Positions 1 through 64,000 of a stretch of 64,000 bases of DNA are shown one piece after another. Source of the stretch: Acholeplasmataceae bacterium (GTDB lineage Bacteria; Bacillota_I; Bacilli_A; Acholeplasmatales; Acholeplasmataceae). The notes beneath the pieces are model-generated. The model searched no databases. It had not been told where the DNA came from and saw only the letters and a list, made by a program, of their open reading frames with translations. Numbering within the stretch: the stretch's first letter is position 1; the number at the start of each line of letters is the position of its first letter. The stretch covers positions 248,001 through 312,000 of the forward strand of contig JAIOQX010000002.1 of NCBI GenBank assembly GCA_021108415.1. Direction: 5' to 3'. Position numbers and translations under genes: made by a program.

Positions 1-350
1 TCTGTAAAAATAGTAATAAAGAAATTCTTTTTTAATGAGAATGCTTCTATTTTATACCATTTTTTTAGTGTTTGTGAGTAAGACTCGAAGGTTTTATGTT
101 TTCCATTTAAAGCGATATCACCATAAACTGAGATCCAATCAAATGGATCTTCTACAATGTTTGGAAGAACATCTAAAACAGTCTTTCCTAAAATTTGTTT
201 GTTTGAAAGACCGGTAAAAGATTCAAAAGCTGAATTAATTTCTATAAATTTATAATCACAAGGGTTTCCATTTTCATCTAAAATAATTTCATGATAAGCA
301 TAGCCAATTGGTGAATTATAAAGTATTTCTTTATAAAAATCCTTACTCAT
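1..350 (-). CDS. PAS-domain protein, N-terminal part (runs off left edge)
   Basis: The reading frame opens at the ATG on the minus strand at 350 and stays open to the window edge, so only about 116 residues are visible. It begins MSKDFYKEILYNSPIGYAYH and continues with a PAS-like core: an aromatic acyl region, 'FIEINSAFESFTGLSNKQILGKT' style helix-turn pattern around residues 35-57, then a conserved tryptophan-tyrosine segment near 105. PAS domains sense ligands or redox state and usually head histidine kinases, GGDEF or HD-GYP proteins; the output domain lies outside the window. An AAGGAG ribosome site sits 8 bases before the ATG, which fixes the start. Expression is probably monocistronic. 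Confidence 0.8.
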   Translation of the reverse strand, partial: MSKDFYKEILYNSPIGYAYHEIILDENGNPCDYKFIEINSAFESFTGLSNKQILGKTVLDVLPNIVEDPFDWISVYGDIALNGKHKTFESYSQTLKKWYKIEAFSLKKNFFITIFT

Positions 351-659
351 TTTCTCACTCCTTTTTTATATAAAACAATTCATTATTATATACTTACAAA
401 GACTTAAGATGAGGATCATAAATTGTATATGCATACCTAGCAATAAGCTATTAAATAGATTACTTTACTACTAATTACATATAAAAAAATTATTTTGATT
501 ATTTTTTATATTTTACCATAATAAATTCTTTTTAAAAAACAATTCTTAGCATTCATGGAAGTTTCTATAATATTTTTAATCTATATTAAAGTTAAAATTT
601 CTTATATTAAATGAAAAAAGTAGACTTTTTATACTTGTCTACTTTTAAAGTTTACTTCA
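351..659. other. intergenic region between PAS gene and sulfonate-type ABC operon
   Basis: About 310 very AT-rich bases. It holds the terminator of the downstream ABC operon (614-646) and a likely -10 element for the PAS gene (TATAAT on the minus strand, 386-391) without a convincing -35. I see no tRNA, riboswitch-like fold or additional coding frame. Confidence 0.6.
614..646 (-). terminator. Rho-independent terminator of ABC importer operon
   Basis: Arms AAAAGTAGAC and GTCTACTTTT form a 10-bp perfect stem around an 11-base loop, with a T-run on the minus strand. It follows the ATPase gene stop by about 15 bases. Confidence 0.85.
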
Positions 660-1427
660 TCACTCTTCTAATAACGATAGTATTTCTTCTTTTAATTTCA
701 TATACATCTTTTCATCTACAACATGCTCTTTTGGGTTTTTTAATAATCTATGTGTATAATCTATATCATAATTGGCAATAATAGATTGTTCACCACGTCT
801 CATCACATAGATCTTTGTGCCTAATAAAAGGGCTTCATCTATATCATGTGTGACAAAAAATATAGTTGATTTGTTTTTATCCCAAATCGTTCTGATCATC
901 GATTGCATTTTCTTTCTTGTAAAACTATCTAAAGCTCCAAATGGTTCATCCATTAAAATAACTTCTGGATTGTTTGCAAGCGTTCTAGCGATTGCGACTC
1001 TTTGTTTTTGTCCACCAGATAATTCAAATACTTTTGAATCTTTATATTCATTTAATTCAACTTGATCTAAAAACTTATCACAAATCTCATTTATTTCGTC
1101 ATCTGGAAGGTTAGCTAATCTAGGGCCCATTGCTACATTTTTTTTGACATCAAACCAAGGAAACAAAGTTGTTTCTTGAAAAACTACACCTCTTGATTTA
1201 TCTGGTCCTTCAATAAGCTGATCATGCATTAAGACTTCACCTTCATTTGGGATGACAAAGCCTGCAATCGCTTTTAATAGCGTTGATTTCCCACATCCAG
1301 AAGGTCCTAGGATACAAACAAATTCATGTGTGTGAATGTCTAGTGATACGTTGTTAATTGCACCAATAGTCTCATCATCTAGATCATAGTCAACACTTGC
1401 ATTCTTAATTTTTATCAGTGTCTGCAT
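660..1427 (-). CDS. ABC importer ATPase, nitrate/sulfonate/taurine type
   Basis: ATP-hydrolysing subunit of a binding-protein-dependent importer, acting on the cytoplasmic face of the membrane. Visible motifs in 255 residues: Walker A GPSGCGKST (41-49), Q-loop glutamine 84 in VVFQETTLFPW, signature LSGGQ (136-140), Walker B VILMDEP (156-162) and switch histidine 194 in FVTHD. The FPW after the Q-loop is typical of the SsuB/TauB/NrtD group. The start overlaps the binding-protein gene by 23 bases and has an AGGAGC site, so translation is probably coupled. It ends with TGA. Exact substrate cannot be read from the ATPase; nearby sulfur genes favour a sulfonate or other organosulfur compound. Confidence 0.9.
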   Translation of the reverse strand: MQTLIKIKNASVDYDLDDETIGAINNVSLDIHTHEFVCILGPSGCGKSTLLKAIAGFVIPNEGEVLMHDQLIEGPDKSRGVVFQETTLFPWFDVKKNVAMGPRLANLPDDEINEICDKFLDQVELNEYKDSKVFELSGGQKQRVAIARTLANNPEVILMDEPFGALDSFTRKKMQSMIRTIWDKNKSTIFFVTHDIDEALLLGTKIYVMRRGEQSIIANYDIDYTHRLLKNPKEHVVDEKMYMKLKEEILSLLEE

Positions 1428-2406
1428 CTTCTGCTCCTATAGCATATGAATTATTCATAAATGTTGCAACCTCTGCTCTTGAGATGACTCTGTTGACAAA
1501 ATCTTGATCTAGCAAGAAAGCAGATTGGGCAAACATTGTATCAACATATCCTGATATAAATTCAGCATCTTGCATTTCATCTAAACTTGTCCAAATAGAT
1601 CCATCAACTTGAAGTTCAATTTCTGCAACAGATAATTCTAATTCAAGCGCTAGCATACTAAGCGCGTCTGCTCGGTTTGCTTCAAAATACATATACGCTT
1701 CATGCATACATTGAATATACGCTTTAACAACTTCAGGATTTTCTTGTGCAAATGATTTTCTAACCAATTCAACATTTGCAGTCATATATCCTTTTTCAAT
1801 CATATCTTCTGAAGAGACTAAAACAAATCCATCATTATCTAGCAAAGTGCCTAGTGTTGGTTGCCAAGTGTATGCTGCATCAATGTCTCCCCTAAGCCAT
1901 GCTGCAGATAGTTCACTAGTTCTCATATTAAGTAATTGCACCTGATCATCAATACCAGCTTCTTTTAATACATTTAAGAGTACATAATGAGCCGTAGATA
2001 CGAATGTGGTTGCAACATTTTTGCCTACTAAATCTTCAACTGTTTCTATACCAGATCCAGATTTTGCGACTAAAGCTTCTACTTCACCTAAAGTTTCATG
2101 AATCCAAATAAGTTCAGCATCTAAATTAGACCCTAATGCGACTAATGAATTGATGTTTCCCATGGTCGCAAAATCAATATCCCCAGATACAATCGCTTTA
2201 TTGGCATCTACACCTGAATCAAAGGTGTAATACTTCACTGAATATCCGAGTTCTTGAAATTTTTGTTCAAACAATCCCATTTGTTTTGCTAATATCGCAT
2301 CATTTGGGACTTTTAAAAGTCCGATATTAATCTCACTTTTTTGTCCCTTACATCCAACTAAAAGTGTAAGGCATAAAAATAATCCAAACATTAAAAATTT
2401 TTTCAT
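1405..2406 (-). CDS. ABC importer substrate-binding lipoprotein (SsuA/TauA/NMT1-like)
   Basis: Extracellular, lipid-anchored receptor of the importer. The start is taken at the ATG at 2406: a GGAAAGGAC site lies in front of it, and it overlaps the permease stop as TAATG, indicating coupled translation; an upstream in-frame start at 2424 would lie inside the permease gene. Signal peptide MKKFLMFGLFLCLTLLVGC gives a lipobox LVGC with Cys19. The mature part has the periplasmic-binding-protein pattern of the SsuA/TauA family: IGLLKVPNDAILAKQMGLF at the first strand, TTFVSTAHYVL in the ligand region and a 'GDIDAAYTWQP' segment typical of taurine/sulfonate receptors. Substrate remains inferred. Confidence 0.88.
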   Translation of the reverse strand: MKKFLMFGLFLCLTLLVGCKGQKSEINIGLLKVPNDAILAKQMGLFEQKFQELGYSVKYYTFDSGVDANKAIVSGDIDFATMGNINSLVALGSNLDAELIWIHETLGEVEALVAKSGSGIETVEDLVGKNVATTFVSTAHYVLLNVLKEAGIDDQVQLLNMRTSELSAAWLRGDIDAAYTWQPTLGTLLDNDGFVLVSSEDMIEKGYMTANVELVRKSFAQENPEVVKAYIQCMHEAYMYFEANRADALSMLALELELSVAEIELQVDGSIWTSLDEMQDAEFISGYVDTMFAQSAFLLDQDFVNRVISRAEVATFMNNSYAIGAEDADTDKN

Positions 2407-3167
2407 TAGTTTTGTCCTTTCCAAAATACAACTTTATCTTCAATTAGTTTTAAAAATTTATCTATGAATATTGCTGAAATACCAATAATGATAATACCAA
2501 CAAATACAATTTGTGAATTCAATTTGTTTGATGCATCTAAAATAACCCAACCAACCCCTGAAATTGCAGCAACCATTTCTGCACTAACTAATGTTGTAAA
2601 AGCAACACCAGTTGCAGTTCTTATCCCTGTAAAGATATTAGGTAGCGATCCTGGAAAAACTACATTCGTAAAGAGTTGCATCTTATTAGCTCCCAATGTT
2701 TGAGCTGCTAAAATATAATCTTTTTTCACAAGCTTTACCGCTTGAACACAAGCGATATAAACAGGTGCAAATGCTGCAATAAATAATAAGACAATCTTAG
2801 ATGTATTTCCTATACCTAACCATAAGATTAAAACCATATAATAGGCAAGTGGTGGTAGAGGTCTTACAAAATCAACTATTGTTGATACAACAATTTCTAT
2901 CTTTTTGATATATCCGCATAACAAACCTAGAGGTACAGCAATGATGACTGCTATAATAACTGCAACAAACAACCTTCCAAAACTTGCAAAGATATGACTC
3001 CAAAAAGAAATATTTGCATATCCATTTGCAACAAAATCCAAAAATGCTAAAAACACTTTATGTGGCGGTGGCACTACCACTGGACTTACTAAATTAAGTT
3101 GTGGAATCGTCAAGATAAACCATAATAAAATTATAGTCAGCCAGACTGCAGTTTTTTTAAACTTCAT
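2406..3167 (-). CDS. ABC importer permease (SsuC/TauC-like)
   Basis: Membrane subunit of the same importer, 253 residues with about six hydrophobic helices. The BPD_transp_1 coupling loop is visible as AAQTLGANKMQLFTNVVFPG, matching the EAA-x3-G signature that contacts the ATPase. First gene of a three-gene operon with binding protein and ATPase, joined by stop/start overlaps. The ribosome site is weak (AGAGAAG directly before the ATG); the leader carries an inverted repeat at 3177-3209 that may affect expression. Confidence 0.88.
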   Translation of the reverse strand: MKFKKTAVWLTIILLWFILTIPQLNLVSPVVVPPPHKVFLAFLDFVANGYANISFWSHIFASFGRLFVAVIIAVIIAVPLGLLCGYIKKIEIVVSTIVDFVRPLPPLAYYMVLILWLGIGNTSKIVLLFIAAFAPVYIACVQAVKLVKKDYILAAQTLGANKMQLFTNVVFPGSLPNIFTGIRTATGVAFTTLVSAEMVAAISGVGWVILDASNKLNSQIVFVGIIIIGISAIFIDKFLKLIEDKVVFWKGQN

Positions 3168-3176
3168 CTTCTCTAT

Positions 3177-3209
3177 ATATGCTTAAACATCATCCTCTTT
3201 CAAGCATAT
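3177..3209 (-). promoter_or_regulatory. inverted repeat in leader of ABC importer operon
   Basis: Arms ATATGCTT and AAGCATAT are separated by 17 bases and end 10 bases before the permease start codon. No T-run follows, so it looks like a leader hairpin or protein site rather than a terminator. Function unknown. Confidence 0.4.
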
Positions 3210-3324
3210 TTTCCTCTCTAAAAAAGTTATTTCTTTATATCTTATTTATTTTAATTGTGATTAATTCTCTTCATTATTATAAACGATTTTAGAACAAATT
3301 ACCATAAAATCTGGCATAATAATT

Positions 3325-3356
3325 AAAAAACCTCTTATCAAGATAAAAGGTTTTTT
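3325..3356 (-). terminator. terminator of CoADR-YedE operon
   Basis: Hairpin AAAAAACCTCTTATC / GATAAAAGGTTTTTT with one mismatch, two-base loop and T-run on the minus strand, just after the YeeE/YedE gene stop. Confidence 0.85.
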
Positions 3357-3374
3357 GAGTTTAATAATTAATTA

Positions 3375-4613
3375 TTATTTTTCGATTTTTGCATAAAACA
3401 TTTTTCTAAGTTTGTTACCTAAATATCCACCACCGAATAGGAAGAATAAATATAACCAACCAGCTAATGAGAAGTTTGCAATTGGAGTGTATAATGCTCC
3501 AACATTACAACCTAATGATAATCTAGTACCAAAACCTAAAAGTAGGCCACCCACTGCAAATAATAATACTTCCATTGGTTTAATCTTTAAGCCTGATTTA
3601 AATGCTTCAACAAATCTACCTGACAATAATAGACCAATTGCAGCCCCAAAGATAATACCGATATTTTGCATATAGCTTGATGAATCAAATAATTTAGTTG
3701 TAAATGATCCTGCAGGTCTTCCTGTGAAATCTACTAATGCATTAACGCTAACACCAAGTTTAGCTAAGATTGTTCCAAACCAGTTACCATAAACTGTTGA
3801 AGCGCCCCAACCTGTTGCAGATACTGCATATAACATACCAAATAAAATAGCGATAACTAAAGCAGTTTGTGTTAATGACCATTTTTTAACAAAATATCTT
3901 TCCCAAACTGATGCTTCTTCTGTTTCTACAGCTGCTTGAGGTAGAGCAGGGAAGTTTTTAGCAACTTTAGATTGATACCATTTAGCTAAGAAACCAACAC
4001 CAACAGCTAATGCTACAGTAACTAATAATGCACCGATGATACCAGCACCCATATCAGTTCCACCATTGCTGAACCAGTCTACAAACCAAACACCATTATA
4101 ACTTGCAGATGTAAAGATTGAGTTTTGAACAAAACCAGTAGTCATTAATGGGAAGCCTAAGAATACACCAATACCAAAGAACAATAAAGTGATCATAGCT
4201 CTTGAGAATCCTAGAGGTACATCTTGTAAAACACCAGTTGCACAGCAACTAGAGAATGCCATACCAATACCAAATATAATACCACCAAATAGTAAGCCCC
4301 AAGAAATTGGGTTAACCCATAAACTTAGTGCACTACCACCTAATAAGAATGCAGCTACAATAAATGCAGAAACTACGAACATTAAAAGTAGTGATCTTAG
4401 TAGTTTAGTAGAACCAGTTCTACATGCTCTATTTGATAAACCTGCGAACCCATAATCGCCTCTTGTTAAAGCATAACCAAGTCCAAGACCGATTAATGTT
4501 TTAACGAATACGCCACCGACTAATACGCCAGTTAAGCCTAATACAAGCACTAATGCAATTAGTGCAAATCCAACAACTGCTTCGATCAGTTGTCTTTTGT
4601 TTAAATTTTTCAT
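3375..4613 (-). CDS. YeeE/YedE family transporter (thiosulfate/sulfur import)
   Basis: Polytopic membrane protein of 412 residues with roughly ten hydrophobic segments. Two family marks carrying cysteines are visible: SSCCATGVLQDVP near residue 122 and GTRLSLGCNVGALYTPI near residue 367; cysteines at these places pass thiosulfate through the YeeE/TsuA pore. The gene starts 17 bases after the CoA-disulfide reductase-rhodanese gene and shares its promoter, which fits import of a sulfane-sulfur compound followed by its cytoplasmic reduction or transfer. Some YedE proteins are linked to selenium; no selenium gene is seen here. RBS GGAGG lies 5 bases before ATG. Confidence 0.85.
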   Translation of the reverse strand: MKNLNKRQLIEAVVGFALIALVLVLGLTGVLVGGVFVKTLIGLGLGYALTRGDYGFAGLSNRACRTGSTKLLRSLLLMFVVSAFIVAAFLLGGSALSLWVNPISWGLLFGGIIFGIGMAFSSCCATGVLQDVPLGFSRAMITLLFFGIGVFLGFPLMTTGFVQNSIFTSASYNGVWFVDWFSNGGTDMGAGIIGALLVTVALAVGVGFLAKWYQSKVAKNFPALPQAAVETEEASVWERYFVKKWSLTQTALVIAILFGMLYAVSATGWGASTVYGNWFGTILAKLGVSVNALVDFTGRPAGSFTTKLFDSSSYMQNIGIIFGAAIGLLLSGRFVEAFKSGLKIKPMEVLLFAVGGLLLGFGTRLSLGCNVGALYTPIANFSLAGWLYLFFLFGGGYLGNKLRKMFYAKIEK

Positions 4614-4629
4614 CTTTCCTCCGAATTTT

Positions 4630-6327
4630 TTATTTAAAATTGTATTCTGTTACAATTTTAGTTCTCTTTAATGTTACATCTTCAAAATATTGATTATAAC
4701 AAACACCCATAAATGAACCTGAAATATTATAAATATTGTCAAATCCTAATTGTCCTAAAGCTCTTGCGACATTGTAGCTTCTTTGAGCTGATCTACAATG
4801 AACATAAACTGCTTTATCCTTAGGTATTTCATCTAATCTTTGTCTAAATTGGCTCATTGGAATATTAACAGCATTGATAATATGTCCTGCTTTATATTCT
4901 TCTGGTTCTCTAACATCAATAATATATCCACCATTTTCATAGATATCTCTGATTTCAGATACTTTAACTTGTTTGAATTCAGCATTTATAATATTTAATC
5001 CAACTAATGCTGCATGATTAAGTGGATCTTTTGCAGTTGAGAAAATTGGAGAATAGCATAATTCTAATTCTTTCAAGTCATCAAGTGTTGCACCCATGGT
5101 AATCATAGCTGCAATTACATCTGCACGTTTATCAACATTACCTTTACCAATTGTTTGAACACCTAAGATTTTTCCTGTTGGAACTTCAAATAAAAGTTTA
5201 ACGTGAATTGGATTAGACGATGGAATAATACCAACACTATCACCTGGAATTAAGTATACGTAATCGTATATGATGCCAGCTGCCTTGCATTGTTTTTCAT
5301 TTAATCCAGTATTTGCTGCATTCACTTCAAATATCTTTACACAACTTGAACCAATTCCACCTTTATTAATAACAGGTCTACCATACATATGATCTGCTGC
5401 ACCTCTTGCTTGTCTTTGTGCAGGACCAGCAAGTGTTAATCTTGTTGGTTTACGAATAATTGAACAATATGATTCAATCACATCACCAACAGCATATATA
5501 TCTTTTAAATTTGTTTGATAATTGTGATCAACTTTAATGCCCCCAGTAACACCTAGTTCAACACCAATTTTTTTAGCTAAACTCACTTCTGGTACAACAC
5601 CGATTGCAACAACAACTAATTGTGCTTTAACAGTTCTTCCTTTAGCTGTAACGACTGAATCTTTTTTAATTTCAGCTAAAGCATCACTAACGATTAACTC
5701 AACACCATTATCAATGATTTCTTTATGAAGAATTTGTGCCATATCTTTATCATATGGAGTCATAATTTGATCAGCAGCTTCAATTAGTGTAACATTTAGC
5801 CCTGCCATTTTCAAATTTTCCATGACTTCAATACCAATAAATCCTCCACCAACAACTGCAATATCAGTGACTTTATTTTTTTGAATATAATCATCAATTT
5901 TTACAATATCAGGTACATTTCTTACAGGGAAGACATGTTCTGATTCAATTCCTTTGATTGAACGAGGAAGAATCGGATTTGCACCTGGTGATAAAAATAA
6001 TTTATCATATACTTCTTCATATGTTTCACCTGTTAAAACATTTTTTACAACAACTTTATGTTGATCAGGTTTTACATCAATAACTTCACTATAAACTTTT
6101 GCGTTTATATTGTATTGTTTAGCAAATTGTTCAGGATTCATTAAAACCAAATCATCACTTTGAGCAACCATTCTACTTAAAAAGAAAGGTAGCGCACAAT
6201 TTGAAAACGAAACGTAAGGTCCTCTTTCAAACATGGTAACTTCTGCATGTTCATCTAATCTTCTTACTCTAGCTGCTACTGATGCTCCACCAGCAACTCC
6301 ACCAACAATTAGTACTTTTTTAGACAT
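4630..6327 (-). CDS. CoA-disulfide/polysulfide reductase with C-terminal rhodanese domain
   Basis: FAD- and NAD(P)H-dependent flavoenzyme of the CoADR-RHD/Npsr type, 565 residues. FAD motif GGVAGGASVAARVRR starts at residue 9; the single active-site cysteine is Cys44 in FSNCALP, the hallmark of CoA-disulfide reductases; a second nucleotide motif VVGGGFIGIEVMENL is near residue 160. The C-terminal rhodanese domain (about 460-560) has its persulfide cysteine at 511 in VHCRSAQRS. Such fusions reduce CoA disulfide, CoA persulfide or polysulfide. First gene of the operon with the YedE transporter, from the promoter at 6394-6421; RBS AAGGAG. Confidence 0.9.
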   Translation of the reverse strand: MSKKVLIVGGVAGGASVAARVRRLDEHAEVTMFERGPYVSFSNCALPFFLSRMVAQSDDLVLMNPEQFAKQYNINAKVYSEVIDVKPDQHKVVVKNVLTGETYEEVYDKLFLSPGANPILPRSIKGIESEHVFPVRNVPDIVKIDDYIQKNKVTDIAVVGGGFIGIEVMENLKMAGLNVTLIEAADQIMTPYDKDMAQILHKEIIDNGVELIVSDALAEIKKDSVVTAKGRTVKAQLVVVAIGVVPEVSLAKKIGVELGVTGGIKVDHNYQTNLKDIYAVGDVIESYCSIIRKPTRLTLAGPAQRQARGAADHMYGRPVINKGGIGSSCVKIFEVNAANTGLNEKQCKAAGIIYDYVYLIPGDSVGIIPSSNPIHVKLLFEVPTGKILGVQTIGKGNVDKRADVIAAMITMGATLDDLKELELCYSPIFSTAKDPLNHAALVGLNIINAEFKQVKVSEIRDIYENGGYIIDVREPEEYKAGHIINAVNIPMSQFRQRLDEIPKDKAVYVHCRSAQRSYNVARALGQLGFDNIYNISGSFMGVCYNQYFEDVTLKRTKIVTEYNFK

Positions 6328-6645
6328 AAGTATCTCCTTATTTTATTTAAATTTTAAAATCTATTTTTATTGAGTATCGTATATTCCTACTTTATTATAG
6401 TCCTTTTTTTCAAGTTTTCAAGGACATTTTTTGAGTATTTTACATTTTATAAAAATTATAGTTGCATAATTTTAAAAATTTAAGTAAAAATCAAGAATTC
6501 CATTATTTTACATATTTTATATCGATTTTTTTATATAGTATCTATTTATTTATAATAAATAAGCTGCTTTTTTATATATTTACCAATAAAATAGGGAGTT
6601 TGTTTGTATATATAATGTATTAAGAAACACGATAAGGAGAAACAC
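6328..6645. other. divergent intergenic region, CoADR and ferritin-like genes
   Basis: About 318 AT-rich bases. Besides the promoter at 6394-6425 it holds a likely -10 TATAAT for the plus-strand gene at 6611-6616 and an AT-only near-palindrome around 6547-6563. No further coding frame or RNA gene seen. Confidence 0.5.
6394..6425 (-). promoter_or_regulatory. promoter of CoADR-YedE operon with internal inverted repeat
   Basis: On the minus strand -35 TTGAAA (6416-6421), 16-base spacer and -10 TATAAT (6394-6399). An inverted repeat GTCCTT...AAGGAC (6400-6405 and 6420-6425) fills the spacer and overlaps the -35, a usual position for a repressor. Confidence 0.6.
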
Positions 6646-7197
6646 ATGAAAACTTTTTTAACAATTACAATGACAGTAATTCTACTTTTTTTAAGTAGCT
6701 GTGAACAAATAGATACAACGGATCAATATCTAGATTTATCCTATGAATTATTTATAATGGAGACCGATGTTTCATTTGGATCAGCAAGTGCACTTATTCA
6801 AGATGATTTTACACTTGAAGACATGCTTGTTTATGCGATTCAAGATGAATATGCTGCAAGGGCTGAATATGAATATATCTTAGCTAACTTTGATGTCACA
6901 AAACCCTTTAGCAACATTATTGAAGCTGAAGTTACACACATTAATTTATTACTTCCACTTTTTGATATCTATGAATTTATGATCCCAGAAGATACTTCTG
7001 ACCAACACTTAATAGAAATAGAATCATTGATTGATACTTTTGAAACAGGTGTAGTAGCTGAGCAATTAAATATTGCTATGTATAATTTGTTTTTAGAACA
7101 GCCTGATTTACCAGATGATGTTATTGACACATTTATTAAATTAAGAGATGCATCAATCAATCATCTAGCTGCTTTTCAAAGACAATTAGATAAATAA
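6646..7197 (+). CDS. ferritin-like lipoprotein, DUF2202-like
   Basis: Secreted, lipid-anchored protein of 183 residues: signal MKTFLTITMTVILLFLSSC with Cys19. The mature part is all-helical and resembles DUF2202 four-helix ferritin-like proteins: an ExxxRAEYEYI helix near residue 69, EAEVTHI near 89, EQLNIAMYN near 145 and a histidine-containing last helix INHLAAFQR near 175. The spacing of Glu and His fits a di-metal centre, but not every ligand can be assigned. Role may be metal or peroxide handling at the cell surface. RBS AAGGAG 6 bases before ATG. It converges on the MarR gene through a shared terminator. Confidence 0.7.
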   Translation: MKTFLTITMTVILLFLSSCEQIDTTDQYLDLSYELFIMETDVSFGSASALIQDDFTLEDMLVYAIQDEYAARAEYEYILANFDVTKPFSNIIEAEVTHINLLLPLFDIYEFMIPEDTSDQHLIEIESLIDTFETGVVAEQLNIAMYNLFLEQPDLPDDVIDTFIKLRDASINHLAAFQRQLDK

Positions 7198-7215
7198 GAA
7201 CTGTAATAAGTATCA

Positions 7216-7252
7216 AAAAAGAGAATTGCAATGAATAAGCAATTCTCTTTTT
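7216..7252. terminator. bidirectional terminator between ferritin-like gene and marR
   Basis: Perfect 14-bp stem AAAAAGAGAATTGC / GCAATTCTCTTTTT with 9-base loop and T-runs on both strands. Confidence 0.9.
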
Positions 7253-7272
7253 ACTTTAATCTAATTTATTAA

Positions 7273-7734
7273 TTAATCTTTAAAGTGTTTTTGATGTTTA
7301 TGATGTCTTTCTTCCTTTGGTAATTTTTTTAATAATTTTTCAATGACTTTTACAGCTGTTTTTAATTGTTCAAATTCTTCATCGTTAAATAATTTGAATC
7401 TTTCTTGCATAAACTCATGATGTTGTTCTTCTAAAATCTCTACTGTTTTTACTCCTTTGTCTGTTAACTGAATAGCTTTTTTTCTTCTATCATTTTCATC
7501 TTCTAGTTTAACAATTAAATCTTTTGCTTCAAGTAAATCTACAAGATAAGTAAATGAGCTCTTTTCTAAATGAAGAATGCGTCCGTATTCTCTAAATGGT
7601 AATTCTTGTTTATGTTTAACCAATGATAATAGTTCTACCTCATTTCTATTCAGCTTAAACTCAACTTCAGGTCTAAAACCTCTTTCAATGTCTTTTGAAA
7701 ACTTTTCTAGAACTCTAAAATTAATACGATCCAT
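7273..7734 (-). CDS. MarR-family transcriptional regulator
   Basis: 153 residues with a winged-helix core: helix-turn-helix around 40-75 (ELPFREYGRILHLEKSSFTY) and wing with DENDRRKKAIQLTDKG near 98-113, the standard MarR motif. The C-terminus is Lys/His-rich (KEERHHKHQKHFKD), which could bind metal. Its own promoter carries two palindromic sites (7751-7786), so it most likely represses itself; other targets are not visible. RBS AGGAGG. MarR proteins often respond to oxidants or phenolic ligands; there is no conserved cysteine here, so a thiol switch is unlikely. Confidence 0.9.
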   Translation of the reverse strand: MDRINFRVLEKFSKDIERGFRPEVEFKLNRNEVELLSLVKHKQELPFREYGRILHLEKSSFTYLVDLLEAKDLIVKLEDENDRRKKAIQLTDKGVKTVEILEEQHHEFMQERFKLFNDEEFEQLKTAVKVIEKLLKKLPKEERHHKHQKHFKD

Positions 7735-7750
7735 ATTTATTCCTCCTTTG

Positions 7751-7795
7751 GTTCGAATTCAAACTAATTATAGTTCATATTCGAACTATTGTCAA
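7751..7795 (-). promoter_or_regulatory. marR promoter with two operator palindromes
   Basis: Minus strand: consensus -35 TTGACA (7790-7795), 17-base spacer, consensus -10 TATAAT (7767-7772). One palindrome, GTTCATATTCGAAC (7773-7786), lies inside the spacer; a second, GTTCGAATTCAAAC (7751-7764), lies directly downstream of the -10. The two sites together also form a larger inverted repeat. Confidence 0.85.
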
Positions 7796-8012
7796 GAAAA
7801 AATAAATTATTTTTACCAAATTTATTTAGGAGATCAAAATACTTTCCCTTTTTATGATATAATTTATATAATAAACACAATTTCTACACATAAGTCAAAC
7901 GATAAATACATAATAAAAGCATCATTGCGGGCAAACTAAAATTGATATATACATGTCAATTTATTTTATTTTTATAAATAACAATTTAAACATCTAAATA
8001 AGGAGGCAGATG

Positions 8013-11000
8013 ATGAAGCAATTCTTTTTTGCGTGTGTAACAATGACTATAATGTTTTTACTAATTGGATGTGTGAAATCACCCAATGATATTTTAGATA
8101 ATATTCCAGAAATCAAATTATACGGTGATGCACAAATGACGATTGCACATGGTAGTGAATTTATTGATCCAGGTGCATTTATCACTAATGAAGAAAACAA
8201 TCTAATCACTATAACAGGTACTGTAGATACACAGACTCCAGGAACATATGTGATTACTTATGCTTTCACATATAATCAAATCATCTATGAAGTTATTAGA
8301 ACAGTAATTGTTGAAACAGCCGATACCATCACATTTTCGCTTAATGGTGATCGAGAAATCGATATTGAACTCGGCCAAAGTTTTGTTGATCCAGGATATA
8401 CAATTAGTGATACATCTATAGATGTGACAATAACTGGTGAAGTCGATACGACAACTGTTGGAACATATACACTTACATATACCGCAAATCAAATCAGTTT
8501 AACACGTCTAATCCATGTTTTTAAGCCTATCTATTATGAGATAAATTCAACTCATATATCAGATGATTGTGTAACTTTGAATCTATATACAACAAACCCT
8601 TATAGTTTTTATGAGACTTTAAAAGTGCAAATTTATCAACAAAATGTATTTTATGATGAAATCGATTTAATTGATGGTTTCAATTCTATTGAATTTAATC
8701 ATTTAGATCGTGGTTTTGATTATGAATTGATCATATATGCCACATACATCATAGGTGATGATACATTTAGTGAAACTGACTCCATTGCATTTTTTAACAT
8801 TTTTGAAATCGAAATTCCTTTAGTTGAAACTTCAAATTTCGTTGTTGAATCTACTTCTATTGCATTTGATTATCAGATTAATGATGATTCTGATCTAACA
8901 ACTGATGTTAATATTTATGTATTAACTGATTTAAATCAAGTAAATCAAGCACTTAATCTAGATGTATCCAATGATAGTGTTTATTTTGATAGTCTATTCC
9001 CAAATGTGACCTATGATATTTTTATTGAAGTAACTTATCGACTAGATGATCAAGTTCAATATATCGAAGAACATATCATAAAAACAACTCCACAAGAAAT
9101 TGATCCAAGCATCGGTGTATCTCTTAGTGATGTTAATTTTGATATCAGTAATGATTTATACACCACTAGTTTTATTATCGATAATCCAAATAATTTGACA
9201 TATTTTTTAGATGCAATGTTATCAGATGATACGATGATTCCTGAATCACTAGCTTCTGTCACTTCACCATTTAGTTTCCAAAGTATACCTGATGATCAGA
9301 TAAAAACACTAACGTTGACACTTATGTATTTTGATCAACTTGATGAGATGGTTGTTGATGTATTCTACTATACATATACGCCAGATATCTATATTGCTCC
9401 AACAGTTAGTTTGAACAACATAGTCGTTATTGATAATCAAATATCTTTTGATTATTTGATTGATGATCCTAGTTCTAGGGTCAATACTATTCAAGCTTAT
9501 CTTTATTTAAACGACATACAAGTAGATAGCAAAACTGGACTTTCTTCATTAAGTGACACTCTTGTATTTGATAACTTAGATTATGACACTTTATATGCAT
9601 TTGATATTAAAGTAAACTATGTAGATGAGTTTGGTGTGACACAATCAATATATGCCCTAGGTCAAGCAACTACCGATGAACAAGAAATAATAGAACTCTT
9701 TGAAATTATTAGTTTTGAAACGGATCAAGATACCTATGATTTAGATGAAGTAGGTTATTTACTCATTACGATATCTAATCCTGAAAATTATCCCATTGAA
9801 GATGTCTATTTTGGCTCTCAGTCAAGACCTTTTACAGTCGAAGGTAATGTCATTAAAGTCTTACTAGAAACAGGTTATGAAACAACATATGAAAGAAACT
9901 TAAGTCAGATTTATTACACAGTTGATTCTATAAGAACATTAGAAACTATTTATACGAATTTCACTTATACAGTTGCAGATATGTCTGAACCTATGATTCC
10001 AACATTAATAGAAATTAGACCAGAATATGATTATTTTGATAGTAGCGATTATCAAGGTCAGACTCAACTTAATAGTTATGTTGATTTTATCTTTGACAAT
10101 CCAGACGATATTGATATTAAGTCAATTACATTAACCAATTATTCAGAGTGGCAATGGATTACTAAAAATAGTGTGAGTACGAATCAAATCGTTAGATATG
10201 ATATGATATTTAATGAAACATTAGAAGATTTTAGTGTGGATAGTTTTGTCTATACATTAGAGGGTATTGATTATACTGTTCATTTAACTGATTTAGATCA
10301 TAGAGATTCACACTCAGAATATTGTGATTCAATTAAATATTTAACAACAGTTACTGATTTGATTGAAATGGTTCAAATAGGAAGTTATGAATGCTATATT
10401 TTAACTCAAGATATTACCGTTGGATCTAGCTATGATTGGGATGATATAACTGATGGAGCAATCATCTCAGACATCAGAGTTTATGGAAATGGATATCAAA
10501 TTAGTGGAATCAATATTGCCTATGATAGTACAATTATAGATGTAACTTATGCTGGATTGTTTGCACAACTAGAAGATTCTTACATATATGATTTAACTTT
10601 AGATGCTTTATCAATTGATATTCCAAATGCATCAAAGCATATGTATGTTGGTGGGATTGCAGGAAAATTAAGCAACTGTCATTTAGAACATATCAACGTC
10701 ATCGGTGATATCACTTTAGAGCATGTTACAGAAATATCATTAGGTGGGATTGCAGGTGTCGGTATAGATAATCAAATCTATATGAGTTCAACCGATATTA
10801 ATTTCACAGGATCTTTGATGTATAATTATATCGTTGATTTTACATATGTTGGTGGCCTAGTTGGTCTATCTAGTGATGATTTATATAGAGTGTCAGTTAA
10901 AGGAGATTTTAATCTTATTGATGGTTCAACCAATTATAATTCATCAATAGGTGGATTAGTTGGTAAATTAACTCATGGATCGATTGATCATGGATATATG

Positions 11001-11468
11001 ATTACTACTTTTGCAAAAACGATGCAAGCAAATTATGTTGGTGGTATTGTAGGTATCATGGATACTGAATCATTCATTAATCATGTATATTCAAATAGTC
11101 TAATAAGAAACGAATTATCAATTTTAGATGGTGCAGCAACTGGTGGTTTAGTGGGTTATCATAAAGCAGGTATTATTCAAAACTCATTTTATACAAATGC
11201 CATTTATGGATCTAGTTCAAACACTGGTTTACTTGTTGGTCTTCAAGAACTAGAAGCTTCTATCATTAATTCATATCATGCAAGCACTGCAACATATAAT
11301 GATGGTTCAATAATAACACCAATAGATGATACTTTTGAGGGAAATCATGAAATCAGTTCTACTGCAACATTTAGAGATAAAGACTTCTATATAGAACTTG
11401 GATTTTGTGAGTCGATTTATGATCTAGAAGATTTAGTTTATCCTACTAAATTACCCCTGTTCAAATAA
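8013..11468 (+). CDS. large surface lipoprotein with Ig-like and GLUG-like repeats
   Basis: About 1151 residues. Signal MKQFFFACVTMTIMFLLIGC with Cys20 marks a lipoprotein on the outer face of the membrane. Two DUF5011/HYR-like Ig domains follow (about 35-95 and 107-170; both carry the 'G..F.DPG' and 'PGTY.ITY' or 'VGTYTLTY' marks), then several beta-rich, fibronectin-like repeats to about residue 760, then at least six GLUG-like units (about 850-1130) recognised by GG[IL][AV]G followed by a strand, as in YVGGLVGLSSDD and TGGLVGYHKAG. Architecture suits adhesion or polymer binding. No LPXTG motif. The second ATG is preferred because AGGAGG lies 6 bases before it. Composition is acidic, Asp/Tyr-rich. 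Confidence 0.8.
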   Translation: MKQFFFACVTMTIMFLLIGCVKSPNDILDNIPEIKLYGDAQMTIAHGSEFIDPGAFITNEENNLITITGTVDTQTPGTYVITYAFTYNQIIYEVIRTVIVETADTITFSLNGDREIDIELGQSFVDPGYTISDTSIDVTITGEVDTTTVGTYTLTYTANQISLTRLIHVFKPIYYEINSTHISDDCVTLNLYTTNPYSFYETLKVQIYQQNVFYDEIDLIDGFNSIEFNHLDRGFDYELIIYATYIIGDDTFSETDSIAFFNIFEIEIPLVETSNFVVESTSIAFDYQINDDSDLTTDVNIYVLTDLNQVNQALNLDVSNDSVYFDSLFPNVTYDIFIEVTYRLDDQVQYIEEHIIKTTPQEIDPSIGVSLSDVNFDISNDLYTTSFIIDNPNNLTYFLDAMLSDDTMIPESLASVTSPFSFQSIPDDQIKTLTLTLMYFDQLDEMVVDVFYYTYTPDIYIAPTVSLNNIVVIDNQISFDYLIDDPSSRVNTIQAYLYLNDIQVDSKTGLSSLSDTLVFDNLDYDTLYAFDIKVNYVDEFGVTQSIYALGQATTDEQEIIELFEIISFETDQDTYDLDEVGYLLITISNPENYPIEDVYFGSQSRPFTVEGNVIKVLLETGYETTYERNLSQIYYTVDSIRTLETIYTNFTYTVADMSEPMIPTLIEIRPEYDYFDSSDYQGQTQLNSYVDFIFDNPDDIDIKSITLTNYSEWQWITKNSVSTNQIVRYDMIFNETLEDFSVDSFVYTLEGIDYTVHLTDLDHRDSHSEYCDSIKYLTTVTDLIEMVQIGSYECYILTQDITVGSSYDWDDITDGAIISDIRVYGNGYQISGINIAYDSTIIDVTYAGLFAQLEDSYIYDLTLDALSIDIPNASKHMYVGGIAGKLSNCHLEHINVIGDITLEHVTEISLGGIAGVGIDNQIYMSSTDINFTGSLMYNYIVDFTYVGGLVGLSSDDLYRVSVKGDFNLIDGSTNYNSSIGGLVGKLTHGSIDHGYMITTFAKTMQANYVGGIVGIMDTESFINHVYSNSLIRNELSILDGAATGGLVGYHKAGIIQNSFYTNAIYGSSSNTGLLVGLQELEASIINSYHASTATYNDGSIITPIDDTFEGNHEISSTATFRDKDFYIELGFCESIYDLEDLVYPTKLPLFK

Positions 11469-11480
11469 ACTATATGATAC

Positions 11481-11514
11481 AAAAAACACTTTAGATGATC
11501 TAAAGTGTTTTTTT
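11481..11514. terminator. bidirectional terminator
   Basis: Stem AAAAAACACTTTAGA / TCTAAAGTGTTTTTT, short loop, T-runs on both strands; serves the surface lipoprotein gene and the convergent SulP gene. Confidence 0.9.
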
Positions 11515-11538
11515 AATTTAGTCTATTTAAAATGATGA

Positions 11539-13206
11539 TCATGCATCTCTATTTGTTTTTATAAAAGCCACTGCTTCTTCAATGGTCTTAAACATATGAT
11601 TACTACCTATTACATCAATCAAATTAGCTTTTTGTAATGCATGGAAAGGTTGTGTTCTCAATCCTGTGATTAAAACCGTGATATGTTTAGATTGACATAT
11701 CTTAAGCGAGGTATTAAAAGAATGTAGTGCTGTTGCATCAATTGCTGGTACATGTTTCATTCCGATAATTAAATATTCTATTTTTGAATCTAATTGATTA
11801 ATAACTTCTATATATTTAAATGCTGCACCAAAAAAGAATGGTCCATTAATCTGATACATTTTGACACCTTCAAGTATAGGATATTTTTTATTCTCATTTT
11901 TAAATGCAGCTTCTGAGTTGTCTTGATTTTCTGTAGCATCAAGATTTTTAATGGATACATCAGACACATCACTCATCCGCTTCATAAATAAAAACATCGA
12001 CATAACAAATCCAACTTCTAAGGCAACGACTATATCAATGGTAATCGTCATAATAAAAGTTGTTAATAAGATCGCGACATCACTTTTTGGTGATTTTAAC
12101 AATCCTTTAAACTCTCTCCACTCACTCATGTTATATGCAACCACAAATAAAATTGCAGCTAGAGCTGTAAGTGGTACAAGAGAAATTAAAGGGACTAGAG
12201 AAACCAATATAATTAATAATACAATAGAATGAATCATACCTGCAATAGGTGTTCTTCCTCCGTTTTTAATGTTAGCAACAGTTCTTGCTAGTGCACCCGT
12301 AACAGGAACACCACCAAATAATGCTGTGCCTATATTTGCAGTTCCTTGAGCGATTAATTCCATGTTTGAATTATGTTTACTACCTATCATTCCATCAGAT
12401 ACTACAGCTGATAACAACGATTCAACTGATCCTAAAAATGCAATAACAAAAGCTGGTCCAATTAAAAGTTTTATTGTATCTAGTGTAATGTTAGGAACAC
12501 TAAATTGAGGTAGACCAGCTGATAGCGCACCAAATTTAGTACCAATCGTAGCAACATCAAAATCAAATATAAATACAATTAGTGCTGAGACGATTAAAGC
12601 TATTAAAGTTGATGGTATTTTTTTGCTTATTTTTGGCCAATATATAATGATAAACAAACTTAACAATCCTATCCCAAAAGTAATCAAATCAATGTTAAAG
12701 ACATTTTGTCCAAATGCTTTCCATCTCTCGATGAAATCTAGTGGGACATTTGCAATGCCTAATCCAAAAAAATCATTGATTTGTGTAGATAAAATTACAA
12801 ATGCTATACCACTGGTATATCCTGTAATCATAGGATATGGAATAAATTTAATCATGGTTCCCATCTTAAATAATCCTAAAAAGATCATGATCAGACCCGC
12901 CATGATCATCGCAATGAATAATCCATTCATACCAAATTCAGCAATCACACCAAACACAATGACCATAAAAGCCCCTGTTGGACCCCCTATTTGAACTCTA
13001 CTACCACCTAAAAAAGAGATGATAAATCCACCGATAATTGCAGAATATAATCCAGCTTCAGGAGAAGCTCCTGATGCTACAGCTAATGCAATGGATAAAG
13101 GTAGTGCAATGATTGCAACAATACTGCCTGCTATGGCATCTTTTATAAATTGTGATTTAGTATATGACTTCATTACTGAAAATAATTTAGGCTTTAATTT
13201 TGACAT
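11539..13206 (-). CDS. SulP family anion permease with STAS domain
   Basis: Secondary transporter of the SLC26/SulP family, 555 residues, multi-pass membrane protein. The N-terminal family signature is visible as AIIALPLSIALAVASGASPEAGLYSAIIGG near residues 28-57, followed by LGGSRVQIGGPTGAF; the cytoplasmic STAS domain covers about 440-550 with the strand IGMKHVPAIDATALHSF. Members carry sulfate, bicarbonate or dicarboxylates; the substrate cannot be told from sequence alone. Start chosen at 13206 because GAGGA sits 7 bases before it; an upstream in-frame ATG at 13218 overlaps that site. Monogenic unit with its own strong promoter. Confidence 0.88.
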   Translation of the reverse strand: MSKLKPKLFSVMKSYTKSQFIKDAIAGSIVAIIALPLSIALAVASGASPEAGLYSAIIGGFIISFLGGSRVQIGGPTGAFMVIVFGVIAEFGMNGLFIAMIMAGLIMIFLGLFKMGTMIKFIPYPMITGYTSGIAFVILSTQINDFFGLGIANVPLDFIERWKAFGQNVFNIDLITFGIGLLSLFIIIYWPKISKKIPSTLIALIVSALIVFIFDFDVATIGTKFGALSAGLPQFSVPNITLDTIKLLIGPAFVIAFLGSVESLLSAVVSDGMIGSKHNSNMELIAQGTANIGTALFGGVPVTGALARTVANIKNGGRTPIAGMIHSIVLLIILVSLVPLISLVPLTALAAILFVVAYNMSEWREFKGLLKSPKSDVAILLTTFIMTITIDIVVALEVGFVMSMFLFMKRMSDVSDVSIKNLDATENQDNSEAAFKNENKKYPILEGVKMYQINGPFFFGAAFKYIEVINQLDSKIEYLIIGMKHVPAIDATALHSFNTSLKICQSKHITVLITGLRTQPFHALQKANLIDVIGSNHMFKTIEEAVAFIKTNRDA

Positions 13207-13246
13207 GAAAATCCTCATTAATCTTAATACGTATATAACCTCTTAA

Positions 13247-13275
13247 ATAGTACGCTTGGATATGTAAAATGTCAA
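13247..13275 (-). promoter_or_regulatory. promoter of sulP-type gene
   Basis: -35 TTGACA (13270-13275), 17-base spacer, -10 TACTAT (13247-13252) on the minus strand, about 40 bases before the chosen start. Confidence 0.75.
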
Positions 13276-13298
13276 TATCATTTTAACGCTTTGCCCAC

Positions 13299-13327
13299 AA
13301 AAAAAGACTCTATTTATTTAGAGTCTT
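13299..13327 (-). terminator. terminator of SAP-tailed membrane protein gene
   Basis: AAGACTC / GAGTCTT stem with 10-base loop; seven A residues on the plus strand give the T-run on the minus strand. Confidence 0.8.
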
Positions 13328-13347
13328 CTTTATCAATTCAATTATAC

Positions 13348-14187
13348 TTATTTCTTGTTAAGCTGTTCTTTTAATCTAATAAGTAATTGTGCTTTATTCA
13401 ATTGACTAACTCCTTCAAGATTTCGCTCTTTTGCTATTGCTTTTAATTCTGGAAGTGTTTTATCATCAAGATTAATCTTTTGAGTTTCAATCACTTTCTT
13501 TTTTTGTTCTATTTCTTTTTGTAAAGATTCTGTTTTTTCAATCTTCTTTTTTTGAACTTCTGCTACTTTATCCACTTTCATTTCAAGCTTTTCTAATTTT
13601 TCTTCATTTTTTTCTTGTTTCTTTTCAATCTTCTCTTGTTCTTTTTCATTTTTCTTTATTTGCTCTTTTGCAATTCTTTTTTTCATAAATGGTTTAATCC
13701 CAGCATACATAAAAACTGCACCTACAATAAGAAATAATATACTTACTGTAATCACTATAAATGACACACTATCTAGTGGATAAAACATGAAAAATGCACC
13801 TAGAGTCACATAACCTATGTTTAAAATATATTGAGTTAATTTAATCTTTCTAGTCGCAATATAGTTTATCAATAGATAAGATACACCTCTGATATAAACG
13901 ATTAATCCAATAAAGAGTTCAACATGATCTTTTAGATAAATCAATAGCCCAGCAAAAACAATATCTAATATCAACTCAATGACTAAAATAAGTGTCGCAT
14001 TCTTACTCACTATTTTTTTATATGTATAGATAAATCTTTTTAAAGATAACAAAATAAGTACACTACCAATAAATAAAGGTAAAAAATCTTCTACCCATCC
14101 CAATATGTATCCGACTATGGATACGACAACTAAAATAACACCAATGACTATATTTAAATATTGGTTCTTGAATACAATTTTTTCCAT
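13348..14187 (-). CDS. membrane protein with coiled coil and C-terminal SAP/Rho-N-like domain
   Basis: 279 residues in three parts: about six transmembrane helices (10-165) resembling the DUF308/HdeD fold; a highly charged Lys/Glu coiled coil (about 170-240); and a C-terminal SAP or Rho-N-like unit, LPELKAIAKERNLEGVSQLNKAQ, at about 248-272, a helix-extended loop-helix usually used to bind nucleic acid. The arrangement suggests a membrane protein whose cytoplasmic stalk can touch DNA or RNA; this role is inference. Monocistronic: own RBS (GAAGG) and own terminator. No enzyme motif is visible. Confidence 0.65.
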   Translation of the reverse strand: MEKIVFKNQYLNIVIGVILVVVSIVGYILGWVEDFLPLFIGSVLILLSLKRFIYTYKKIVSKNATLILVIELILDIVFAGLLIYLKDHVELFIGLIVYIRGVSYLLINYIATRKIKLTQYILNIGYVTLGAFFMFYPLDSVSFIVITVSILFLIVGAVFMYAGIKPFMKKRIAKEQIKKNEKEQEKIEKKQEKNEEKLEKLEMKVDKVAEVQKKKIEKTESLQKEIEQKKKVIETQKINLDDKTLPELKAIAKERNLEGVSQLNKAQLLIRLKEQLNKK

Positions 14188-14297
14188 TATATACCTTCTT
14201 TCATATATATATTATACCATTTATATGAGTGACTTAATAATAGACCACATTTATAATCTTTCTTATATCATCCTATCCATGAATCATTACTGATTTG

Positions 14298-14306
14298 TGA
14301 TATACT
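14298..14306 (+). promoter_or_regulatory. extended -10 promoter of nitroreductase gene
   Basis: TGATATACT matches the extended -10 pattern TGnTATAmT; no good -35 is seen. It lies about 50 bases before the start. Confidence 0.5.
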
Positions 14307-14354
14307 AAAATTGATGAAATCAAATTAATTGATTAAATATAAAAGGAGCTATTA

Positions 14355-15191
14355 ATGAATCTATATGAAGCAATCTCAAAAAGAATCAGTGTAAGAACAT
14401 ACGAGAAAAAAAGCATTGATCAATTTGACATAAAAACCATTAAAAACATTCTATCTAAATATGAATCAATCAAAGGTCCCTTTGGTCATTCTTTTGAGTT
14501 TAATTACAGTCAAAACAATTCTGATGATACAAACGGAAAAAAAATTGGAACATATGGACTTTTAAAAAATGTCCCAGCTTATATCGGGGGCGTTTGTCAA
14601 AACTTTAAAGACGCTATCATAGATTATGGATATGTATTTGAACATATCATATTAGAATTGACAGCATTAGGATTTGGAACGTGTTGGTTGGGTGGTACTT
14701 TTAAAAGAGATGATTATAAAAAAGATCTAAAAGTTAATCAAATTATTCCAGCTATATCACCTGTTGGATATCCATCAATCAATCGGTCAATTGCAGAAAA
14801 GATGTTAAGACGAGCTGCAAATTCAGATCATAGATTACCTTTTGAACAGCTATTTTTTGATATGTGTTTAAATCCTTTGTCTGAAGATTTTAATGATTAT
14901 ATAACTGATAGTCTACTTCTAATAAGAAAAGGCCCAAGTGCATCTAATAAACAGCCTTGGAGGATAATTGTAGACAAAGATAATCTTATCTATCATTTAT
15001 ATTTAGAAAGAACACCTAATTACGCTAAAATGTTAAACTACGATATCCAAGCATTGGATATAGGAATCGCAATAGCTCATTTTGAAATTAGTCTTAAAAA
15101 ACATATGATTTCATATAAAAAAGAAATATTAGAAAATCATCCTAAAAATGAGCATTTCGAATACATAATTTCTTTTCAAAGTGATAAATAA
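14355..15191 (+). CDS. nitroreductase-family protein (TM1586-like)
   Basis: 278-residue FMN-type nitroreductase. The N-terminal signature AISKRISVRTYEKKSID (residues 5-21) is the FMN-phosphate binding region of the family; the centre has GFGTCWLGGTFKRDDY near residue 112, and the second half repeats the pattern with LLIRKGPSASNKQPWRI near 195, where SNKQPWR corresponds to the family SxxNxQPWR motif. The length and two-lobed layout match the TM1586_NiRdase group, in which one chain makes both halves of the usual dimer. Physiological substrate unknown. RBS AAAGGAG 8 bases before ATG; no operon partner. Confidence 0.8.
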   Translation: MNLYEAISKRISVRTYEKKSIDQFDIKTIKNILSKYESIKGPFGHSFEFNYSQNNSDDTNGKKIGTYGLLKNVPAYIGGVCQNFKDAIIDYGYVFEHIILELTALGFGTCWLGGTFKRDDYKKDLKVNQIIPAISPVGYPSINRSIAEKMLRRAANSDHRLPFEQLFFDMCLNPLSEDFNDYITDSLLLIRKGPSASNKQPWRIIVDKDNLIYHLYLERTPNYAKMLNYDIQALDIGIAIAHFEISLKKHMISYKKEILENHPKNEHFEYIISFQSDK

Positions 15192-15235
15192 CAATTTCTA
15201 TCTATTGATATATGGCTTAATATAGCAATATATCA

Positions 15236-15264
15236 TTGTTATTGTTGTAAGTTCATTGTATACT
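15236..15264 (+). promoter_or_regulatory. promoter of lipoprotein gene 15297
   Basis: -35 TTGTTA (15236-15241), 17-base spacer, -10 TATACT (15259-15264). Confidence 0.6.
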
Positions 15265-15296
15265 AATATAGTAGTTTATGCATTAGGAGGTATGAA

Positions 15297-15995
15297 ATGA
15301 AAAAAAGAATACTAATTACTATTTTACTGATCAGTCTTTTGTTAAGTGGATGTACTCAATTAAGTGATACACAAAAAGAGTTGAAAACATGTATTGATTA
15401 TTTAATTGCAGGAGAGACATCTGATTCATGTGATACAAACACAAGAAATCAATTGGTTGTAACACTTGCATCTGAAGTATCTGATTCCTTTGATTTTGTT
15501 GATCAACAAATTGAAGTCACTTACACAAACTTTATCAAAGATTATTTTATATATAACATCAATTTCTTAGAAATTTCTGATCCTATAATGTCTATTGAAG
15601 ATATGTTTGACATCAGCAAACAAATCTATAAAGACTTTGATGAAATTTTAGATGTTACACAAGTAAGTACTGTTTCTTTTCAAATAGGTCTCGAGAGTTA
15701 TGTTTATACTTCATCAGATGTTTATTTTAATCTTAATATAGACGATATCATGTCAAATCTACTGATTCAAAAAGATAGTACACTTAAAGATATTCTAGAT
15801 ACCTCTATTATTAATTATGGAAAACTTACACTTCAGTCATTACACTACACCATTCAATTAGATCTTGATTTTTTAGAAAAAACTTATAGCAACATAACCA
15901 TCACAACTAAATCCTTTGATGCATCCTTGAATGCTATGGATACTAAAACATTAGTCCAAGATTACTTAGAGGATCAAGGATATCAAAGCACATAA
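15297..15995 (+). CDS. hypothetical lipoprotein
   Basis: 232 residues, not recognised. Signal MKKRILITILLISLLLSGC with Cys19 marks export and lipidation. The mature protein is acidic, with two further cysteines (CIDYL near 38, SCDT near 51) close together that could form a disulfide. A repeated beta-strand/helix pattern in the second half (VSFQIGLESYVYTSSDVYF) is typical of small surface lipoproteins but gives no function. RBS AGGAGG is 8 bases before the ATG, and a terminator follows directly, so it is a single-gene unit. Confidence 0.75.
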   Translation: MKKRILITILLISLLLSGCTQLSDTQKELKTCIDYLIAGETSDSCDTNTRNQLVVTLASEVSDSFDFVDQQIEVTYTNFIKDYFIYNINFLEISDPIMSIEDMFDISKQIYKDFDEILDVTQVSTVSFQIGLESYVYTSSDVYFNLNIDDIMSNLLIQKDSTLKDILDTSIINYGKLTLQSLHYTIQLDLDFLEKTYSNITITTKSFDASLNAMDTKTLVQDYLEDQGYQST

Positions 15996-16012
15996 TGATG
16001 ATTGTTAAAAAT

Positions 16013-16034
16013 AAAAAAGGCTAAGCCTTTTTTT
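16013..16034. terminator. bidirectional terminator
   Basis: AAAAAAGGC TAA GCCTTTTTTT; short stem with T-runs on both strands between convergent genes. Confidence 0.85.
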
Positions 16035-16045
16035 ATTGAACACTA

Positions 16046-16390
16046 TCAGTTATTGATATTGTATAATAACAAATCTTTATATAAGTCATAGGGAAAAGGT
16101 TTGTTAAGTGGTATTTGAATGGATCCCTTTCCACACTTATATGCTTTTAATTGATCTTTAAACACTACAATTGCCTTTGGCCCTGGATAAATACCAATAT
16201 GATTGGTAAAAGCCGCAAAATGAATCATATTCTTCTTCAAATGATATGTAGGCATTTGATAACTCATCTTTTCGATTAAATCTTTCGAACAAGACAATGA
16301 TAATTTACGTAATCGATTTAGAATCTCTTGTATATCTAAAGGAAAACTATGAATATATTGTTCAACAGTATCTATTTGAGTTTTTTCCAT
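16046..16390 (-). CDS. DUF1801 family protein
   Basis: 114 residues, full length for the DUF1801 (YdhG-like) family. Visible family marks: the N-terminal VEQYIHSFPLDIQEILNRLR helix, then EKMSYQMPTYHLKKNMIHFAAFTNHIGIYPGP (strand-turn region, residues 40-72) and a C-terminal GKGSIQIPLNKPFPYDL block. The fold resembles frataxin-like proteins and some members bind iron, but the biochemical role in this group is not settled. RBS AGGAAG before the ATG. Convergent with the lipoprotein gene, sharing its terminator. Confidence 0.8.
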   Translation of the reverse strand: MEKTQIDTVEQYIHSFPLDIQEILNRLRKLSLSCSKDLIEKMSYQMPTYHLKKNMIHFAAFTNHIGIYPGPKAIVVFKDQLKAYKCGKGSIQIPLNKPFPYDLYKDLLLYNINN

Positions 16391-16446
16391 CTTTATTCAC
16401 TTCCTATCTCATATATACTATATCATGTAATTCAATAAATTATATT

Positions 16447-16474
16447 TTGTAACACTTTAAAAATACGTTATAAT
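16447..16474 (+). promoter_or_regulatory. promoter of GyrI-like gene
   Basis: -35 TTGTAA (16447-16452), 16-base spacer, -10 TATAAT (16469-16474). Confidence 0.65.
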
Positions 16475-16508
16475 ACAAGTAAATCATTTATTAAAAAAGA
16501 GGGATTAT

Positions 16509-17156
16509 ATGAAATATGAATGGCGAAAAAATGATAAAGCTTTATATATACCAAAAACTGATCCACAAATCTTAACCATAAAATCTTATCCATATATTAA
16601 AATATCTGGAAAAGGTAATCCTAATAGCCAATCTTTCCAAAAAGATATAGAAGTTTTATATGCACTTTCATATGGATTAAAAATGGCACCTAAACAAAAA
16701 ATAGATATCAAAGGATACTTTGAATATGTCGTTTTTCCTTTAGAAGGTATATGGAGTTTAACAAAAGAGGGCATCAACCTATTTAATCAAGGTCAATCAA
16801 TCATTTCTCTTAAAGATCACTTCTCTTATGAGTTAATGATTAGACAACCAGATTTTCTCACCAAAGATCTCTTTGAGTTTATAAAAATGCGCGTCCATCA
16901 GAAAAAAGCAAATGATAATCTATTAAATGCTGAGTTTTTTATCTCTGATGAAAAACTCATTTGTCAAGCGCTTCATATCGGTAGTTTTGATGATGAACCT
17001 AAATCATTTAAAAAAATGGAAGATTATGCTCAATCTTTAGGATATACAAGAGCATCAAAAGATCACACAGAAATCTACATCAGTGATCCAAGAAAAACAT
17101 CTGTCGATAAATTAAAAACAACACTTCGATTTGAAATCATCAAAAATATTCATTAG
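16509..17156 (+). CDS. GyrI-like small-molecule-binding protein
   Basis: 215 residues resembling stand-alone GyrI-like (SOUL/BacTRIP fold) proteins. The N-terminal part YEWRKNDKALYIPKTDPQIL and the strand YPYIKISGKGNPNSQSFQKD (residues 28-47) match the group, as do YFEYVVFPLEGIWSL (about 77-91) and the late DDEPKSFKKMEDYAQSLGY segment (158-176). These proteins bind or hydrolyse small hydrophobic molecules, and some give antibiotic resistance. No DNA-binding domain is fused. RBS GAGGG 5 bases before ATG; single gene followed by another small gene with its own promoter. Confidence 0.78.
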   Translation: MKYEWRKNDKALYIPKTDPQILTIKSYPYIKISGKGNPNSQSFQKDIEVLYALSYGLKMAPKQKIDIKGYFEYVVFPLEGIWSLTKEGINLFNQGQSIISLKDHFSYELMIRQPDFLTKDLFEFIKMRVHQKKANDNLLNAEFFISDEKLICQALHIGSFDDEPKSFKKMEDYAQSLGYTRASKDHTEIYISDPRKTSVDKLKTTLRFEIIKNIH

Positions 17157-17181
17157 ACTATAGATTTTATTATAATTTTTA

Positions 17182-17190
17182 TGTTATACT
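17182..17190 (+). promoter_or_regulatory. extended -10 promoter of small PH-like gene
   Basis: TGTTATACT, an extended -10 match, 25 bases before the start of the small gene; no clear -35. Confidence 0.5.
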
Positions 17191-17215
17191 TAAAAGAAAA
17201 CGGGAGAGTTATATT

Positions 17216-17557
17216 ATGATGAATTATAGTTGTCAAATGTTTGTGCCACCAAAAGCCAAATATGAATTAGGATCAATTAAGTTAACACAAGAAAGTATTG
17301 TTTTATACAAGAAGAATAAATTCTTTGCTACAGGATTTGGTTTACTTGGGGCTCTATTAACAAAAGAAAAAGAATTTGATCAAATTGCTTGGAGTGATAT
17401 TCAATCGATAAAGATGGATAAATTCAAGATGAATAAAAAAGCGTGTTATATTACATTAAACAATCAAGATGAATATGTTTTTAAATTACCAAAACCAGAA
17501 CAAAGTATAGAAAACATAAAGTCTGTTTTCCAAAAATACAAAGAATCAAAACAATAA
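17216..17557 (+). CDS. small PH/GRAM-like domain protein
   Basis: 113 residues without signal peptide. The layout is a compact beta-barrel: SIKLTQESIVLYKKNKF (18-38), EFDQIAWSDIQSIKMDKFKMN (57-77, containing the W-x-D-I turn common to bacterial PH and GRAM domains), YITLNNQDEYVFKL strand (83-96) and a final helix. Bacterial PH-like domains are usually membrane- or protein-binding; no specific role is known here. RBS GGGAGAG 7 bases before the first of two adjacent ATGs. Followed by a very strong terminator. Confidence 0.65.
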   Translation: MMNYSCQMFVPPKAKYELGSIKLTQESIVLYKKNKFFATGFGLLGALLTKEKEFDQIAWSDIQSIKMDKFKMNKKACYITLNNQDEYVFKLPKPEQSIENIKSVFQKYKESKQ

Positions 17558-17572
17558 TTATAAATTGATTAT

Positions 17573-17611
17573 AAAGCAGTCCCACATCAATTCGATGTGG
17601 GACTGCTTTTT
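17573..17611 (+). terminator. strong Rho-independent terminator
   Basis: Perfect 16-bp stem AAAGCAGTCCCACATC / GATGTGGGACTGCTTT, 5-base loop, T-run on the plus strand. It is the longest perfect hairpin in the window and may also stop the convergent minus-strand gene. Confidence 0.9.
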
Positions 17612-17641
17612 ATATATTTATCTGATTGTTATAAGTACTCT

Positions 17642-18073
17642 TTAAAGTTGTTCAACATAATCTTTAAATGCGACCAACCCATTTAAACTTTCTTTTTTGA
17701 AAGTTTTTTTAAACATCCAAATGAATAAATTTACTGGAAAAGAAAACTTAAAGGTTACATCCATGACATACTTGGTTTGATTGCCTATTGATTCAAAGGT
17801 ATTGATGCATTCATTCCATACACCTTTTGTTTCATAAACTGTTGTTATTAACGATGGTGGATTAAACGCTGTAATCGTCTCTGTCATAGTTGATACTTTT
17901 TGACCACTATTAAAAACCATTTGATATTTTGATCCAACAGCTTCCATTTCGCCTTCAATTAGATCAAATTTTTCTAATCCTTTAATCCATTTAAATGCAG
18001 ATTCTCTACTTCTCATCTCGCTCGAGACTAAATCAATAGGTTTATTGATTATTGTTTGAACTTTGTATTTCAT
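17642..18073 (-). CDS. SRPBCC (START/polyketide cyclase-like) family protein
   Basis: 143 residues with the helix-grip pattern of SRPBCC proteins: VQTIINKPIDLVSSEMRSRESAFKWI at the N-terminus (strand plus helix), long antiparallel strands MEAVGSKYQMVF, TETITAFNPPSLITTVYET and TKYVMDVTFKFSF, and a final long helix (120-143). Such domains bind lipid-like or small hydrophobic ligands; the ligand is unknown. RBS AGGAGG. Single gene. Confidence 0.75.
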   Translation of the reverse strand: MKYKVQTIINKPIDLVSSEMRSRESAFKWIKGLEKFDLIEGEMEAVGSKYQMVFNSGQKVSTMTETITAFNPPSLITTVYETKGVWNECINTFESIGNQTKYVMDVTFKFSFPVNLFIWMFKKTFKKESLNGLVAFKDYVEQL

Positions 18074-18252
18074 AGTACCTCCTAGAAAAATGCTTTATGC
18101 TTTATTCTATCAAGAATTTCAAATTAAATACAATCATACACTTTATACTGAATACTCATGGATTAAGATATAGCTTTTTATGAGTATCTACTTTACAAAC
18201 TGCTGTTCAAAGATATTTAGAAATGCTTTTGGTTGCTAATTTTATTATCATT

Positions 18253-19584
18253 CTAATTTATTTCAATAATCACACCATATTCACTTAATCTTTCTATAAT
18301 TTTATCAAGATTACCTGTCATAGACGACATTCTCGCTAACGTTTCATTATTTATATCCGAAAGAGTAACAAATTGTCCTCTCGAAGAAACTCTTTTAATA
18401 TCTTTAATATCTATTTTTTTAACTTTGAAAAATCTATATATAATGAAATAATTGCCCTCTATGCGCTCATTATGCTTGAGTCCATCATAATAGCCCACTG
18501 CACAAACAATAGCCATTATGCCAAGAAAAATTGAAATTATTAATTTATCTGTTGGATCTTTGATCAATATCAAGCTAAATATAATACCTAAAATAGACGC
18601 AATCATAATAATAGCTACGACCATGAGAAGCCCTTTAGGTGCGAATGTATCTATTTTTGGTTTATGCATCATTTCAAAAATTTCAGTATCATCTATATTT
18701 TCTAAATCAACTACTTTTATACTTAAATCATATTTTTCTTTGCTTTGTTTCTTTACTAAAATAATGTTTTTTTGAACAATTAGTGTTCCAATTGATCCTA
18801 TGCTTAATATTGCGAAAACAATAATCATTGTTACTCCAATATTATGATTTGCTTGATAGCCTTGCATCATCAAATCATAATCCATGTACACTATTGACTC
18901 AACCTCAAAATAATAAACAGATCTTCTGATTCCATTGTTTACTTCTCTCGCCTCATTTACTAAAAAGACGACATTATCTCTTAAGCCAATCTCATCAAAA
19001 ATTCTATCTATGTCTAATTCGCTAGTATATATTGACGATATGCTATATTTGGTTATATCATCTTCAAGTATCAAATTTAAATTATCATCTGAATCTAGTC
19101 TAGCTTCTTTTAATCTTCCAGTGATTTCAGTTAAACTATCATAATCTACTGGATTTTGAAGTGAAAAGATAATACTCATCATTATTACCATAAATAATCC
19201 CATGACACTTATCACAATAAGACCTATTTTAGCCTGTTTAAAACTTTTATATCCATTGCCAATGATTTCCTTATCTTTATCAGCATAGTAGAGTCCAATT
19301 TCATAATCACTTTTTGAAAGGACTTCAACAATTGTCTTTTTAGCTTTTGTGTAATTTAATACCCCAATGACTATGCCTATTATGCTTAAAAGGATTAACG
19401 TAGATATTCCTAGACCATCTAGCATATATACACCTAAAAGGAGCGATGAAGAAAACGCAGCAGCAAATAAAGCTGTCATTTTCAGTTTTCTAAAAAGCTT
19501 ATGTTTGTTATCTCTATTCTTTTTTCCAATATTCGTGATTATTTGTTTTTGTTCATTAGAAAACTTATCATTATCAACAATCAT
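18253..19584 (-). CDS. multi-pass membrane protein of unknown function
   Basis: 443 residues, not recognised as a named family. Visible: two N-terminal membrane helices (about 33-75), a third pair (116-140), an extracytoplasmic domain (142-245) rich in Asp/Glu, another helix (245-270), two further helices (about 318-365), and a C-terminal beta-rich domain (370-443) that resembles a bacterial PH domain (YFIIYRFFKVKKIDIKDIKRV). RBS AAGGAGG 8 bases before ATG. It begins 21 bases after the DsrE gene and probably shares its transcript. Confidence 0.65.
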   Translation of the reverse strand: MIVDNDKFSNEQKQIITNIGKKNRDNKHKLFRKLKMTALFAAAFSSSLLLGVYMLDGLGISTLILLSIIGIVIGVLNYTKAKKTIVEVLSKSDYEIGLYYADKDKEIIGNGYKSFKQAKIGLIVISVMGLFMVIMMSIIFSLQNPVDYDSLTEITGRLKEARLDSDDNLNLILEDDITKYSISSIYTSELDIDRIFDEIGLRDNVVFLVNEAREVNNGIRRSVYYFEVESIVYMDYDLMMQGYQANHNIGVTMIIVFAILSIGSIGTLIVQKNIILVKKQSKEKYDLSIKVVDLENIDDTEIFEMMHKPKIDTFAPKGLLMVVAIIMIASILGIIFSLILIKDPTDKLIISIFLGIMAIVCAVGYYDGLKHNERIEGNYFIIYRFFKVKKIDIKDIKRVSSRGQFVTLSDINNETLARMSSMTGNLDKIIERLSEYGVIIEIN

Positions 19585-19605
19585 CGTAATCCCCTCCTTA
19601 TATAT

Positions 19606-19947
19606 TTATACTGTCAATAAATTCTCTTTATTTTTAATTATGTCACTTAATGGTTGTCCCATATAAGATAATTTAACGCCCATTTCAGTCAAAGCTTTTT
19701 CTTTTCCTAATTGTTGAGCACAATGTAGGCATCCAACGACATTTAAACCTTCTTTAATTGCTTTTAAAACAAGTTCTTTGATTGTAGGGTTATCTACAAC
19801 TAAAGCTGATGTAGCACCCCATATAATAAGATTTACTTGATCAAACCATCCTCTTTTTTTAGCATTGATCGAATATAGTAAAACCATATGTTCTGATGTG
19901 ATAGGATCTGCATTTGTCCATAAGATATTTAATTCATTGTTGTTCAT
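19606..19947 (-). CDS. DsrE-family sulfur-relay-like protein
   Basis: 113 residues of the DsrE/DsrF-like fold. The N-terminal ILWTNADPITSEHMVLLYSINAKK (8-31) and NLIIWGATSALVVDN (39-53) match the family; a CxxC pair, Cys73 and Cys76 in VVGCLHCAQQLG, lies where the sulfur-carrying cysteine is usually found. Such proteins bind or pass sulfane sulfur, but many members have no known substrate. Sits between the AlkX-like gene (16 bases upstream) and the membrane protein gene (21 bases downstream), probably one operon. RBS AAGGAG. Confidence 0.8.
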   Translation of the reverse strand: MNNNELNILWTNADPITSEHMVLLYSINAKKRGWFDQVNLIIWGATSALVVDNPTIKELVLKAIKEGLNVVGCLHCAQQLGKEKALTEMGVKLSYMGQPLSDIIKNKENLLTV

Positions 19948-19963
19948 TTTAATTCTCCTTTTT

Positions 19964-21124
19964 CTATAATATATTTGATGAATCTATTTCATTTGTTTCT
20001 AAATAATTTGAAAACCTAACTAAAGCTTTATCTATTTGATTCTTTAATTTTTTTGTCATTTTGATTTGTGGTTCTAACCACAAATGAATGACTTTTAAAG
20101 GATCGTTTTTTCTTTGTTTATCAAATTCTATTCTACCTATCAAATCTGACCCTTTTAAGATAGGTAAGACATAATATCCGTATTTTCTTTTTTCTTGTGG
20201 GACATAGACTTCCCAAGTATAATCAAAATCAAATATCTTTAAAATCAATGCTCTATCCCATAGCATATTATCCAATGGAGCAAGAAATGAGATCTGATCC
20301 ATAACTTCTACTGGATAAGATAATGCGGTAGTTGGTATATAAAATATCTCTGATATACCATCTATTTTAACTTCTTTTATCATATCTTTATCTATTAATA
20401 CTTTTAAAAACTTTTCTCTATGTTTTTTTAAGTAAATATATAGTCCACTAAAAGCTACACTGTACTTGCTCCAAACCAATCCCATGGATTGAATCCTTCT
20501 ATATAAGTGGTATTCAATAAACTCATCTAATGTAGAAAAGGGATTATCTTTTTTTATGTTTGGATGTAGTTTTTCAAATGTATGATACTTCTTTTGTGTG
20601 TTGTGTCTACTTTCGATCCCAACATCACCTTTATGAAATAAGTAGCTAATTGCTGCACTTGAAGCTTTTGTATGTCTCCATTTATGTTCTACTGTATCTC
20701 CTAATTTGATTTTAGAGGATAGGATAGGTCCATTTTTGTCTATTAGATTGAATACATCATCTATGATGTGTTCAAACTCTAGATCAAGATAGCGTTTAGA
20801 TGATTTGATTTCATTTTTTGCACGATCTTCTCTGATGAGATTTAATTTATCATAATCTTTAATATGATAAATACACATTTGTTTATCCCATCCATCTATT
20901 AGATATCTATCTTTATAAAGTGCGTTATATAGGATCTCTTTTTTAAAGCTAGAAACTCTTGATTGGAGTACTAATTCTGGATTAGTCCCAACAACGTTTA
21001 GTGGGTCATATTGAATTGCGTTAAGACGAGTAAAAACATCATTAACTGAGTAATGATGTTTTGTGTTAATCATATGATAGTTGACTAGATATGCTTTTGC
21101 TTGTTCTTTAGTCCAATTAATCAT
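19964..21124 (-). CDS. HTH_42 family DNA glycosylase, AlkX/YcaQ-like
   Basis: 386-residue winged-helix protein of the HTH_42 family, whose members excise bulky alkylated bases or unhook interstrand cross-links. The catalytic Q-x-D type motif of the AlkX/YcaQ branch is visible as Gln38-Tyr39-Asp40 in NAIQYDPLNVV; AlkZ enzymes have Q-x-Q here. Further marks are DGWDKQMCIYH (78-88), HKWRHTKASSAAISYLFHKG (wing helices, 146-165), and FLAPLDNMLWDRALILKIFDFDYTWEVY near 275-302. RBS AGAGG 6 bases before ATG. First gene of a probable operon with the DsrE and membrane protein genes. Confidence 0.82.
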   Translation of the reverse strand: MINWTKEQAKAYLVNYHMINTKHHYSVNDVFTRLNAIQYDPLNVVGTNPELVLQSRVSSFKKEILYNALYKDRYLIDGWDKQMCIYHIKDYDKLNLIREDRAKNEIKSSKRYLDLEFEHIIDDVFNLIDKNGPILSSKIKLGDTVEHKWRHTKASSAAISYLFHKGDVGIESRHNTQKKYHTFEKLHPNIKKDNPFSTLDEFIEYHLYRRIQSMGLVWSKYSVAFSGLYIYLKKHREKFLKVLIDKDMIKEVKIDGISEIFYIPTTALSYPVEVMDQISFLAPLDNMLWDRALILKIFDFDYTWEVYVPQEKRKYGYYVLPILKGSDLIGRIEFDKQRKNDPLKVIHLWLEPQIKMTKKLKNQIDKALVRFSNYLETNEIDSSNIL

Positions 21125-21181
21125 TATATACCTCTAGAGTTTATACTTATTATCATACTAACATGTTTATTTAAATTTGTT

Positions 21182-21211
21182 AAAAAAGGGTTGATATTCT
21201 TACATCAAACC
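21182..21211 (-). terminator. probable terminator of the helicase-Nudix-Mrr cassette
   Basis: Minus-strand hairpin GGTTTGAT / ATCAACC with one bulge followed by CTTTTTT, 20 bases after the Mrr-like gene. Confidence 0.5.
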
Positions 21212-21230
21212 TTCATGCACAAAAACTAGA

Positions 21231-22262
21231 TTATGACTTTATAAATTTTTCTATATCAGTTAATAAATATTTACCCCATAAATCCGTTTTGACTTTTCCT
21301 ATTCCAGAAATATTCATTAGTTCGTCTTCTGTTTTCGGAACTTTATCTACAATCTCTTCTAAAGTTTTATTATTAAAAACATTATAAAGTTTATCAATCT
21401 TGTTATATGTTGCTATTTTCTTTCTTGTTTCTTTTAAGAATTTGACAAATTCTTCTTTGTTTATCTCTATTATAGGATTTATTTTTTCCGAATTCGATTC
21501 AACTTCTAAGAATTCTCTGATTTTATGAATTAAATATGGACCAAACAGTTTTACGTTGTCTTCGGTAAAACCCTTAATCTTTTTTAACTCTTCCAAAGTG
21601 GTTGGTTTTTTTATTATGATGTCTTTAATTGTTCTATCGTTATAGACTAAATATATAGGTGAAATTTTATTATATTTTGCTATGTTTTTTCTCTCTAATT
21701 TAAGCATGTCAACAAATTTACTATTCTCTTTAAATGACTCTTTTTTCTTTTTACTAGATTCAAAAGCAATATTACTATAATTAGATTGATTGACATCTCT
21801 ACCCAATTTTTCGTCAATATCTTTAATTATTTCTATGATATCATCTCTATAATACGCTTCTATCTCTTCATTTTCTATATAGGCGATACCTCTACTAGTT
21901 ACTTGTTGTTCCTCAGCAGATGTAAAAAGAATCAAGTTTGGTTTTCCAGATTCACTTCTGGAAATTCCATAGTGTGGAACACCTTTTTGCATTTTCATTA
22001 AATCATTTTCTCCAAGTATCGTTTTAGGTCCATATCTTTTACATTGCACACCAAATCTTACCATTTCATCATTTGATTTCCACAATAATATATCGACACC
22101 AAAATCATTTTTTTCTGTTATTTTACCAGAATATCCTGCAAATTCTTTCATATATTTAAAAATAAACATCTCAAATTGCTCACCTGATAACTCATCAACT
22201 TCTTTTATAGATTTTGGATAATTATATTCTCTTTTCTTTCCTAGCTGTATTTTTATTGCCAT
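21231..22262 (-). CDS. Mrr-type restriction endonuclease with two HRDC domains
   Basis: 343 residues. The N-terminal domain (20-150) is an Mrr-like PD-(D/E)xK nuclease: helix LSGEQFEMFIFKYMKE, then Asp57 in DFGVDILL and Gln73-x-Lys75 in GVQCKRYG, the QxK variant typical of Mrr. Two HRDC-like nucleic-acid-binding domains follow (about 184-257 and 268-340), each with a 'KYNKI..Y.V.N..T' start and a helix-hairpin 'GI/GF' turn (SGIGKVKTDLWGKY). Predicted to cut DNA, possibly modified DNA. Last gene of a cassette behind the Nudix gene (about 38-base gap) with RBS AAGGAG. The nuclease-HRDC fusion is uncommon; role in defence is inference. Confidence 0.75.
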   Translation of the reverse strand: MAIKIQLGKKREYNYPKSIKEVDELSGEQFEMFIFKYMKEFAGYSGKITEKNDFGVDILLWKSNDEMVRFGVQCKRYGPKTILGENDLMKMQKGVPHYGISRSESGKPNLILFTSAEEQQVTSRGIAYIENEEIEAYYRDDIIEIIKDIDEKLGRDVNQSNYSNIAFESSKKKKESFKENSKFVDMLKLERKNIAKYNKISPIYLVYNDRTIKDIIIKKPTTLEELKKIKGFTEDNVKLFGPYLIHKIREFLEVESNSEKINPIIEINKEEFVKFLKETRKKIATYNKIDKLYNVFNNKTLEEIVDKVPKTEDELMNISGIGKVKTDLWGKYLLTDIEKFIKS

Positions 22263-22300
22263 ACTTTTTTACTCCTTTTTCTTGTATTATGAAAATTTAC

Positions 22301-22684
22301 TTATTTTAGTTTACGTAAAATAGGGATATCTGCATCTGCAAAATCCATTTCTTTCATTTCTTCTATTGTAGCCCACCTAGAATCAAGATGTTCTGACAAT
22401 ACTAAATTACCTTTTATAATCTCACATTCAAACGCATGCATAATCAATATAAATCCTTTATATTCATGATTAACAGTCATTATAAAGTCTTTTACTTCTA
22501 TTTTAGTATCAAGTTCTTCAAATATTTCTCTTTTCAGAGCTTCTTGCATTGTTTCACCAACTTCAATCTTTCCACCAGGAAACTCCCATTTTTTAGCAAG
22601 TTCTCCTTCATCTTTACGTTGTGCACAAAAATATCTGTTTCCATCTTTAATAACTGCAGCAACTACTTCAATTGTCTTTTTCAT
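22301..22684 (-). CDS. Nudix hydrolase, MutT/(d)CTP pyrophosphohydrolase-like
   Basis: 127 residues. The complete Nudix box is visible from GGKIEVGETMQEALKREIFE to EEL (residues about 37-59), preceded by EFPGG and by CAQRKDEGE, as in MutT and CtpA-type enzymes that hydrolyse oxidised or non-standard nucleoside triphosphates. The ATG at 22684 is preferred: AAGG lies 9 bases before it, while the ATG-like start at 22693 is too close. It overlaps the helicase gene end by about 17 bases, so translation is coupled. DUF3427 helicases are often fused to or followed by Nudix enzymes, so this pair is probably functional together. Confidence 0.85.
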   Translation of the reverse strand: MKKTIEVVAAVIKDGNRYFCAQRKDEGELAKKWEFPGGKIEVGETMQEALKREIFEELDTKIEVKDFIMTVNHEYKGFILIMHAFECEIIKGNLVLSEHLDSRWATIEEMKEMDFADADIPILRKLK

Positions 22685-25601
22685 TGTTATCATCCTTTTT
22701 TTCTTTAATTATAAATCTACTATATATGCTATCAGGAACTTTATTTAATAACTCAAATATAAAACGGATGGGTTTATTTCCAGTATACTCTAATACATTC
22801 ACTTTTCCAAAATATGTATACCCCTGAACTTGACCATCTTCTTGTTTATTCTTTCTGACAAGAAGATGAAGATCTATACCCATCTTTTTGTGATTTATAA
22901 ACCTGACACCTGATTTACTATCTTGTGCAGAACTGTTTTGAGATTCCCATTGGAAAGTTTTTTGATCTATAAATTTATCTTTATAGTCTATACTTTCTTT
23001 TACATCTTTTTTTAATAAATCTACAAATAGATAATAACTATCTCCATCTGGAATAACTCCAGATCCTCTAAATGCCGATATTTTATTCTTGTATCTAATA
23101 ACAACTGGAACATCTAACATTGAGTAATTATAATAAAGTTTAAATCCATTATAAAGTTTCACATCATTGAATTCATGCATATATCGTGCAAGTCCATAAG
23201 AGATGCTTTCTTCCATAAAAGTCTTTAAAGTCTTATTATTATTTATTAATTGACGAATATTTTTTTTGAAATAAACTTCATCATTCTGATAATTAACCAT
23301 CTTTATATATCTTTTAACAGTATTTACATCGAAATAAGCAAAATCAAGATAGTCAAAATAATATTCTAGTTTTTCATAATTATCATAATTGTATTTTTTA
23401 AGTTCGTGAATTAATGACTCAATATTTACTAATCTATCTTTTAGTAACATGTTTAATATCACAAAAAGAACTGGTTGTTTAAGTGGCAGCATGTCATCAA
23501 CAAATTTAAGTAATTTATTTTCATCCTCACTCAGCTTATAAAATTGTTCATCAGTTTTACTAATCATTCTTAATACATATTTATAATAAGTCTTTTCCTT
23601 TTTAATAAATCTAATCGGATCAAATCCATCAAATCCAAACTGCATAAGCTTAGGATAGATCAAATTCTTATTTGATTCTTTTAATTTACTTAAAAAATTC
23701 ATATAGTATTCATCTAAAAATTTAGTTGCATTAAAGTTAACTGCTTCTAGTTGCTGAAGGATTCTTTCTTTCGATTTTTCTTGAAGTAAAATAAATGTAT
23801 CTCCAGGTATATCAAAAAAATCATTCTTTGTAGATACTATCAAATCATCTTTATCATATGCATTTTCTCCAGCTAAAGCTAAAGGAATCATGAATGTTTT
23901 CATATGATTACCAATAAAGTCAAGGACTGTTAAATACTCTTTATACTGATAATGTCTCAAGCCTCTACCTAGTTGTTGTGTAAATATAATTGATGATTCG
24001 GTAGGTCTTAACATTAAAATTGTATTAACACTAGGTATATCAATACCTTCATTAAAAATATCAACAGTAAACACACAAACTAAAGGGTCAAATTCATTAC
24101 TTAACCTAATAATAGCATCTTCACGTTCTTCTTCGTTATTACTACCTAATAAATATATTGAAGTTATACCTCTTTGATTAAATTGATCCGACATATATTT
24201 AGCGTGCTCTATATTTACACAGAAACCTAGTATTTTTCTTTTTTTACCAGCATATGGATATTTATTCATATGCTCAATAACTAAATCAACTCTAGCTTTC
24301 AAATTTAGCTTTTTCGCAAGTTGATCTATACTTTTAAAATTATAATCTGATAAATCCGTACTTATATCATCAATACCATAATATACAAATGGAACGACTA
24401 ATTTATCTTCCAAAGCTTTTCTTAATCTAGTTTCTATAGCAATATTGTAGTCAAAATACTCATATATGCTTATATTGTCTGTTCTTTCAGGTGTTGCTGT
24501 CATCCCAAGGGTAAATTTAGGAATAAAATAGTCTAAAGCAGTTTGATATGTTCCTGCTGCAGAGCGATGTGCTTCATCAATGATAATATAATCAAAATGA
24601 TCTGATTTAAATAAACCTAAGATTTCTATTTTACTTATCATTGTGTTTGTTGCGAATAAATAATCTGAATCTAAATCTTTTATATTACCAGATAATATAC
24701 CCATTTTGATATCTGGCATGATTGTTTTAAATGTTTTCATTGCATCTTTCAGAATCTTTTGTCTATGAGCAACAAACAATACTCTTTTAGGATTCATTTG
24801 AGAAACATCAAAAGCAGCCAAATAAGTTTTACCTGTACCAGTAGCTGCAATGACTAAAGCTTTATTTTCACCTTGTTCCCTTAGAAGTCTTAATCTTTCA
24901 CAAGCTTGTTCTTGCATAGTATTTGGTTTTATTTCATTACTAAACTCTATGCTTAATTGTTCTTTTAATTTATTTTCATCAATTTCCATATAATCGGCAA
25001 TCTGAGACAATAACCCAACATTTTTACTTTGCTTGATAAATGATAAAATGCTTTCTAAGATATTATTTTCTTTAAAATCTTTAGCCATGTAATAAGATTT
25101 TGAATACATTTCGATGAATTCTGCAGTTAAATCAGTTGATTTATTCCAAAGATCGTCAAATGCTGCTAACACTTCATCAACGAAAGGATGCTTTTTAGAT
25201 AGAATCTGTACATTCCATTCTTGATTAGATTTGAGAGCACTCATTGAAATATTTGATGAGCCAATATAAATCTTATAGTGGTCATCCATTTCAAATATGT
25301 ATGCTTTTGTATGAAATCCATTTTTTAAAACTTGAGTATCATAGATTCTAGTTTCAATATTTGAGTTTTTATGTAGCATTTTTAATGCTTGGGGATCTGT
25401 ACCATTCATATAATTTGTTGTGATAATTCTTCCTGGTTTCAATACATCTTTAGTTAATATTGAGAGTGCTCCAGAATTAATAAATGCAACCGATATTTGA
25501 TATCGGTTGCATACTAAAAAAGATTCCTTTAGTTCATGATAAAATGAACGTCTTTGTGAATTTGTTATTAACTTTAAACTTTCAATTTGTTGCATATCCA
25601 T
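22668..25601 (-). CDS. PLD-nuclease / SF2 helicase / DUF3427 protein
   Basis: 977 residues in three parts. The N-terminal phospholipase-D-like domain has one HKD motif: His97-x-Lys99 and the trailing GSSN at 114-117. The SF2 helicase core has motif I ATGTGKT (253-259), DEAH at 342-345, TATPERTD near 369, and motif VI QQLGRGLRHY near 540. The C-terminal DUF3427 region (about 600-970) has its family marks FQWESQNSSAQDSKSG and GYTYFGKVNVLEY. Such proteins are found in bacterial defence neighbourhoods and probably act on DNA. The start at 25601 follows AGAGG by 5 bases. It opens a tight operon with the Nudix and Mrr genes. Confidence 0.88.
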   Translation of the reverse strand: MDMQQIESLKLITNSQRRSFYHELKESFLVCNRYQISVAFINSGALSILTKDVLKPGRIITTNYMNGTDPQALKMLHKNSNIETRIYDTQVLKNGFHTKAYIFEMDDHYKIYIGSSNISMSALKSNQEWNVQILSKKHPFVDEVLAAFDDLWNKSTDLTAEFIEMYSKSYYMAKDFKENNILESILSFIKQSKNVGLLSQIADYMEIDENKLKEQLSIEFSNEIKPNTMQEQACERLRLLREQGENKALVIAATGTGKTYLAAFDVSQMNPKRVLFVAHRQKILKDAMKTFKTIMPDIKMGILSGNIKDLDSDYLFATNTMISKIEILGLFKSDHFDYIIIDEAHRSAAGTYQTALDYFIPKFTLGMTATPERTDNISIYEYFDYNIAIETRLRKALEDKLVVPFVYYGIDDISTDLSDYNFKSIDQLAKKLNLKARVDLVIEHMNKYPYAGKKRKILGFCVNIEHAKYMSDQFNQRGITSIYLLGSNNEEEREDAIIRLSNEFDPLVCVFTVDIFNEGIDIPSVNTILMLRPTESSIIFTQQLGRGLRHYQYKEYLTVLDFIGNHMKTFMIPLALAGENAYDKDDLIVSTKNDFFDIPGDTFILLQEKSKERILQQLEAVNFNATKFLDEYYMNFLSKLKESNKNLIYPKLMQFGFDGFDPIRFIKKEKTYYKYVLRMISKTDEQFYKLSEDENKLLKFVDDMLPLKQPVLFVILNMLLKDRLVNIESLIHELKKYNYDNYEKLEYYFDYLDFAYFDVNTVKRYIKMVNYQNDEVYFKKNIRQLINNNKTLKTFMEESISYGLARYMHEFNDVKLYNGFKLYYNYSMLDVPVVIRYKNKISAFRGSGVIPDGDSYYLFVDLLKKDVKESIDYKDKFIDQKTFQWESQNSSAQDSKSGVRFINHKKMGIDLHLLVRKNKQEDGQVQGYTYFGKVNVLEYTGNKPIRFIFELLNKVPDSIYSRFIIKEKKDDNNEKDN

Positions 25602-25605
25602 CTGA

Positions 25606-25627
25606 CCTCTAATCTTTATTAGATTAG
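25606..25627 (-). promoter_or_regulatory. hairpin next to ribosome site of helicase gene
   Basis: Arms CTAATCT and AGATTAG with a 5-base loop lie between the queH-like stop and the helicase start; the AGAGG ribosome site touches the 3' arm. It may limit helicase translation or be remnant junction sequence. Confidence 0.4.
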
Positions 25628-25638
25628 AAACGGGTTTA

Positions 25639-26097
25639 TTAGTACAGTCCCAATTTCTTGATTATCTCACAACTCTCAAGAAACCCCTCCCTAAAATCTT
25701 CATCATAAAATGGTATATCAAACATCTTTTCATATCTATGACCAATTTCTAGCACTTTCTCATGATCCATACTTGGATTAGAGAGTAAACTAGTCGTAAT
25801 TGCATCATATCCTAATTCTTTTGCTAATTCAAATGTTCTTTTAATTCTTAAATCATATCTTGTTAAATCAAATGCTTCTAGGCTATCTACTTCTACTTTT
25901 AGATCTGGATAGTAAAAGACATTAAATCCTTGTATTTCTGAAAACTTTTTAACGCTATCTGCTATTTTCTTAAATTCTTCGTCTGTATGAATATTTGGAT
26001 TATAATATAATCCATCAACATCAACACCTTTATCCATTAGAGTTCTAATAGGTAAGGCTGAACAAGAAGCACAACACATATGCATTAAAAGTTTCAT
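25639..26097 (-). CDS. queH: QueH-like epoxyqueuosine reductase, C-terminus missing
   Basis: 152 residues of the QueH (DUF208) family, which makes queuosine in tRNA by reducing epoxyqueuosine. Present: HMCCASCSALPIR at 6-18 with the metal-binding cysteines Cys8, Cys9 and Cys12; YYNPNIH; RYDLRIKRTFELAKELGYDAITTSLL (80-105); FDIPFYDEDFREGF. The protein ends in KKLGLY followed by two stop codons, just where relatives continue with a short tail containing a Cys-x-Cys motif. No cysteine codon is found in any nearby frame. So this copy may be inactive or altered. It overlaps the flavin oxidoreductase gene by 4 bases. Confidence 0.78.
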   Translation of the reverse strand: MKLLMHMCCASCSALPIRTLMDKGVDVDGLYYNPNIHTDEEFKKIADSVKKFSEIQGFNVFYYPDLKVEVDSLEAFDLTRYDLRIKRTFELAKELGYDAITTSLLSNPSMDHEKVLEIGHRYEKMFDIPFYDEDFREGFLESCEIIKKLGLY

Positions 26098-27095
26098 GCT
26101 TTGGCTCTTTTGTAAAATTCAGGATAACGAACTTCTTCACCCAACTTTAATGCATTATTTATGACATACATTGGATCTCTTAACAATAATCTACCAAAAT
26201 ACACTAAATCACAAGATCCATCTTCTATAGCATGATCTGCTAAATCTAGATCTCTAATTAAGCCACCACCAATGGTGATGATATTTGTTTTTGAACGAAT
26301 AATCTTCGCAAATTCCAATTGATAACCCGGGAACAATTTTATTTCTTGTTCATCTACATTTCCACCACTAGATATATTAGCTACATCAAGTCCTAAAGGT
26401 TTTAACTCATTAATTAAATCAGCTATCCACTCTGGAGTAATGCCTTGATCAACATATTCAGATGCACTAAATCTTACACCTAAAGGTTTTTCTTCTGGCC
26501 ATACTTCTCTTACTGCTTTAACAACTTCCTTGATTAATAAAGTTCTTTCTCCATACGCATCTGTTCTCTTATTCGTATTTGGTGATAAGAACTCACATAA
26601 TAAATATCCATGTGCTGCATGGATTTCTAAATAATCGTAGCCAATTTCGTTAGCTCTTCGTGCTGCTTGTTTAAAATCATCGATGACTTTTTTAATATCT
26701 CTTAAAGTCATTTCTCTAGGCACGTTGTATCTCGGATTAAATTGGAGTGCAGTTGGTGCAATCGGTTTTTTATAAATTGCTTTTCTTCCAGCATGATTAA
26801 TTTGGATGCCCATTGCTCCACCATATTTATGAACTTCATCTACAATTACTCTTAAACCTGGTATGTGTGTATCACTCCAAATACCTAAATCGTTATTTGA
26901 GATACGACCATTTGGATGAATAGCTGTTGCTTCTTGAATGATTAATGCAATTTTCCCTATGGCTCTTGTAGCATAGTGCATGACGTGAAATCGATCTACT
27001 TCACCTGCCTTATTAGCCATGTACATGCACATTGGTGGAAGCACTGCTCTATTGTGTAATTTTAAATTTTTAATCTGTAATTCTTTGAATAACAT
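26094..27095 (-). CDS. old-yellow-enzyme family NADH:flavin oxidoreductase (NamA/YqjM-like)
   Basis: 333-residue TIM-barrel FMN enzyme. Visible: LHNRAVLPPMCMYMANKAG (15-33, FMN-binding start with the family PPM.), QEATAIHPNGRIS (54-66), QINHAGRKA (97-105), EIHAAHGYLLCEFLSPNTNKRTDAYG (about 158-183, catalytic and FMN-phosphate region) and GGGLI (near 273). Such enzymes reduce activated C=C bonds, often of toxic electrophiles. RBS AGGAGG; its promoter at 27129-27156 also serves the queH-like gene and perhaps the cassette behind it. Confidence 0.88.
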   Translation of the reverse strand: MLFKELQIKNLKLHNRAVLPPMCMYMANKAGEVDRFHVMHYATRAIGKIALIIQEATAIHPNGRISNNDLGIWSDTHIPGLRVIVDEVHKYGGAMGIQINHAGRKAIYKKPIAPTALQFNPRYNVPREMTLRDIKKVIDDFKQAARRANEIGYDYLEIHAAHGYLLCEFLSPNTNKRTDAYGERTLLIKEVVKAVREVWPEEKPLGVRFSASEYVDQGITPEWIADLINELKPLGLDVANISSGGNVDEQEIKLFPGYQLEFAKIIRSKTNIITIGGGLIRDLDLADHAIEDGSCDLVYFGRLLLRDPMYVINNALKLGEEVRYPEFYKRAKA

Positions 27096-27128
27096 GATAT
27101 CCTCCTGTGTAAGTCATATGATAGATAT

Positions 27129-27156
27129 ATTTTATCATGATTTTCTATCATATCAA
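27129..27156 (-). promoter_or_regulatory. promoter of OYE-queH operon
   Basis: -35 TTGATA (27151-27156), 16-base spacer, -10 TAAAAT (27129-27134) on the minus strand. Confidence 0.6.
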
Positions 27157-27171
27157 CTCATTTTTATACAA

Positions 27172-27549
27172 TTATTTAAACAAATCTTTATCAGGTATAT
27201 TTTTTTCGAGTTTTTCTTGTTTTTTGTTCAATTCTCTCCATTTATCTTTGATTTTTATTTGATTTGTCAAATCAAAAAATATATATCGCTGAATAAATAA
27301 TGCAGTAATTAATATCAATGGAATGACTGGAGTTCCTGGTCCAAACCAAAAAAGCATGACAACTGACCCAACACCAATTAACCAAGCATTACCAGTAAGT
27401 GTGCCAATAATAAAAAATAAGAGTGCCCATCCATGAAAAATCATATAAGAGATACCAAGTGAAATCATACCTCTTAATGTTTTCATTGTTTTAATAACTT
27501 CCCATACCATAATGAAAAAGGTTTTCCAGAATAATTTGAATTTTCTCAT
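27172..27549 (-). CDS. small membrane protein of unknown function
   Basis: About 125 residues. Two long hydrophobic segments (about 25-55 and 58-85 in this numbering) and an amphipathic, Lys-rich C-terminus. Not recognised. Start uncertain: no Shine-Dalgarno site precedes the ATG at 27549; a GTG at 27570 lies inside the hairpin of the preceding gene, so the shorter form is preferred. Low-level read-through from upstream is likely. Codon use is like the neighbours. Confidence 0.55.
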   Translation of the reverse strand: MRKFKLFWKTFFIMVWEVIKTMKTLRGMISLGISYMIFHGWALLFFIIGTLTGNAWLIGVGSVVMLFWFGPGTPVIPLILITALFIQRYIFFDLTNQIKIKDKWRELNKKQEKLEKNIPDKDLFK

Positions 27550-27556
27550 AAAGATT

Positions 27557-27587
27557 AAAAAAATAAACACTTATGTGTTTATTTTTT
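27557..27587 (-). terminator. terminator overlapping a stop codon
   Basis: AAAAAATAAACAC / GTGTTTATTTTTT with 4-base loop; T-run on the minus strand. The TAA stop of the upstream gene (27579-27581) lies in the stem. Confidence 0.75.
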
Positions 27588-27776
27588 GTGAACCTCTGGT
27601 TTTAAAATATGTTGATCAATTGCTTCTGGATAAGGAAAAGCTTCTTCCCGCATTCTTCTAAATAGAACATAAATTAAACCACGTTCTAAATCTATACGTG
27701 TAATAACGCCATAACCTTTTTCGTTTTCAACTTTAACTTTTTCACCAATTAAAAATGTTTCATTACTCCAAGCCAT
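27579..27776 (-). CDS. small SH3/KOW-like protein
   Basis: 65 residues: MAWSNETFLIGEKVKVENEKGYG. The pattern of short strands, GEKVKVENEKGYGVITRID then GLIYVLFRR, resembles a KOW/SH3-like beta-barrel like that at the N-terminus of CarD or in Tudor-type modules; no exact family is recognised. Start at 27776 chosen because AGAGG lies 8 bases before this ATG; an in-frame GTG three codons earlier is too close. Gene ends in a hairpin terminator. Confidence 0.55.
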   Translation of the reverse strand: MAWSNETFLIGEKVKVENEKGYGVITRIDLERGLIYVLFRRMREEAFPYPEAIDQHILKPEVHKK

Positions 27777-27826
27777 ATATTTCACCTCTTACTTTAACTA
27801 TTATAACATAACTTTTAATTTTTACC

Positions 27827-28891
27827 CTACTTTTTAGGTCGATAAGCTCTTAAGATTGATCCAATTAAATAAACTTTTTCTTCACTCTTTGATTCTTTTA
27901 AATATTTGAGTAAATGATAAACATCTTTTGGTGGATTTAAACTCATTAACGCAAGCAAATCACTTTGATGCAGTGGATGATCATAATCATGCACATTAGA
28001 TAATAATTTCAACCCATCTTTTTCATTTTTTCTCATAAACTTATAAAAATCGCTAATCACATCAGGAAGGGCTGTATAAAGATCTACACCTTTTCTATTT
28101 TCCATATCAAGTGCCATCTCATACATCTTAGAAACTTGAAGTTTTGAAATATATAAAATCACTCGATTCATCAATTGATCATCTTCATGCCAATCAATTA
28201 AGGTTTTAACTAAATTTGCTCGCCAAAAGAAACGATGCTTAGAATCTTTATTTAAGTGATATGTATCTCTAAATGATTTAACGATATCACTTAAATCATT
28301 TAGATTTAGTGTTTCATATAAAGTAAATAGTCTTTCAGGAATTTGTGTCTTGGTTTCATGATGCATTAAATATTCATAGATATCATTTAAGATGATTTCT
28401 TTTTCTTTTTCATAATTATCTAATAGTTCTCTAAAATTAACTTCTTTAACTTGAACTTCAACCTTATTTTTTAAATAGATATATGTATCATAGACTATTT
28501 TATCTTTAGTCATCGGTTCTGTCTTTAAAATTGAAAATCCAGTCCCTCCATCATAATAAGTTCTATGGGTAGGATGACCTACAATATCATTTCTAATATA
28601 TTTCAATTCATGCAAGATAGGATTTGAATTAATGTTGACATGATATTTATATTGGGTTAATCCAATTGCTAAATCATAGATTGCATCAATAGCCACAAAC
28701 AATCCTTGTAATAATCCAAAAACATCTAACAAAATTGCCCCCTTTTGAGTTTGTGGTTCATCAAGATATCTTTTGATCATTAAATCAACATTTTCAATCA
28801 TTTCAAATGAACTTAAAGCTCTATAGGTATGACTATTTTTTTTATCCATATTCAATTGATTCACATACGCTTTAAGCTTTATAATACTCAT
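27827..28891 (-). CDS. hypothetical protein with HEPN-like RNxxxxH motif
   Basis: 354 residues, mainly helical, no named family recognised. Near the N-terminus the segment FGLLQGLFVAIDAIYDLAIGL (57-77) is followed by ELKYIRNDIVGHPTHR (95-110), giving Arg100-Asn101...His106. This fits the R-x4-6-H pattern with a polar first residue that marks HEPN ribonucleases and related proteins. The rest (about 130-354) is a long helical region. The start overlaps the stop of the GGDEF/EAL-like gene by 4 bases (ATGA), so they are translated together and probably work together. HEPN assignment is a motif-based inference. Confidence 0.55.
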   Translation of the reverse strand: MSIIKLKAYVNQLNMDKKNSHTYRALSSFEMIENVDLMIKRYLDEPQTQKGAILLDVFGLLQGLFVAIDAIYDLAIGLTQYKYHVNINSNPILHELKYIRNDIVGHPTHRTYYDGGTGFSILKTEPMTKDKIVYDTYIYLKNKVEVQVKEVNFRELLDNYEKEKEIILNDIYEYLMHHETKTQIPERLFTLYETLNLNDLSDIVKSFRDTYHLNKDSKHRFFWRANLVKTLIDWHEDDQLMNRVILYISKLQVSKMYEMALDMENRKGVDLYTALPDVISDFYKFMRKNEKDGLKLLSNVHDYDHPLHQSDLLALMSLNPPKDVYHLLKYLKESKSEEKVYLIGSILRAYRPKK

Positions 28892-31887
28892 ACGGATTCC
28901 TTTATCTTTCTAATTAAAACTGGTGCTGGAATTTCTTTATACAAACTACCTTCAATATAATTAATACCCAATCGCTCTAACATTTCTTTTTGATCTTTGG
29001 TCTTTACGTTTCTAACGACGAGTGCCATATGATATGATTCAAGCATAATTTTCATTTGGCTGATATAGCTTTGCCATTTCATACTATCTTTTTTCATATC
29101 AATATGAAGTGCATGAAAAGGGTAATTTAAAGCCATATCCACAGATGTTGTATCAAGACTTATACTATGGTCGATTAACTCTTGAATCTGTGTTGCATAG
29201 TGATTTGGACGAAGATCCATATCACATTTTAATCTTAAAAACTCATATGGAATACGACGTTCTTTTAATGTGCCTAACAAAAATGAATTAAACTTAGGAT
29301 CAAGGAAAGTTTGTTTAGAAATTGGTATGGTAATTTTAATCAAACGTTCTGTTTGTTTTTCTAGTTCACTTAAAAAATCACAGACCTGTTCAATATGGAA
29401 GTGCTCTAAATCGACTAAGCGATTTCTTTTTTCTGCAATCTTTAATAAATACTTTGTATCAATAGCTAGATTAGTCAAAATAATTTCACTTTCATATTGC
29501 CAAACAAAGTTCTTCTTTAAGTCAATCATTTGATTAAAAAGCAGTCCTATATTTTTTTCTTCAATAGCAACATTTAAATGATCCATAACTTGTTGTTCAA
29601 ACAGTTCATCTTCATAATCGCGATAGACAAAATATGCATATTTAATATCTTCTTCTCTTTTCGCTTTTTGGACAGATATGTCTAAAAATTTATAAAGCTT
29701 ATCTTTATCTTTTTCAACTGTAACAACAGGATATCTAATAATACCCATATATGCGCTAAATTTTTCATACGCAAGGACTTTAGATGTATAAGACTCAATA
29801 TGCTTATAATAATCTTTAACGACCTTAGAGGTTGCTCTAATGTCATTAAATGGAAGGATCACAAAGATTTGATTAAAATCAAATCGGTATGTTATCCCTT
29901 CAGAGAAAAATTTCTTTGTGACTTGCGCAAACTCTTTGAAATACTTAGTACTTTCATCATTTCCATAGATATGTTTTAGACTCATATCTAATTCAATAAG
30001 ATACAGACTTACTTTCTGTTCAAGTGCTTCATCAATTTCTTGGTTTAATGCATAGAGATTAGAAAGATTTGTTTCTGGATCAATAGTTGCTTGATCCACT
30101 AATTGTTTGGCTTGTTTAACATCTTCTGTTTGATCAAAAAATAAACTCATAATATAGACCTCATCTCCTACTTTTAAACTATAAAGCTTTTCTAAGATGT
30201 GTCGCTCTTGATATGTGTAAACAATATGACGTTCTTCATTTGGATGGATAAATAAATATGATATTAAATCTTTATAAGGGTTAACAAACTCATATGACAT
30301 ATCTCTTAAAAACAACTCAAGATGATGATGTTGATCAATATGGAAGAGATCACGAGCAGGATCGTTATAAGTTGATCTGCTTTCTGTTAATTCTCGATAA
30401 CACATGATTGGCGAGTTTAATACATTTGCGTAAAATTTGTTTTCATATTTAATACGACTGATATTCTTTTCATCAACAATATGCGTAAAGATAATTGCGG
30501 ATATTAATTTAAACAAATCATAATATGTTTGAGGATCTTTAATTTCTTCATCCAAATGGATGACAAATACACCTAAATCAAAAATAGGAAATGCATAAAT
30601 AAATGAAATATCTTCTGTGTAATCTTTTTGTGTGATAACATTTTTTGTCCATTTAATAGTCTTTGTGGACTCATAAATTTCATCACCCGTATACATCACG
30701 TGTTCGATTAATGTATCTAATGTGTCTTGTTTTTGAATGGTTTTATCGTATAATCTCTCTTTTTTATAATGGAAAAAGTTGGTTTCATCTTGATCAAGAT
30801 AAACCACATATTCTTTTGGCATGATAAACGTATCAAGATGAATAAAGAATAATCTAAAGAATTCCCTTAAACTCAATTTTTCATCTAGTGTATGTGAATA
30901 TTCGATTAAATCATGACTGATTTCTAAAAATCTTAAGATATGCGTTGATTTTAATCTTGGTTCTTCTTTCTTTTCAATGATGACGACATCTTGATTTTTA
31001 GCATCACTTTTAACTTCTTCTTGTTTGTTTAATTTATCGATGACTTTAGTAATCTTTTTTAATTTTGATTTGTAAATATCAATCGATGGTTTATGATCTA
31101 GTTTTGTATATAAATCTACGATTAATTCATAAGCTTGTTTGCGATAAGTTTCGTTTTGCGCATCAATTAATTCTTCATATTCTGCTTCTAAAATTGAAGC
31201 TTTGTGCAAATCATCTTGTTTAAGATAAATCTCTAAGAGTTTTAAAATAAGTTTTTCGTCATCTTTATGCAATACATGTTCATTATATGCTTTCGTTTTT
31301 GCTTCATCTAGGCGATTAAGCTTAATGAGCAAATAAAGTTCATCTATAAAATATAGCGTCTTTAAATCATAATTATAAAGTTCATATAAACTATTTAAAG
31401 CCATTTCATATTGTGCATCGTTTTTATAGATCATAAAGACTTCTTCTAGACAAAATATTTTAATATCATCAGGAATCATATCTTGTAAGATTTTTAACAA
31501 ATCTTCAAGATAAGGTTCATTTAGTGCTTTTTTTAATTTAATATCATCTAATAGTCCTAAATACTGCTTAATGATAGGCAAAACTTCTTTTCTTGTTAGA
31601 ATGTATTTCTTTGCTTCATCTAGTTTATGTAGTTCTATAGATGCATCAATCATATGAACGAGTATCTTTTCATAATACATGGTTTCACTTTGTGTTTTTA
31701 TTTCTTCTAAAACTGATTTAGCTTCTTCATAGACAATGTCAAAAAGAGATAGGTGTATCGCTATCTCAAAATAATAATTGTATGCAGCTTGATAGTCAAG
31801 TTGTGTTAAAGATTGATTTAGATAATCTTTAATAATTGAAAGACTATGTGGCTGTTTTGGAAGTTTTAAAACATCCGCTAGGCGCAT
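28888..31887 (-). CDS. TPR-sensor protein with degenerate GGDEF and EAL domains
   Basis: 999 residues. N-terminal third (to about 280) is helical TPR-like repeats (alternating Leu/Tyr helices such as YYFEIAIHLSLFDIVYEEA); a GAF-like sensor region follows (about 310-590). A GGDEF-like domain begins near 600 (DPETNLSNLYALNQEID), but where GGDEF should be the sequence is RFDFNQIF (about 667-674). An EAL-like domain follows with YESEI in place of the EAL (near 797) and ends in IEGSLYKEIPAPVLI. Both active sites are lost, so it is more likely a receptor or scaffold than a cyclic-di-GMP enzyme. Four bases behind the choline-kinase-like gene, overlapping the next gene. Confidence 0.7.
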   Translation of the reverse strand: MRLADVLKLPKQPHSLSIIKDYLNQSLTQLDYQAAYNYYFEIAIHLSLFDIVYEEAKSVLEEIKTQSETMYYEKILVHMIDASIELHKLDEAKKYILTRKEVLPIIKQYLGLLDDIKLKKALNEPYLEDLLKILQDMIPDDIKIFCLEEVFMIYKNDAQYEMALNSLYELYNYDLKTLYFIDELYLLIKLNRLDEAKTKAYNEHVLHKDDEKLILKLLEIYLKQDDLHKASILEAEYEELIDAQNETYRKQAYELIVDLYTKLDHKPSIDIYKSKLKKITKVIDKLNKQEEVKSDAKNQDVVIIEKKEEPRLKSTHILRFLEISHDLIEYSHTLDEKLSLREFFRLFFIHLDTFIMPKEYVVYLDQDETNFFHYKKERLYDKTIQKQDTLDTLIEHVMYTGDEIYESTKTIKWTKNVITQKDYTEDISFIYAFPIFDLGVFVIHLDEEIKDPQTYYDLFKLISAIIFTHIVDEKNISRIKYENKFYANVLNSPIMCYRELTESRSTYNDPARDLFHIDQHHHLELFLRDMSYEFVNPYKDLISYLFIHPNEERHIVYTYQERHILEKLYSLKVGDEVYIMSLFFDQTEDVKQAKQLVDQATIDPETNLSNLYALNQEIDEALEQKVSLYLIELDMSLKHIYGNDESTKYFKEFAQVTKKFFSEGITYRFDFNQIFVILPFNDIRATSKVVKDYYKHIESYTSKVLAYEKFSAYMGIIRYPVVTVEKDKDKLYKFLDISVQKAKREEDIKYAYFVYRDYEDELFEQQVMDHLNVAIEEKNIGLLFNQMIDLKKNFVWQYESEIILTNLAIDTKYLLKIAEKRNRLVDLEHFHIEQVCDFLSELEKQTERLIKITIPISKQTFLDPKFNSFLLGTLKERRIPYEFLRLKCDMDLRPNHYATQIQELIDHSISLDTTSVDMALNYPFHALHIDMKKDSMKWQSYISQMKIMLESYHMALVVRNVKTKDQKEMLERLGINYIEGSLYKEIPAPVLIRKIKESV

Positions 31888-31891
31888 CTAA

Positions 31892-32767
31892 TCATCCCTT
31901 AGTTATTTCTTTGTATAAAGTGTCTGCTAGGTTTAGATATTTAATGGATAAAGCTTTAAAATCAAAATGAAGGACTTCTGATAGACCCACCATTTCTTTT
32001 CTTAATGCCACTTGGTGCCACTGGAGGGCTTGAAACATTCTATAAAACCGAACCATGTCTTGTTCTGTCTTAGTTGCTTTTTTCTCTAGGTAGACATCTA
32101 ATAATTCTAATGCATCTTCAAACTTTACATTTCCAAAGCTTGCAATATCATAATAGAATTCATTTAGACCTGCATATTCCCAATCTAGAAGATAAACTTG
32201 ATCTTCTGCAATCACGATATTTGATCGTTGCGCATCATTGTGACAAAAGACTTTTGGCATATGTAATCTTTCGTTTAAATATATGTTAATCCATTTATCT
32301 TTAAGATCTAAATATAAATCAGATCGTTGATCTGTATATGTTTCATATAAATTTAGGCGTTCAATCAATCCATAATCTGATTCTGGTGATATATCAGAAT
32401 GATGTAGTTTTTTTAATGTTTGAGCTACATCTTCTAAATATGGATGATAGTCGATTGTAGATAAAACAGTACCTTCGACATATTTCGCTGCTTTTTCACC
32501 TGTTTTTTCATCAAAATATACCGTTTCATTGTTAATATGAAGCGGAACAATTCTTTTTAAATTCTCATGCTCTGATTGTCTAGAGACAAATAGATTACCA
32601 TCTTTGCCTATGACTCTATATGTATATAATACATTATCGATTTCAATGACATAAGTTAAGTGACTCATACCACCTAAGCATCTAAATTTTACTTTTACAT
32701 CTTCTAATTTTACCTTAAAGGCTTTTGCTGCTTTTTCTTGTATCAGTTTTTCGTTTTGATCAATCAT
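31892..32767 (-). CDS. choline/ethanolamine kinase-like phosphotransferase
   Basis: 291 residues of the APH/choline kinase fold. The Brenner-type catalytic motif is visible as FCHNDAQRSNIV (about 173-184) and the metal-binding motif as LLDWEYAGLNEFYYDIASF (about 193-211), matching LicA/choline kinases with D-W-E. The N-terminal lobe has GGMSHLTYVIEIDNVLYTYRV. Substrate could be choline, ethanolamine or another alcohol; context gives no answer. Overlaps the phosphodiesterase gene stop by 4 bases; ends with TGA four bases before the next start. Confidence 0.8.
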   Translation of the reverse strand: MIDQNEKLIQEKAAKAFKVKLEDVKVKFRCLGGMSHLTYVIEIDNVLYTYRVIGKDGNLFVSRQSEHENLKRIVPLHINNETVYFDEKTGEKAAKYVEGTVLSTIDYHPYLEDVAQTLKKLHHSDISPESDYGLIERLNLYETYTDQRSDLYLDLKDKWINIYLNERLHMPKVFCHNDAQRSNIVIAEDQVYLLDWEYAGLNEFYYDIASFGNVKFEDALELLDVYLEKKATKTEQDMVRFYRMFQALQWHQVALRKEMVGLSEVLHFDFKALSIKYLNLADTLYKEITKG

Positions 32768-33204
32768 AATGTATAAAAGGTGATTTGACCATCATCATAA
32801 ATTGCATAGCTTTTATGATAATCACCCAACGCTCCTGGATTCAATATAGTTATTTGTTGGTCTTCTTTTAAAAATTGTTGATGTGTATGGCCAAATATAA
32901 CCAAACTTGCATCATGCAGTTGTGCATTTAATAATAGTTTTCCTAATCCAAATTTAACATGTTCTTTATGTCCATGTGTTAAGTATATTTTAACACCATT
33001 TAGATCAAGTGCTCGATATAATGGTTCAGATGAGAAAAAATCATTATTTCCTTTGACTAAAATGATATGATATTTCTCATAAATGTTTGGATCTAAACAG
33101 ATATCACCTGCATTTAAATGATAATCAACATCTTTATGTTTTTTTACAACTTCCTTTAATCTTTCTTCATTTCCGTGGATATCACTTGTGATTAATAATT
33201 TCAT
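32764..33204 (-). CDS. YfcE/MJ0936-type metallophosphoesterase
   Basis: 146 residues of the calcineurin-like superfamily. Metal ligands visible: TSDIHGNEERL (D-x-H, near residue 8), AGDI (near 36), KGNNDFF (GNND, near 59), YLTHGHKEH (near 82) and FGHTHQQF (near 108). Predicted phosphodiesterase with two metal ions; small cytosolic enzymes of this type act on diverse substrates. Start at 33204 (ATG) chosen: AGGAGG lies 6 bases before it, inside the end of rdgB, which it overlaps. Confidence 0.85.
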   Translation of the reverse strand: MKLLITSDIHGNEERLKEVVKKHKDVDYHLNAGDICLDPNIYEKYHIILVKGNNDFFSSEPLYRALDLNGVKIYLTHGHKEHVKFGLGKLLLNAQLHDASLVIFGHTHQQFLKEDQQITILNPGALGDYHKSYAIYDDGQITFYTL

Positions 33205-33769
33205 CAAGATCCTCCTTAACTTTTTTTAATGCAAGTGCACGATGTGAAATCTCATTTTTAATGAGATGTCCCAGTTCTGCAAATGATTGATTATATCCTT
33301 TTGGATAAAATATAGGATCATATCCAAAAGCATCTATTTGTTTTAATTCATGTCCAATGGTTCCATAAACTACGCCTTGATATGTTTTATAACTGCAATC
33401 TGGATAATATAGAGCGACTACTGACATAAAATGAGCATCTCTATTTTCAATTCCTTTTAGTTCATTTAATAGTTTAACATTATTGTCATAATCATTTCCA
33501 CCAGCATAGCGTTTAGAATGAACTCCTGGTCTACCATTTAGATAATCAACTGCTAATCCTGAGTCATCACTGATAGCTGGCATTCTATATTTTTTGGCAA
33601 AATATTTAGCTTTTAGAATTGCATTTTTTGTAAATGTGTTTTCAGTTTCTTCAACTTCATCATGGTCATTTAGCTCTTTTAATGATACTAAATGAATTGG
33701 TGTAGATTCAAAGATTTGCATAAACTCTTTGATCTTATGAACGTTATGGCTAGCAATTAAGATTTTCAT
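33182..33769 (-). CDS. rdgB: XTP/dITP diphosphatase (RdgB/HAM1)
   Basis: House-cleaning enzyme that hydrolyses ITP, dITP and XTP to monophosphates and keeps deaminated bases out of nucleic acids. About 195 residues, normal length. Family marks: ILIASHNVHKIKEF (substrate loop, 3-16), EVEETENTFTKNAILKAKYFAKK (45-67), AISDDSGLAVDYLNGRPGVHSKRYAG (70-95, catalytic Asp) and FGYDPIFYPKGYNQSFAEL near 150. GAGG lies 8 bases before the ATG at 33769; a preceding ATG at 33772 is also possible. First gene of the operon that runs to the HEPN-like protein. Confidence 0.92.
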   Translation of the reverse strand: MKILIASHNVHKIKEFMQIFESTPIHLVSLKELNDHDEVEETENTFTKNAILKAKYFAKKYRMPAISDDSGLAVDYLNGRPGVHSKRYAGGNDYDNNVKLLNELKGIENRDAHFMSVVALYYPDCSYKTYQGVVYGTIGHELKQIDAFGYDPIFYPKGYNQSFAELGHLIKNEISHRALALKKVKEDLDEIINHK

Positions 33770-33872
33770 CATATACACCTCATCTATAAGCTTACTTATA
33801 TATTATCACATTTTTTATCACAAACGTATGAATTAAAGCCATTTTACGTTATAATGGTTTTGGGTGAGTAAA

Positions 33873-35054
33873 ATGAATGATAATAATGAAATAATAGAAT
33901 TTGAAGATTTATTTAAAGAAGAAATAAAACAAAGAAATGAACCACCAAAACCTGAAGACAAAAAAAATTATGTATATGCAATTTTGTCTTATATTTTGGT
34001 GATGTTTGTATTAAACGCATTACTACTTACTGCGTTTCAAAGTATTCCTGGTGCAATTAAAACTTATACAAAAGATGAGATTGTTTTAGAAGAATTATTA
34101 AATGACGTCTCAGGTATAACCTTAATGGAGCCAGCTGTATATGAGCAATATCGTGATGAGTATGATGCTTATTTAGATGTATTAGGTACTGCAACATCAG
34201 GTATATATGAGCACTATATTATTTATAATGCTTCAAATACATATGTTGATGAGCTTTTAGCCATATGGAATGTCGATCATACTGAAGTCATCGGATATGA
34301 TGAGACGGTATTTTACTCAATTTATGCTGATGAGAGTATCGGTTTAAATTATTGGGATGCTGATGAGACTTTAGAAATCACCAGATATCAAACAGATGAA
34401 CAAACACTACCTTCATATTTTTTGACTGTTGATGTTGAGTTTATTGATTATACCGGTTCAAGTCTAGCTCCATTTTATGCATCATTGTATCAATTTTTAA
34501 TTTATTTAGTATTAATTTTATTATTACTTAAATTCTTGTTAAAGGATTTAAAATATGATTTTAAACGCTTTAAATTGGTTAAAAATCAATGGGCAGTCAT
34601 TATCATAACAGGTTATTTATATGTTGTATTAGGAAATTATCTATCTAGTTTAATATCAACTTTATTAAGTAATGCTTTATCTATACCAATAAGTGAGTCT
34701 GTCAATCAAATGAGTATCGTTAGAATGCTAAATTCTAATGGCGTGGTCTTTATTGTTTTATCTGCAGTATTTATAGGACCAATTGTTGAAGAACTTATTT
34801 TTAGAAAATCTATTTTTGGACTTATAAAAAATCAACATGTAGCACTTGCAGTCTCAACTATTGTTTTTGGAGCAATTCATTTAACAGCTGAAGCTTCTCT
34901 TTCAGCAGCCCTTATCAATGGTGTAAGCTATTTTACAATGGGTTTAATTTTCGGTTATATTTATCTTAAAAATGATAAAAATATCATGGCTCCAATTGTT
35001 GTTCATATCTTGGTAAACTTAATTAGTGTAGTCGCAAGTATTTTCTTATTTTAA
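33873..35054 (+). CDS. CPBP-family membrane protease, first paralogue
   Basis: 393 residues, multi-pass. The CPBP (CAAX protease/bacteriocin-processing) active-site motifs are visible in the C-terminal half: EELIFR (near 305), FGAIHLTAE (near 334) and HILVNL (near 383), the Glu-Glu-x3-Arg / F-x3-His / His-x3-Asn set. The N-terminal half has a cytoplasmic Glu-rich head, one helix and a long extracytoplasmic loop. Substrate unknown. Start at 33873, preceded by GGGTGAG at 4 bases; a GTG at 33864 lies within this site. Clear paralogue of the gene at 35769. Confidence 0.85.
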   Translation: MNDNNEIIEFEDLFKEEIKQRNEPPKPEDKKNYVYAILSYILVMFVLNALLLTAFQSIPGAIKTYTKDEIVLEELLNDVSGITLMEPAVYEQYRDEYDAYLDVLGTATSGIYEHYIIYNASNTYVDELLAIWNVDHTEVIGYDETVFYSIYADESIGLNYWDADETLEITRYQTDEQTLPSYFLTVDVEFIDYTGSSLAPFYASLYQFLIYLVLILLLLKFLLKDLKYDFKRFKLVKNQWAVIIITGYLYVVLGNYLSSLISTLLSNALSIPISESVNQMSIVRMLNSNGVVFIVLSAVFIGPIVEELIFRKSIFGLIKNQHVALAVSTIVFGAIHLTAEASLSAALINGVSYFTMGLIFGYIYLKNDKNIMAPIVVHILVNLISVVASIFLF

Positions 35055-35062
35055 TATAAATC

Positions 35063-35105
35063 AAAAAGATATAAGTTAAACAATAAAAACTTATGTCTTT
35101 TTTTT
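35063..35105 (+). terminator. terminator of first CPBP gene
   Basis: AAAAAGATATAAGTT / AACTTATGTCTTTTT with one mismatch and a T-run on the plus strand. Confidence 0.8.
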
Positions 35106-35116
35106 GTAAATAATAA

Positions 35117-35144
35117 TTGACATATGTCAATAAAGTGTTACAAT
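35117..35144 (+). promoter_or_regulatory. promoter of UPF0251 gene with perfect palindrome over -35
   Basis: -35 TTGACA (35117-35122), 16-base spacer, -10 TACAAT (35139-35144). The -35 is the left half of a perfect 14-base palindrome TTGACATATGTCAA (35117-35130), a likely operator, perhaps for the UPF0251 protein itself. Confidence 0.7.
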
Positions 35145-35180
35145 ATAAGTAGTTAAAAACGAAAAGGGAGGACAATTTAT

Positions 35181-35555
35181 ATGCCTAGACCTCAGAAGTT
35201 AAAGACTGTATGCTGTGCAACAGAATTTTACTATGGACATCCAAGAAAGCATAAAGAAACCATTCAAATCACAGTGGAGCAATTTGAAACTATTCGATTG
35301 ATTGATTATGAAAATCTAAAGCAAGAGGAAGCTGCTCAATTAATGAGTGTCGCAAGAACTACAGTTCAAGCACTCTATGATCAAGCTAGAGTATTGATTG
35401 CGACTGCGATTATTGAAGAAAAAGCCATTCAAGTTGGTGGTGGACATTACAAAATTTGTGATGAAAGTTCACATAAGAATAAAAAAGGCTGTATGAAACA
35501 ATATGGTCGTCATCATTGTCATGATGATGAAGATGAAAAAGAGGAAACTGTTTAA
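35181..35555 (+). CDS. UPF0251 (DUF134) DNA-binding protein with His/Cys-rich tail
   Basis: 124 residues of the UPF0251 family: MPRPQKLKTVCCATEFYYGH at the N-terminus, ITVEQFETIRLIDYENLKQEEAAQLMSVARTTVQALYDQARVLIA (32-76) as an HTH similar to sigma region 4 and GGGHYKI. The tail (about 95-124) has Cys and His clusters (KICDESSHKN, KGCMKQYGRHHCHDDED), which suggests metal or Fe-S sensing. RBS GGGAGG. Stands alone between the CPBP paralogues; the palindromic promoter suggests self-control. Confidence 0.85.
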   Translation: MPRPQKLKTVCCATEFYYGHPRKHKETIQITVEQFETIRLIDYENLKQEEAAQLMSVARTTVQALYDQARVLIATAIIEEKAIQVGGGHYKICDESSHKNKKGCMKQYGRHHCHDDEDEKEETV

Positions 35556-35642
35556 AAGTAACATGTGCTATTCCGATTGCTTCTCAAGTTGTTGGTCCAA
35601 CTTTTCTAGTAATTTAAATATGGATAGATGTTTTTCTACAAT

Positions 35643-35691
35643 GAAAAAGACGTATCGTAATTGAGTGATCAATTAAATATACGTCTTTTTC
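35643..35691 (+). terminator. hairpin terminator, copy 1 of a related pair
   Basis: Outer arms GAAAAAGACGTAT / ATACGTCTTTTTC and inner arms AATTGA / TCAATT. Related in sequence to the hairpin at 36970-37017. Lies behind the UPF0251 gene and before the second CPBP gene. Confidence 0.75.
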
Positions 35692-35768
35692 TTTATCTTT
35701 TTTATGAAACCTATAAAATAAAGCCATTTTATGGTATATTTATAATAATAAATGATTGGGGGATTTTT

Positions 35769-36941
35769 ATGAATGAAATAGATTTATCAAAAGAAATGGA
35801 AAATGCTAAAATTAGAAGCAGACGAAGAAAAGCGAAGAAAAAAAGTTATTTAATTTCAATATCGATTTATATTTTAATGATGTTTGTATTAAATGGACTT
35901 ATACTGCTTGCTTTTAAACAAATGCCCAATTCAATGAAAACATATTCAAAAGATGAAGTCGTTCTTGAACATATGGTTGATGATGTTTCTGGTATTGCAT
36001 TTATGGATGCTGACACCTATGATATATATATTGATCAATACGATAGATATATAGGTATTTTGGGTTGGACATACGATTATAATGATATAGATGAGAAATT
36101 AGAATACATTTTGTATAACAAGTCAAACCCATATGTAGATAAGCTTCTTTTTACTTGGAATTATGATCATACGGTCATGGTAGGTTTTGACAGTGAAACA
36201 CTACTTAAAATCTATACTGATGGACCTGATTTTCTTGATTATTGGGATGATGATGAGACCTTAGAAATCACAAGATATCAAACAGATGAAATATCACCTT
36301 TTTTTGTCGACACTGATGACATCATCATCATTGACTCTACAGCAACTAGTTTAAGTCAATTTTATGGCTCGCTTTATAATTTTTTTATCTATTTGGTTTT
36401 AATAGTTTTATTGCTAGTATTTTTAATTAAAGATTTAAAAACTGATTTTAAACTTTTCAAATCATTAAAAATTAAAAAGATGCTTAAAATAATCTTACTT
36501 GGTTACTTATTTGTCTTTGTAGGTAGTTATCTATCTAGCTTTGTCTCTAAGTTTTTAAGTAATGCATTATCTATTCCAATGAGTGAGTCTGTAAATCAGA
36601 TGGGTATCGTAAGATCTCTAAATTCCAATGGTATGATTTTTACGGTTATATCTGTAATTATATTTGCGCCTATTGTCGAAGAATTAATTTTTAGAAAAGC
36701 AATCTTTGGACTGATTAGGAACAAATATGTGGCTCTTGTTCTCTCTTCAATTGTATTTGCTGCAATCCATTTAACTGCTGAAGCATCTATAGCGCATGCA
36801 TTAATCAGTGGTGTTAGTTATTTTACAATGGGTTTAATTTTTGGTTTTATCTATATTAGAAATAAGAAAAATATCACAGCACCCATTATAGTCCATATGC
36901 TTAATAACTTAATAAGCACTTTACTTATTCTCTTTCTTTAA
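35769..36941 (+). CDS. CPBP-family membrane protease, second paralogue
   Basis: 390 residues. Same layout as the gene at 33873, with many identical blocks (MFVLN, DDVSGI, DDETLEITRYQTDE, LSNALSIP, SESVNQM, SYFTMGLIFG) and the CPBP set EELIFR, FAAIHLTAE and HMLNNL. The start is the ATG at 35769 with GGGGGA 6 bases before it; the frame continues upstream to 35661, but that part lies in the terminator hairpin and lacks a ribosome site. The short intergenic strip AAGCCATTTTA is shared with the upstream region of the first copy. A tandem duplication with divergence. Confidence 0.85.
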   Translation: MNEIDLSKEMENAKIRSRRRKAKKKSYLISISIYILMMFVLNGLILLAFKQMPNSMKTYSKDEVVLEHMVDDVSGIAFMDADTYDIYIDQYDRYIGILGWTYDYNDIDEKLEYILYNKSNPYVDKLLFTWNYDHTVMVGFDSETLLKIYTDGPDFLDYWDDDETLEITRYQTDEISPFFVDTDDIIIIDSTATSLSQFYGSLYNFFIYLVLIVLLLVFLIKDLKTDFKLFKSLKIKKMLKIILLGYLFVFVGSYLSSFVSKFLSNALSIPMSESVNQMGIVRSLNSNGMIFTVISVIIFAPIVEELIFRKAIFGLIRNKYVALVLSSIVFAAIHLTAEASIAHALISGVSYFTMGLIFGFIYIRNKKNITAPIIVHMLNNLISTLLILFL

Positions 36942-36969
36942 TAAATATCAAAATATGCTCATACAAATA

Positions 36970-37017
36970 AAAAAAGACGTATATTTAATTGACTACTCAA
37001 TTATAAGGCGTCTTTTT
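36970..37017. terminator. hairpin terminator, copy 2 of a related pair
   Basis: Outer arms AAAAAGACG / CGTCTTTTT and inner arms AATTGA / TCAATT. T-runs on both strands; lies between the convergent second CPBP gene and HAD gene. Confidence 0.8.
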
Positions 37018-37029
37018 CTTTATAATATC

Positions 37030-37887
37030 TTATATCTTTCCTAACTCTATGAGTTTATTTATCAAAACAGATACACCATCTTCATCATTAGATAAAGTAA
37101 CATAATCAGCAGCATCAAGCGTATTTTTAGAAGCATTTTGAGGTGCAACTCCAAGCCCTGCTGTTTTTATCATTCCAATATCATTATCATAATCACCAAA
37201 AGCAACCACTTGGTTTAAACCAATGCTTAAATCATCACACACTTTTTTTAATGCTATTTCTTTACTCACACCTCTACTTGAAATATCAAGTAGCAGTTTT
37301 CCTGATTTTGTATATTGTAAGTTAGTGTTTGATTTTATAAAATCGATAAGTTTTTGCACTTCACTCTCGTTTTTTTCATTTATTAACAATTTTTCTATAT
37401 GTTGAAAATCACTAAATGATGTATCATATTGAGTAAGCTCCATCGCATCATAACCCATAACTTTCGAGATATGATTATAATTCAAAAATTTCTCTAACCT
37501 TTTACTTTGAGCAGGGTAGTAGCTCATTTCTCTTTTTAAGATTAAACACTCAATTTGATTCTTATGACAAAATTCAACTATCATTTTAGCTTCTATTTGA
37601 TCTATATATATTTGTTTAATAATTCTTTGATTACTCACTTGGTCAATAGAAGCTCCATTAGCTGATATAACAAAATCAACAACACCTATTTTTTTGATAT
37701 AAGACTCAAGCATAGGATAAATTCTACCAGATGCAACAACGATCTTCATACCTTTTTGTTTTGCTGCAATTAGCGCATTAATATGATTATCTGACAATCT
37801 ACTTTTGCTATTAAGTAAAGTTCCATCTAGATCAAAAACAGCCAACATAAATGGATTAAGTTTTACTAGATCTATATCTTTTCCCAT
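37030..37887 (-). CDS. Cof-type HAD phosphatase
   Basis: 285 residues of the Cof/SupH subfamily of HAD hydrolases, with a type IIB cap. Motif I DLDGTLLNSKSRLSD (about 19-33, nucleophile Asp), motif II VVASGRIY (about 50), and motifs III/IV with lysine and GDYDNDIGMIKTAGLGVA near 233-250. Acts on sugar phosphates or FMN in relatives; substrate unknown. The first ATG (37887) has only a distant GAAGGG site; the internal Met14 directly before the first beta strand has no better site, so the start is uncertain. Confidence 0.85.
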   Translation of the reverse strand: MGKDIDLVKLNPFMLAVFDLDGTLLNSKSRLSDNHINALIAAKQKGMKIVVASGRIYPMLESYIKKIGVVDFVISANGASIDQVSNQRIIKQIYIDQIEAKMIVEFCHKNQIECLILKREMSYYPAQSKRLEKFLNYNHISKVMGYDAMELTQYDTSFSDFQHIEKLLINEKNESEVQKLIDFIKSNTNLQYTKSGKLLLDISSRGVSKEIALKKVCDDLSIGLNQVVAFGDYDNDIGMIKTAGLGVAPQNASKNTLDAADYVTLSNDEDGVSVLINKLIELGKI

Positions 37888-37920
37888 AACTTTTTAAATA
37901 CCCTTCTTTTTAAATATTAT

Positions 37921-37945
37921 AACCATGAACATCAAGTTCATGGTT
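37921..37945 (-). terminator. hairpin behind zinc-ribbon protein gene
   Basis: AACCATGAAC / GTTCATGGTT, 5-base loop; T-run on the minus strand is poor, so termination may be weak. Confidence 0.55.
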
Positions 37946-37984
37946 TTATTTGAATTCTCAATTAAACAATCATAGATACTTAAA

Positions 37985-38347
37985 CTACATCGAATACATG
38001 ACTCCTATAATTACAGCGATTAATCCCAATACAAATCCTAAGACTCCCATAATATATCCTGCATTAGAGAATTCAAAACCATCTTTTTTATCTCTGTTGA
38101 CTAAGCTCATCGTGATTGCTCCAAGTGTGATACCTATTAAGTGAACATAAAATATACCAATATAGTTTAAGACACTAAAGACAACTGCTAAGATACCTAA
38201 AATTAATTCTGTATTATAGTTTTTTGATCTTTTGTTTTCATTTGATTGAAACATTTCCGCAAATTCATCTTTTTCTACAGGCTCTCCACATGATGGACAA
38301 AATTTACTTTGGTTATCCATCTCTTTACCACAAGTTTTACAATACAT
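37985..38347 (-). CDS. zinc-ribbon membrane protein (DUF4190-like)
   Basis: 120 residues. The N-terminus MYCKTCGKEMDNQSKFCPSC holds a four-cysteine zinc ribbon (Cys3, Cys6, Cys17, Cys20). Two hydrophobic helices (about 48-80 and 95-118), separated by a short charged loop NRDKKDGFEF, resemble DUF4190-type domains. Function unknown. RBS GGGAGG 7 bases before ATG. Single gene. Confidence 0.7.
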   Translation of the reverse strand: MYCKTCGKEMDNQSKFCPSCGEPVEKDEFAEMFQSNENKRSKNYNTELILGILAVVFSVLNYIGIFYVHLIGITLGAITMSLVNRDKKDGFEFSNAGYIMGVLGFVLGLIAVIIGVMYSM

Positions 38348-38410
38348 ATTTAAATCCTCCCAATAATTATTTATATGTCTATTGTAGCATATAAACAGAT
38401 AAACCTACAT

Positions 38411-38440
38411 AAAAAAATGGTGCAATTTGCACCATTTTTA
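38411..38440 (-). terminator. terminator of ankyrin gene
   Basis: AAAATGGTGCAA / TTGCACCATTTT, tiny loop, T-runs on both strands, just after the ankyrin gene stop. Confidence 0.85.
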
Positions 38441-38455
38441 TGAAATTTATTTCAA

Positions 38456-39409
38456 TTATATTTCAACTTCTTTTAACATGCCGATAAAAACATTTAAATG
38501 GTACTCTTTTGCGTAATCAAGCGCTGTTTTATTGAGTCTATCTTTTTTCATTGGAACTCTTTGTTCAATAAGTTTTCTTAAATACATATGGTCTCTATTT
38601 AAAACAGCAATCGATAATGCTTGTTTTTCTTTTAGTCTCTCATATTTAGGAGACATCATATATTCACTTAAATAATCAAGTATTTCTTTTTTATCATAGA
38701 TGAGTGCAGTATCAACAGGGGATTCATATCTTCTGTTTTTAATATCTAGATATGCATCACTAGCAAGTAACAATCTAATGGTCTCAACAGATCCAAAGCG
38801 AACAGCATTAAATATAGGTGTTTCAAATTGGTCATTTAAAGCATTAGGATTTAGATTTTGATTTAACAACATATCAATCATCACAACATTATTGGTTTTA
38901 GTCGCATGATGTAGTAGCGTATCCCCATAAGTATCTTTTAAATAATAATTTTGTTTGCTTTGTTTTAGTAGATAATCAACAACTTCATGCTTTCCACCAC
39001 CTATTGCATAGTGAACTGGAAATTTATCTTCATTTGTTGTCTTATTTAAATATGCACCAGATTCAATAAACAGCTTTATCATATCTAAATCACCTTTAAA
39101 CGCAGCCAAATGAATTGGACACTCTCCAACTCTATTGACTATGTTAATGTTTGCGAATTTAGATATTAATAATTTAGCGATTTGCAACTTTCCTTTTCGA
39201 GCACAATCAAATATAGGTGTTTCGCCATGTTGATCAACCATGTTCACGTTGATATCCAAAGATATTAAGTATTGAATAACATCGATTGCACTGCCTGTGA
39301 CTGCATAATGAAGCAAGCTTTTTTTCTTTTCATCGACCATTTCCAAATGGGTCATATTTAGTTTTACAAATTCTAGATCATTTTGAGTCGCTTTTATGAA
39401 GACATTCAT
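38456..39409 (-). CDS. ankyrin-repeat protein
   Basis: 317 residues with about seven to eight ankyrin units of 33 residues from residue 20 to 300; repeats are visible as SLLHYAVTGSAIDVIQYLIS, TPIFDCARKGKLQIAKLLIS, CPIHLAAFKGDLDMIKLFIE, FPVHYAIGGGKHEVVDYLLK, TLLHHATKTNNVVMIDMLLN and TPIFNAVRFGSVETIRLLLA. No signal peptide, so cytosolic protein-protein binding is likely; the partner is unknown. RBS GGTGGTG. Alone, with its own terminator. Confidence 0.88.
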   Translation of the reverse strand: MNVFIKATQNDLEFVKLNMTHLEMVDEKKKSLLHYAVTGSAIDVIQYLISLDINVNMVDQHGETPIFDCARKGKLQIAKLLISKFANINIVNRVGECPIHLAAFKGDLDMIKLFIESGAYLNKTTNEDKFPVHYAIGGGKHEVVDYLLKQSKQNYYLKDTYGDTLLHHATKTNNVVMIDMLLNQNLNPNALNDQFETPIFNAVRFGSVETIRLLLASDAYLDIKNRRYESPVDTALIYDKKEILDYLSEYMMSPKYERLKEKQALSIAVLNRDHMYLRKLIEQRVPMKKDRLNKTALDYAKEYHLNVFIGMLKEVEI

Positions 39410-39613
39410 GAGAAAATCACCACCTTATACCCTTATTTTAACCGAAAATAATAAAAAGTGTTAATCATTTGTGATGAATATGAATACATATCAAAAGACT
39501 ATTTCTAATTAAATGGTAGGATTTGGCTTTAGAAACTTATTATACATAATTCTTACTTTTTAGACTTTTACATGATAAATATCTCTTTTTTAACCAAAAA
39601 TGCACTTAAACAT

Positions 39614-39638
39614 AAAAAAAGTCTACCAAATGGTAGAC
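39614..39638 (-). terminator. terminator of hup
   Basis: GTCTACC / GGTAGAC stem with 4-base loop; seven A residues on the plus strand give the T-run on the minus strand. Confidence 0.85.
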
Positions 39639-39652
39639 GATTTCTTTATAGA

Positions 39653-39928
39653 TTATTTAACTGCTGCCTTTAATAATTTACCTGCTCTAAAAGCTGGTGA
39701 TTTTTGTGCTGGAACAGTAATTAATTCACCTGTACGAGGGTTCTTACCAATTCTTTGAGCACGATCTCTTACTTCAAATGTACCAAAACCAGTAACGACG
39801 ACTTTTTCGCCTCTTCTACCTAAAGTTTCAGATACTGTATCTGTGAAAGCTTTTAACACTTCTTCAGCAACTTTTTGAGTTACTTCAGCTCTGTTCGCAA
39901 TAACTGCAATTAATTCAGTTTTATTCAT
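39653..39928 (-). CDS. hup: HU family nucleoid protein
   Basis: 91 residues, full HU length. Starts MNKTELIAVIANRAEVTQKVAE; the DNA-binding arm is GFGTFEVRDRAQRIGKNPRTGE (47-68), with the tip proline before ITVPAQKSPAFRAGK. Dimeric DNA-bending protein of the nucleoid. RBS AGGAGG 7 bases before ATG and a clear promoter at 39956-39984; single-gene unit ahead of a terminator, as expected for a highly expressed protein. Confidence 0.97.
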   Translation of the reverse strand: MNKTELIAVIANRAEVTQKVAEEVLKAFTDTVSETLGRRGEKVVVTGFGTFEVRDRAQRIGKNPRTGELITVPAQKSPAFRAGKLLKAAVK

Positions 39929-39955
39929 TTAATTACCTCCTCTAAATTTATCTTT

Positions 39956-39984
39956 ATTTTATCAAATAATTAGCAATTTTGCAA
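39956..39984 (-). promoter_or_regulatory. hup promoter
   Basis: -35 TTGCAA (39979-39984), 17-base spacer, -10 TAAAAT (39956-39961), minus strand. Confidence 0.7.
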
Positions 39985-40033
39985 ACTATTTAGCGAATTT
40001 CGATAGATTTATCGGCTTTATAAAGCATTTTCG

Positions 40034-41029
40034 TCAAAAATCCTCTGATTTTAGGTCTCTATTCAATAATTTTTGTAATCCGACTTGTGGTGCTAAATTA
40101 TTGAAAATGATGTCATATGCAACATTAATCATCGGTAAATCAACATTATATTTGATAGATAAGTCATGCATAGCTTCAATTGTTCTAAATCCTTCAATGG
40201 TCTGTTTTTGCTCAGCATATATCTGATCTTTAGACAAACCTTGTCCTATTTTTTTGCCAGCTGTGAAATTTCTTGAATGTTCTGATGAAGCAGTAACAAT
40301 TAAATCTCCAATGCCAGTTAAGCCAAAAGCTGTCTCTTTTTTACCACCCATTAACTCAACGACTCTTACAATTTCTATAATGCCTCTGGTAATAACAGCT
40401 GCTCTAGCATTTTCACCTAAGCCAAGACCTGTACATGCACCAGATATGACTGCAATTGCATTTTTAACTGCACCACCAACTTCAGATCCTATCAAATCAG
40501 TTGATGTGTAAACTCTTAAATATTGATCGTTTGAAAAAACACGTTGAATTTTAACTGCAAGATCAAAATCATCACTAGCCGCAACCAATAAAGTTAAATG
40601 TCTTAAAATAACTTCTTCTGCATGAGATGGACCGGTAAGTGCTACAAATCCTGCTCGATTTTGATCACTTATCTCTTCAAATACGATTTCACTTACTCTT
40701 TTTAATGTGTGTGGTTCAATACCTTTTGAAACATTAATAAAAACTGAAGGTTTAGAAATTTTTTCATTCATTTGTTTTAAAACATTTCTAATCACTTTAG
40801 TTGGAACTGATAATAAATAAGTTGTTGAAAAATTGATAACTTCATCTAATGAATGTGTAGCAACAACTTTTTCAGGTAACTGCGAATCAAAAAAAGGATG
40901 CTTTTTTTGATTAATTTTATCTATATTTTCTATCTTGACGTCATAAATTAAAACTTGATGTCCATTATCAACTAGTACTTGGGCTAATGTGGTTCCCCAA
41001 GCGCCTCCTCCAATAATAGATATATGCAT
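40034..41029 (-). CDS. gpsA: glycerol-3-phosphate dehydrogenase [NAD(P)+]
   Basis: 331 residues. Reduces dihydroxyacetone phosphate to glycerol 3-phosphate for phospholipid synthesis. N-terminal nucleotide motif GGGAWGTTLAQVLVDNGH (7-24); NVSKGIEPHTLKRVSE (110-125); catalytic lysine within GSEVGGAVKNAIAVISG (near 185-201); GLGENARAAVITRGIIEI (206-223), FGLTGIGDLIVTASSEHSRN. One base after der, end of the cmk-rpsA-der-gpsA operon. RBS AAGG. Normal length and residues. Confidence 0.96.
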   Translation of the reverse strand: MHISIIGGGAWGTTLAQVLVDNGHQVLIYDVKIENIDKINQKKHPFFDSQLPEKVVATHSLDEVINFSTTYLLSVPTKVIRNVLKQMNEKISKPSVFINVSKGIEPHTLKRVSEIVFEEISDQNRAGFVALTGPSHAEEVILRHLTLLVAASDDFDLAVKIQRVFSNDQYLRVYTSTDLIGSEVGGAVKNAIAVISGACTGLGLGENARAAVITRGIIEIVRVVELMGGKKETAFGLTGIGDLIVTASSEHSRNFTAGKKIGQGLSKDQIYAEQKQTIEGFRTIEAMHDLSIKYNVDLPMINVAYDIIFNNLAPQVGLQKLLNRDLKSEDF

Positions 41030-41030
41030 A

Positions 41031-42335
41031 TTAGGCCTTCTTTCTTAAGATCAATTTTATAGGTGTACCTGTAAAATCGATTGCTTCTCTGAGTTGGTTA
41101 TGTAGATATCTTGTATAAGAAAAATGTACAAAATCTGGATTATTTACAAACATAATAAATGTTGGTGGCTTAATCGCAACTTGTGTCGCATAATTAAATT
41201 GAGCTTTACCATGATTAAATATAGGGGTTGGATTCATCGCAACCGCATCATGCATTAAATCATTTAAAATAGATGTTTGAATATTTTTTCCGTAATTATC
41301 ATAAGCATGATTAATTGCTGGAAAAATTGTTTGAATTCTTTGATTATCTTTAGCTGATACAAATACAACTTCAGCATAATCTAGAAACTTAAATTCTTCT
41401 CTAATCTTTTTTTCCATTCTATTCATAGTTTTTTCATCTTTTAAAACAGCATCCCATTTATTAACAACAATGACAACTGCTTTATAGTATTCAGAGATAT
41501 ATCCTGCAACATGCTTATCTTGCTCGATAATACCTTCCTCACCATCTAAAACTAAAAGTGCGACATCACTTCTCTCTAATGCACTTAAAGCTCTTAAAAC
41601 GCTATATTTATCTGTGTTTTCATAGACTTTCCCACGCTTTTTAATACCTGCTGTATCGATGACTACATATTCTTTTCTATCTTTTTTAAATTGTGTATCG
41701 ATGGCATCTCTAGTTGTTCCTGAAATTTCAGAGACAATGACTCTCTCTTCTCCTAATATAACATTAGTTAATGATGATTTACCAACATTAGGTCTTCCGA
41801 CCACACAAAAACGAATGACATTTTCATCATATTGAACTTCATCTTCAGTCATATAAGATACGATTTTATCTAACAAATCACCTATACCAATACCATGTTG
41901 AGCTGAAGTTGCAATCGGTTCAGATAAACCTAGAGCATAAAATTCATATATCGAATTCACTTGATTGATATCATCTATTTTATTGACAGCTAAAATGACT
42001 GGAGTTTCTGATTTATAAAGCAATTTAGCAATATAATAATCACTATCAGAAAGCCCTACTTTGCCATCAACAACAAAAACAATCACATCAGCTTCATCCA
42101 TTGCGACTTGGGCTTGGGCTTTGATTTGATTTAAAAAAGGAGCATCGCCAATGTCGATGCCGCCTGTATCTATTACTCTAAAGTTTTTCGTTAGCCATTC
42201 CGCTTTTGCATATATTCTATCTCTAGTTACACCAGGCATGTCGTCTGTTATCGAAAGTCGTTCTCCAACTAAACGATTAAACAGACTTGACTTGCCCACA
42301 TTCGGACGGCCTACAATTGCTACTTTAAAAGGCAT
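41031..42335 (-). CDS. der: ribosome biogenesis GTPase Der (EngA)
   Basis: 434 residues with tandem G domains and a C-terminal KH-like domain, as in all Der proteins. G domain 1: [14 protein letters not shown] (8-21), DTGG (57-60), NKID (118-121). G domain 2: [14 protein letters not shown] (about 178-191), [14 protein letters not shown]. Acts in late 50S assembly. Between rpsA (9 bases) and gpsA (1 base), a known low-GC arrangement. Confidence 0.97.
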
Positions 42336-42344
42336 TCATAAGAC

Positions 42345-43745
42345 CTACTTTTTCTTTTTCTTGAAATCATCAGCAAACAAATCACCAATAGTGGTTGTTT
42401 CAGCTGCTTGATCTTCTTCTAAATATTGTTCGTATGATGCACGTTCTGCTTTTTCTAATACTTGTCTAATTGATAATTTTAATTCCCAAGAATCTCTTTT
42501 TGCTTCAACGATGACAGCTTTAACTTCATCACCAACTGCAAAGTAATCTTCTGGTTTACCAATTCTTTCATTTGAAAGATCAGAGACATGAATAAAACCT
42601 TTAGCACCTTGTACTTCAACTAAAACGCCATCTTTTGTAACTTCTGTAATCACAGCTGATACAACATCACCACGTTTTTTAGTGAAATTTTTCCAAGGGT
42701 TATCTTCTAAAGCTTTTTTAGATAATGCGATACGTTCTTTCTTTGGATCCATTTGTACGATTGACAATGTAATTTCATCACCAATTTTTACATAACTTTC
42801 AAAGTTATCATTTGGATTCCAAGAAAATTCATTTTTATGTAATAATCCACGAACATCTTTACTTACTTCAACGATAATTCCAAATGGAAGTTTTTGGAAA
42901 ACAGTACCTGAAACTGTATCACCCACTTTATGTGCTTGATAGAATTTTTCATAAGGTGTGTCTTCTAATGCTTTCATTGATAAATCAAGACGATTTCCTT
43001 CTTTTTTAATGACTTTGACTTCAATTTCTTGATTTAACTCTAAGACATCTTCTATTTTTTCAATACGATGATGACTTACTTGTGAGATGCGTAATAAACC
43101 AACAACATGTTCGAAGCGAACTGTTGCAGCATGTTTTTCAATTTTATCGACGACACCTTTAATCACATCACCAGTATTAATGGTTTCTAATTCATCTTGA
43201 CGATCTTTTAAACGTAATTCATAAGCTTCTTGTCTTTCTCTTTCGAAAATGACTTTTCTAGATCCAACAATACGTTTAGATCTTCCTTTTCTAGTTGCTT
43301 CTATGATTTGAATCTCTAAAGTTTTACCTTGTAGAGCATCTTTATCTTTCAATAGATCATAATCTAGCAAACTGTAAGGTAGAAATACTTCATTACTCAT
43401 GTAATTCAAGATAAGTCCCTTATCCAATATTTTTCTTACCTTAGCTTTTACAGTTTCACCTGATTCAGCTAGGGCAGCAATTTGATCAAATTTTTCTTCT
43501 ATTAAAAGAGGTAGTCTAGATAAAAGGATTTGAGAAGGTTCATCAGTGATTTTTTGAACTTTCGCTTTGATTTTTTGTCCATCCTTGATTAAACCAATAA
43601 ATGTATCTGGTGCTGGCTTGTCGTAATTATCAAGATGTATTTTACCTTCTGTAGTGTATTGTACATCTAAATAAATTGTATTGTGTTCAATCTTTACGAC
43701 AGTACCTTCTACAATTTGGCCTACCTTTAGCATATTAAACTCCAT
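42345..43745 (-). CDS. rpsA: S1-domain protein (ribosomal protein S1 type), five S1 domains
   Basis: 466 residues with five S1 RNA-binding domains in order: about 5-77, 92-168, 190-260, 275-350 and 362-436. Domains 3-5 carry the best match, with GVVDKIEKHAATVRFEHVVGLL, GTVFQKLPFGIIVEV and AVITEVTKDGVLVEVQGAKGF. Firmicute S1-like proteins commonly have four domains; the first two here are the most divergent. Binds mRNA and supports translation. Start at 43745 has AAGGAG 7 bases ahead and overlaps the end of cmk by 11 bases. Confidence 0.88.
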   Translation of the reverse strand: MEFNMLKVGQIVEGTVVKIEHNTIYLDVQYTTEGKIHLDNYDKPAPDTFIGLIKDGQKIKAKVQKITDEPSQILLSRLPLLIEEKFDQIAALAESGETVKAKVRKILDKGLILNYMSNEVFLPYSLLDYDLLKDKDALQGKTLEIQIIEATRKGRSKRIVGSRKVIFERERQEAYELRLKDRQDELETINTGDVIKGVVDKIEKHAATVRFEHVVGLLRISQVSHHRIEKIEDVLELNQEIEVKVIKKEGNRLDLSMKALEDTPYEKFYQAHKVGDTVSGTVFQKLPFGIIVEVSKDVRGLLHKNEFSWNPNDNFESYVKIGDEITLSIVQMDPKKERIALSKKALEDNPWKNFTKKRGDVVSAVITEVTKDGVLVEVQGAKGFIHVSDLSNERIGKPEDYFAVGDEVKAVIVEAKRDSWELKLSIRQVLEKAERASYEQYLEEDQAAETTTIGDLFADDFKKKKK

Positions 43746-44403
43746 GTTTATTCTCCTTTTTGTCGGTTAATTCTATTATTTTTTCAACCACTTCATCAAT
43801 GGTTAAGTACGTTGTGTCCAAGATGATTGCATCATCAGCTTTTCTTAAGGGTGATTCTTTTCTTGTTGAATCTTTTTGATCTCTTACGACAATATCTTCA
43901 ATAACTTTTGATATGTGTTGATCTTTTCCCTTTTTTTTGTTTTCTTTATATCTTCTTTTAGCACGTTCTTCAACATTTGCAGTTAAGAATACTTTGACAT
44001 CTGCATCTGGGAGCACTACCGTTCCAATATCTCTTCCGTCCATGACGATATTGCCATGATTAGCAGCTTGTTTTTGAAGATCGACTAGTTTTTTTCTTAC
44101 ATATGGGAAACTTGAAACTAATGAAACATTATTGGTGACACCATCTGATCGTATTGCTTCTGTTACGTCTCTTTGATCGATAAATATGCGATCAAAATCG
44201 TAATGGATATTAATGGTCTCTAAAAAACGATACGATGATTCGTCGTTCAAATCTACATCAAGTTCTAGAGCTTTTAATGTTACTGCCCGATACATCGCAC
44301 CTGTGTCGATATGCGTCCAATTTAATTTTTTAGCGATAAGTGCACTGATTGTGCTTTTGCCTGATCCTGCCGGTCCATCGATAGCCAATTTATATCCAGA
44401 CAT
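43735..44403 (-). CDS. cmk: cytidylate kinase
   Basis: 222 residues. P-loop IDGPAGSGKSTISALIAKK (6-24), THIDTGAMYRAVTLKAL (30-47), MDGRDIGTVVLPDADVK (about 114-130) and the LID region RAKRRYKENKKKGK. Phosphorylates CMP and dCMP. First gene of the cmk-rpsA-der-gpsA operon behind an extended -10 promoter. RBS GGAGG. Confidence 0.97.
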   Translation of the reverse strand: MSGYKLAIDGPAGSGKSTISALIAKKLNWTHIDTGAMYRAVTLKALELDVDLNDESSYRFLETINIHYDFDRIFIDQRDVTEAIRSDGVTNNVSLVSSFPYVRKKLVDLQKQAANHGNIVMDGRDIGTVVLPDADVKVFLTANVEERAKRRYKENKKKGKDQHISKVIEDIVVRDQKDSTRKESPLRKADDAIILDTTYLTIDEVVEKIIELTDKKENKHGV

Positions 44404-44425
44404 ATACTTCCTCCATACATATTTA

Positions 44426-44434
44426 ATTATAACA
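44426..44434 (-). promoter_or_regulatory. extended -10 promoter of cmk operon
   Basis: TGTTATAAT on the minus strand, 23 bases before the cmk start; no good -35. Confidence 0.55.
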
Positions 44435-44463
44435 CATTTTTAAGCCATTGAATAGCGTTTTCG

Positions 44464-45201
44464 CTATCTTTTTGTCATACTATGTGCATGCAATTGTTTA
44501 ACCTCATGAATCTTTAATGCTCTATACTTACCACGTTCAACTCCATCAAGTGTTAAAAAGTCATAGCGAATGCGTGTAAGATTCTTAACTTTAAATCCGA
44601 TTGCTTCTATCATTTTTCTAACTTGCTTGTTTTTACCTTCGATTAAAGTGATTGATAATAATGTTGATTGATGTTCTTTATTAAGCTCAACCAATCTAAC
44701 TTCTTTAGGTTTTGCAAAATAATTACCATCTATGGTTACACCATTTCTAAGTTCAACAATTTTCTTTCTGATAATGATTCCAGTAACTCTGACCAAATAC
44801 TCTTTTTCGATATGAAAAGATGGATGTGTCAGATGATTTGTAAAATCACCGTCATTGGTAATTAAAAGTAGACCTGCTGTATCATAATCTAGGCGACCTA
44901 CTGGATATAGTCGAACATCTTTATGTTCTTCTTCTAGTAAATCAATAACTGTGCGTCTGCCTTTATCATCACTTGCTGTTGATAAAAATCCTGTTGGTTT
45001 ATTTAACAAAAAATAAAGATGTTCAGCCAATTTGATTGGTTTGCCATCTACTTCTATCAAGTCTGTCTTATTCACTTTATATCCAAGTTCAGTTATCACT
45101 TGGCCATTGACTTTCACTCGCCCTTTAGCTATATACTCTTCTGATTTTCTTCTAGAAGCAACATTAGCTTGTGCAAGTACTTTTTGTAATCTTTCCAACA
45201 T
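44464..45201 (-). CDS. rluB: 23S rRNA pseudouridine synthase (RluB family)
   Basis: 245 residues. N-terminal S4 RNA-binding domain (ERLQKVLAQANVASRRKSEEYI, 2-24) and RsuA/RluB catalytic domain with the family motif VGRLDYDTAGLLLITNDGDF (101-120; catalytic Asp104) and KNKQVRKMIEAIGF near 200. Modifies large-subunit rRNA; which residue exactly cannot be read from sequence alone. Own extended -10 promoter and RBS AGGTGA, no tight partner. Confidence 0.92.
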   Translation of the reverse strand: MLERLQKVLAQANVASRRKSEEYIAKGRVKVNGQVITELGYKVNKTDLIEVDGKPIKLAEHLYFLLNKPTGFLSTASDDKGRRTVIDLLEEEHKDVRLYPVGRLDYDTAGLLLITNDGDFTNHLTHPSFHIEKEYLVRVTGIIIRKKIVELRNGVTIDGNYFAKPKEVRLVELNKEHQSTLLSITLIEGKNKQVRKMIEAIGFKVKNLTRIRYDFLTLDGVERGKYRALKIHEVKQLHAHSMTKR

Positions 45202-45215
45202 TTATCACCTGTTAT

Positions 45216-45224
45216 ATTATAGCA
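45216..45224 (-). promoter_or_regulatory. extended -10 promoter of rluB
   Basis: TGCTATAAT on the minus strand, 15 bases before the rluB start. Confidence 0.55.
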
Positions 45225-45371
45225 TACAATCACTTCAATAATGAAATGGTTTTTTTGATTTTCTTTGATATCCATGATAATTCAGAGTAAAAAAAGAAAA
45301 GTCAATAACTATATATGTTATTAACCTCATCTTTTCATCTATGAATTTAATTTATATACATATCTTTTTAA

Positions 45372-45935
45372 TTATTTATCTCTTGAGTAATAAGATCCAT
45401 CTTGTGTAGAGACGATAATTTTTTCGCCTTCTTCAATAAACATAGGTACTTTAACTAATAATCCTGTTTGCATGATTGCATCTTTTGATGCATTTGTTTT
45501 TGTATCACCTTTTACGCCAGGTACTGTTTCAACAATTGTTAAAACAACTTTATCAGGTAGAGATACCCCTAAAATTTCTTTTCCATCGTAAAAATTGACA
45601 TCGACATTCATGCCTTCATAAATAAATTTTAATTCATGTTCAATTTGTGCGCCAGGAATTTCAATTTGTTCATAAGTTTCAGTATTCATAAATACATACA
45701 TATCTCCATTTGCGTAGATATATTGCATTTGAACACGGTCTATTTGAGCTTTATCCATTTTAACACCAGCATTAAATGTGTTGTCAATAACTGCTCCACT
45801 ACGTAGGTTTCTTAGTTTAGTTCTAACAAAAGCACTACCTTTACCTGGTTTTACATGCATGAACTCAATAATTTGATATATATTGCCATCATATAAGATT
45901 GTTAATCCTGTTTTAAAATCACTTGTACTAATCAT
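45372..45935 (-). CDS. efp: translation elongation factor P
   Basis: 187 residues, normal length, three beta-barrel domains. The loop that reaches the peptidyl-transferase centre is [11 protein letters not shown] with Lys32 at the tip, the type modified in Bacillus rather than the EpmA pathway; no modification gene is nearby. C-terminal [18 protein letters not shown] signature is intact. Relieves stalling at proline runs. RBS AGGAG; own promoter inside the end of aroQ. Confidence 0.97.
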
Positions 45936-45975
45936 GATAAATCTCCTCTTTGTATCCGGTTTTTTTGCCGTTTAT

Positions 45976-46004
45976 ATTATACATTAAAAATATTATTTAG
46001 ACAA
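45976..46004 (-). promoter_or_regulatory. efp promoter
   Basis: -35 TTGTCT (45999-46004, inside the aroQ end), 17-base spacer, -10 TATAAT (45976-45981). Confidence 0.65.
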
Positions 46005-46427
46005 CACCAAATTTTTAATAAATTGAATTGCCTCAATATAACTATCAATTTTCTTTCCCATAAATCGCTCGTGACATACATCTTTAATGTAGTCTATTTT
46101 TCTAAAGTCTTCTCTATTTTCTATATCTGAGAGATGTACTTCTACTTTTGGCATATAGATTAACTCTAGTGCATCACGTATGGCAATGGAGGTATGCGTA
46201 TATGCACCTGGATTAATTAATAGTGCATCATAATTTTCTTCTTCTGCATGTTGGATTACATCAATTAATTCACCTTCATGATTGCTTTGGAAAAAAGAGA
46301 ATTCATCGTCAACAAAATAATCTGCAATTTCTGCGTATAAATCATCTAGTGTAAATGTGCCATAATGTTTTGCATCTCTTTTGCCTAACATATTTAAATT
46401 AGGACCATGGATTACGAGTATATTCAT
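45993..46427 (-). CDS. aroQ: 3-dehydroquinate dehydratase, type II
   Basis: 144 residues. Type II fold: VIHGPNLNMLGKRDAKHYG (4-22) with catalytic Arg13 region and Tyr, FFQSNHEGELIDVIQHA (45-61), INPGAYTHTSIAIRDAL (71-87) and VEVHLSDIENREDFR. Third step of the shikimate pathway. Overlaps aroK by 4 bases; no other aro gene in the window. Confidence 0.95.
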   Translation of the reverse strand: MNILVIHGPNLNMLGKRDAKHYGTFTLDDLYAEIADYFVDDEFSFFQSNHEGELIDVIQHAEEENYDALLINPGAYTHTSIAIRDALELIYMPKVEVHLSDIENREDFRKIDYIKDVCHERFMGKKIDSYIEAIQFIKNLVLSK

Positions 46428-46915
46428 TTATATTCCTCATTTTTAATATAATTTTGGATCACTTTAACAGTTTCATCAATATCATAGTTGTTATTGATGA
46501 TTGCATCCGCAAAATCTTGATATTTTAAGAACCGTTCATCATAAAGTTGTTCTAATGTTTTCTTTTTAAGTAATGGTCTTTGATAATCTTTTTCTAATCT
46601 TTCTTTGATGACAGAGATATCAGTATCTAGATATATTTTTATACCTTGCATAAGTGTTTTATTATCTTTTTTCGTTACAATGCCACCACCACAAGAAATG
46701 ATCGCGTGATTTGATGTTATTTTTTTTAGAGCTTTTGTTTCTAAATCTCTAAATTTAGCTTCTCCATGTTTTTCAAATATATCTTCAATAAACATTAAAG
46801 CATCTTTTTCAATCATTGCGTCTAGGTCAATATATTCATAATCTAGAGATTTTGACAATTGCTTAGCAATGGTTGTTTTACCTGATCCAGGCATTCCAAT
46901 AATATATATGTTCAT
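46424..46915 (-). CDS. aroK: shikimate kinase
   Basis: 163 residues. P-loop GMPGSGKTTIAKQL (7-20), shikimate-binding Asp in DLDAMIE (31-37), Arg in AKFRDLE and GGGIV (about 76-80). Phosphorylates shikimate. Placed between aroQ (4-base overlap) and miaA (10-base gap), so probably in the long mutS-mutL-miaA transcript. Confidence 0.94.
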   Translation of the reverse strand: MNIYIIGMPGSGKTTIAKQLSKSLDYEYIDLDAMIEKDALMFIEDIFEKHGEAKFRDLETKALKKITSNHAIISCGGGIVTKKDNKTLMQGIKIYLDTDISVIKERLEKDYQRPLLKKKTLEQLYDERFLKYQDFADAIINNNYDIDETVKVIQNYIKNEEYK

Positions 46916-46925
46916 GATGTTACTC

Positions 46926-47795
46926 CTAACTTTTTAAAAAATCTTCTATTAATTTTTTTGTTTTTTCTACAATTGATGGATCTAGTGCATCAATCATTTG
47001 TACTTCCATTTGATTTTTAAACCATGTTTTTTGTTTTTTAGCTAATCTTCTTGAATTTTTAACAATGATCTGTTTCATCTCATCAAAGGTTAATTGTTCA
47101 TCAAGATATTGATCAACTTCTTTATATCCTATCGCATTGATATGAATGTTTTCTTTTCTTAACTCTTGAACTTCTTGAATGAATCCATCATTAAGTTGTC
47201 TTTCTAATCTTAAGTATAATCTCTCTTCTAAGATGTCTCTATCAATATCAAGATAAATGATTAATGCATCATATAATAATTGATCTTTATTTGTTTTCTT
47301 TGATCTTAAAGATCCTTTTTTTGCTTGTTCTAAAGCTCTGATGACTCGTCTTCTATTAAATTGATCTATCTTAATATTTGGGTCTAATTTTAGTAAGTTT
47401 TCATATAGTTGTTCATTTGATAAATGCTCATGATCTTTTTCAAATGAATCATCTTTAGATTCGTCATTAAACTCATAATCATATAAAGCTGCTTTAATAT
47501 ATAAACCAGTGCCACCAACTATTAATGGATTATCTATTTCATTTATTTTTTGTCTAACATCTGTTTGAAAATTATAAACGCTATAAGATTCTAAGGGTTC
47601 TTTTATATCAAATAGATGGTGTTTAACGCCTTGTTTATCACTATCTTTTATTTTTGCAGAACCAATATTTAATCGTTTATATATTTGTACAGAATCTCCG
47701 TTAATAATCTCAAACCCAAACTGTTTAGCTAAAGTAATTGATAAACCAGTTTTACCTGTGCCCGTAGGACCTACAATCGCAACTACTTTTTTCAT
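46926..47795 (-). CDS. miaA: tRNA dimethylallyltransferase
   Basis: 289 residues. P-loop VGPTGTGKTGLSITLAKQF (8-26), NGDSVQIYKRLNIGSAK (33-49), IVGGTGLYIKAALYDYEF (93-110) and KNSRRLAKKQKTWFKNQ near 257. Adds the isopentenyl group to A37 of tRNAs reading U; MiaB, also in this window, adds the methylthio group. Overlaps the mutL stop by one base. Confidence 0.96.
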   Translation of the reverse strand: MKKVVAIVGPTGTGKTGLSITLAKQFGFEIINGDSVQIYKRLNIGSAKIKDSDKQGVKHHLFDIKEPLESYSVYNFQTDVRQKINEIDNPLIVGGTGLYIKAALYDYEFNDESKDDSFEKDHEHLSNEQLYENLLKLDPNIKIDQFNRRRVIRALEQAKKGSLRSKKTNKDQLLYDALIIYLDIDRDILEERLYLRLERQLNDGFIQEVQELRKENIHINAIGYKEVDQYLDEQLTFDEMKQIIVKNSRRLAKKQKTWFKNQMEVQMIDALDPSIVEKTKKLIEDFLKS

Positions 47796-49474
47796 TAGAC
47801 AACCCTTTTGAACATGCGTTCGACATCATAATGAGATAGTTTAATAATCGTTGGTCTACCATGTGGACAGTAATAAGGATTTTTACATGTTTTAAGATCA
47901 ATCATCAATTGATCAACTTCTGCTTTATTGATGTGATGATTCGCCTTAATTGAACCTTTACAAGAAATATCTTTTGCTAAAGCATCTCTTAAGATTCTTA
48001 AATCTATGGTTTCTTTTTCAGAAAGTTGTGCTATCATTTCTTCAATTGCTCGATCAATTTCTTGTTCTCTAAGCCATGTTGGTAATCCTATGATTTTATT
48101 ATCTTTTATGATAAATTGATGTTTTTTAAATTGTTCTATATATTGATTAACTAGTTCTAATTCTGATTGTGTCACACTTAAATCATGAGGGATCAATAGT
48201 TGTTTTATTTGTGCGTTTGGATTGCCTAGTTTTTCAAAATAATGCTCATATCTAATGCGTTCTTGAGCTGCATGTTGATCAACTAAAAATAAGCCTTCCT
48301 TATTTTGAAACATCAAATATGTACCTGCAAAAATACCTATATAATCAAATGAAGGAATTTTTTGGTCTATCGTCTGAGTTTCTATTTCTTCTGAGTCTTC
48401 TTTAAGATCTTCAAATCCTAGATCAAAAACTTCATATGTTTCTTGTGTGCTACCTTTGATTTCTTGGTATCGATCAGGTATCGTATGCGTTTTTTTCTCT
48501 AAGGCTTCTCTTATATAATGTTCAATTTGAAATGCTAGGATCAATTCATTAACAAATTTAACTTCATATTTTTGAGGATGTACATTGACGTCTAACAATT
48601 GAGGATCCATAACTAGATGAATTAATGCGATTGGATATTTGTTTGTCATTAGAAAACTATGATATCCATCCACAACAGCTTGAACTAATTTATAATTTTT
48701 AATATATCGATGATTGACAAAAACTGAAATATCTTTTTTTCTGGATCTAGAAATTTTTGGACTTACTAGATAACCATTAATTTCAATGTTTTGAAATTTT
48801 TGATTAAAGATAATCATATCCTTGGTCATTTGTGATCCATAGATTTGATCGACAAGTTGATAGAAATCTTCTTTTCCATACGTTTGTTTAACTAATTTTT
48901 CATCTATAAATAATTTAAATCTAACTTTAGGATTTGCGAGTGCTAAACGATCAAATATATCAATAATAGCATATCTTTCAGCTTGTTCTGATTTGATATA
49001 TTTAAATCTTGCAGGTGTATTATAAAATAAGTCTTCTACAGTAATTGTTGTGCCTGTGTTCATACTTGTTTTTTGGTCTTCTATAAAATGACCACCATGA
49101 TAGATCACTTCAATTGCGTCTTGATTTTCCATTTTAGATTTTAAAGATACTTTAGACACAGCTGCAATCGCAGCTAATGCTTCGCCTCTAAAGCCTAAAG
49201 TGTTGATATGGTTCAAGTCATGTTCTGTTGATATTTTAGATGTTGCATGTCGTTCAAAAGCTAGATGAGCATCAGAAAAATCCATACCTGATCCATCATC
49301 AGATACGACTATTTTCTTCATCCCTACATCATAGATTTCTATATTTATAGATGTAGCTTTGGCATCTATTGCATTTTCAATAAGTTCTTTGACAATAGAA
49401 CTTGGTCGATCAACAACTTCTCCTGCTGCAATCATATTTGCAAGTCTATTGTCCATCTTTTTAATAACAGACAT
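47795..49474 (-). CDS. mutL: DNA mismatch repair protein MutL
   Basis: 559 residues. N-terminal GHKL ATPase: ELIENAIDAKATSI (31-44), DDGSGM (59-64), TLGFRGEALAAI (92-103). C-terminal endonuclease motif DQHAAQERIRYE (about 396-407), with SCKGSIKA and PHGRP, so this is a nicking MutL as expected where MutH is absent. Ten bases behind mutS. Confidence 0.96.
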   Translation of the reverse strand: MSVIKKMDNRLANMIAAGEVVDRPSSIVKELIENAIDAKATSINIEIYDVGMKKIVVSDDGSGMDFSDAHLAFERHATSKISTEHDLNHINTLGFRGEALAAIAAVSKVSLKSKMENQDAIEVIYHGGHFIEDQKTSMNTGTTITVEDLFYNTPARFKYIKSEQAERYAIIDIFDRLALANPKVRFKLFIDEKLVKQTYGKEDFYQLVDQIYGSQMTKDMIIFNQKFQNIEINGYLVSPKISRSRKKDISVFVNHRYIKNYKLVQAVVDGYHSFLMTNKYPIALIHLVMDPQLLDVNVHPQKYEVKFVNELILAFQIEHYIREALEKKTHTIPDRYQEIKGSTQETYEVFDLGFEDLKEDSEEIETQTIDQKIPSFDYIGIFAGTYLMFQNKEGLFLVDQHAAQERIRYEHYFEKLGNPNAQIKQLLIPHDLSVTQSELELVNQYIEQFKKHQFIIKDNKIIGLPTWLREQEIDRAIEEMIAQLSEKETIDLRILRDALAKDISCKGSIKANHHINKAEVDQLMIDLKTCKNPYYCPHGRPTIIKLSHYDVERMFKRVV

Positions 49475-49483
49475 TTAAAATCC

Positions 49484-52000
49484 CTACTTCTTTATAATAT
49501 GTTGTAAATGCTTTAATAACAATAACGCATCAATTGGTGTCAATTGATCTGTATCTATTTTAGATAATTCTTCTAACACTTCTAAATCTTTTACATCAAT
49601 GATATTTTGGTTTTCAGCTTCATAAGCTTCATAATTAAATAAATCAAGAGATACTTTATTTTCTTTATCTTCTAGTTTTTCTAAAATACGCTTAGATCTT
49701 GTGATTAATGATTTAGGCAGATGCGCAAGCGATGCCACTTGGATACCATATGATTTATCAGTGGTTCCTTTTTCAACATGATGTAAGAAGACCATCTTAT
49801 CACCTTCTTCTTTAGCTTTTACACAAAGATTAGTTAATCTAGATAGACTTTGATCAAGCACTGTCAGTTCATGATAATGAGTTGAAAATAAAGTTTGTGC
49901 ACCTATTTTTTCATGGATATATTCAATCATACCTTGGGCAAGTGCCATACCATCATAAGTAGCTGTTCCTCTACCTATTTCATCAAATAGGATCAAAGAG
50001 TCTTTAGTTGCGTGCGTTAATGCATCATTTGACTCAACCATTTCAACCATAAAAGTTGATTTACCACCAGATAGATCATCACTTGATCCAATTCTAGTAT
50101 ATAATGCATCATATAAAGATATATCTGCATGAGATGCTGGTACAAAACACCCTATTTGAGCCATATAAATAATAATCGCAAACATACGCATATATGTAGA
50201 TTTACCACTCATATTAGGTCCAGTGATTAAAAAGATTTCACCTTGTTTCATTTGGACATCATTTTTAATAAAGGTTGTGAATTTTTCAACCACAGGATGT
50301 CTTCCATCTTTGATGAATACATCTCTTGATTCATGTAAATTAGGTCTGATAAATTGATATTTTTCACTAATAATTGCTAAATTTAAAAAGACATCGATCA
50401 TCGCTATTTGAGTAGATAAAACTTGTAGATCATGTGTGTATTGTTCTACATATAGCCGAATTTCTTTAAATAATTCATATTCTAGTTTGATTGCCTTTTC
50501 TTTAGCATGTAAAATTTGATCTTCTTTTTCTTTTAAAACAGGAGAAATATATCTCTCAGAATTGGTTAATGTTTGTTTTCTTTCATATCCAAATTCATCT
50601 TTAACAAATTGTGTATTGCCTTTAGATATTTCTATATAATATCCAAAAACTCTATTATATCCTACTCTTAAATTTTTAATGCCTGTTTTTTCACGTTCAC
50701 TTACTTCAAATTCATCTAGCCATGATTGACCTTTATCATTGGTGTATCGAAGCTCATCTAACTGTTGATTAAACCCATCTTTAATAATGCCACCTTCTTT
50801 GATTGTAAGCGGTGGATCATGATGGATTGCTTTTTCTAAATAGTCTCTTAAATCTTTATGATCTTTCATTTGTGTAACGAGTGTTTGAATCTTTTGATGA
50901 TCATATTGTTTTAATGTATCCATAATATATGGGATATGATTAAGCGTTTCTTTTAATTGGAAAAGATCTCTAGCGTTGACTGATTGAAATGAGATACGTC
51001 CAACAATTCTATTGATATCATAAATATATTTTAAATGTTCTAACATATCTTCTCTAGGTTTATAAGGGAAGAATGCTTCAATATAATCATAGCGATTATT
51101 TAACGCTTCTTTATCATTTAATGGTTGATTTAAATACGATTTTAAAAGACGGGAGCCCATAGCTGTTTGACAATGATTAATCCAATAAGCTAGTGTAGTT
51201 TTTGAACTATTTGTCAAAGATTCCATAATTTCTAAATGCTTTTTAACTCGATAATCAACATGCATGTGTCCTAATTTTTGGACATGTGTAAAAGGCATTA
51301 AATGATTTAAGGTTTGCATCTGAGTTTTGTTTAAATAGTTTAATAAATGCGATACAGCTCTTTTTAATTCGCGATCTAAATGATTAATATATGCGTGATC
51401 AGTAATTGTATAATCATCTGCATGTGAAACTAAAAGGTCTTGTTGTTTTAATTCTTTAATAAACTCTTGATCAAAATGTGTTGGACAAACAACTTCTTTA
51501 ATATCAAGAGATAAGATTAAATCAAGTGCTTCTTTTTTTACCAATTGATCTGTAATAAAACTCTCACCTGTTGAGATATCAATGTATGTTGTTGCATACC
51601 CTTTTTCTGTTAAAAGAATACTTGCAATGAAATTATTTTTATTTTGATCTAGAATACCATCTTCAAAAACAGTACCAGGAGTAATTAATCTAATCACTTC
51701 ACGTTGAACTAAACCTTTACCAGCTTCAGTGATTTGTTCTGCAATTGCAATCTTGAATCCTTTTTCTATGAGTTTTTGAATATAAGGTTTAACTGCATGA
51801 TGTGGAATACCACACATTGGTACTTTAGCCCCTGCATCTCTTGATGTTAAAGCAATTTCTAAAACTTTAGATGCTAAAATCGCATCATCAAAAAACATTT
51901 CATAGAAATCCCCTAATCTAAAAAAGACTATCGCATCAGCGTAGTCTTCTTTAATTTCAAGATATTGTTGCATCATTGGGGTATAGTTTTTGTTATCCAT
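49484..52000 (-). CDS. mutS: DNA mismatch repair protein MutS
   Basis: 838 residues. Mismatch-reading motif GDFYEMF (29-35, the Phe-x-Glu wedge), Walker A GPNMSGKSTYMR near 595-606, Walker B DEIGRGTATYDG (about 672-683), THYHEL. Recognises base mismatches and loads MutL. Full length for MutS1. Twenty-nine bases downstream of the acidic membrane protein gene. Confidence 0.97.
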   Translation of the reverse strand: MDNKNYTPMMQQYLEIKEDYADAIVFFRLGDFYEMFFDDAILASKVLEIALTSRDAGAKVPMCGIPHHAVKPYIQKLIEKGFKIAIAEQITEAGKGLVQREVIRLITPGTVFEDGILDQNKNNFIASILLTEKGYATTYIDISTGESFITDQLVKKEALDLILSLDIKEVVCPTHFDQEFIKELKQQDLLVSHADDYTITDHAYINHLDRELKRAVSHLLNYLNKTQMQTLNHLMPFTHVQKLGHMHVDYRVKKHLEIMESLTNSSKTTLAYWINHCQTAMGSRLLKSYLNQPLNDKEALNNRYDYIEAFFPYKPREDMLEHLKYIYDINRIVGRISFQSVNARDLFQLKETLNHIPYIMDTLKQYDHQKIQTLVTQMKDHKDLRDYLEKAIHHDPPLTIKEGGIIKDGFNQQLDELRYTNDKGQSWLDEFEVSEREKTGIKNLRVGYNRVFGYYIEISKGNTQFVKDEFGYERKQTLTNSERYISPVLKEKEDQILHAKEKAIKLEYELFKEIRLYVEQYTHDLQVLSTQIAMIDVFLNLAIISEKYQFIRPNLHESRDVFIKDGRHPVVEKFTTFIKNDVQMKQGEIFLITGPNMSGKSTYMRMFAIIIYMAQIGCFVPASHADISLYDALYTRIGSSDDLSGGKSTFMVEMVESNDALTHATKDSLILFDEIGRGTATYDGMALAQGMIEYIHEKIGAQTLFSTHYHELTVLDQSLSRLTNLCVKAKEEGDKMVFLHHVEKGTTDKSYGIQVASLAHLPKSLITRSKRILEKLEDKENKVSLDLFNYEAYEAENQNIIDVKDLEVLEELSKIDTDQLTPIDALLLLKHLQHIIKK

Positions 52001-52028
52001 AGGTGCCCCCTATTTTATATTTTTATAT

Positions 52029-53687
52029 CTAAATACCTAATGAACTAATTAAATAGTGAATGAAGTCTAATAAACCTCGACCACCAATGGTTAATAGTCC
52101 ATTTAATGTAGCATTAAAACTATCTAAGAATGTTAATGTTGTTACAAAATATGTCAATATGCCATATAGAAGTAATAAGACAACTGCGATGATAGCTAAA
52201 ATTAAGACGAATTTGAAAAGTTTCTTAAAGATTTTAAATAAAACTTTTCCTAACCCTTTAAATAATCTTCCAAAGAATCTTGCTTCTGCAGGTAATTTTT
52301 CATCTGAATCACTAGCACCATTTTCATTATCAGCCTTACGCTGTTCAATAAATGCTTCTCTCTCTTCAGCTTCATCATTTTTATGGAGTTTCTTATATTG
52401 TTTTTGATCTCCATAAAACTCAGCTGTATTTAAGACGATTGCTTCTTGATCTTCATCTATTTCTTCAACTTCAACTTCTTCAACAACTTCTTCTTTTTCT
52501 TCTGCTTTTTCTATTTCTTCTACTTTTTCTACAACTTCAACTTTTTTAGCAGAACTTTGTTCTATTGCTTCTCTTAATTTTCTAATTTCTTCAACCAAAC
52601 CATCAAGGTTAGAAGGACTTTGAACATATTGAACTTGAGGTTTAATAACTTCTTCAATCTTTTCAACAACAGGTTCGATTTCTTCTTCTACAACTGGTTC
52701 TTCAACAACCACTTCTTCAGGTTCTGTTATTTCTTCAACCACTGGTTCTTCAATGATTTCTTCAGCAACTTCTTCAACTACTTTTTGTACTGCAGCAACT
52801 TCAATAACTTCTTCTGAAACATCATGAACTTCTTTTTCATAGTCTTGAAGTGAAGCTGGAACAAAATATGATTCCTTAGTCTCTTTAGCATTCTTTAATA
52901 TATATTCAATAATTTCTTCTTTTTTAAGTTCAGTAGATGCTTTGATATCATTATCGATTGCAAATCTTTGCATCACGATGACTGACATTGAATGTACTTT
53001 TTTATCTAACTCTTCAGTATACTTGTCATTTTCTCTTAGTTCATTAACAATAATATCTGCTAGTTCATTTTTCTTTAATCTTCTTGGAACATTAACTCCA
53101 TACTTAGATCCTAAGTCGCGGATTTCAGTTAATGTTGAGCTCTTATATAAAACTGGTCTAAGTTTTTGTAGAGGTAGACCATCAATTCTTCCAAAACTAT
53201 CATAAAAAATATCTTTTAAATCACGGTTATATGTTTTAATATCTGGCAAGTCTAGACCTTTTTGTTTAACATGAGCAACACTTAAATCATATAAGCGTCT
53301 AATTTCTTTAGCAGAAACTTCTTTCTCAACCATATAGCCTAAGAGGTCAGTCCAAAAGTCTTCTAAATAATTTCTAAAGATTCTTTCATCGTTAAAATAA
53401 ACCATCAAGTTTTCTAACTGTGTTTCACAAAATTCAGTAAACCATGAAAGTCGATAGTTAATTTCATCAGCCATCGTCAATCTAGATTTTCTTGTTTCAA
53501 CAACTGTTAGTCTTAAATTTTCTTTTAAAACATAGATTCTTAATTCTCTAGGAATTGTTAATCCAAGTTCAATAAAATAAGACTTAATAACTTCTTGTGG
53601 CAAATAAATGACCGTCTTTAGTAAATCTTCAATTTTATATTCTTTGTTTCCGACAGCAATTTTGCTCTCTCTTGTTAACCTTGGCAT
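52029..53687 (-). CDS. acidic C-terminally anchored membrane protein with SAP-like unit
   Basis: 552 residues, no named family recognised. The N-terminal 280 residues are helical, with a Rho-N/SAP-like piece, LTEIRDLGSKYGVNVPRRLKKNE, near 186-208. Residues about 285-400 are a low-complexity Glu/Val-rich linker (VVEEPVVEEEIEPVVEKI and similar), followed by a charged segment and two hydrophobic helices (about 490-515 and 530-548), so the large part faces the cytoplasm. Role unknown; could anchor a complex to the membrane. Promoter at 53717-53745, RBS GGAGG; mutS follows by 29 bases. Confidence 0.6.
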   Translation of the reverse strand: MPRLTRESKIAVGNKEYKIEDLLKTVIYLPQEVIKSYFIELGLTIPRELRIYVLKENLRLTVVETRKSRLTMADEINYRLSWFTEFCETQLENLMVYFNDERIFRNYLEDFWTDLLGYMVEKEVSAKEIRRLYDLSVAHVKQKGLDLPDIKTYNRDLKDIFYDSFGRIDGLPLQKLRPVLYKSSTLTEIRDLGSKYGVNVPRRLKKNELADIIVNELRENDKYTEELDKKVHSMSVIVMQRFAIDNDIKASTELKKEEIIEYILKNAKETKESYFVPASLQDYEKEVHDVSEEVIEVAAVQKVVEEVAEEIIEEPVVEEITEPEEVVVEEPVVEEEIEPVVEKIEEVIKPQVQYVQSPSNLDGLVEEIRKLREAIEQSSAKKVEVVEKVEEIEKAEEKEEVVEEVEVEEIDEDQEAIVLNTAEFYGDQKQYKKLHKNDEAEEREAFIEQRKADNENGASDSDEKLPAEARFFGRLFKGLGKVLFKIFKKLFKFVLILAIIAVVLLLLYGILTYFVTTLTFLDSFNATLNGLLTIGGRGLLDFIHYLISSLGI

Positions 53688-53716
53688 AGCAAACCTCCAT
53701 TAGAACTCTTTCTTTT

Positions 53717-53745
53717 ATCATACATTTTTTTTGTCTATTTATCAA
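53717..53745 (-). promoter_or_regulatory. promoter of acidic membrane protein gene and mutS operon
   Basis: -35 TTGATA (53740-53745), 17-base spacer, -10 TATGAT (53717-53722), minus strand; it lies just downstream of the YlbF/YmcA gene. Confidence 0.7.
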
Positions 53746-53782
53746 GTTTTTAAACTACAAAACTTCATATGATAATAAAAAA

Positions 53783-54121
53783 TTACAATTTCCCGTTTAA
53801 TTCCTTATTAATACCATCTTCTATGATTTGAGTGATTTGTTGAATCATATCATTAATGTCGCCTTGCAAAGCCAGATAATCCGACATTAATGGATATCCT
53901 TGGATTTCTTCTAAAAGTTGATCATATAACATTTGAAAATGCTCAATTGTTTTTTGCTTTTGTACCTCTTTTGCATTGATTAATTGTTTTTGAATCGATT
54001 TCAATTGATTAATTTTTAATTTCAAATCTTCATTTTTATTTAACACGTTTTCTATGGCTTGATATCTTTTAATTGATTCATTATTTTTAATCATTTCGAT
54101 TAGTTTTTCTTTTTCAGTCAA
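53783..54121 (-). CDS. YlbF/YmcA family protein
   Basis: About 112 residues, fully helical, of the Com_YlbF family: LIEMIKNNESIKRYQAIENVL near the N-terminus, INQLKSIQKQLINAKEVQK in the middle and YPLMSDYLALQGDINDMIQQI at the end. In Bacillus YmcA (RicA) lies directly behind miaB and works with RNase Y; here it follows miaB, with rny three genes upstream. The frame starts at GTG 54130 without ribosome site; a TTG at 54121 preceded by AGGTGAG is preferred. Overlaps miaB. Confidence 0.8.
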   Translation of the reverse strand: MTEKEKLIEMIKNNESIKRYQAIENVLNKNEDLKLKINQLKSIQKQLINAKEVQKQKTIEHFQMLYDQLLEEIQGYPLMSDYLALQGDINDMIQQITQIIEDGINKELNGKL

Positions 54122-55559
54122 CTTTCTCACCTAATAAGAACCACGTTTTAGCAACTGTAATTTTGACATTTACAATTTGTCCAATTAGCGATGGATCTCC
54201 CTTAAAATTAACTAATTTTTGATGTTCACTATAACCAGATAAGATTTCATCGTTATGTTTGGATGTGCCATCAACTAAAACTTTAACGACTTTATCTAAA
54301 AATCTCTGTGAACCCCTTAAATAACCAGCATTTACTGCCTCATTTAACCTATATAATCTTTGCTTTTTATCTTCTTCAGGTGTTAAATCTTCATATTTAG
54401 CTGCAGGTGTGCCTTCTCTTTTAGAGAAAATAAATGTGAAAGCACCTTCAAAATCAGCCTTTTCTACTAAATCTAGCGTTTCATTAAAATCGTCTTCATC
54501 TTCAAAAGGAAATCCTACAATGATATCAGTTGTCACTGAAATACCTGGAACTGTCTCTTTTAATTGATTTAACACGTTTAAATAAGATTCTTTAGTATAA
54601 TGTCTATTCATTTTTTTTAAGACTTTATTAGACCCTGATTGAACAGGCAAATGGAAAAATGGCATTACATGATTGCAATCTCTAATCGCTTCCATCGTCT
54701 TTTTATCTAAATCATGAGGATGTGAGGTTGTAAATCTAATTCTTTCGATTCCAAGTTCATTAACATCTCTTAGTAAATCTCCAAATGTATAATCATCTTC
54801 TTTTCTATCTTTTCCATAAGCATTAACGTTTTGTCCAAGTAAAGTAACTTCCTTATATCCTTGTTCAGCTAATTCTTTAATTTCTGCAATAATCTCTTCT
54901 TTTGATCTTGATCGCTCTTTACCTCTTGTATAAGGAACTATACAATAAGTACAAAACTCGTCACAACCAAACATGATATTTACCCATGCTTTAAATTTGT
55001 GATCGCGTCTTTTAGGAAGATTTTCAACAATTTCGCCTTCCCTAGAGTAGACTTCAACAACTCTTTCTTTAGAAAACATTGCCGTTTCTATATATTCTGG
55101 TATTTTATGTATATTATGCGTTCCAAAGATTAAATCAACATGTTGATATGTCTTTAAAACTCTTTTAACAACATTTTCTTCTTGTGCCATGCATCCAGCT
55201 AAAGCTAGAATTAAATCTGGGTTTCTTCTTTTATAAGCTTTTAGTCTACCAAGTTCTCCCCATATACGATTTTCAGCATTTTCTCTAATTGCACATGTGT
55301 TCATGATGATCACATCTGCTTGATCTTCAGAAATTGCAGGAGAAAATCCCATTAATTCTAAAATACCAGCCATTGTTTCGCTATCAGCAACATTGCCTTG
55401 ACATCCATAGGTATGAATCAAATAGGTTTTATGATATCCAATTTTTTGATGTGCATCAGACAAATTAAAACGAACTTCTTCTATAATATTTCGTGTTCTT
55501 TTTCTAGCTTTATCTAAATCAGGAGCGAAATATTTTTCCATATTTATTTTTTTACTCAT
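54114..55559 (-). CDS. miaB: tRNA methylthiotransferase MiaB
   Basis: 481 residues. N-terminal MTTase domain with cluster cysteines in YGCQGN, NTCAIRE and AGCMAQE; radical-SAM motif CDEFCTYC near 199-206; C-terminal TRAM domain (about 410-480). Adds the methylthio group to i6A37 of tRNA, the product of MiaA. Thirty bases behind the ymdB terminator, so a second promoter may exist; overlaps the YmcA-like gene. Confidence 0.96.
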   Translation of the reverse strand: MSKKINMEKYFAPDLDKARKRTRNIIEEVRFNLSDAHQKIGYHKTYLIHTYGCQGNVADSETMAGILELMGFSPAISEDQADVIIMNTCAIRENAENRIWGELGRLKAYKRRNPDLILALAGCMAQEENVVKRVLKTYQHVDLIFGTHNIHKIPEYIETAMFSKERVVEVYSREGEIVENLPKRRDHKFKAWVNIMFGCDEFCTYCIVPYTRGKERSRSKEEIIAEIKELAEQGYKEVTLLGQNVNAYGKDRKEDDYTFGDLLRDVNELGIERIRFTTSHPHDLDKKTMEAIRDCNHVMPFFHLPVQSGSNKVLKKMNRHYTKESYLNVLNQLKETVPGISVTTDIIVGFPFEDEDDFNETLDLVEKADFEGAFTFIFSKREGTPAAKYEDLTPEEDKKQRLYRLNEAVNAGYLRGSQRFLDKVVKVLVDGTSKHNDEILSGYSEHQKLVNFKGDPSLIGQIVNVKITVAKTWFLLGEKVD

Positions 55560-55587
55560 TATTTATCACCTATTTCCATTATACAAG

Positions 55588-55613
55588 AAAAAACAGTATA
55601 TTTTATACTGTTT
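55588..55613 (-). terminator. terminator overlapping ymdB stop codon
   Basis: AAACAGTAT / ATACTGTTT with 5-base loop and T-run on the minus strand; the ymdB TAA is in the stem or loop. Confidence 0.75.
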
Positions 55614-56364
55614 CGCTTTGAATATGTATTCTTTTAATTGTTTTTTTATGTAAATCAATCATCACAGCATTTAATTGTTTAGGTCCTTCTGCAACTTGAT
55701 TTGGTGTAGAATATCCATTTAAAAATCGATTTAATACAATATCTCTATTTACTCCAATAATACCATCAAGAGGACCAGTCATCCCAACATCAGTGATATA
55801 AAGTGTACCTTTAGGCAATCTTCTTTCATCTGCAGTTGGCACATGTGTATGTGTACCTACAACAACATCTGCAATGCCATCAAGATAATGTCCTAAGGCA
55901 ACTTTCTCTGAAGTTGCTTCTGCATGAAAATCTACAAAAGATATATCAGCTTTTTCTGATTCAATGATATCTTTAATGCCAGTGAATGGATCATCAAGAC
56001 CTGCATTCATAAATGTTCTTCCAAGTGCATTGATGATACATACTTTTTGATCATTATAATTTAGAGTTACAAATCCACTACCTGGTGCAGCTCTATAATT
56101 AAGCGGTCTTACAATTTTAGATTCATCAATAAACTCAAAGAGTTCTCGATTGCCCCAAGTCCAGTTTCCCATGGTAATAACTGAGACACCCAAACTCATT
56201 AACTCTTTATAAATCTTTTTAGTAATCCCTCTTCCGTTAGCTGCATTTTCTGCATTAACGATGATTAAATTGGGTTTGTGTATACGTTTTAATTCAGGTA
56301 AATGTTCATTGATCATCTCAAGTCCTGGATCTCCATATATATCACCTATAAATAATATTTTCAT
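55603..56364 (-). CDS. ymdB: YmdB family metallophosphodiesterase
   Basis: 253 residues. Metal-site motifs: FIGDIYGDPG (4-13), VNAENAANGRG (35-45), MGNWTWGNRE (about 65-74), VDFHAEATSEK (about 145-155) and VVGTHTHVPTADER (about 172-185). Relatives hydrolyse 2',3'-cAMP-type phosphodiesters and influence RNase Y activity and biofilm or sporulation. Directly behind rny (40 bases, with a terminator between). Confidence 0.93.
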   Translation of the reverse strand: MKILFIGDIYGDPGLEMINEHLPELKRIHKPNLIIVNAENAANGRGITKKIYKELMSLGVSVITMGNWTWGNRELFEFIDESKIVRPLNYRAAPGSGFVTLNYNDQKVCIINALGRTFMNAGLDDPFTGIKDIIESEKADISFVDFHAEATSEKVALGHYLDGIADVVVGTHTHVPTADERRLPKGTLYITDVGMTGPLDGIIGVNRDIVLNRFLNGYSTPNQVAEGPKQLNAVMIDLHKKTIKRIHIQSETV

Positions 56365-56383
56365 AACTTCCTTCTTTTCTAAG

Positions 56384-56408
56384 AAAAAAGAGGCCTAAGC
56401 CTCTTATT
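56384..56408 (-). terminator. terminator overlapping rny stop codon
   Basis: AAGAGGC / GCCTCTT, 4-base loop, T-run on the minus strand; the rny TAA lies in the first arm. Confidence 0.8.
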
Positions 56409-57984
56409 TCGCAATATCTGTAGCTCTAGTTTCACGAATAACTGTAACTTTAATAGTTCCAGGATAAGTCATCTTTTCTTCAATTTGCTCTTTAATTTGT
56501 CGAGCGACTTTGAATGTAGATAAATCATCAACTTGTTCAGCCTTAACGATAACTCTAACTTCTCGTCCTGCTTGAATAGCATACGATTTTTCAACACCAG
56601 GAATTTCATTTGAAATGGCTTCTAATTGTTCAAGGCGTTTAATATAATTTTCCATTGATTCTGATCTAGCTCCTGGTCTTGCAGCGCTAAGTGCATCTGC
56701 AGCAGCAACTAATACAGCAATGATACTTTCAGCTTCTTTATCACCATGGTGAGAAGCGATTGCATCAATAACTTCTTTTGGTTCTTTATATCTAGAAACT
56801 AATTTTACACCAATTTCTACATGGCCGCCTTCGACTTCATGATCTACTGCTTTACCAATATCATGTAGAAGACCAGCTCTTCTTGCTAGGATTTCATCTT
56901 CACCAATTTCAACAGCTAATTTTCCTGCAAGGAATGCTGTTTCAATTGAGTGCTTTAAGACGTTTTGTCCATAACTTGTTCTAAAACTTAATCGCCCAAG
57001 TAATTTAACTAGATCAGGATGGACTCTACCAACACCGACTGTAAAGACTGCATCTTCTCCAGCTTCTCTAATAAACATATCTACTTCGACTCTTGCTTTT
57101 TCTACAACTTCTTCGATTCTACCAGGATGAATGCGTCCATCAGATACTAACGTTGTTAATGCACGTTTGGCAATTTCTCTTCGGACTGGATCAAATCCAG
57201 ATAAAACGACTGCTTCTGGTGTATCATCTATAATTAAATCAACACCGGTTAATGCTTCAAGTGTGCGGATATTTCTACCTTCACGGCCAATAATACGACC
57301 CTTCATTTCATCACTTGGAAGATCAACAACTGAAACAGTTCTTTCTGTTGTTGTTTCACTTGCGTATTTTTGTATCGCAAGAGCTAACAACTGTTTAGAA
57401 CGTCCAGTAACTTCTACTTTAGCTCTTTCTTCTTCTTCTTTAATATATGAAGCGATTTCGTCAGAAATATCTTCTCTGACTCGGTCCATAATAATTTCTC
57501 TTGCTTGATCTACAGATAAGTTAGAGATTTCTGATAATTTTGTTTCCTGCTCTTTTAGAATTTCTTCCGCTTTGCTATTTAATTGTTCAAGTTGTTCTTT
57601 TCTTTCATCAAGTTTTTCTTCGCGGCTAGATAAAGATTGTTCTCGTCTATCTAAATTAAGTGCACGATTATTTAAATTTTCATCACGTTGAGAAACTTTA
57701 TTTTCTAAAGTTACTACAATTTGACGACGTTCGCGCATATCAGTTTCAAAGTCTTTACGTAGTGCAAATATTTCTTGTTTAGCTTCTAAAATACTTTCTT
57801 TCTTAGCTTTTTCAACTTCTTTTTTTCCATCTTCAACAATTTGTTCAGCCAATGCATGAGACGCTTTTATACTCTTATCGTGTTGCCAAACACGAATCAT
57901 ATAACCAAGGCCTAATCCAATAATACCGGCTAGCAAAACAGAGAGTGTTACTTCTAAAATCGGGAATGCTATTGGAAATAACAT
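56404..57984 (-). CDS. rny: ribonuclease Y
   Basis: 526 residues. N-terminal membrane helix (about 8-27), long coiled coil (about 30-180), KH domain with [20 protein letters not shown] (about 216-235), and HD domain with [17 protein letters not shown] near 357. Membrane-bound endonuclease that starts mRNA decay. Start placed at 57984: GGAGG is 8 bases before it, whereas the upstream ATG at 57999 contains the ribosome site. Promoter at 58072-58101. Confidence 0.96.
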
Positions 57985-58071
57985 TCTTAACACCTCCATT
58001 TAGTTTTTAGTTTTTTTATTTAAACATATTTCAACAATCTTAATTAATTGTTACTTATAAAATACTATTAT

Positions 58072-58101
58072 ATTATAACTTATTTTAAGCCCTTAAGTCA
58101 A
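58072..58101 (-). promoter_or_regulatory. rny promoter
   Basis: -35 TTGACT (58096-58101), 18-base spacer, -10 TATAAT (58072-58077), minus strand. Confidence 0.7.
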
Positions 58102-58193
58102 TCAATAAAACAGGAAGATTTTGTTTCATCTTTTAATTTTAAAAAAATTGTGTATAATAAGTAATGTATACAACAAAGAAGGGTATGAAATAT

Positions 58194-58817
58194 ATGAACA
58201 AACAATCAAAAACAAAAACTAAAAGAGTTTTATCATTTATACATCGCAATAGAGTGAAAATTGGTATTTGGCTATTCTTAGTTATTTTGCCAATCACATT
58301 ACTTATAACTGCTTATGTAGGTAGTTATACAACAAATAAAGCTGTTTATTTCGATAGTGAAATAACTGAAGAATCTGTTAAAATAAAAGATTTCATTCTA
58401 GCTGATGAACTTAAAGCACTTACAATTAATATTGAATGGGATGCACTGAAAAAGCCTATAGAAGGCGATGATGGTGAACTACAAGATGGATATTATAGAT
58501 TTGTCATGTCTTATACACCAAATGGCACATATCAAGTTTCTAGTGTTAAAATAACACCTGTTTTGCAAACAGATTGGAAGAGTTATCGATCTGTTGGAAT
58601 TCAAAGATACTTATCAAATAATAATATTTCATTTTCAATAGATTTTAATTTCGATCTTCCAAAATCTCCATTATTATTTGTAACCATTGAAGATCCTAAT
58701 CTTTATTTAAAAGTAGAATACACTTATTCTTCTGCAGGTCAAGATGTGACTGAAATAGAATATGTGAAATTTTCTTTAAAAGATTTAAATCCAAATACAG
58801 TGATTCCAAACGAATAG
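58194..58817 (+). CDS. single-pass membrane-anchored protein, unknown function
   Basis: 207 residues. Basic N-terminus (NKQSKTKTKRVLSFIHRNR), one membrane helix (about 23-45, GIWLFLVILPITLLITAYVG) and a mostly beta extracytoplasmic domain with repeated strands. Not recognised. Start at 58194 has GAAGGG about 10 bases before it; earlier ATGs in frame (58164, 58185) have no suitable site. A -10 TATAAT at 58153-58158 precedes it without a clear -35. Confidence 0.65.
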   Translation: MNKQSKTKTKRVLSFIHRNRVKIGIWLFLVILPITLLITAYVGSYTTNKAVYFDSEITEESVKIKDFILADELKALTINIEWDALKKPIEGDDGELQDGYYRFVMSYTPNGTYQVSSVKITPVLQTDWKSYRSVGIQRYLSNNNISFSIDFNFDLPKSPLLFVTIEDPNLYLKVEYTYSSAGQDVTEIEYVKFSLKDLNPNTVIPNE

Positions 58818-58823
58818 AAAGAT

Positions 58824-58851
58824 AAAACCAAGCCAATGGCTTGGTTTTTTT
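58824..58851 (+). terminator. terminator of membrane-anchored protein gene
   Basis: AAAACCAAGCC / GGCTTGGTTTT, T-run on the plus strand. Confidence 0.85.
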
Positions 58852-58886
58852 ATTGTTATTTTTTTGATTTTAGATGATTTTAAGTC

Positions 58887-60161
58887 TTATAGTGTTGAAA
58901 ACAATTGATCAATCATTGCTTGATCAAACTCAAATGGTAATTCGGATAGCAAATATGCTTTGTCATTAGATGTATTATTTTCTAATCCATAATCATTGAT
59001 TGCATCCATAAAGTTTCCTTTAACATATTCAATATCATCTAAGACTTGATCTTTTGATTTTAAATCATAAGATAGTCCATAGCTAGAAAGATTTAAATCG
59101 TCAGATGTAAAACTATCTTTGTGTGCTGAAGTTGTCACTCTAATAAGAGTAGTAATATCTACATATACAGTAACTGATAAATCATCGAGCAAGACTTGAT
59201 CATCATTAAATATTTTATCTGGTTGATCAGTTACTCTGTTCCATCCATCAACTTCTAATAGATTATATTCCATCCGATAAACGCCATTGCTTTCTGCTTT
59301 AAAGCTTAATCCTTTTGTATCACTTATATAGGTGACAGTTGATTCAATCTCATCAAGATCATTAGAGCTATTAACATAATATTCATAGAGTTTATCATAA
59401 TTTTTATTAGAAAATTTGACTCTTAAATGTTCTCCACTAGTATAAAACATAAATATAATTCTGTTATCTTTTGTTCTCGTTTCATATGCATAACGATTTT
59501 CATTAAAATTGTCTATAAATATATAAGCTTTATCACCATTTTCAATAAACTTATAATAATGAATTTGATTTCCGTTATCGTTTTGTGCTAAAGGAGATTC
59601 TATACCATAAGTTGCATGCTTATCTTTGGCATACTCAAAATATAGATTTTCTTCAACTATATTAAAATATATCAATGTTTCATCAACAGATTTATCACCA
59701 TATTCATTTTTAATTCGGTAATCAAAGGCTTGAATATATAATTGATTATCTTCTAGTCTGATTTTAAGTTTCGTTTGATAGCTTAAGTTATCATAATCAT
59801 TAAATGCATCTTCTTCAAAAAAATCGTTGCCTTTTAGCATGCTGTTATAGACCTGAAGTACATACTTGATTTCTTGGTACGGTAAAAAAGTTGAATTTGT
59901 TTGTTCATAGGGTATTGATTCCGGTAGTTCATCTCTTTGGTAAGTACCTGGATCTAAGTTGAAATTATATGGTATTTTCTTTTCAATGATGTCTTCTATT
60001 TTTAAAATATAGTCCTCTATTTTTTCTTGAACTTCTGAACTTGTTTGAATCGTTTTATTCTCAAAAGCATAGGTCCCATAATCTATGTTTTCTTCTTTTT
60101 TACAACTTGCTAAAGTAAGGGTTAGTAAAACTGTTAAAGACATATATATAATTTTTTTCAT
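58887..60161 (-). CDS. lipoprotein of unknown function, intact paralogue
   Basis: 424 residues. Signal MKKIIYMSLTVLLTLTLASC with Cys20 marks a lipoprotein; the mature protein begins KKEENIDYGTYAFENKTIQT. The body is a series of beta-strands rich in Asp, Tyr and Asn. Not recognised. The frame opens further upstream at 60257, but RBS GGGAGG places the start at 60161. A paralogue of the frameshifted gene next door: both share GTYxFENKT, later LLEVDGW/LKEVNGW, LxxLSV/LxLSA segments and a leucine-rich C-terminus. Confidence 0.75.
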   Translation of the reverse strand: MKKIIYMSLTVLLTLTLASCKKEENIDYGTYAFENKTIQTSSEVQEKIEDYILKIEDIIEKKIPYNFNLDPGTYQRDELPESIPYEQTNSTFLPYQEIKYVLQVYNSMLKGNDFFEEDAFNDYDNLSYQTKLKIRLEDNQLYIQAFDYRIKNEYGDKSVDETLIYFNIVEENLYFEYAKDKHATYGIESPLAQNDNGNQIHYYKFIENGDKAYIFIDNFNENRYAYETRTKDNRIIFMFYTSGEHLRVKFSNKNYDKLYEYYVNSSNDLDEIESTVTYISDTKGLSFKAESNGVYRMEYNLLEVDGWNRVTDQPDKIFNDDQVLLDDLSVTVYVDITTLIRVTTSAHKDSFTSDDLNLSSYGLSYDLKSKDQVLDDIEYVKGNFMDAINDYGLENNTSNDKAYLLSELPFEFDQAMIDQLFSTL

Positions 60162-60194
60162 TTTCTTCCTCCCGATTGTTTTGTTTATGTTTTT

Positions 60195-60223
60195 ATTATA
60201 ATATAGCTTAATCAAAAATGCAA
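60195..60223 (-). promoter_or_regulatory. promoter of intact lipoprotein gene
   Basis: -35 TTGCAT (60218-60223), 17-base spacer, -10 TATAAT (60195-60200). The -35 lies in the T-run of the upstream terminator. Confidence 0.6.
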
Positions 60224-60254
60224 AAAACGATTGTTCACATGTGAACAACCGTTT
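60220..60254 (-). terminator. terminator of frameshifted lipoprotein gene
   Basis: AAACGATTGTTCACATGTGAACAACCGTTT forms a long nearly perfect palindrome (about 13-bp arms, one mismatch) directly behind the TAA at 60259, with T-run on the minus strand. Confidence 0.85.
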
Positions 60255-60258
60255 CATT

Positions 60259-61520
60259 TTAGTCTTCTTGTTCTAATATAGTAAATATTTCTTCTGAGTT
60301 TTCACTATCAAGCATAAATGGAATCATAGTTTCTAAAAACTCATATTGTTCATCTAAATCTCCGATGAATCCAAAGTCTTCTAATATATCTATGTAATTT
60401 TCTTCAAGGTATGTGCTATCTTCTAATAATTGTTCCATTGAAATCGCATCAAAGAATAAACCAAATGCTGATAGATCTAATAAATTAGTAGTGAACTCTT
60501 CTTCTGTTATCATTGCTGATATATAGGCCTCATTAGAGCCGTTTTTGATGACATGCAAAACATAATCACCTAAAACTTGTTGCCCATCTTTGATGAGAGT
60601 ACCTGCCATACTTGTATCAATTTGATCCCAGCCATTTACTTCTTTTAAATCCCATTCTAAGAATATTAAATTATCTTGTCCTAAAGAATCAATATAAACT
60701 AAATTTGAAAGAGGCATATGATATTCAATTGTGTTTACTAATATTTCTCTGTCTTGATCTAAATATAATCTGAAAAGCTTTGACATTTCTTGATTATAAT
60801 ATTCAACACTAAAATCTCTATTATTTGATACATAAATCCTTTTACCTTTTTCTATATCAATTTCTCTATATTGATATTTAGAATTACTATTTTGATCTAT
60901 AGATAGCTCAATCGATTTATTTGATTCATAATAACTATTGAAATATATTGTATCCATATTCATAATCTCTGATATTTTTTTAATACTTCTGACATACTCA
61001 AAATAAAGCTGATCATCTACGATATTCATATATAACATAGTTACTCTTTTGTCTTGATCATTTCCTACACTATCATTAGGTTTGGAATCTTTAAAAAATT
61101 CAATAAACAATTGATCATTTTCAGTCTTTACCATAACAGCAGCATTAAAATATACATTTTGAGTGATGCACAAATCATCTTCACTAAAAGAAGTACAGGT
61201 TTCAAGCCCATTAATTGTAGACTCTAGAAACTTAGATAAATCAAGAAATAATGCATCATTCTCTAATTTTAAATTTTCATTTGTTCTTGGATTCAAATCC
61301 TCTTTGGTTAAAAATCAGTCTCCTCGTAACTTATATCCGTCAAATATAGTGATTCCACCTTTTCTTGATAAAACGAAATTTTATCTTGCACATCACTTAA
61401 AGTTTGACTTGTTTTGTTTTCAAATTCATAAGTCCCAAATTTGTTATCTTCTGTTTTGCTACACCCTATGATTGCAAATATTACAACTAGAAACATCATC
61501 ATTAATAATATTTTTTTCAT
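60259..61520 (-). pseudogene. lipoprotein gene split by a -1 frameshift
   Basis: Two frames together match the neighbouring lipoprotein. The first part (61520 to 61308, signal MKKILLMMMFLVVIFAIIGC with lipobox, then KFGTYEFENKT) stops at TAA after EETDF. The second part (from about 61305 to 60259) continues LTKEDLNPRTNEN in the -1 frame and keeps the rest of the domain. The break is in a run of five T. A TTG at 61296 with GAGG could restart translation but would give a product without signal peptide. May be a pseudogene, a phase-variable gene or a sequencing error. RBS GGGAGG for the ATG at 61520. Confidence 0.75.
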
Positions 61521-61555
61521 ATATCCTCCCAAGACTTGCTTTTTATAATGTTTTT

Positions 61556-61564
61556 ATTATACCA
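61556..61564 (-). promoter_or_regulatory. extended -10 promoter of frameshifted lipoprotein gene
   Basis: TGGTATAAT on the minus strand, 36 bases before the ATG. The stretch TATAATAAAAACAT is shared with the promoter of the paralogue (60195 region). Confidence 0.55.
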
Positions 61565-61565
61565 T

Positions 61566-61604
61566 AAAAAAAACAACCAATTATATGAATGAATGGTTGT
61601 TTTT
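61566..61604 (-). terminator. terminator of ABC transporter operon
   Basis: AAAAACAACCA / TGGTTGTTTTT with a 14-base loop, T-runs on both strands, just after the ATPase stop. Confidence 0.85.
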
Positions 61605-61610
61605 GATTTG

Positions 61611-62306
61611 TTATTTTGTATAAATATCTAAGTGGATTCTTCCATCTTTAATCTCTATAATTCTGTCTGCTTTTTCTGCTACATGTCGATCATGAGTAAT
61701 CACTATAAATGTTGTTTTATATTTTAAATTAATTTCTCTTAATAAATCATAGACTTGATCTGTTGTGTCACTATCTAGATTACCCGTAGGCTCATCAGCT
61801 AATATAATTGCAGGATTATTAATTAATGCTCTTGCAATTGCAACTCTTTGTTGCTGTCCACCAGATAAGTTCATTGCTAAATTGTTCTTCTTATCTTCTA
61901 GTCCAACTATCCCTAAGAGTTCATTAGCACGATCCATAACTTCTTTTGTCATGGGTTTCTTTGTAATCTTATAAGGGAGAAGCACATTTTCTAAAGCTGT
62001 AAATTCAGGAAGTAAATAATGAAATTGAAAGATAAATCCAATCGATTCGTTTCTTAGTTGAGAAACTTCATTCTTTTTCATTTTTTGTGTATCTCTACCA
62101 TTGATGAAAACATCTCCAGAAGTTGCTTTATCTAGTGTTCCCAAAATATTAAGTAGCGTTGATTTCCCACTTCCTGATTGACCAATGATTGAATTAAATG
62201 TTCCACTTTCAAAATCAAGTGATAAATCAAATAAGACTTGTGTCGGATTAGGTGTATCAAGACCATATGTTTTATTTATATTTTTTAACTCTACGATTTT
62301 AGGCAT
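61611..62306 (-). CDS. ABC transporter ATPase, MacB/LolD type
   Basis: 231 residues. Walker A GQSGSGKSTLLNILG (38-52), Q-loop FIFQFHYLLPE (near 92-102), signature LSGGQQQRVAIARAL (about 146-160), Walker B IILADEPTGNLD (about 168-179) and switch ITHDRHVAEKADRI. The NILGTLD and LxPExT.xEN features place it in the group of LolD/MacB/FtsE-like mechanotransmission ATPases that move lipoproteins or peptides. Overlaps the permease gene by 8 bases. Confidence 0.9.
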   Translation of the reverse strand: MPKIVELKNINKTYGLDTPNPTQVLFDLSLDFESGTFNSIIGQSGSGKSTLLNILGTLDKATSGDVFINGRDTQKMKKNEVSQLRNESIGFIFQFHYLLPEFTALENVLLPYKITKKPMTKEVMDRANELLGIVGLEDKKNNLAMNLSGGQQQRVAIARALINNPAIILADEPTGNLDSDTTDQVYDLLREINLKYKTTFIVITHDRHVAEKADRIIEIKDGRIHLDIYTK

Positions 62307-63528
62307 TTCTAATCACCTCGATAACTGTCATTTTAGAAGATCTTAATGCAGGGAATAATGCTGATAAAATTGACGCAAACAATGCGATACCAGCAGATAA
62401 TGCAATGAATGCAGGATCAATAAATAGCGGTACAACTGGATCTCCCGTCGTTGAGTCAACTGCAAAGGTTACAAACAAGACTGACAATCCAACTCCTAAT
62501 AAAACCCCTGCGATTGCACCAAAGACACCTAAAATTGTTCCTTCAAATAAGAAAACTAAAGATGCATCTTTATCTCTTAAACCCATAGCTTTTAAAATGC
62601 CAATTTGTCTAGATTTTTGAATTACAGTAATTGCTAGTGTTGATGCAATCCCTAAGACAACTGCAATGATGACAAATATTTGAATCATTAATGATGATAT
62701 AGATTGTCCTTGAAGTCCAGATAAAAGTGATGCTTGTTCAACCATCCAATTACTCGTTGTATACGTGTTATCTAATGTTCGATCTATATCAAGTGCTAAT
62801 TCTTCTGCTAGAAATGGTTCATTTAATTGCATTTCAATAGACGAAATCACATAAGTACTAATCCCATAAATATTTCTTGCGCCATCAAGGGTACCTATAC
62901 CCCAAGCGTTATTCAGTGCTTGAACCCCTAAATCAAAAAATCCTACAACCTTAAATACATCAACCTCAGTACTACCTTGTCTTCTAATATCAATTGTTAT
63001 TGGATTATTTTCATCAAATAATTCAATATTGTTTTCTTCATATTCACTTAAGAATCCTATACCAAGCATGATTTCATCATCAGCACTTGGTAATCTACCA
63101 TAAGTGATTTTTTCTTCTGACTCAAATTTATAAATGCCTTCTGCATTGTCTAGGTCAAGTCCTCTAAAGACAACTTGTTTTTCAATACCTTCTTTTTCAA
63201 CAAATCCAATGACGCTTAACGTTTCAGTCACTGAATTGAACTCAGGAGAAAATGCTCTAATATCATCAATTAATTGTTCATCTGTGATGACTGGTAAATC
63301 TAGGGATATCGTATCCGTGATTTCAACAGTCCGATCAATATCACTTGTAATGGTTAACTGTGAAGTTGATCCAATGGCTGTATCGACTAAATCTTTTTGA
63401 AGTCCTGTAATTAAAGATCCTATAAATACTTGAACAGAAACACCAACTGCAATCCCTAAGACAATAACGATTGTTTGTTTTTTTGCAGACATTAAAAATC
63501 TCCATGCAATGTTAAAAGCTAGTTTCAT
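62299..63528 (-). CDS. ABC transporter permease, MacB/LolCE/FtsX type
   Basis: 409 residues: helix at the N-terminus (about 15-40), an extracytoplasmic MacB-PCD-like domain (about 45-255), then three membrane helices of the FtsX domain (about 270-405) with AIVLGIASTLAITVIQKSRQIGILKAMGLRDKDASLVFLFEG, the hallmark of the family. Partner of the ATPase (8-base overlap). It starts in the stop codon of the B12-binding regulator (ATGA overlap), so the three genes are one transcript. Cargo unknown; could be an antimicrobial peptide or a lipoprotein. Confidence 0.88.
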   Translation of the reverse strand: MKLAFNIAWRFLMSAKKQTIVIVLGIAVGVSVQVFIGSLITGLQKDLVDTAIGSTSQLTITSDIDRTVEITDTISLDLPVITDEQLIDDIRAFSPEFNSVTETLSVIGFVEKEGIEKQVVFRGLDLDNAEGIYKFESEEKITYGRLPSADDEIMLGIGFLSEYEENNIELFDENNPITIDIRRQGSTEVDVFKVVGFFDLGVQALNNAWGIGTLDGARNIYGISTYVISSIEMQLNEPFLAEELALDIDRTLDNTYTTSNWMVEQASLLSGLQGQSISSLMIQIFVIIAVVLGIASTLAITVIQKSRQIGILKAMGLRDKDASLVFLFEGTILGVFGAIAGVLLGVGLSVLFVTFAVDSTTGDPVVPLFIDPAFIALSAGIALFASILSALFPALRSSKMTVIEVIRNA

Positions 63529-64000
63529 GCTTTCACCTCATCTGCAAATTTTTTAATATCATCAAAATTATCTAATAAATAATCATATTTGATTTTAGGT
63601 AGTGCTGCTTGATTTTTAAATGCTTGTCCGCCTAAAATGATTTTCACTTCAGGGAAAAAACGTTTTATTTCAGCACAAACTTGTTCAGTGACTACAATAT
63701 TATAAGGATTAGTCACACTAAATGCGATATAATCTGGTTGATAACTACGCAAAGCAGATATGATATCAGCTTTAGGTACGTTTGCGCCAATATATGATGA
63801 ATCAAATCCTTGAAGCAACATAAAATGGCTAACCATGATAGCTGCAATCTCATGATACTCAAATGATGGTGTTAAAACAACAACTTTCTTATGAAGTGAT
63901 TGAATGCTTTCTTTTCTTTTAACGATATATGCATATGAAGATTCTAATATCGTTCTAATAATAGAAGTTCTATGATGTTCTTTCCATATGCAAATTTCTA
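63525..64000 (-). CDS. B12-binding domain regulator, CarH/LitR-like, C-terminal part (cut by right edge)
   Basis: The frame is open to the edge of the window, so about 158 residues are visible and the start lies beyond. The upstream part IWKEHHRTSIIRTILESSYA resembles the helical cap of CarH-type B12 domains, with the conserved Glu-His. The Rossmann part follows: KKVVVLTPSFEYHEIAAIMVSHFMLLQGFDSSYIGANVPKADII, with the His of the base-off ligand set (FEYHE) and GANVP, then LRSYQPDYIAFSV. Relatives have an N-terminal MerR-type HTH and respond to light or cobalamin. The overlap with the permease start by 4 bases ties it to the ABC genes. Confidence 0.8.
   Translation of the reverse strand, partial: EICIWKEHHRTSIIRTILESSYAYIVKRKESIQSLHKKVVVLTPSFEYHEIAAIMVSHFMLLQGFDSSYIGANVPKADIISALRSYQPDYIAFSVTNPYNIVVTEQVCAEIKRFFPEVKIILGGQAFKNQAALPKIKYDYLLDNFDDIKKFADEVKA

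Follow-up and report, generated by a model that had tools for sequence, protein, structure and literature searches.

Two overlapping genes in a 64,000-nt stretch of Acholeplasmataceae genomic DNA (hereafter the window) encode a homologue of the type IV restriction enzyme SauUSI and a Nudix protein that adjoins such enzymes across many phyla. We consider it fairly likely that the two form a module directed against 5-modified cytosine, in which the Nudix enzyme would clean 5-modified dCTP from the nucleotide pool and the Mrr nuclease gene beside it is an unrelated neighbour; substrate, target and benefit are those that we infer. The pairing suggests a defence that acts both on DNA and on nucleotides. 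Since type IV enzymes destroy DNA containing modified cytosine, their hosts must avoid accidental self-modification. If the reading is right, a paired remover of modified dCTP explains how they do so, nucleotide-pool control becomes part of restriction, the phage defence candidate PDC-S07 gains a testable function and substrates are predicted for many unnamed Nudix genes.

Gene content of the locus

All three genes of the cassette sit between queH and an AlkZ-like gene (Table 1). The first-pass annotation of this DNA had described a tight run of three minus-strand genes with an overlap between helicase and Nudix; all of the open reading frames are present with domains confirmed by Pfam, and the overlap amounts to 26 bp, or to 17 bp should translation begin at the internal ATG at 22684. 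A gap of 38 bp separates the Nudix and Mrr genes. The terminator placed at the end of the run was not recovered: a terminator scan gave none 3′ of the Mrr gene, and the sole terminator-like hairpin (25512–25484) falls within the 5′ portion of the SauUSI-like gene. This element (25484–25512, minus strand) is a perfect 13-bp palindrome with a 3-nt loop. Similar palindromes occur at the same place in two other loci (L054 in genome G019 and L055 in G008) and are absent from four (L052, L056, L058 and L059); the SauUSI remnant of a same-genus relative, G004, ends at the palindrome site, before a run of T.

Table 1 Genes of the cassette and its edges (window positions).
Feature	Position	Strand	Description
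queH	25639..26097	(-)	Conserved left edge of the defence hotspot
SauUSI-like type IV restriction enzyme gene (977 aa)	22668..25601	(-)	PLD nuclease, SF2 motor and DUF3427 (target recognition)
Nudix gene (130 aa), PDC-S07/NudG-like	22301..22693	(-)	Probable 5-methyl-dCTP pyrophosphohydrolase, substrate predicted from relatives
Mrr_cat nuclease gene with two C-terminal HRDC domains (343 aa)	21231..22262	(-)	Hotspot neighbour
AlkZ-like gene	19964..21124	(-)	Second hotspot edge, as in G004

A SauUSI-like restriction enzyme

The 977-aa protein carries the Pfam domains PLDc_2, ResIII, Helicase_C and DUF3427 (1.3e-49). The architecture given earlier (PLD-helicase-DUF3427) is therefore correct, but its SauUSI-like identity had been missed: the closest PDB match is SauUSI (7clg, E = 1.6e-136), with both the PLD and the ATPase-TRD stretches aligned, and the matching PADLOC profile is mREase_IV (2.1e-137). 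Foldseek with the predicted model also ranked 7clg first, at ~29% identity in the alignment; the whole model is of modest confidence (pTM 0.43) and was used solely to confirm 7clg as the nearest structure. PLD, SF2 helicase-like and DUF3427/TRD domains are all found in one chain, as in SauUSI-like enzymes, and the nuclease motif H97-x-K99-x4-E104 (HxKx4E) and the ATPase motifs (Walker A GTGKT and DEAH) that mark this group are intact in the translation. H97, K99, G255, K258, D342 and E343 are invariant across 14 homologues. By sequence, then, the protein is a homologue of SauUSI-like type IV restriction enzymes. SauUSI is ATP-dependent, cuts DNA containing 5mC or 5hmC, and has both an SRA-fold target domain and a dimeric PLD nuclease; its homologues had already been listed for Tenericutes (PMC7913695). 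Judged from this homology, cleavage by the window enzyme would likewise depend on 5mC or 5hmC. A search of its own genome for a C5-methyltransferase (PF00145) found none.

A Nudix protein related to 3GWY and NudG

The 130-aa protein contains a NUDIX_4 domain (1.6e-20) and matches the PADLOC profile PDC-S07 (3.7e-50); its Nudix box is intact, as in PDC-S07/NudG-like proteins, and the box residues are invariant in alignment A2. Its nearest solved relative is 3GWY of B. fragilis (7.1e-34), E. coli NudG (2rrk) ranks third, and both score above E. coli MutT. In a screen of 74 compounds, the best substrate of 3GWY was 5-Me-CTP, a ribonucleotide, and NudG acts on 5-methyl-dCTP at 1.3e6 per M per s versus 4.7e4 for CTP (PMC5158307). 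Because these relatives prefer 5-methylated cytidine nucleotides, the window protein is probably a 5-methyl-dCTP pyrophosphohydrolase. Two facts count against this assignment, namely that 3GWY works best on a ribonucleotide and that its gene is not itself beside SauUSI. The base-recognition residues of NudG, checked by hand, were dropped as substrate evidence since MutT relatives share them. A tree of the Nudix family, poorly resolved over 135 columns and with truncated-helicase loci labelled as unlinked, was not used as evidence.

Linkage of SauUSI-like and Nudix genes

The earlier remark that DUF3427 helicases often travel with Nudix enzymes was strongly confirmed from both sides. Among 51 SauUSI-like loci examined in a sample of 392 Bacillota genomes, 41 have an adjoining Nudix gene, in varied arrangements (on the same strand, 17 lie downstream and 11 upstream; another 12 are on the opposite strand and 1 is fused). 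For the reverse search, the 3GWY sequence alone was run against 84,980 species genomes; a SauUSI-like gene is adjacent in 48 of the best 80 of 303 loci, in records of Bacteroidota, Fusobacteriota, Bacillota, Pseudomonadota, Spirochaetota and a euryarchaeal bin, among others. When both sets are pooled, 74 of 76 same-strand pairs overlap or are at most 20 bp apart. Such a Nudix gene was found in none of 50 control loci around other genes, and each of ten genomes with a linked pair has exactly one, the adjacent one. Helicase and Nudix distances are correlated (Mantel r 0.48, versus at most 0.21 in 2000 permutations). Against the reading of a paired module counts the ~20% of SauUSI-like loci without an adjacent Nudix gene; of these ten, one (G008) is at a contig edge, and in two (G410 and G432) the genes are shortened or split. 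G410 and another genome, G414, have no such Nudix gene genome-wide at the threshold used. Together, these results mark the Nudix protein as a true partner of the SauUSI-like enzyme and support a two-gene module as the core.

Two unusual forms were seen in these searches: a natural SauUSI-like and Nudix fusion of 1100 aa (L061:7759-11061, minus strand, in G072) and a SauUSI-adjacent Nudix protein with a thioredoxin-like C-terminal extension (L107:8231-9235).

The adjacency itself has already been noticed: the Nudix component is catalogued in PADLOC as PDC-S07, MutT homologues were noted beside SauUSI homologues in Streptococcus (PMC7641849), and PDC-S07 accompanied type IV restriction in 23/23 S. 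suis cases (PMC12813430). The SauUSI paper makes no mention of Nudix (PMC7913695). Our literature search, which was incomplete so that an earlier statement is possible, found no published link of the SauUSI-Nudix pair to 5-methyl-dCTP.

A 5-methylcytosine theme around the Nudix family

The fetched flanks of the same best 80 of 303 relatives of 3GWY were scanned for methyltransferases and Vsr. A C5-cytosine methyltransferase and/or Vsr gene flanks 9 of the 32 Nudix loci without SauUSI versus 0 of the 48 that are SauUSI-linked (Fisher p 1.2e-4; some of these matches had gone into building the local profiles). Pfam independently confirmed each Vsr and three of the methyltransferases. At one locus (L215), Nudix, methyltransferase, EcoRII and Vsr genes follow one another; at two others (L210 and L235), HNH nuclease genes adjoin the Nudix gene. 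This Nudix family is thus found alongside systems for writing, reading or repairing 5-methylcytosine, in agreement with the substrates measured for its relatives.

This theme bears on whether the protein is an ordinary cleaner, of 8-oxo-dGTP or of nucleotides in general, that is linked to restriction genes for unrelated reasons. MutT-family profiles do match it and MutT-like entries are among its PDB matches, but 3GWY and NudG outscore E. coli MutT, the neighbourhood points to 5-methylcytosine, and an ordinary cleaner would not be so tightly tied to one restriction enzyme in many gene orders. We regard this explanation as improbable.

A defence hotspot after queH

The interval that follows queH is a hotspot for defence genes, occupied in some genomes by SauUSI and in others by m5C restriction-modification. 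In G004, the stretch from queH to AlkZ (L051, ~9921-16979) holds a 40-codon SauUSI remnant followed by C5-methyltransferase, HATPase, Z1 and DUF4420 genes; an intact Nudix gene, 70% identical, is kept ~12 kb beyond the remnant. In another genus, queH is followed by SauUSI in one genome (G008) and by a Z1 gene with two C5-methyltransferases in a second (G021). The proposal by the first-pass annotation of a mobile anti-phage or anti-plasmid module holds in so far as this is a swappable defence locus, its content varying between close relatives, with a helicase homologous to type IV restriction enzymes; it does not hold as a system of three genes.

SauUSI and C5-methyltransferases tend to exclude each other, though not strictly: 12 of 52 SauUSI genomes have both. 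Across all 392 genomes the exclusion gives p 4e-8, a value confounded by Mycoplasma-type families; p is 0.011 in a conservative test from which the genomes of families f6 and f7 that have a methyltransferase were left out. No such claim is made for the 101 nearest relatives, among which the difference is small.

In a broader reading, which we put forward tentatively, one Nudix family would be devoted, in bacteria and archaea, to the removal of 5-methyl-dCTP. Systems for writing, reading or destroying 5-methylcytosine would have recruited it, type IV restriction would thereby have a hitherto undescribed nucleotide-pool arm, and SauUSI-Nudix and m5C restriction-modification would replace each other at hotspots.

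An Mrr nuclease as chance neighbour

The 343-aa protein has an Mrr_cat domain (1.7e-8) and two HRDC stretches (1.8e-21), and the catalytic residues of an Mrr-type endonuclease (D57...Q73xK75) are intact and invariant in alignment A4. Whether it belongs with the pair was decided by its distribution. The first-pass annotation had suggested that the three genes make up a new defence system and had proposed a test of their co-occurrence across genomes. Among the nine genomes in which full-length Mrr-2xHRDC was found, only the window's own has the trio; three of the others (G007, G041 and G365) have SauUSI more than 470 kb away and the remaining five have none. The gene is likewise missing beside the 41 Bacillota SauUSI-Nudix pairs, its own genome excepted. 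A 69% identical relative in G057 (L053 5999-7830; see also L245) lies in a prophage-like region among phage-type structural genes, with an overlapping downstream gene that bears a second Mrr_cat domain; in IMG/VR a single contig matched, with the same genes as G057, and plasmid and phage collections gave no match. A single three-gene system could draw on the shared strand and the short gap, which make co-transcription of Nudix and Mrr possible, and both nucleases could be modification-dependent, the weak fold matches of the Mrr model (best E 1.9e-3) including MspJI and AspBHI. With SauUSI nearby in 1/9 genomes, and a close relative in prophage-like surroundings, we rejected this arrangement and consider it very improbable. 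We take the Mrr-2xHRDC gene to be an independent defence gene that came to lie in the hotspot, a chance neighbour of SauUSI-Nudix. A parallel architecture, a NERD nuclease-related protein with two HRDC domains, was seen in G073 (L038:1480-2823).

Proposed role of the pair

By analogy with SauUSI, the restriction enzyme would recognize DNA with 5-methyl- or 5-hydroxymethylcytosine through its DUF3427/SRA-type domain, after which the SF2 motor would translocate and the dimeric PLD nuclease would cut. The Nudix enzyme would convert 5-methyl-dCTP, and perhaps 5-hydroxymethyl-dCTP, to the monophosphate and so keep modified cytosine out of new DNA. The most likely benefit would be that nucleotides from degraded or phage DNA do not enter the host chromosome and expose it to SauUSI.

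Alternatively, the Nudix enzyme could itself attack, destroying the 5-modified dCTP of the phage, which would then be exposed to ordinary restriction if it made unmodified DNA and to SauUSI if it made modified DNA. The same adjacency and substrate evidence fits this proposal, and phage kinases for 5-methyl-dCMP and 5-hydroxymethyl-dCMP have been reported (PMC10742078), making infection a likely source of such nucleotides. We favour self-protection, and think destruction of the phage pool unlikely, because C5-methyltransferases and Vsr, too, have Nudix relatives beside them and because G004 kept its Nudix gene after losing SauUSI; pool cleaning is the simpler account.

Comparison with known systems

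The Mrr_cat protein shares its domain and D...QxK residues with Mrr-type restriction endonucleases but has two C-terminal HRDC domains, and SauUSI is not near it in eight relatives. The Nudix protein falls by sequence in the branch of NudG (Orf135) and B. fragilis Q5LBB1 (3GWY); their substrates are measured, whereas that of the window protein is predicted, and the 3GWY gene, in contrast to the window gene, stands apart from SauUSI. It also matches the profile of the PADLOC phage defence candidate PDC-S07, a Nudix protein co-localized with type IV restriction in S. suis, which is, however, catalogued as a single-gene candidate and is given no function in the literature consulted. With S. aureus SauUSI (7clg), the 977-aa protein shares a PLD nuclease with HxKx4E motif, an SF2 motor and a DUF3427/SRA-type C-terminal domain in one chain. 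SauUSI targets S5mCNGS, and the target of the window enzyme is predicted from homology; the window protein differs in being ~29% identical to SauUSI (Foldseek alignment) and in being encoded with an overlapping Nudix gene.
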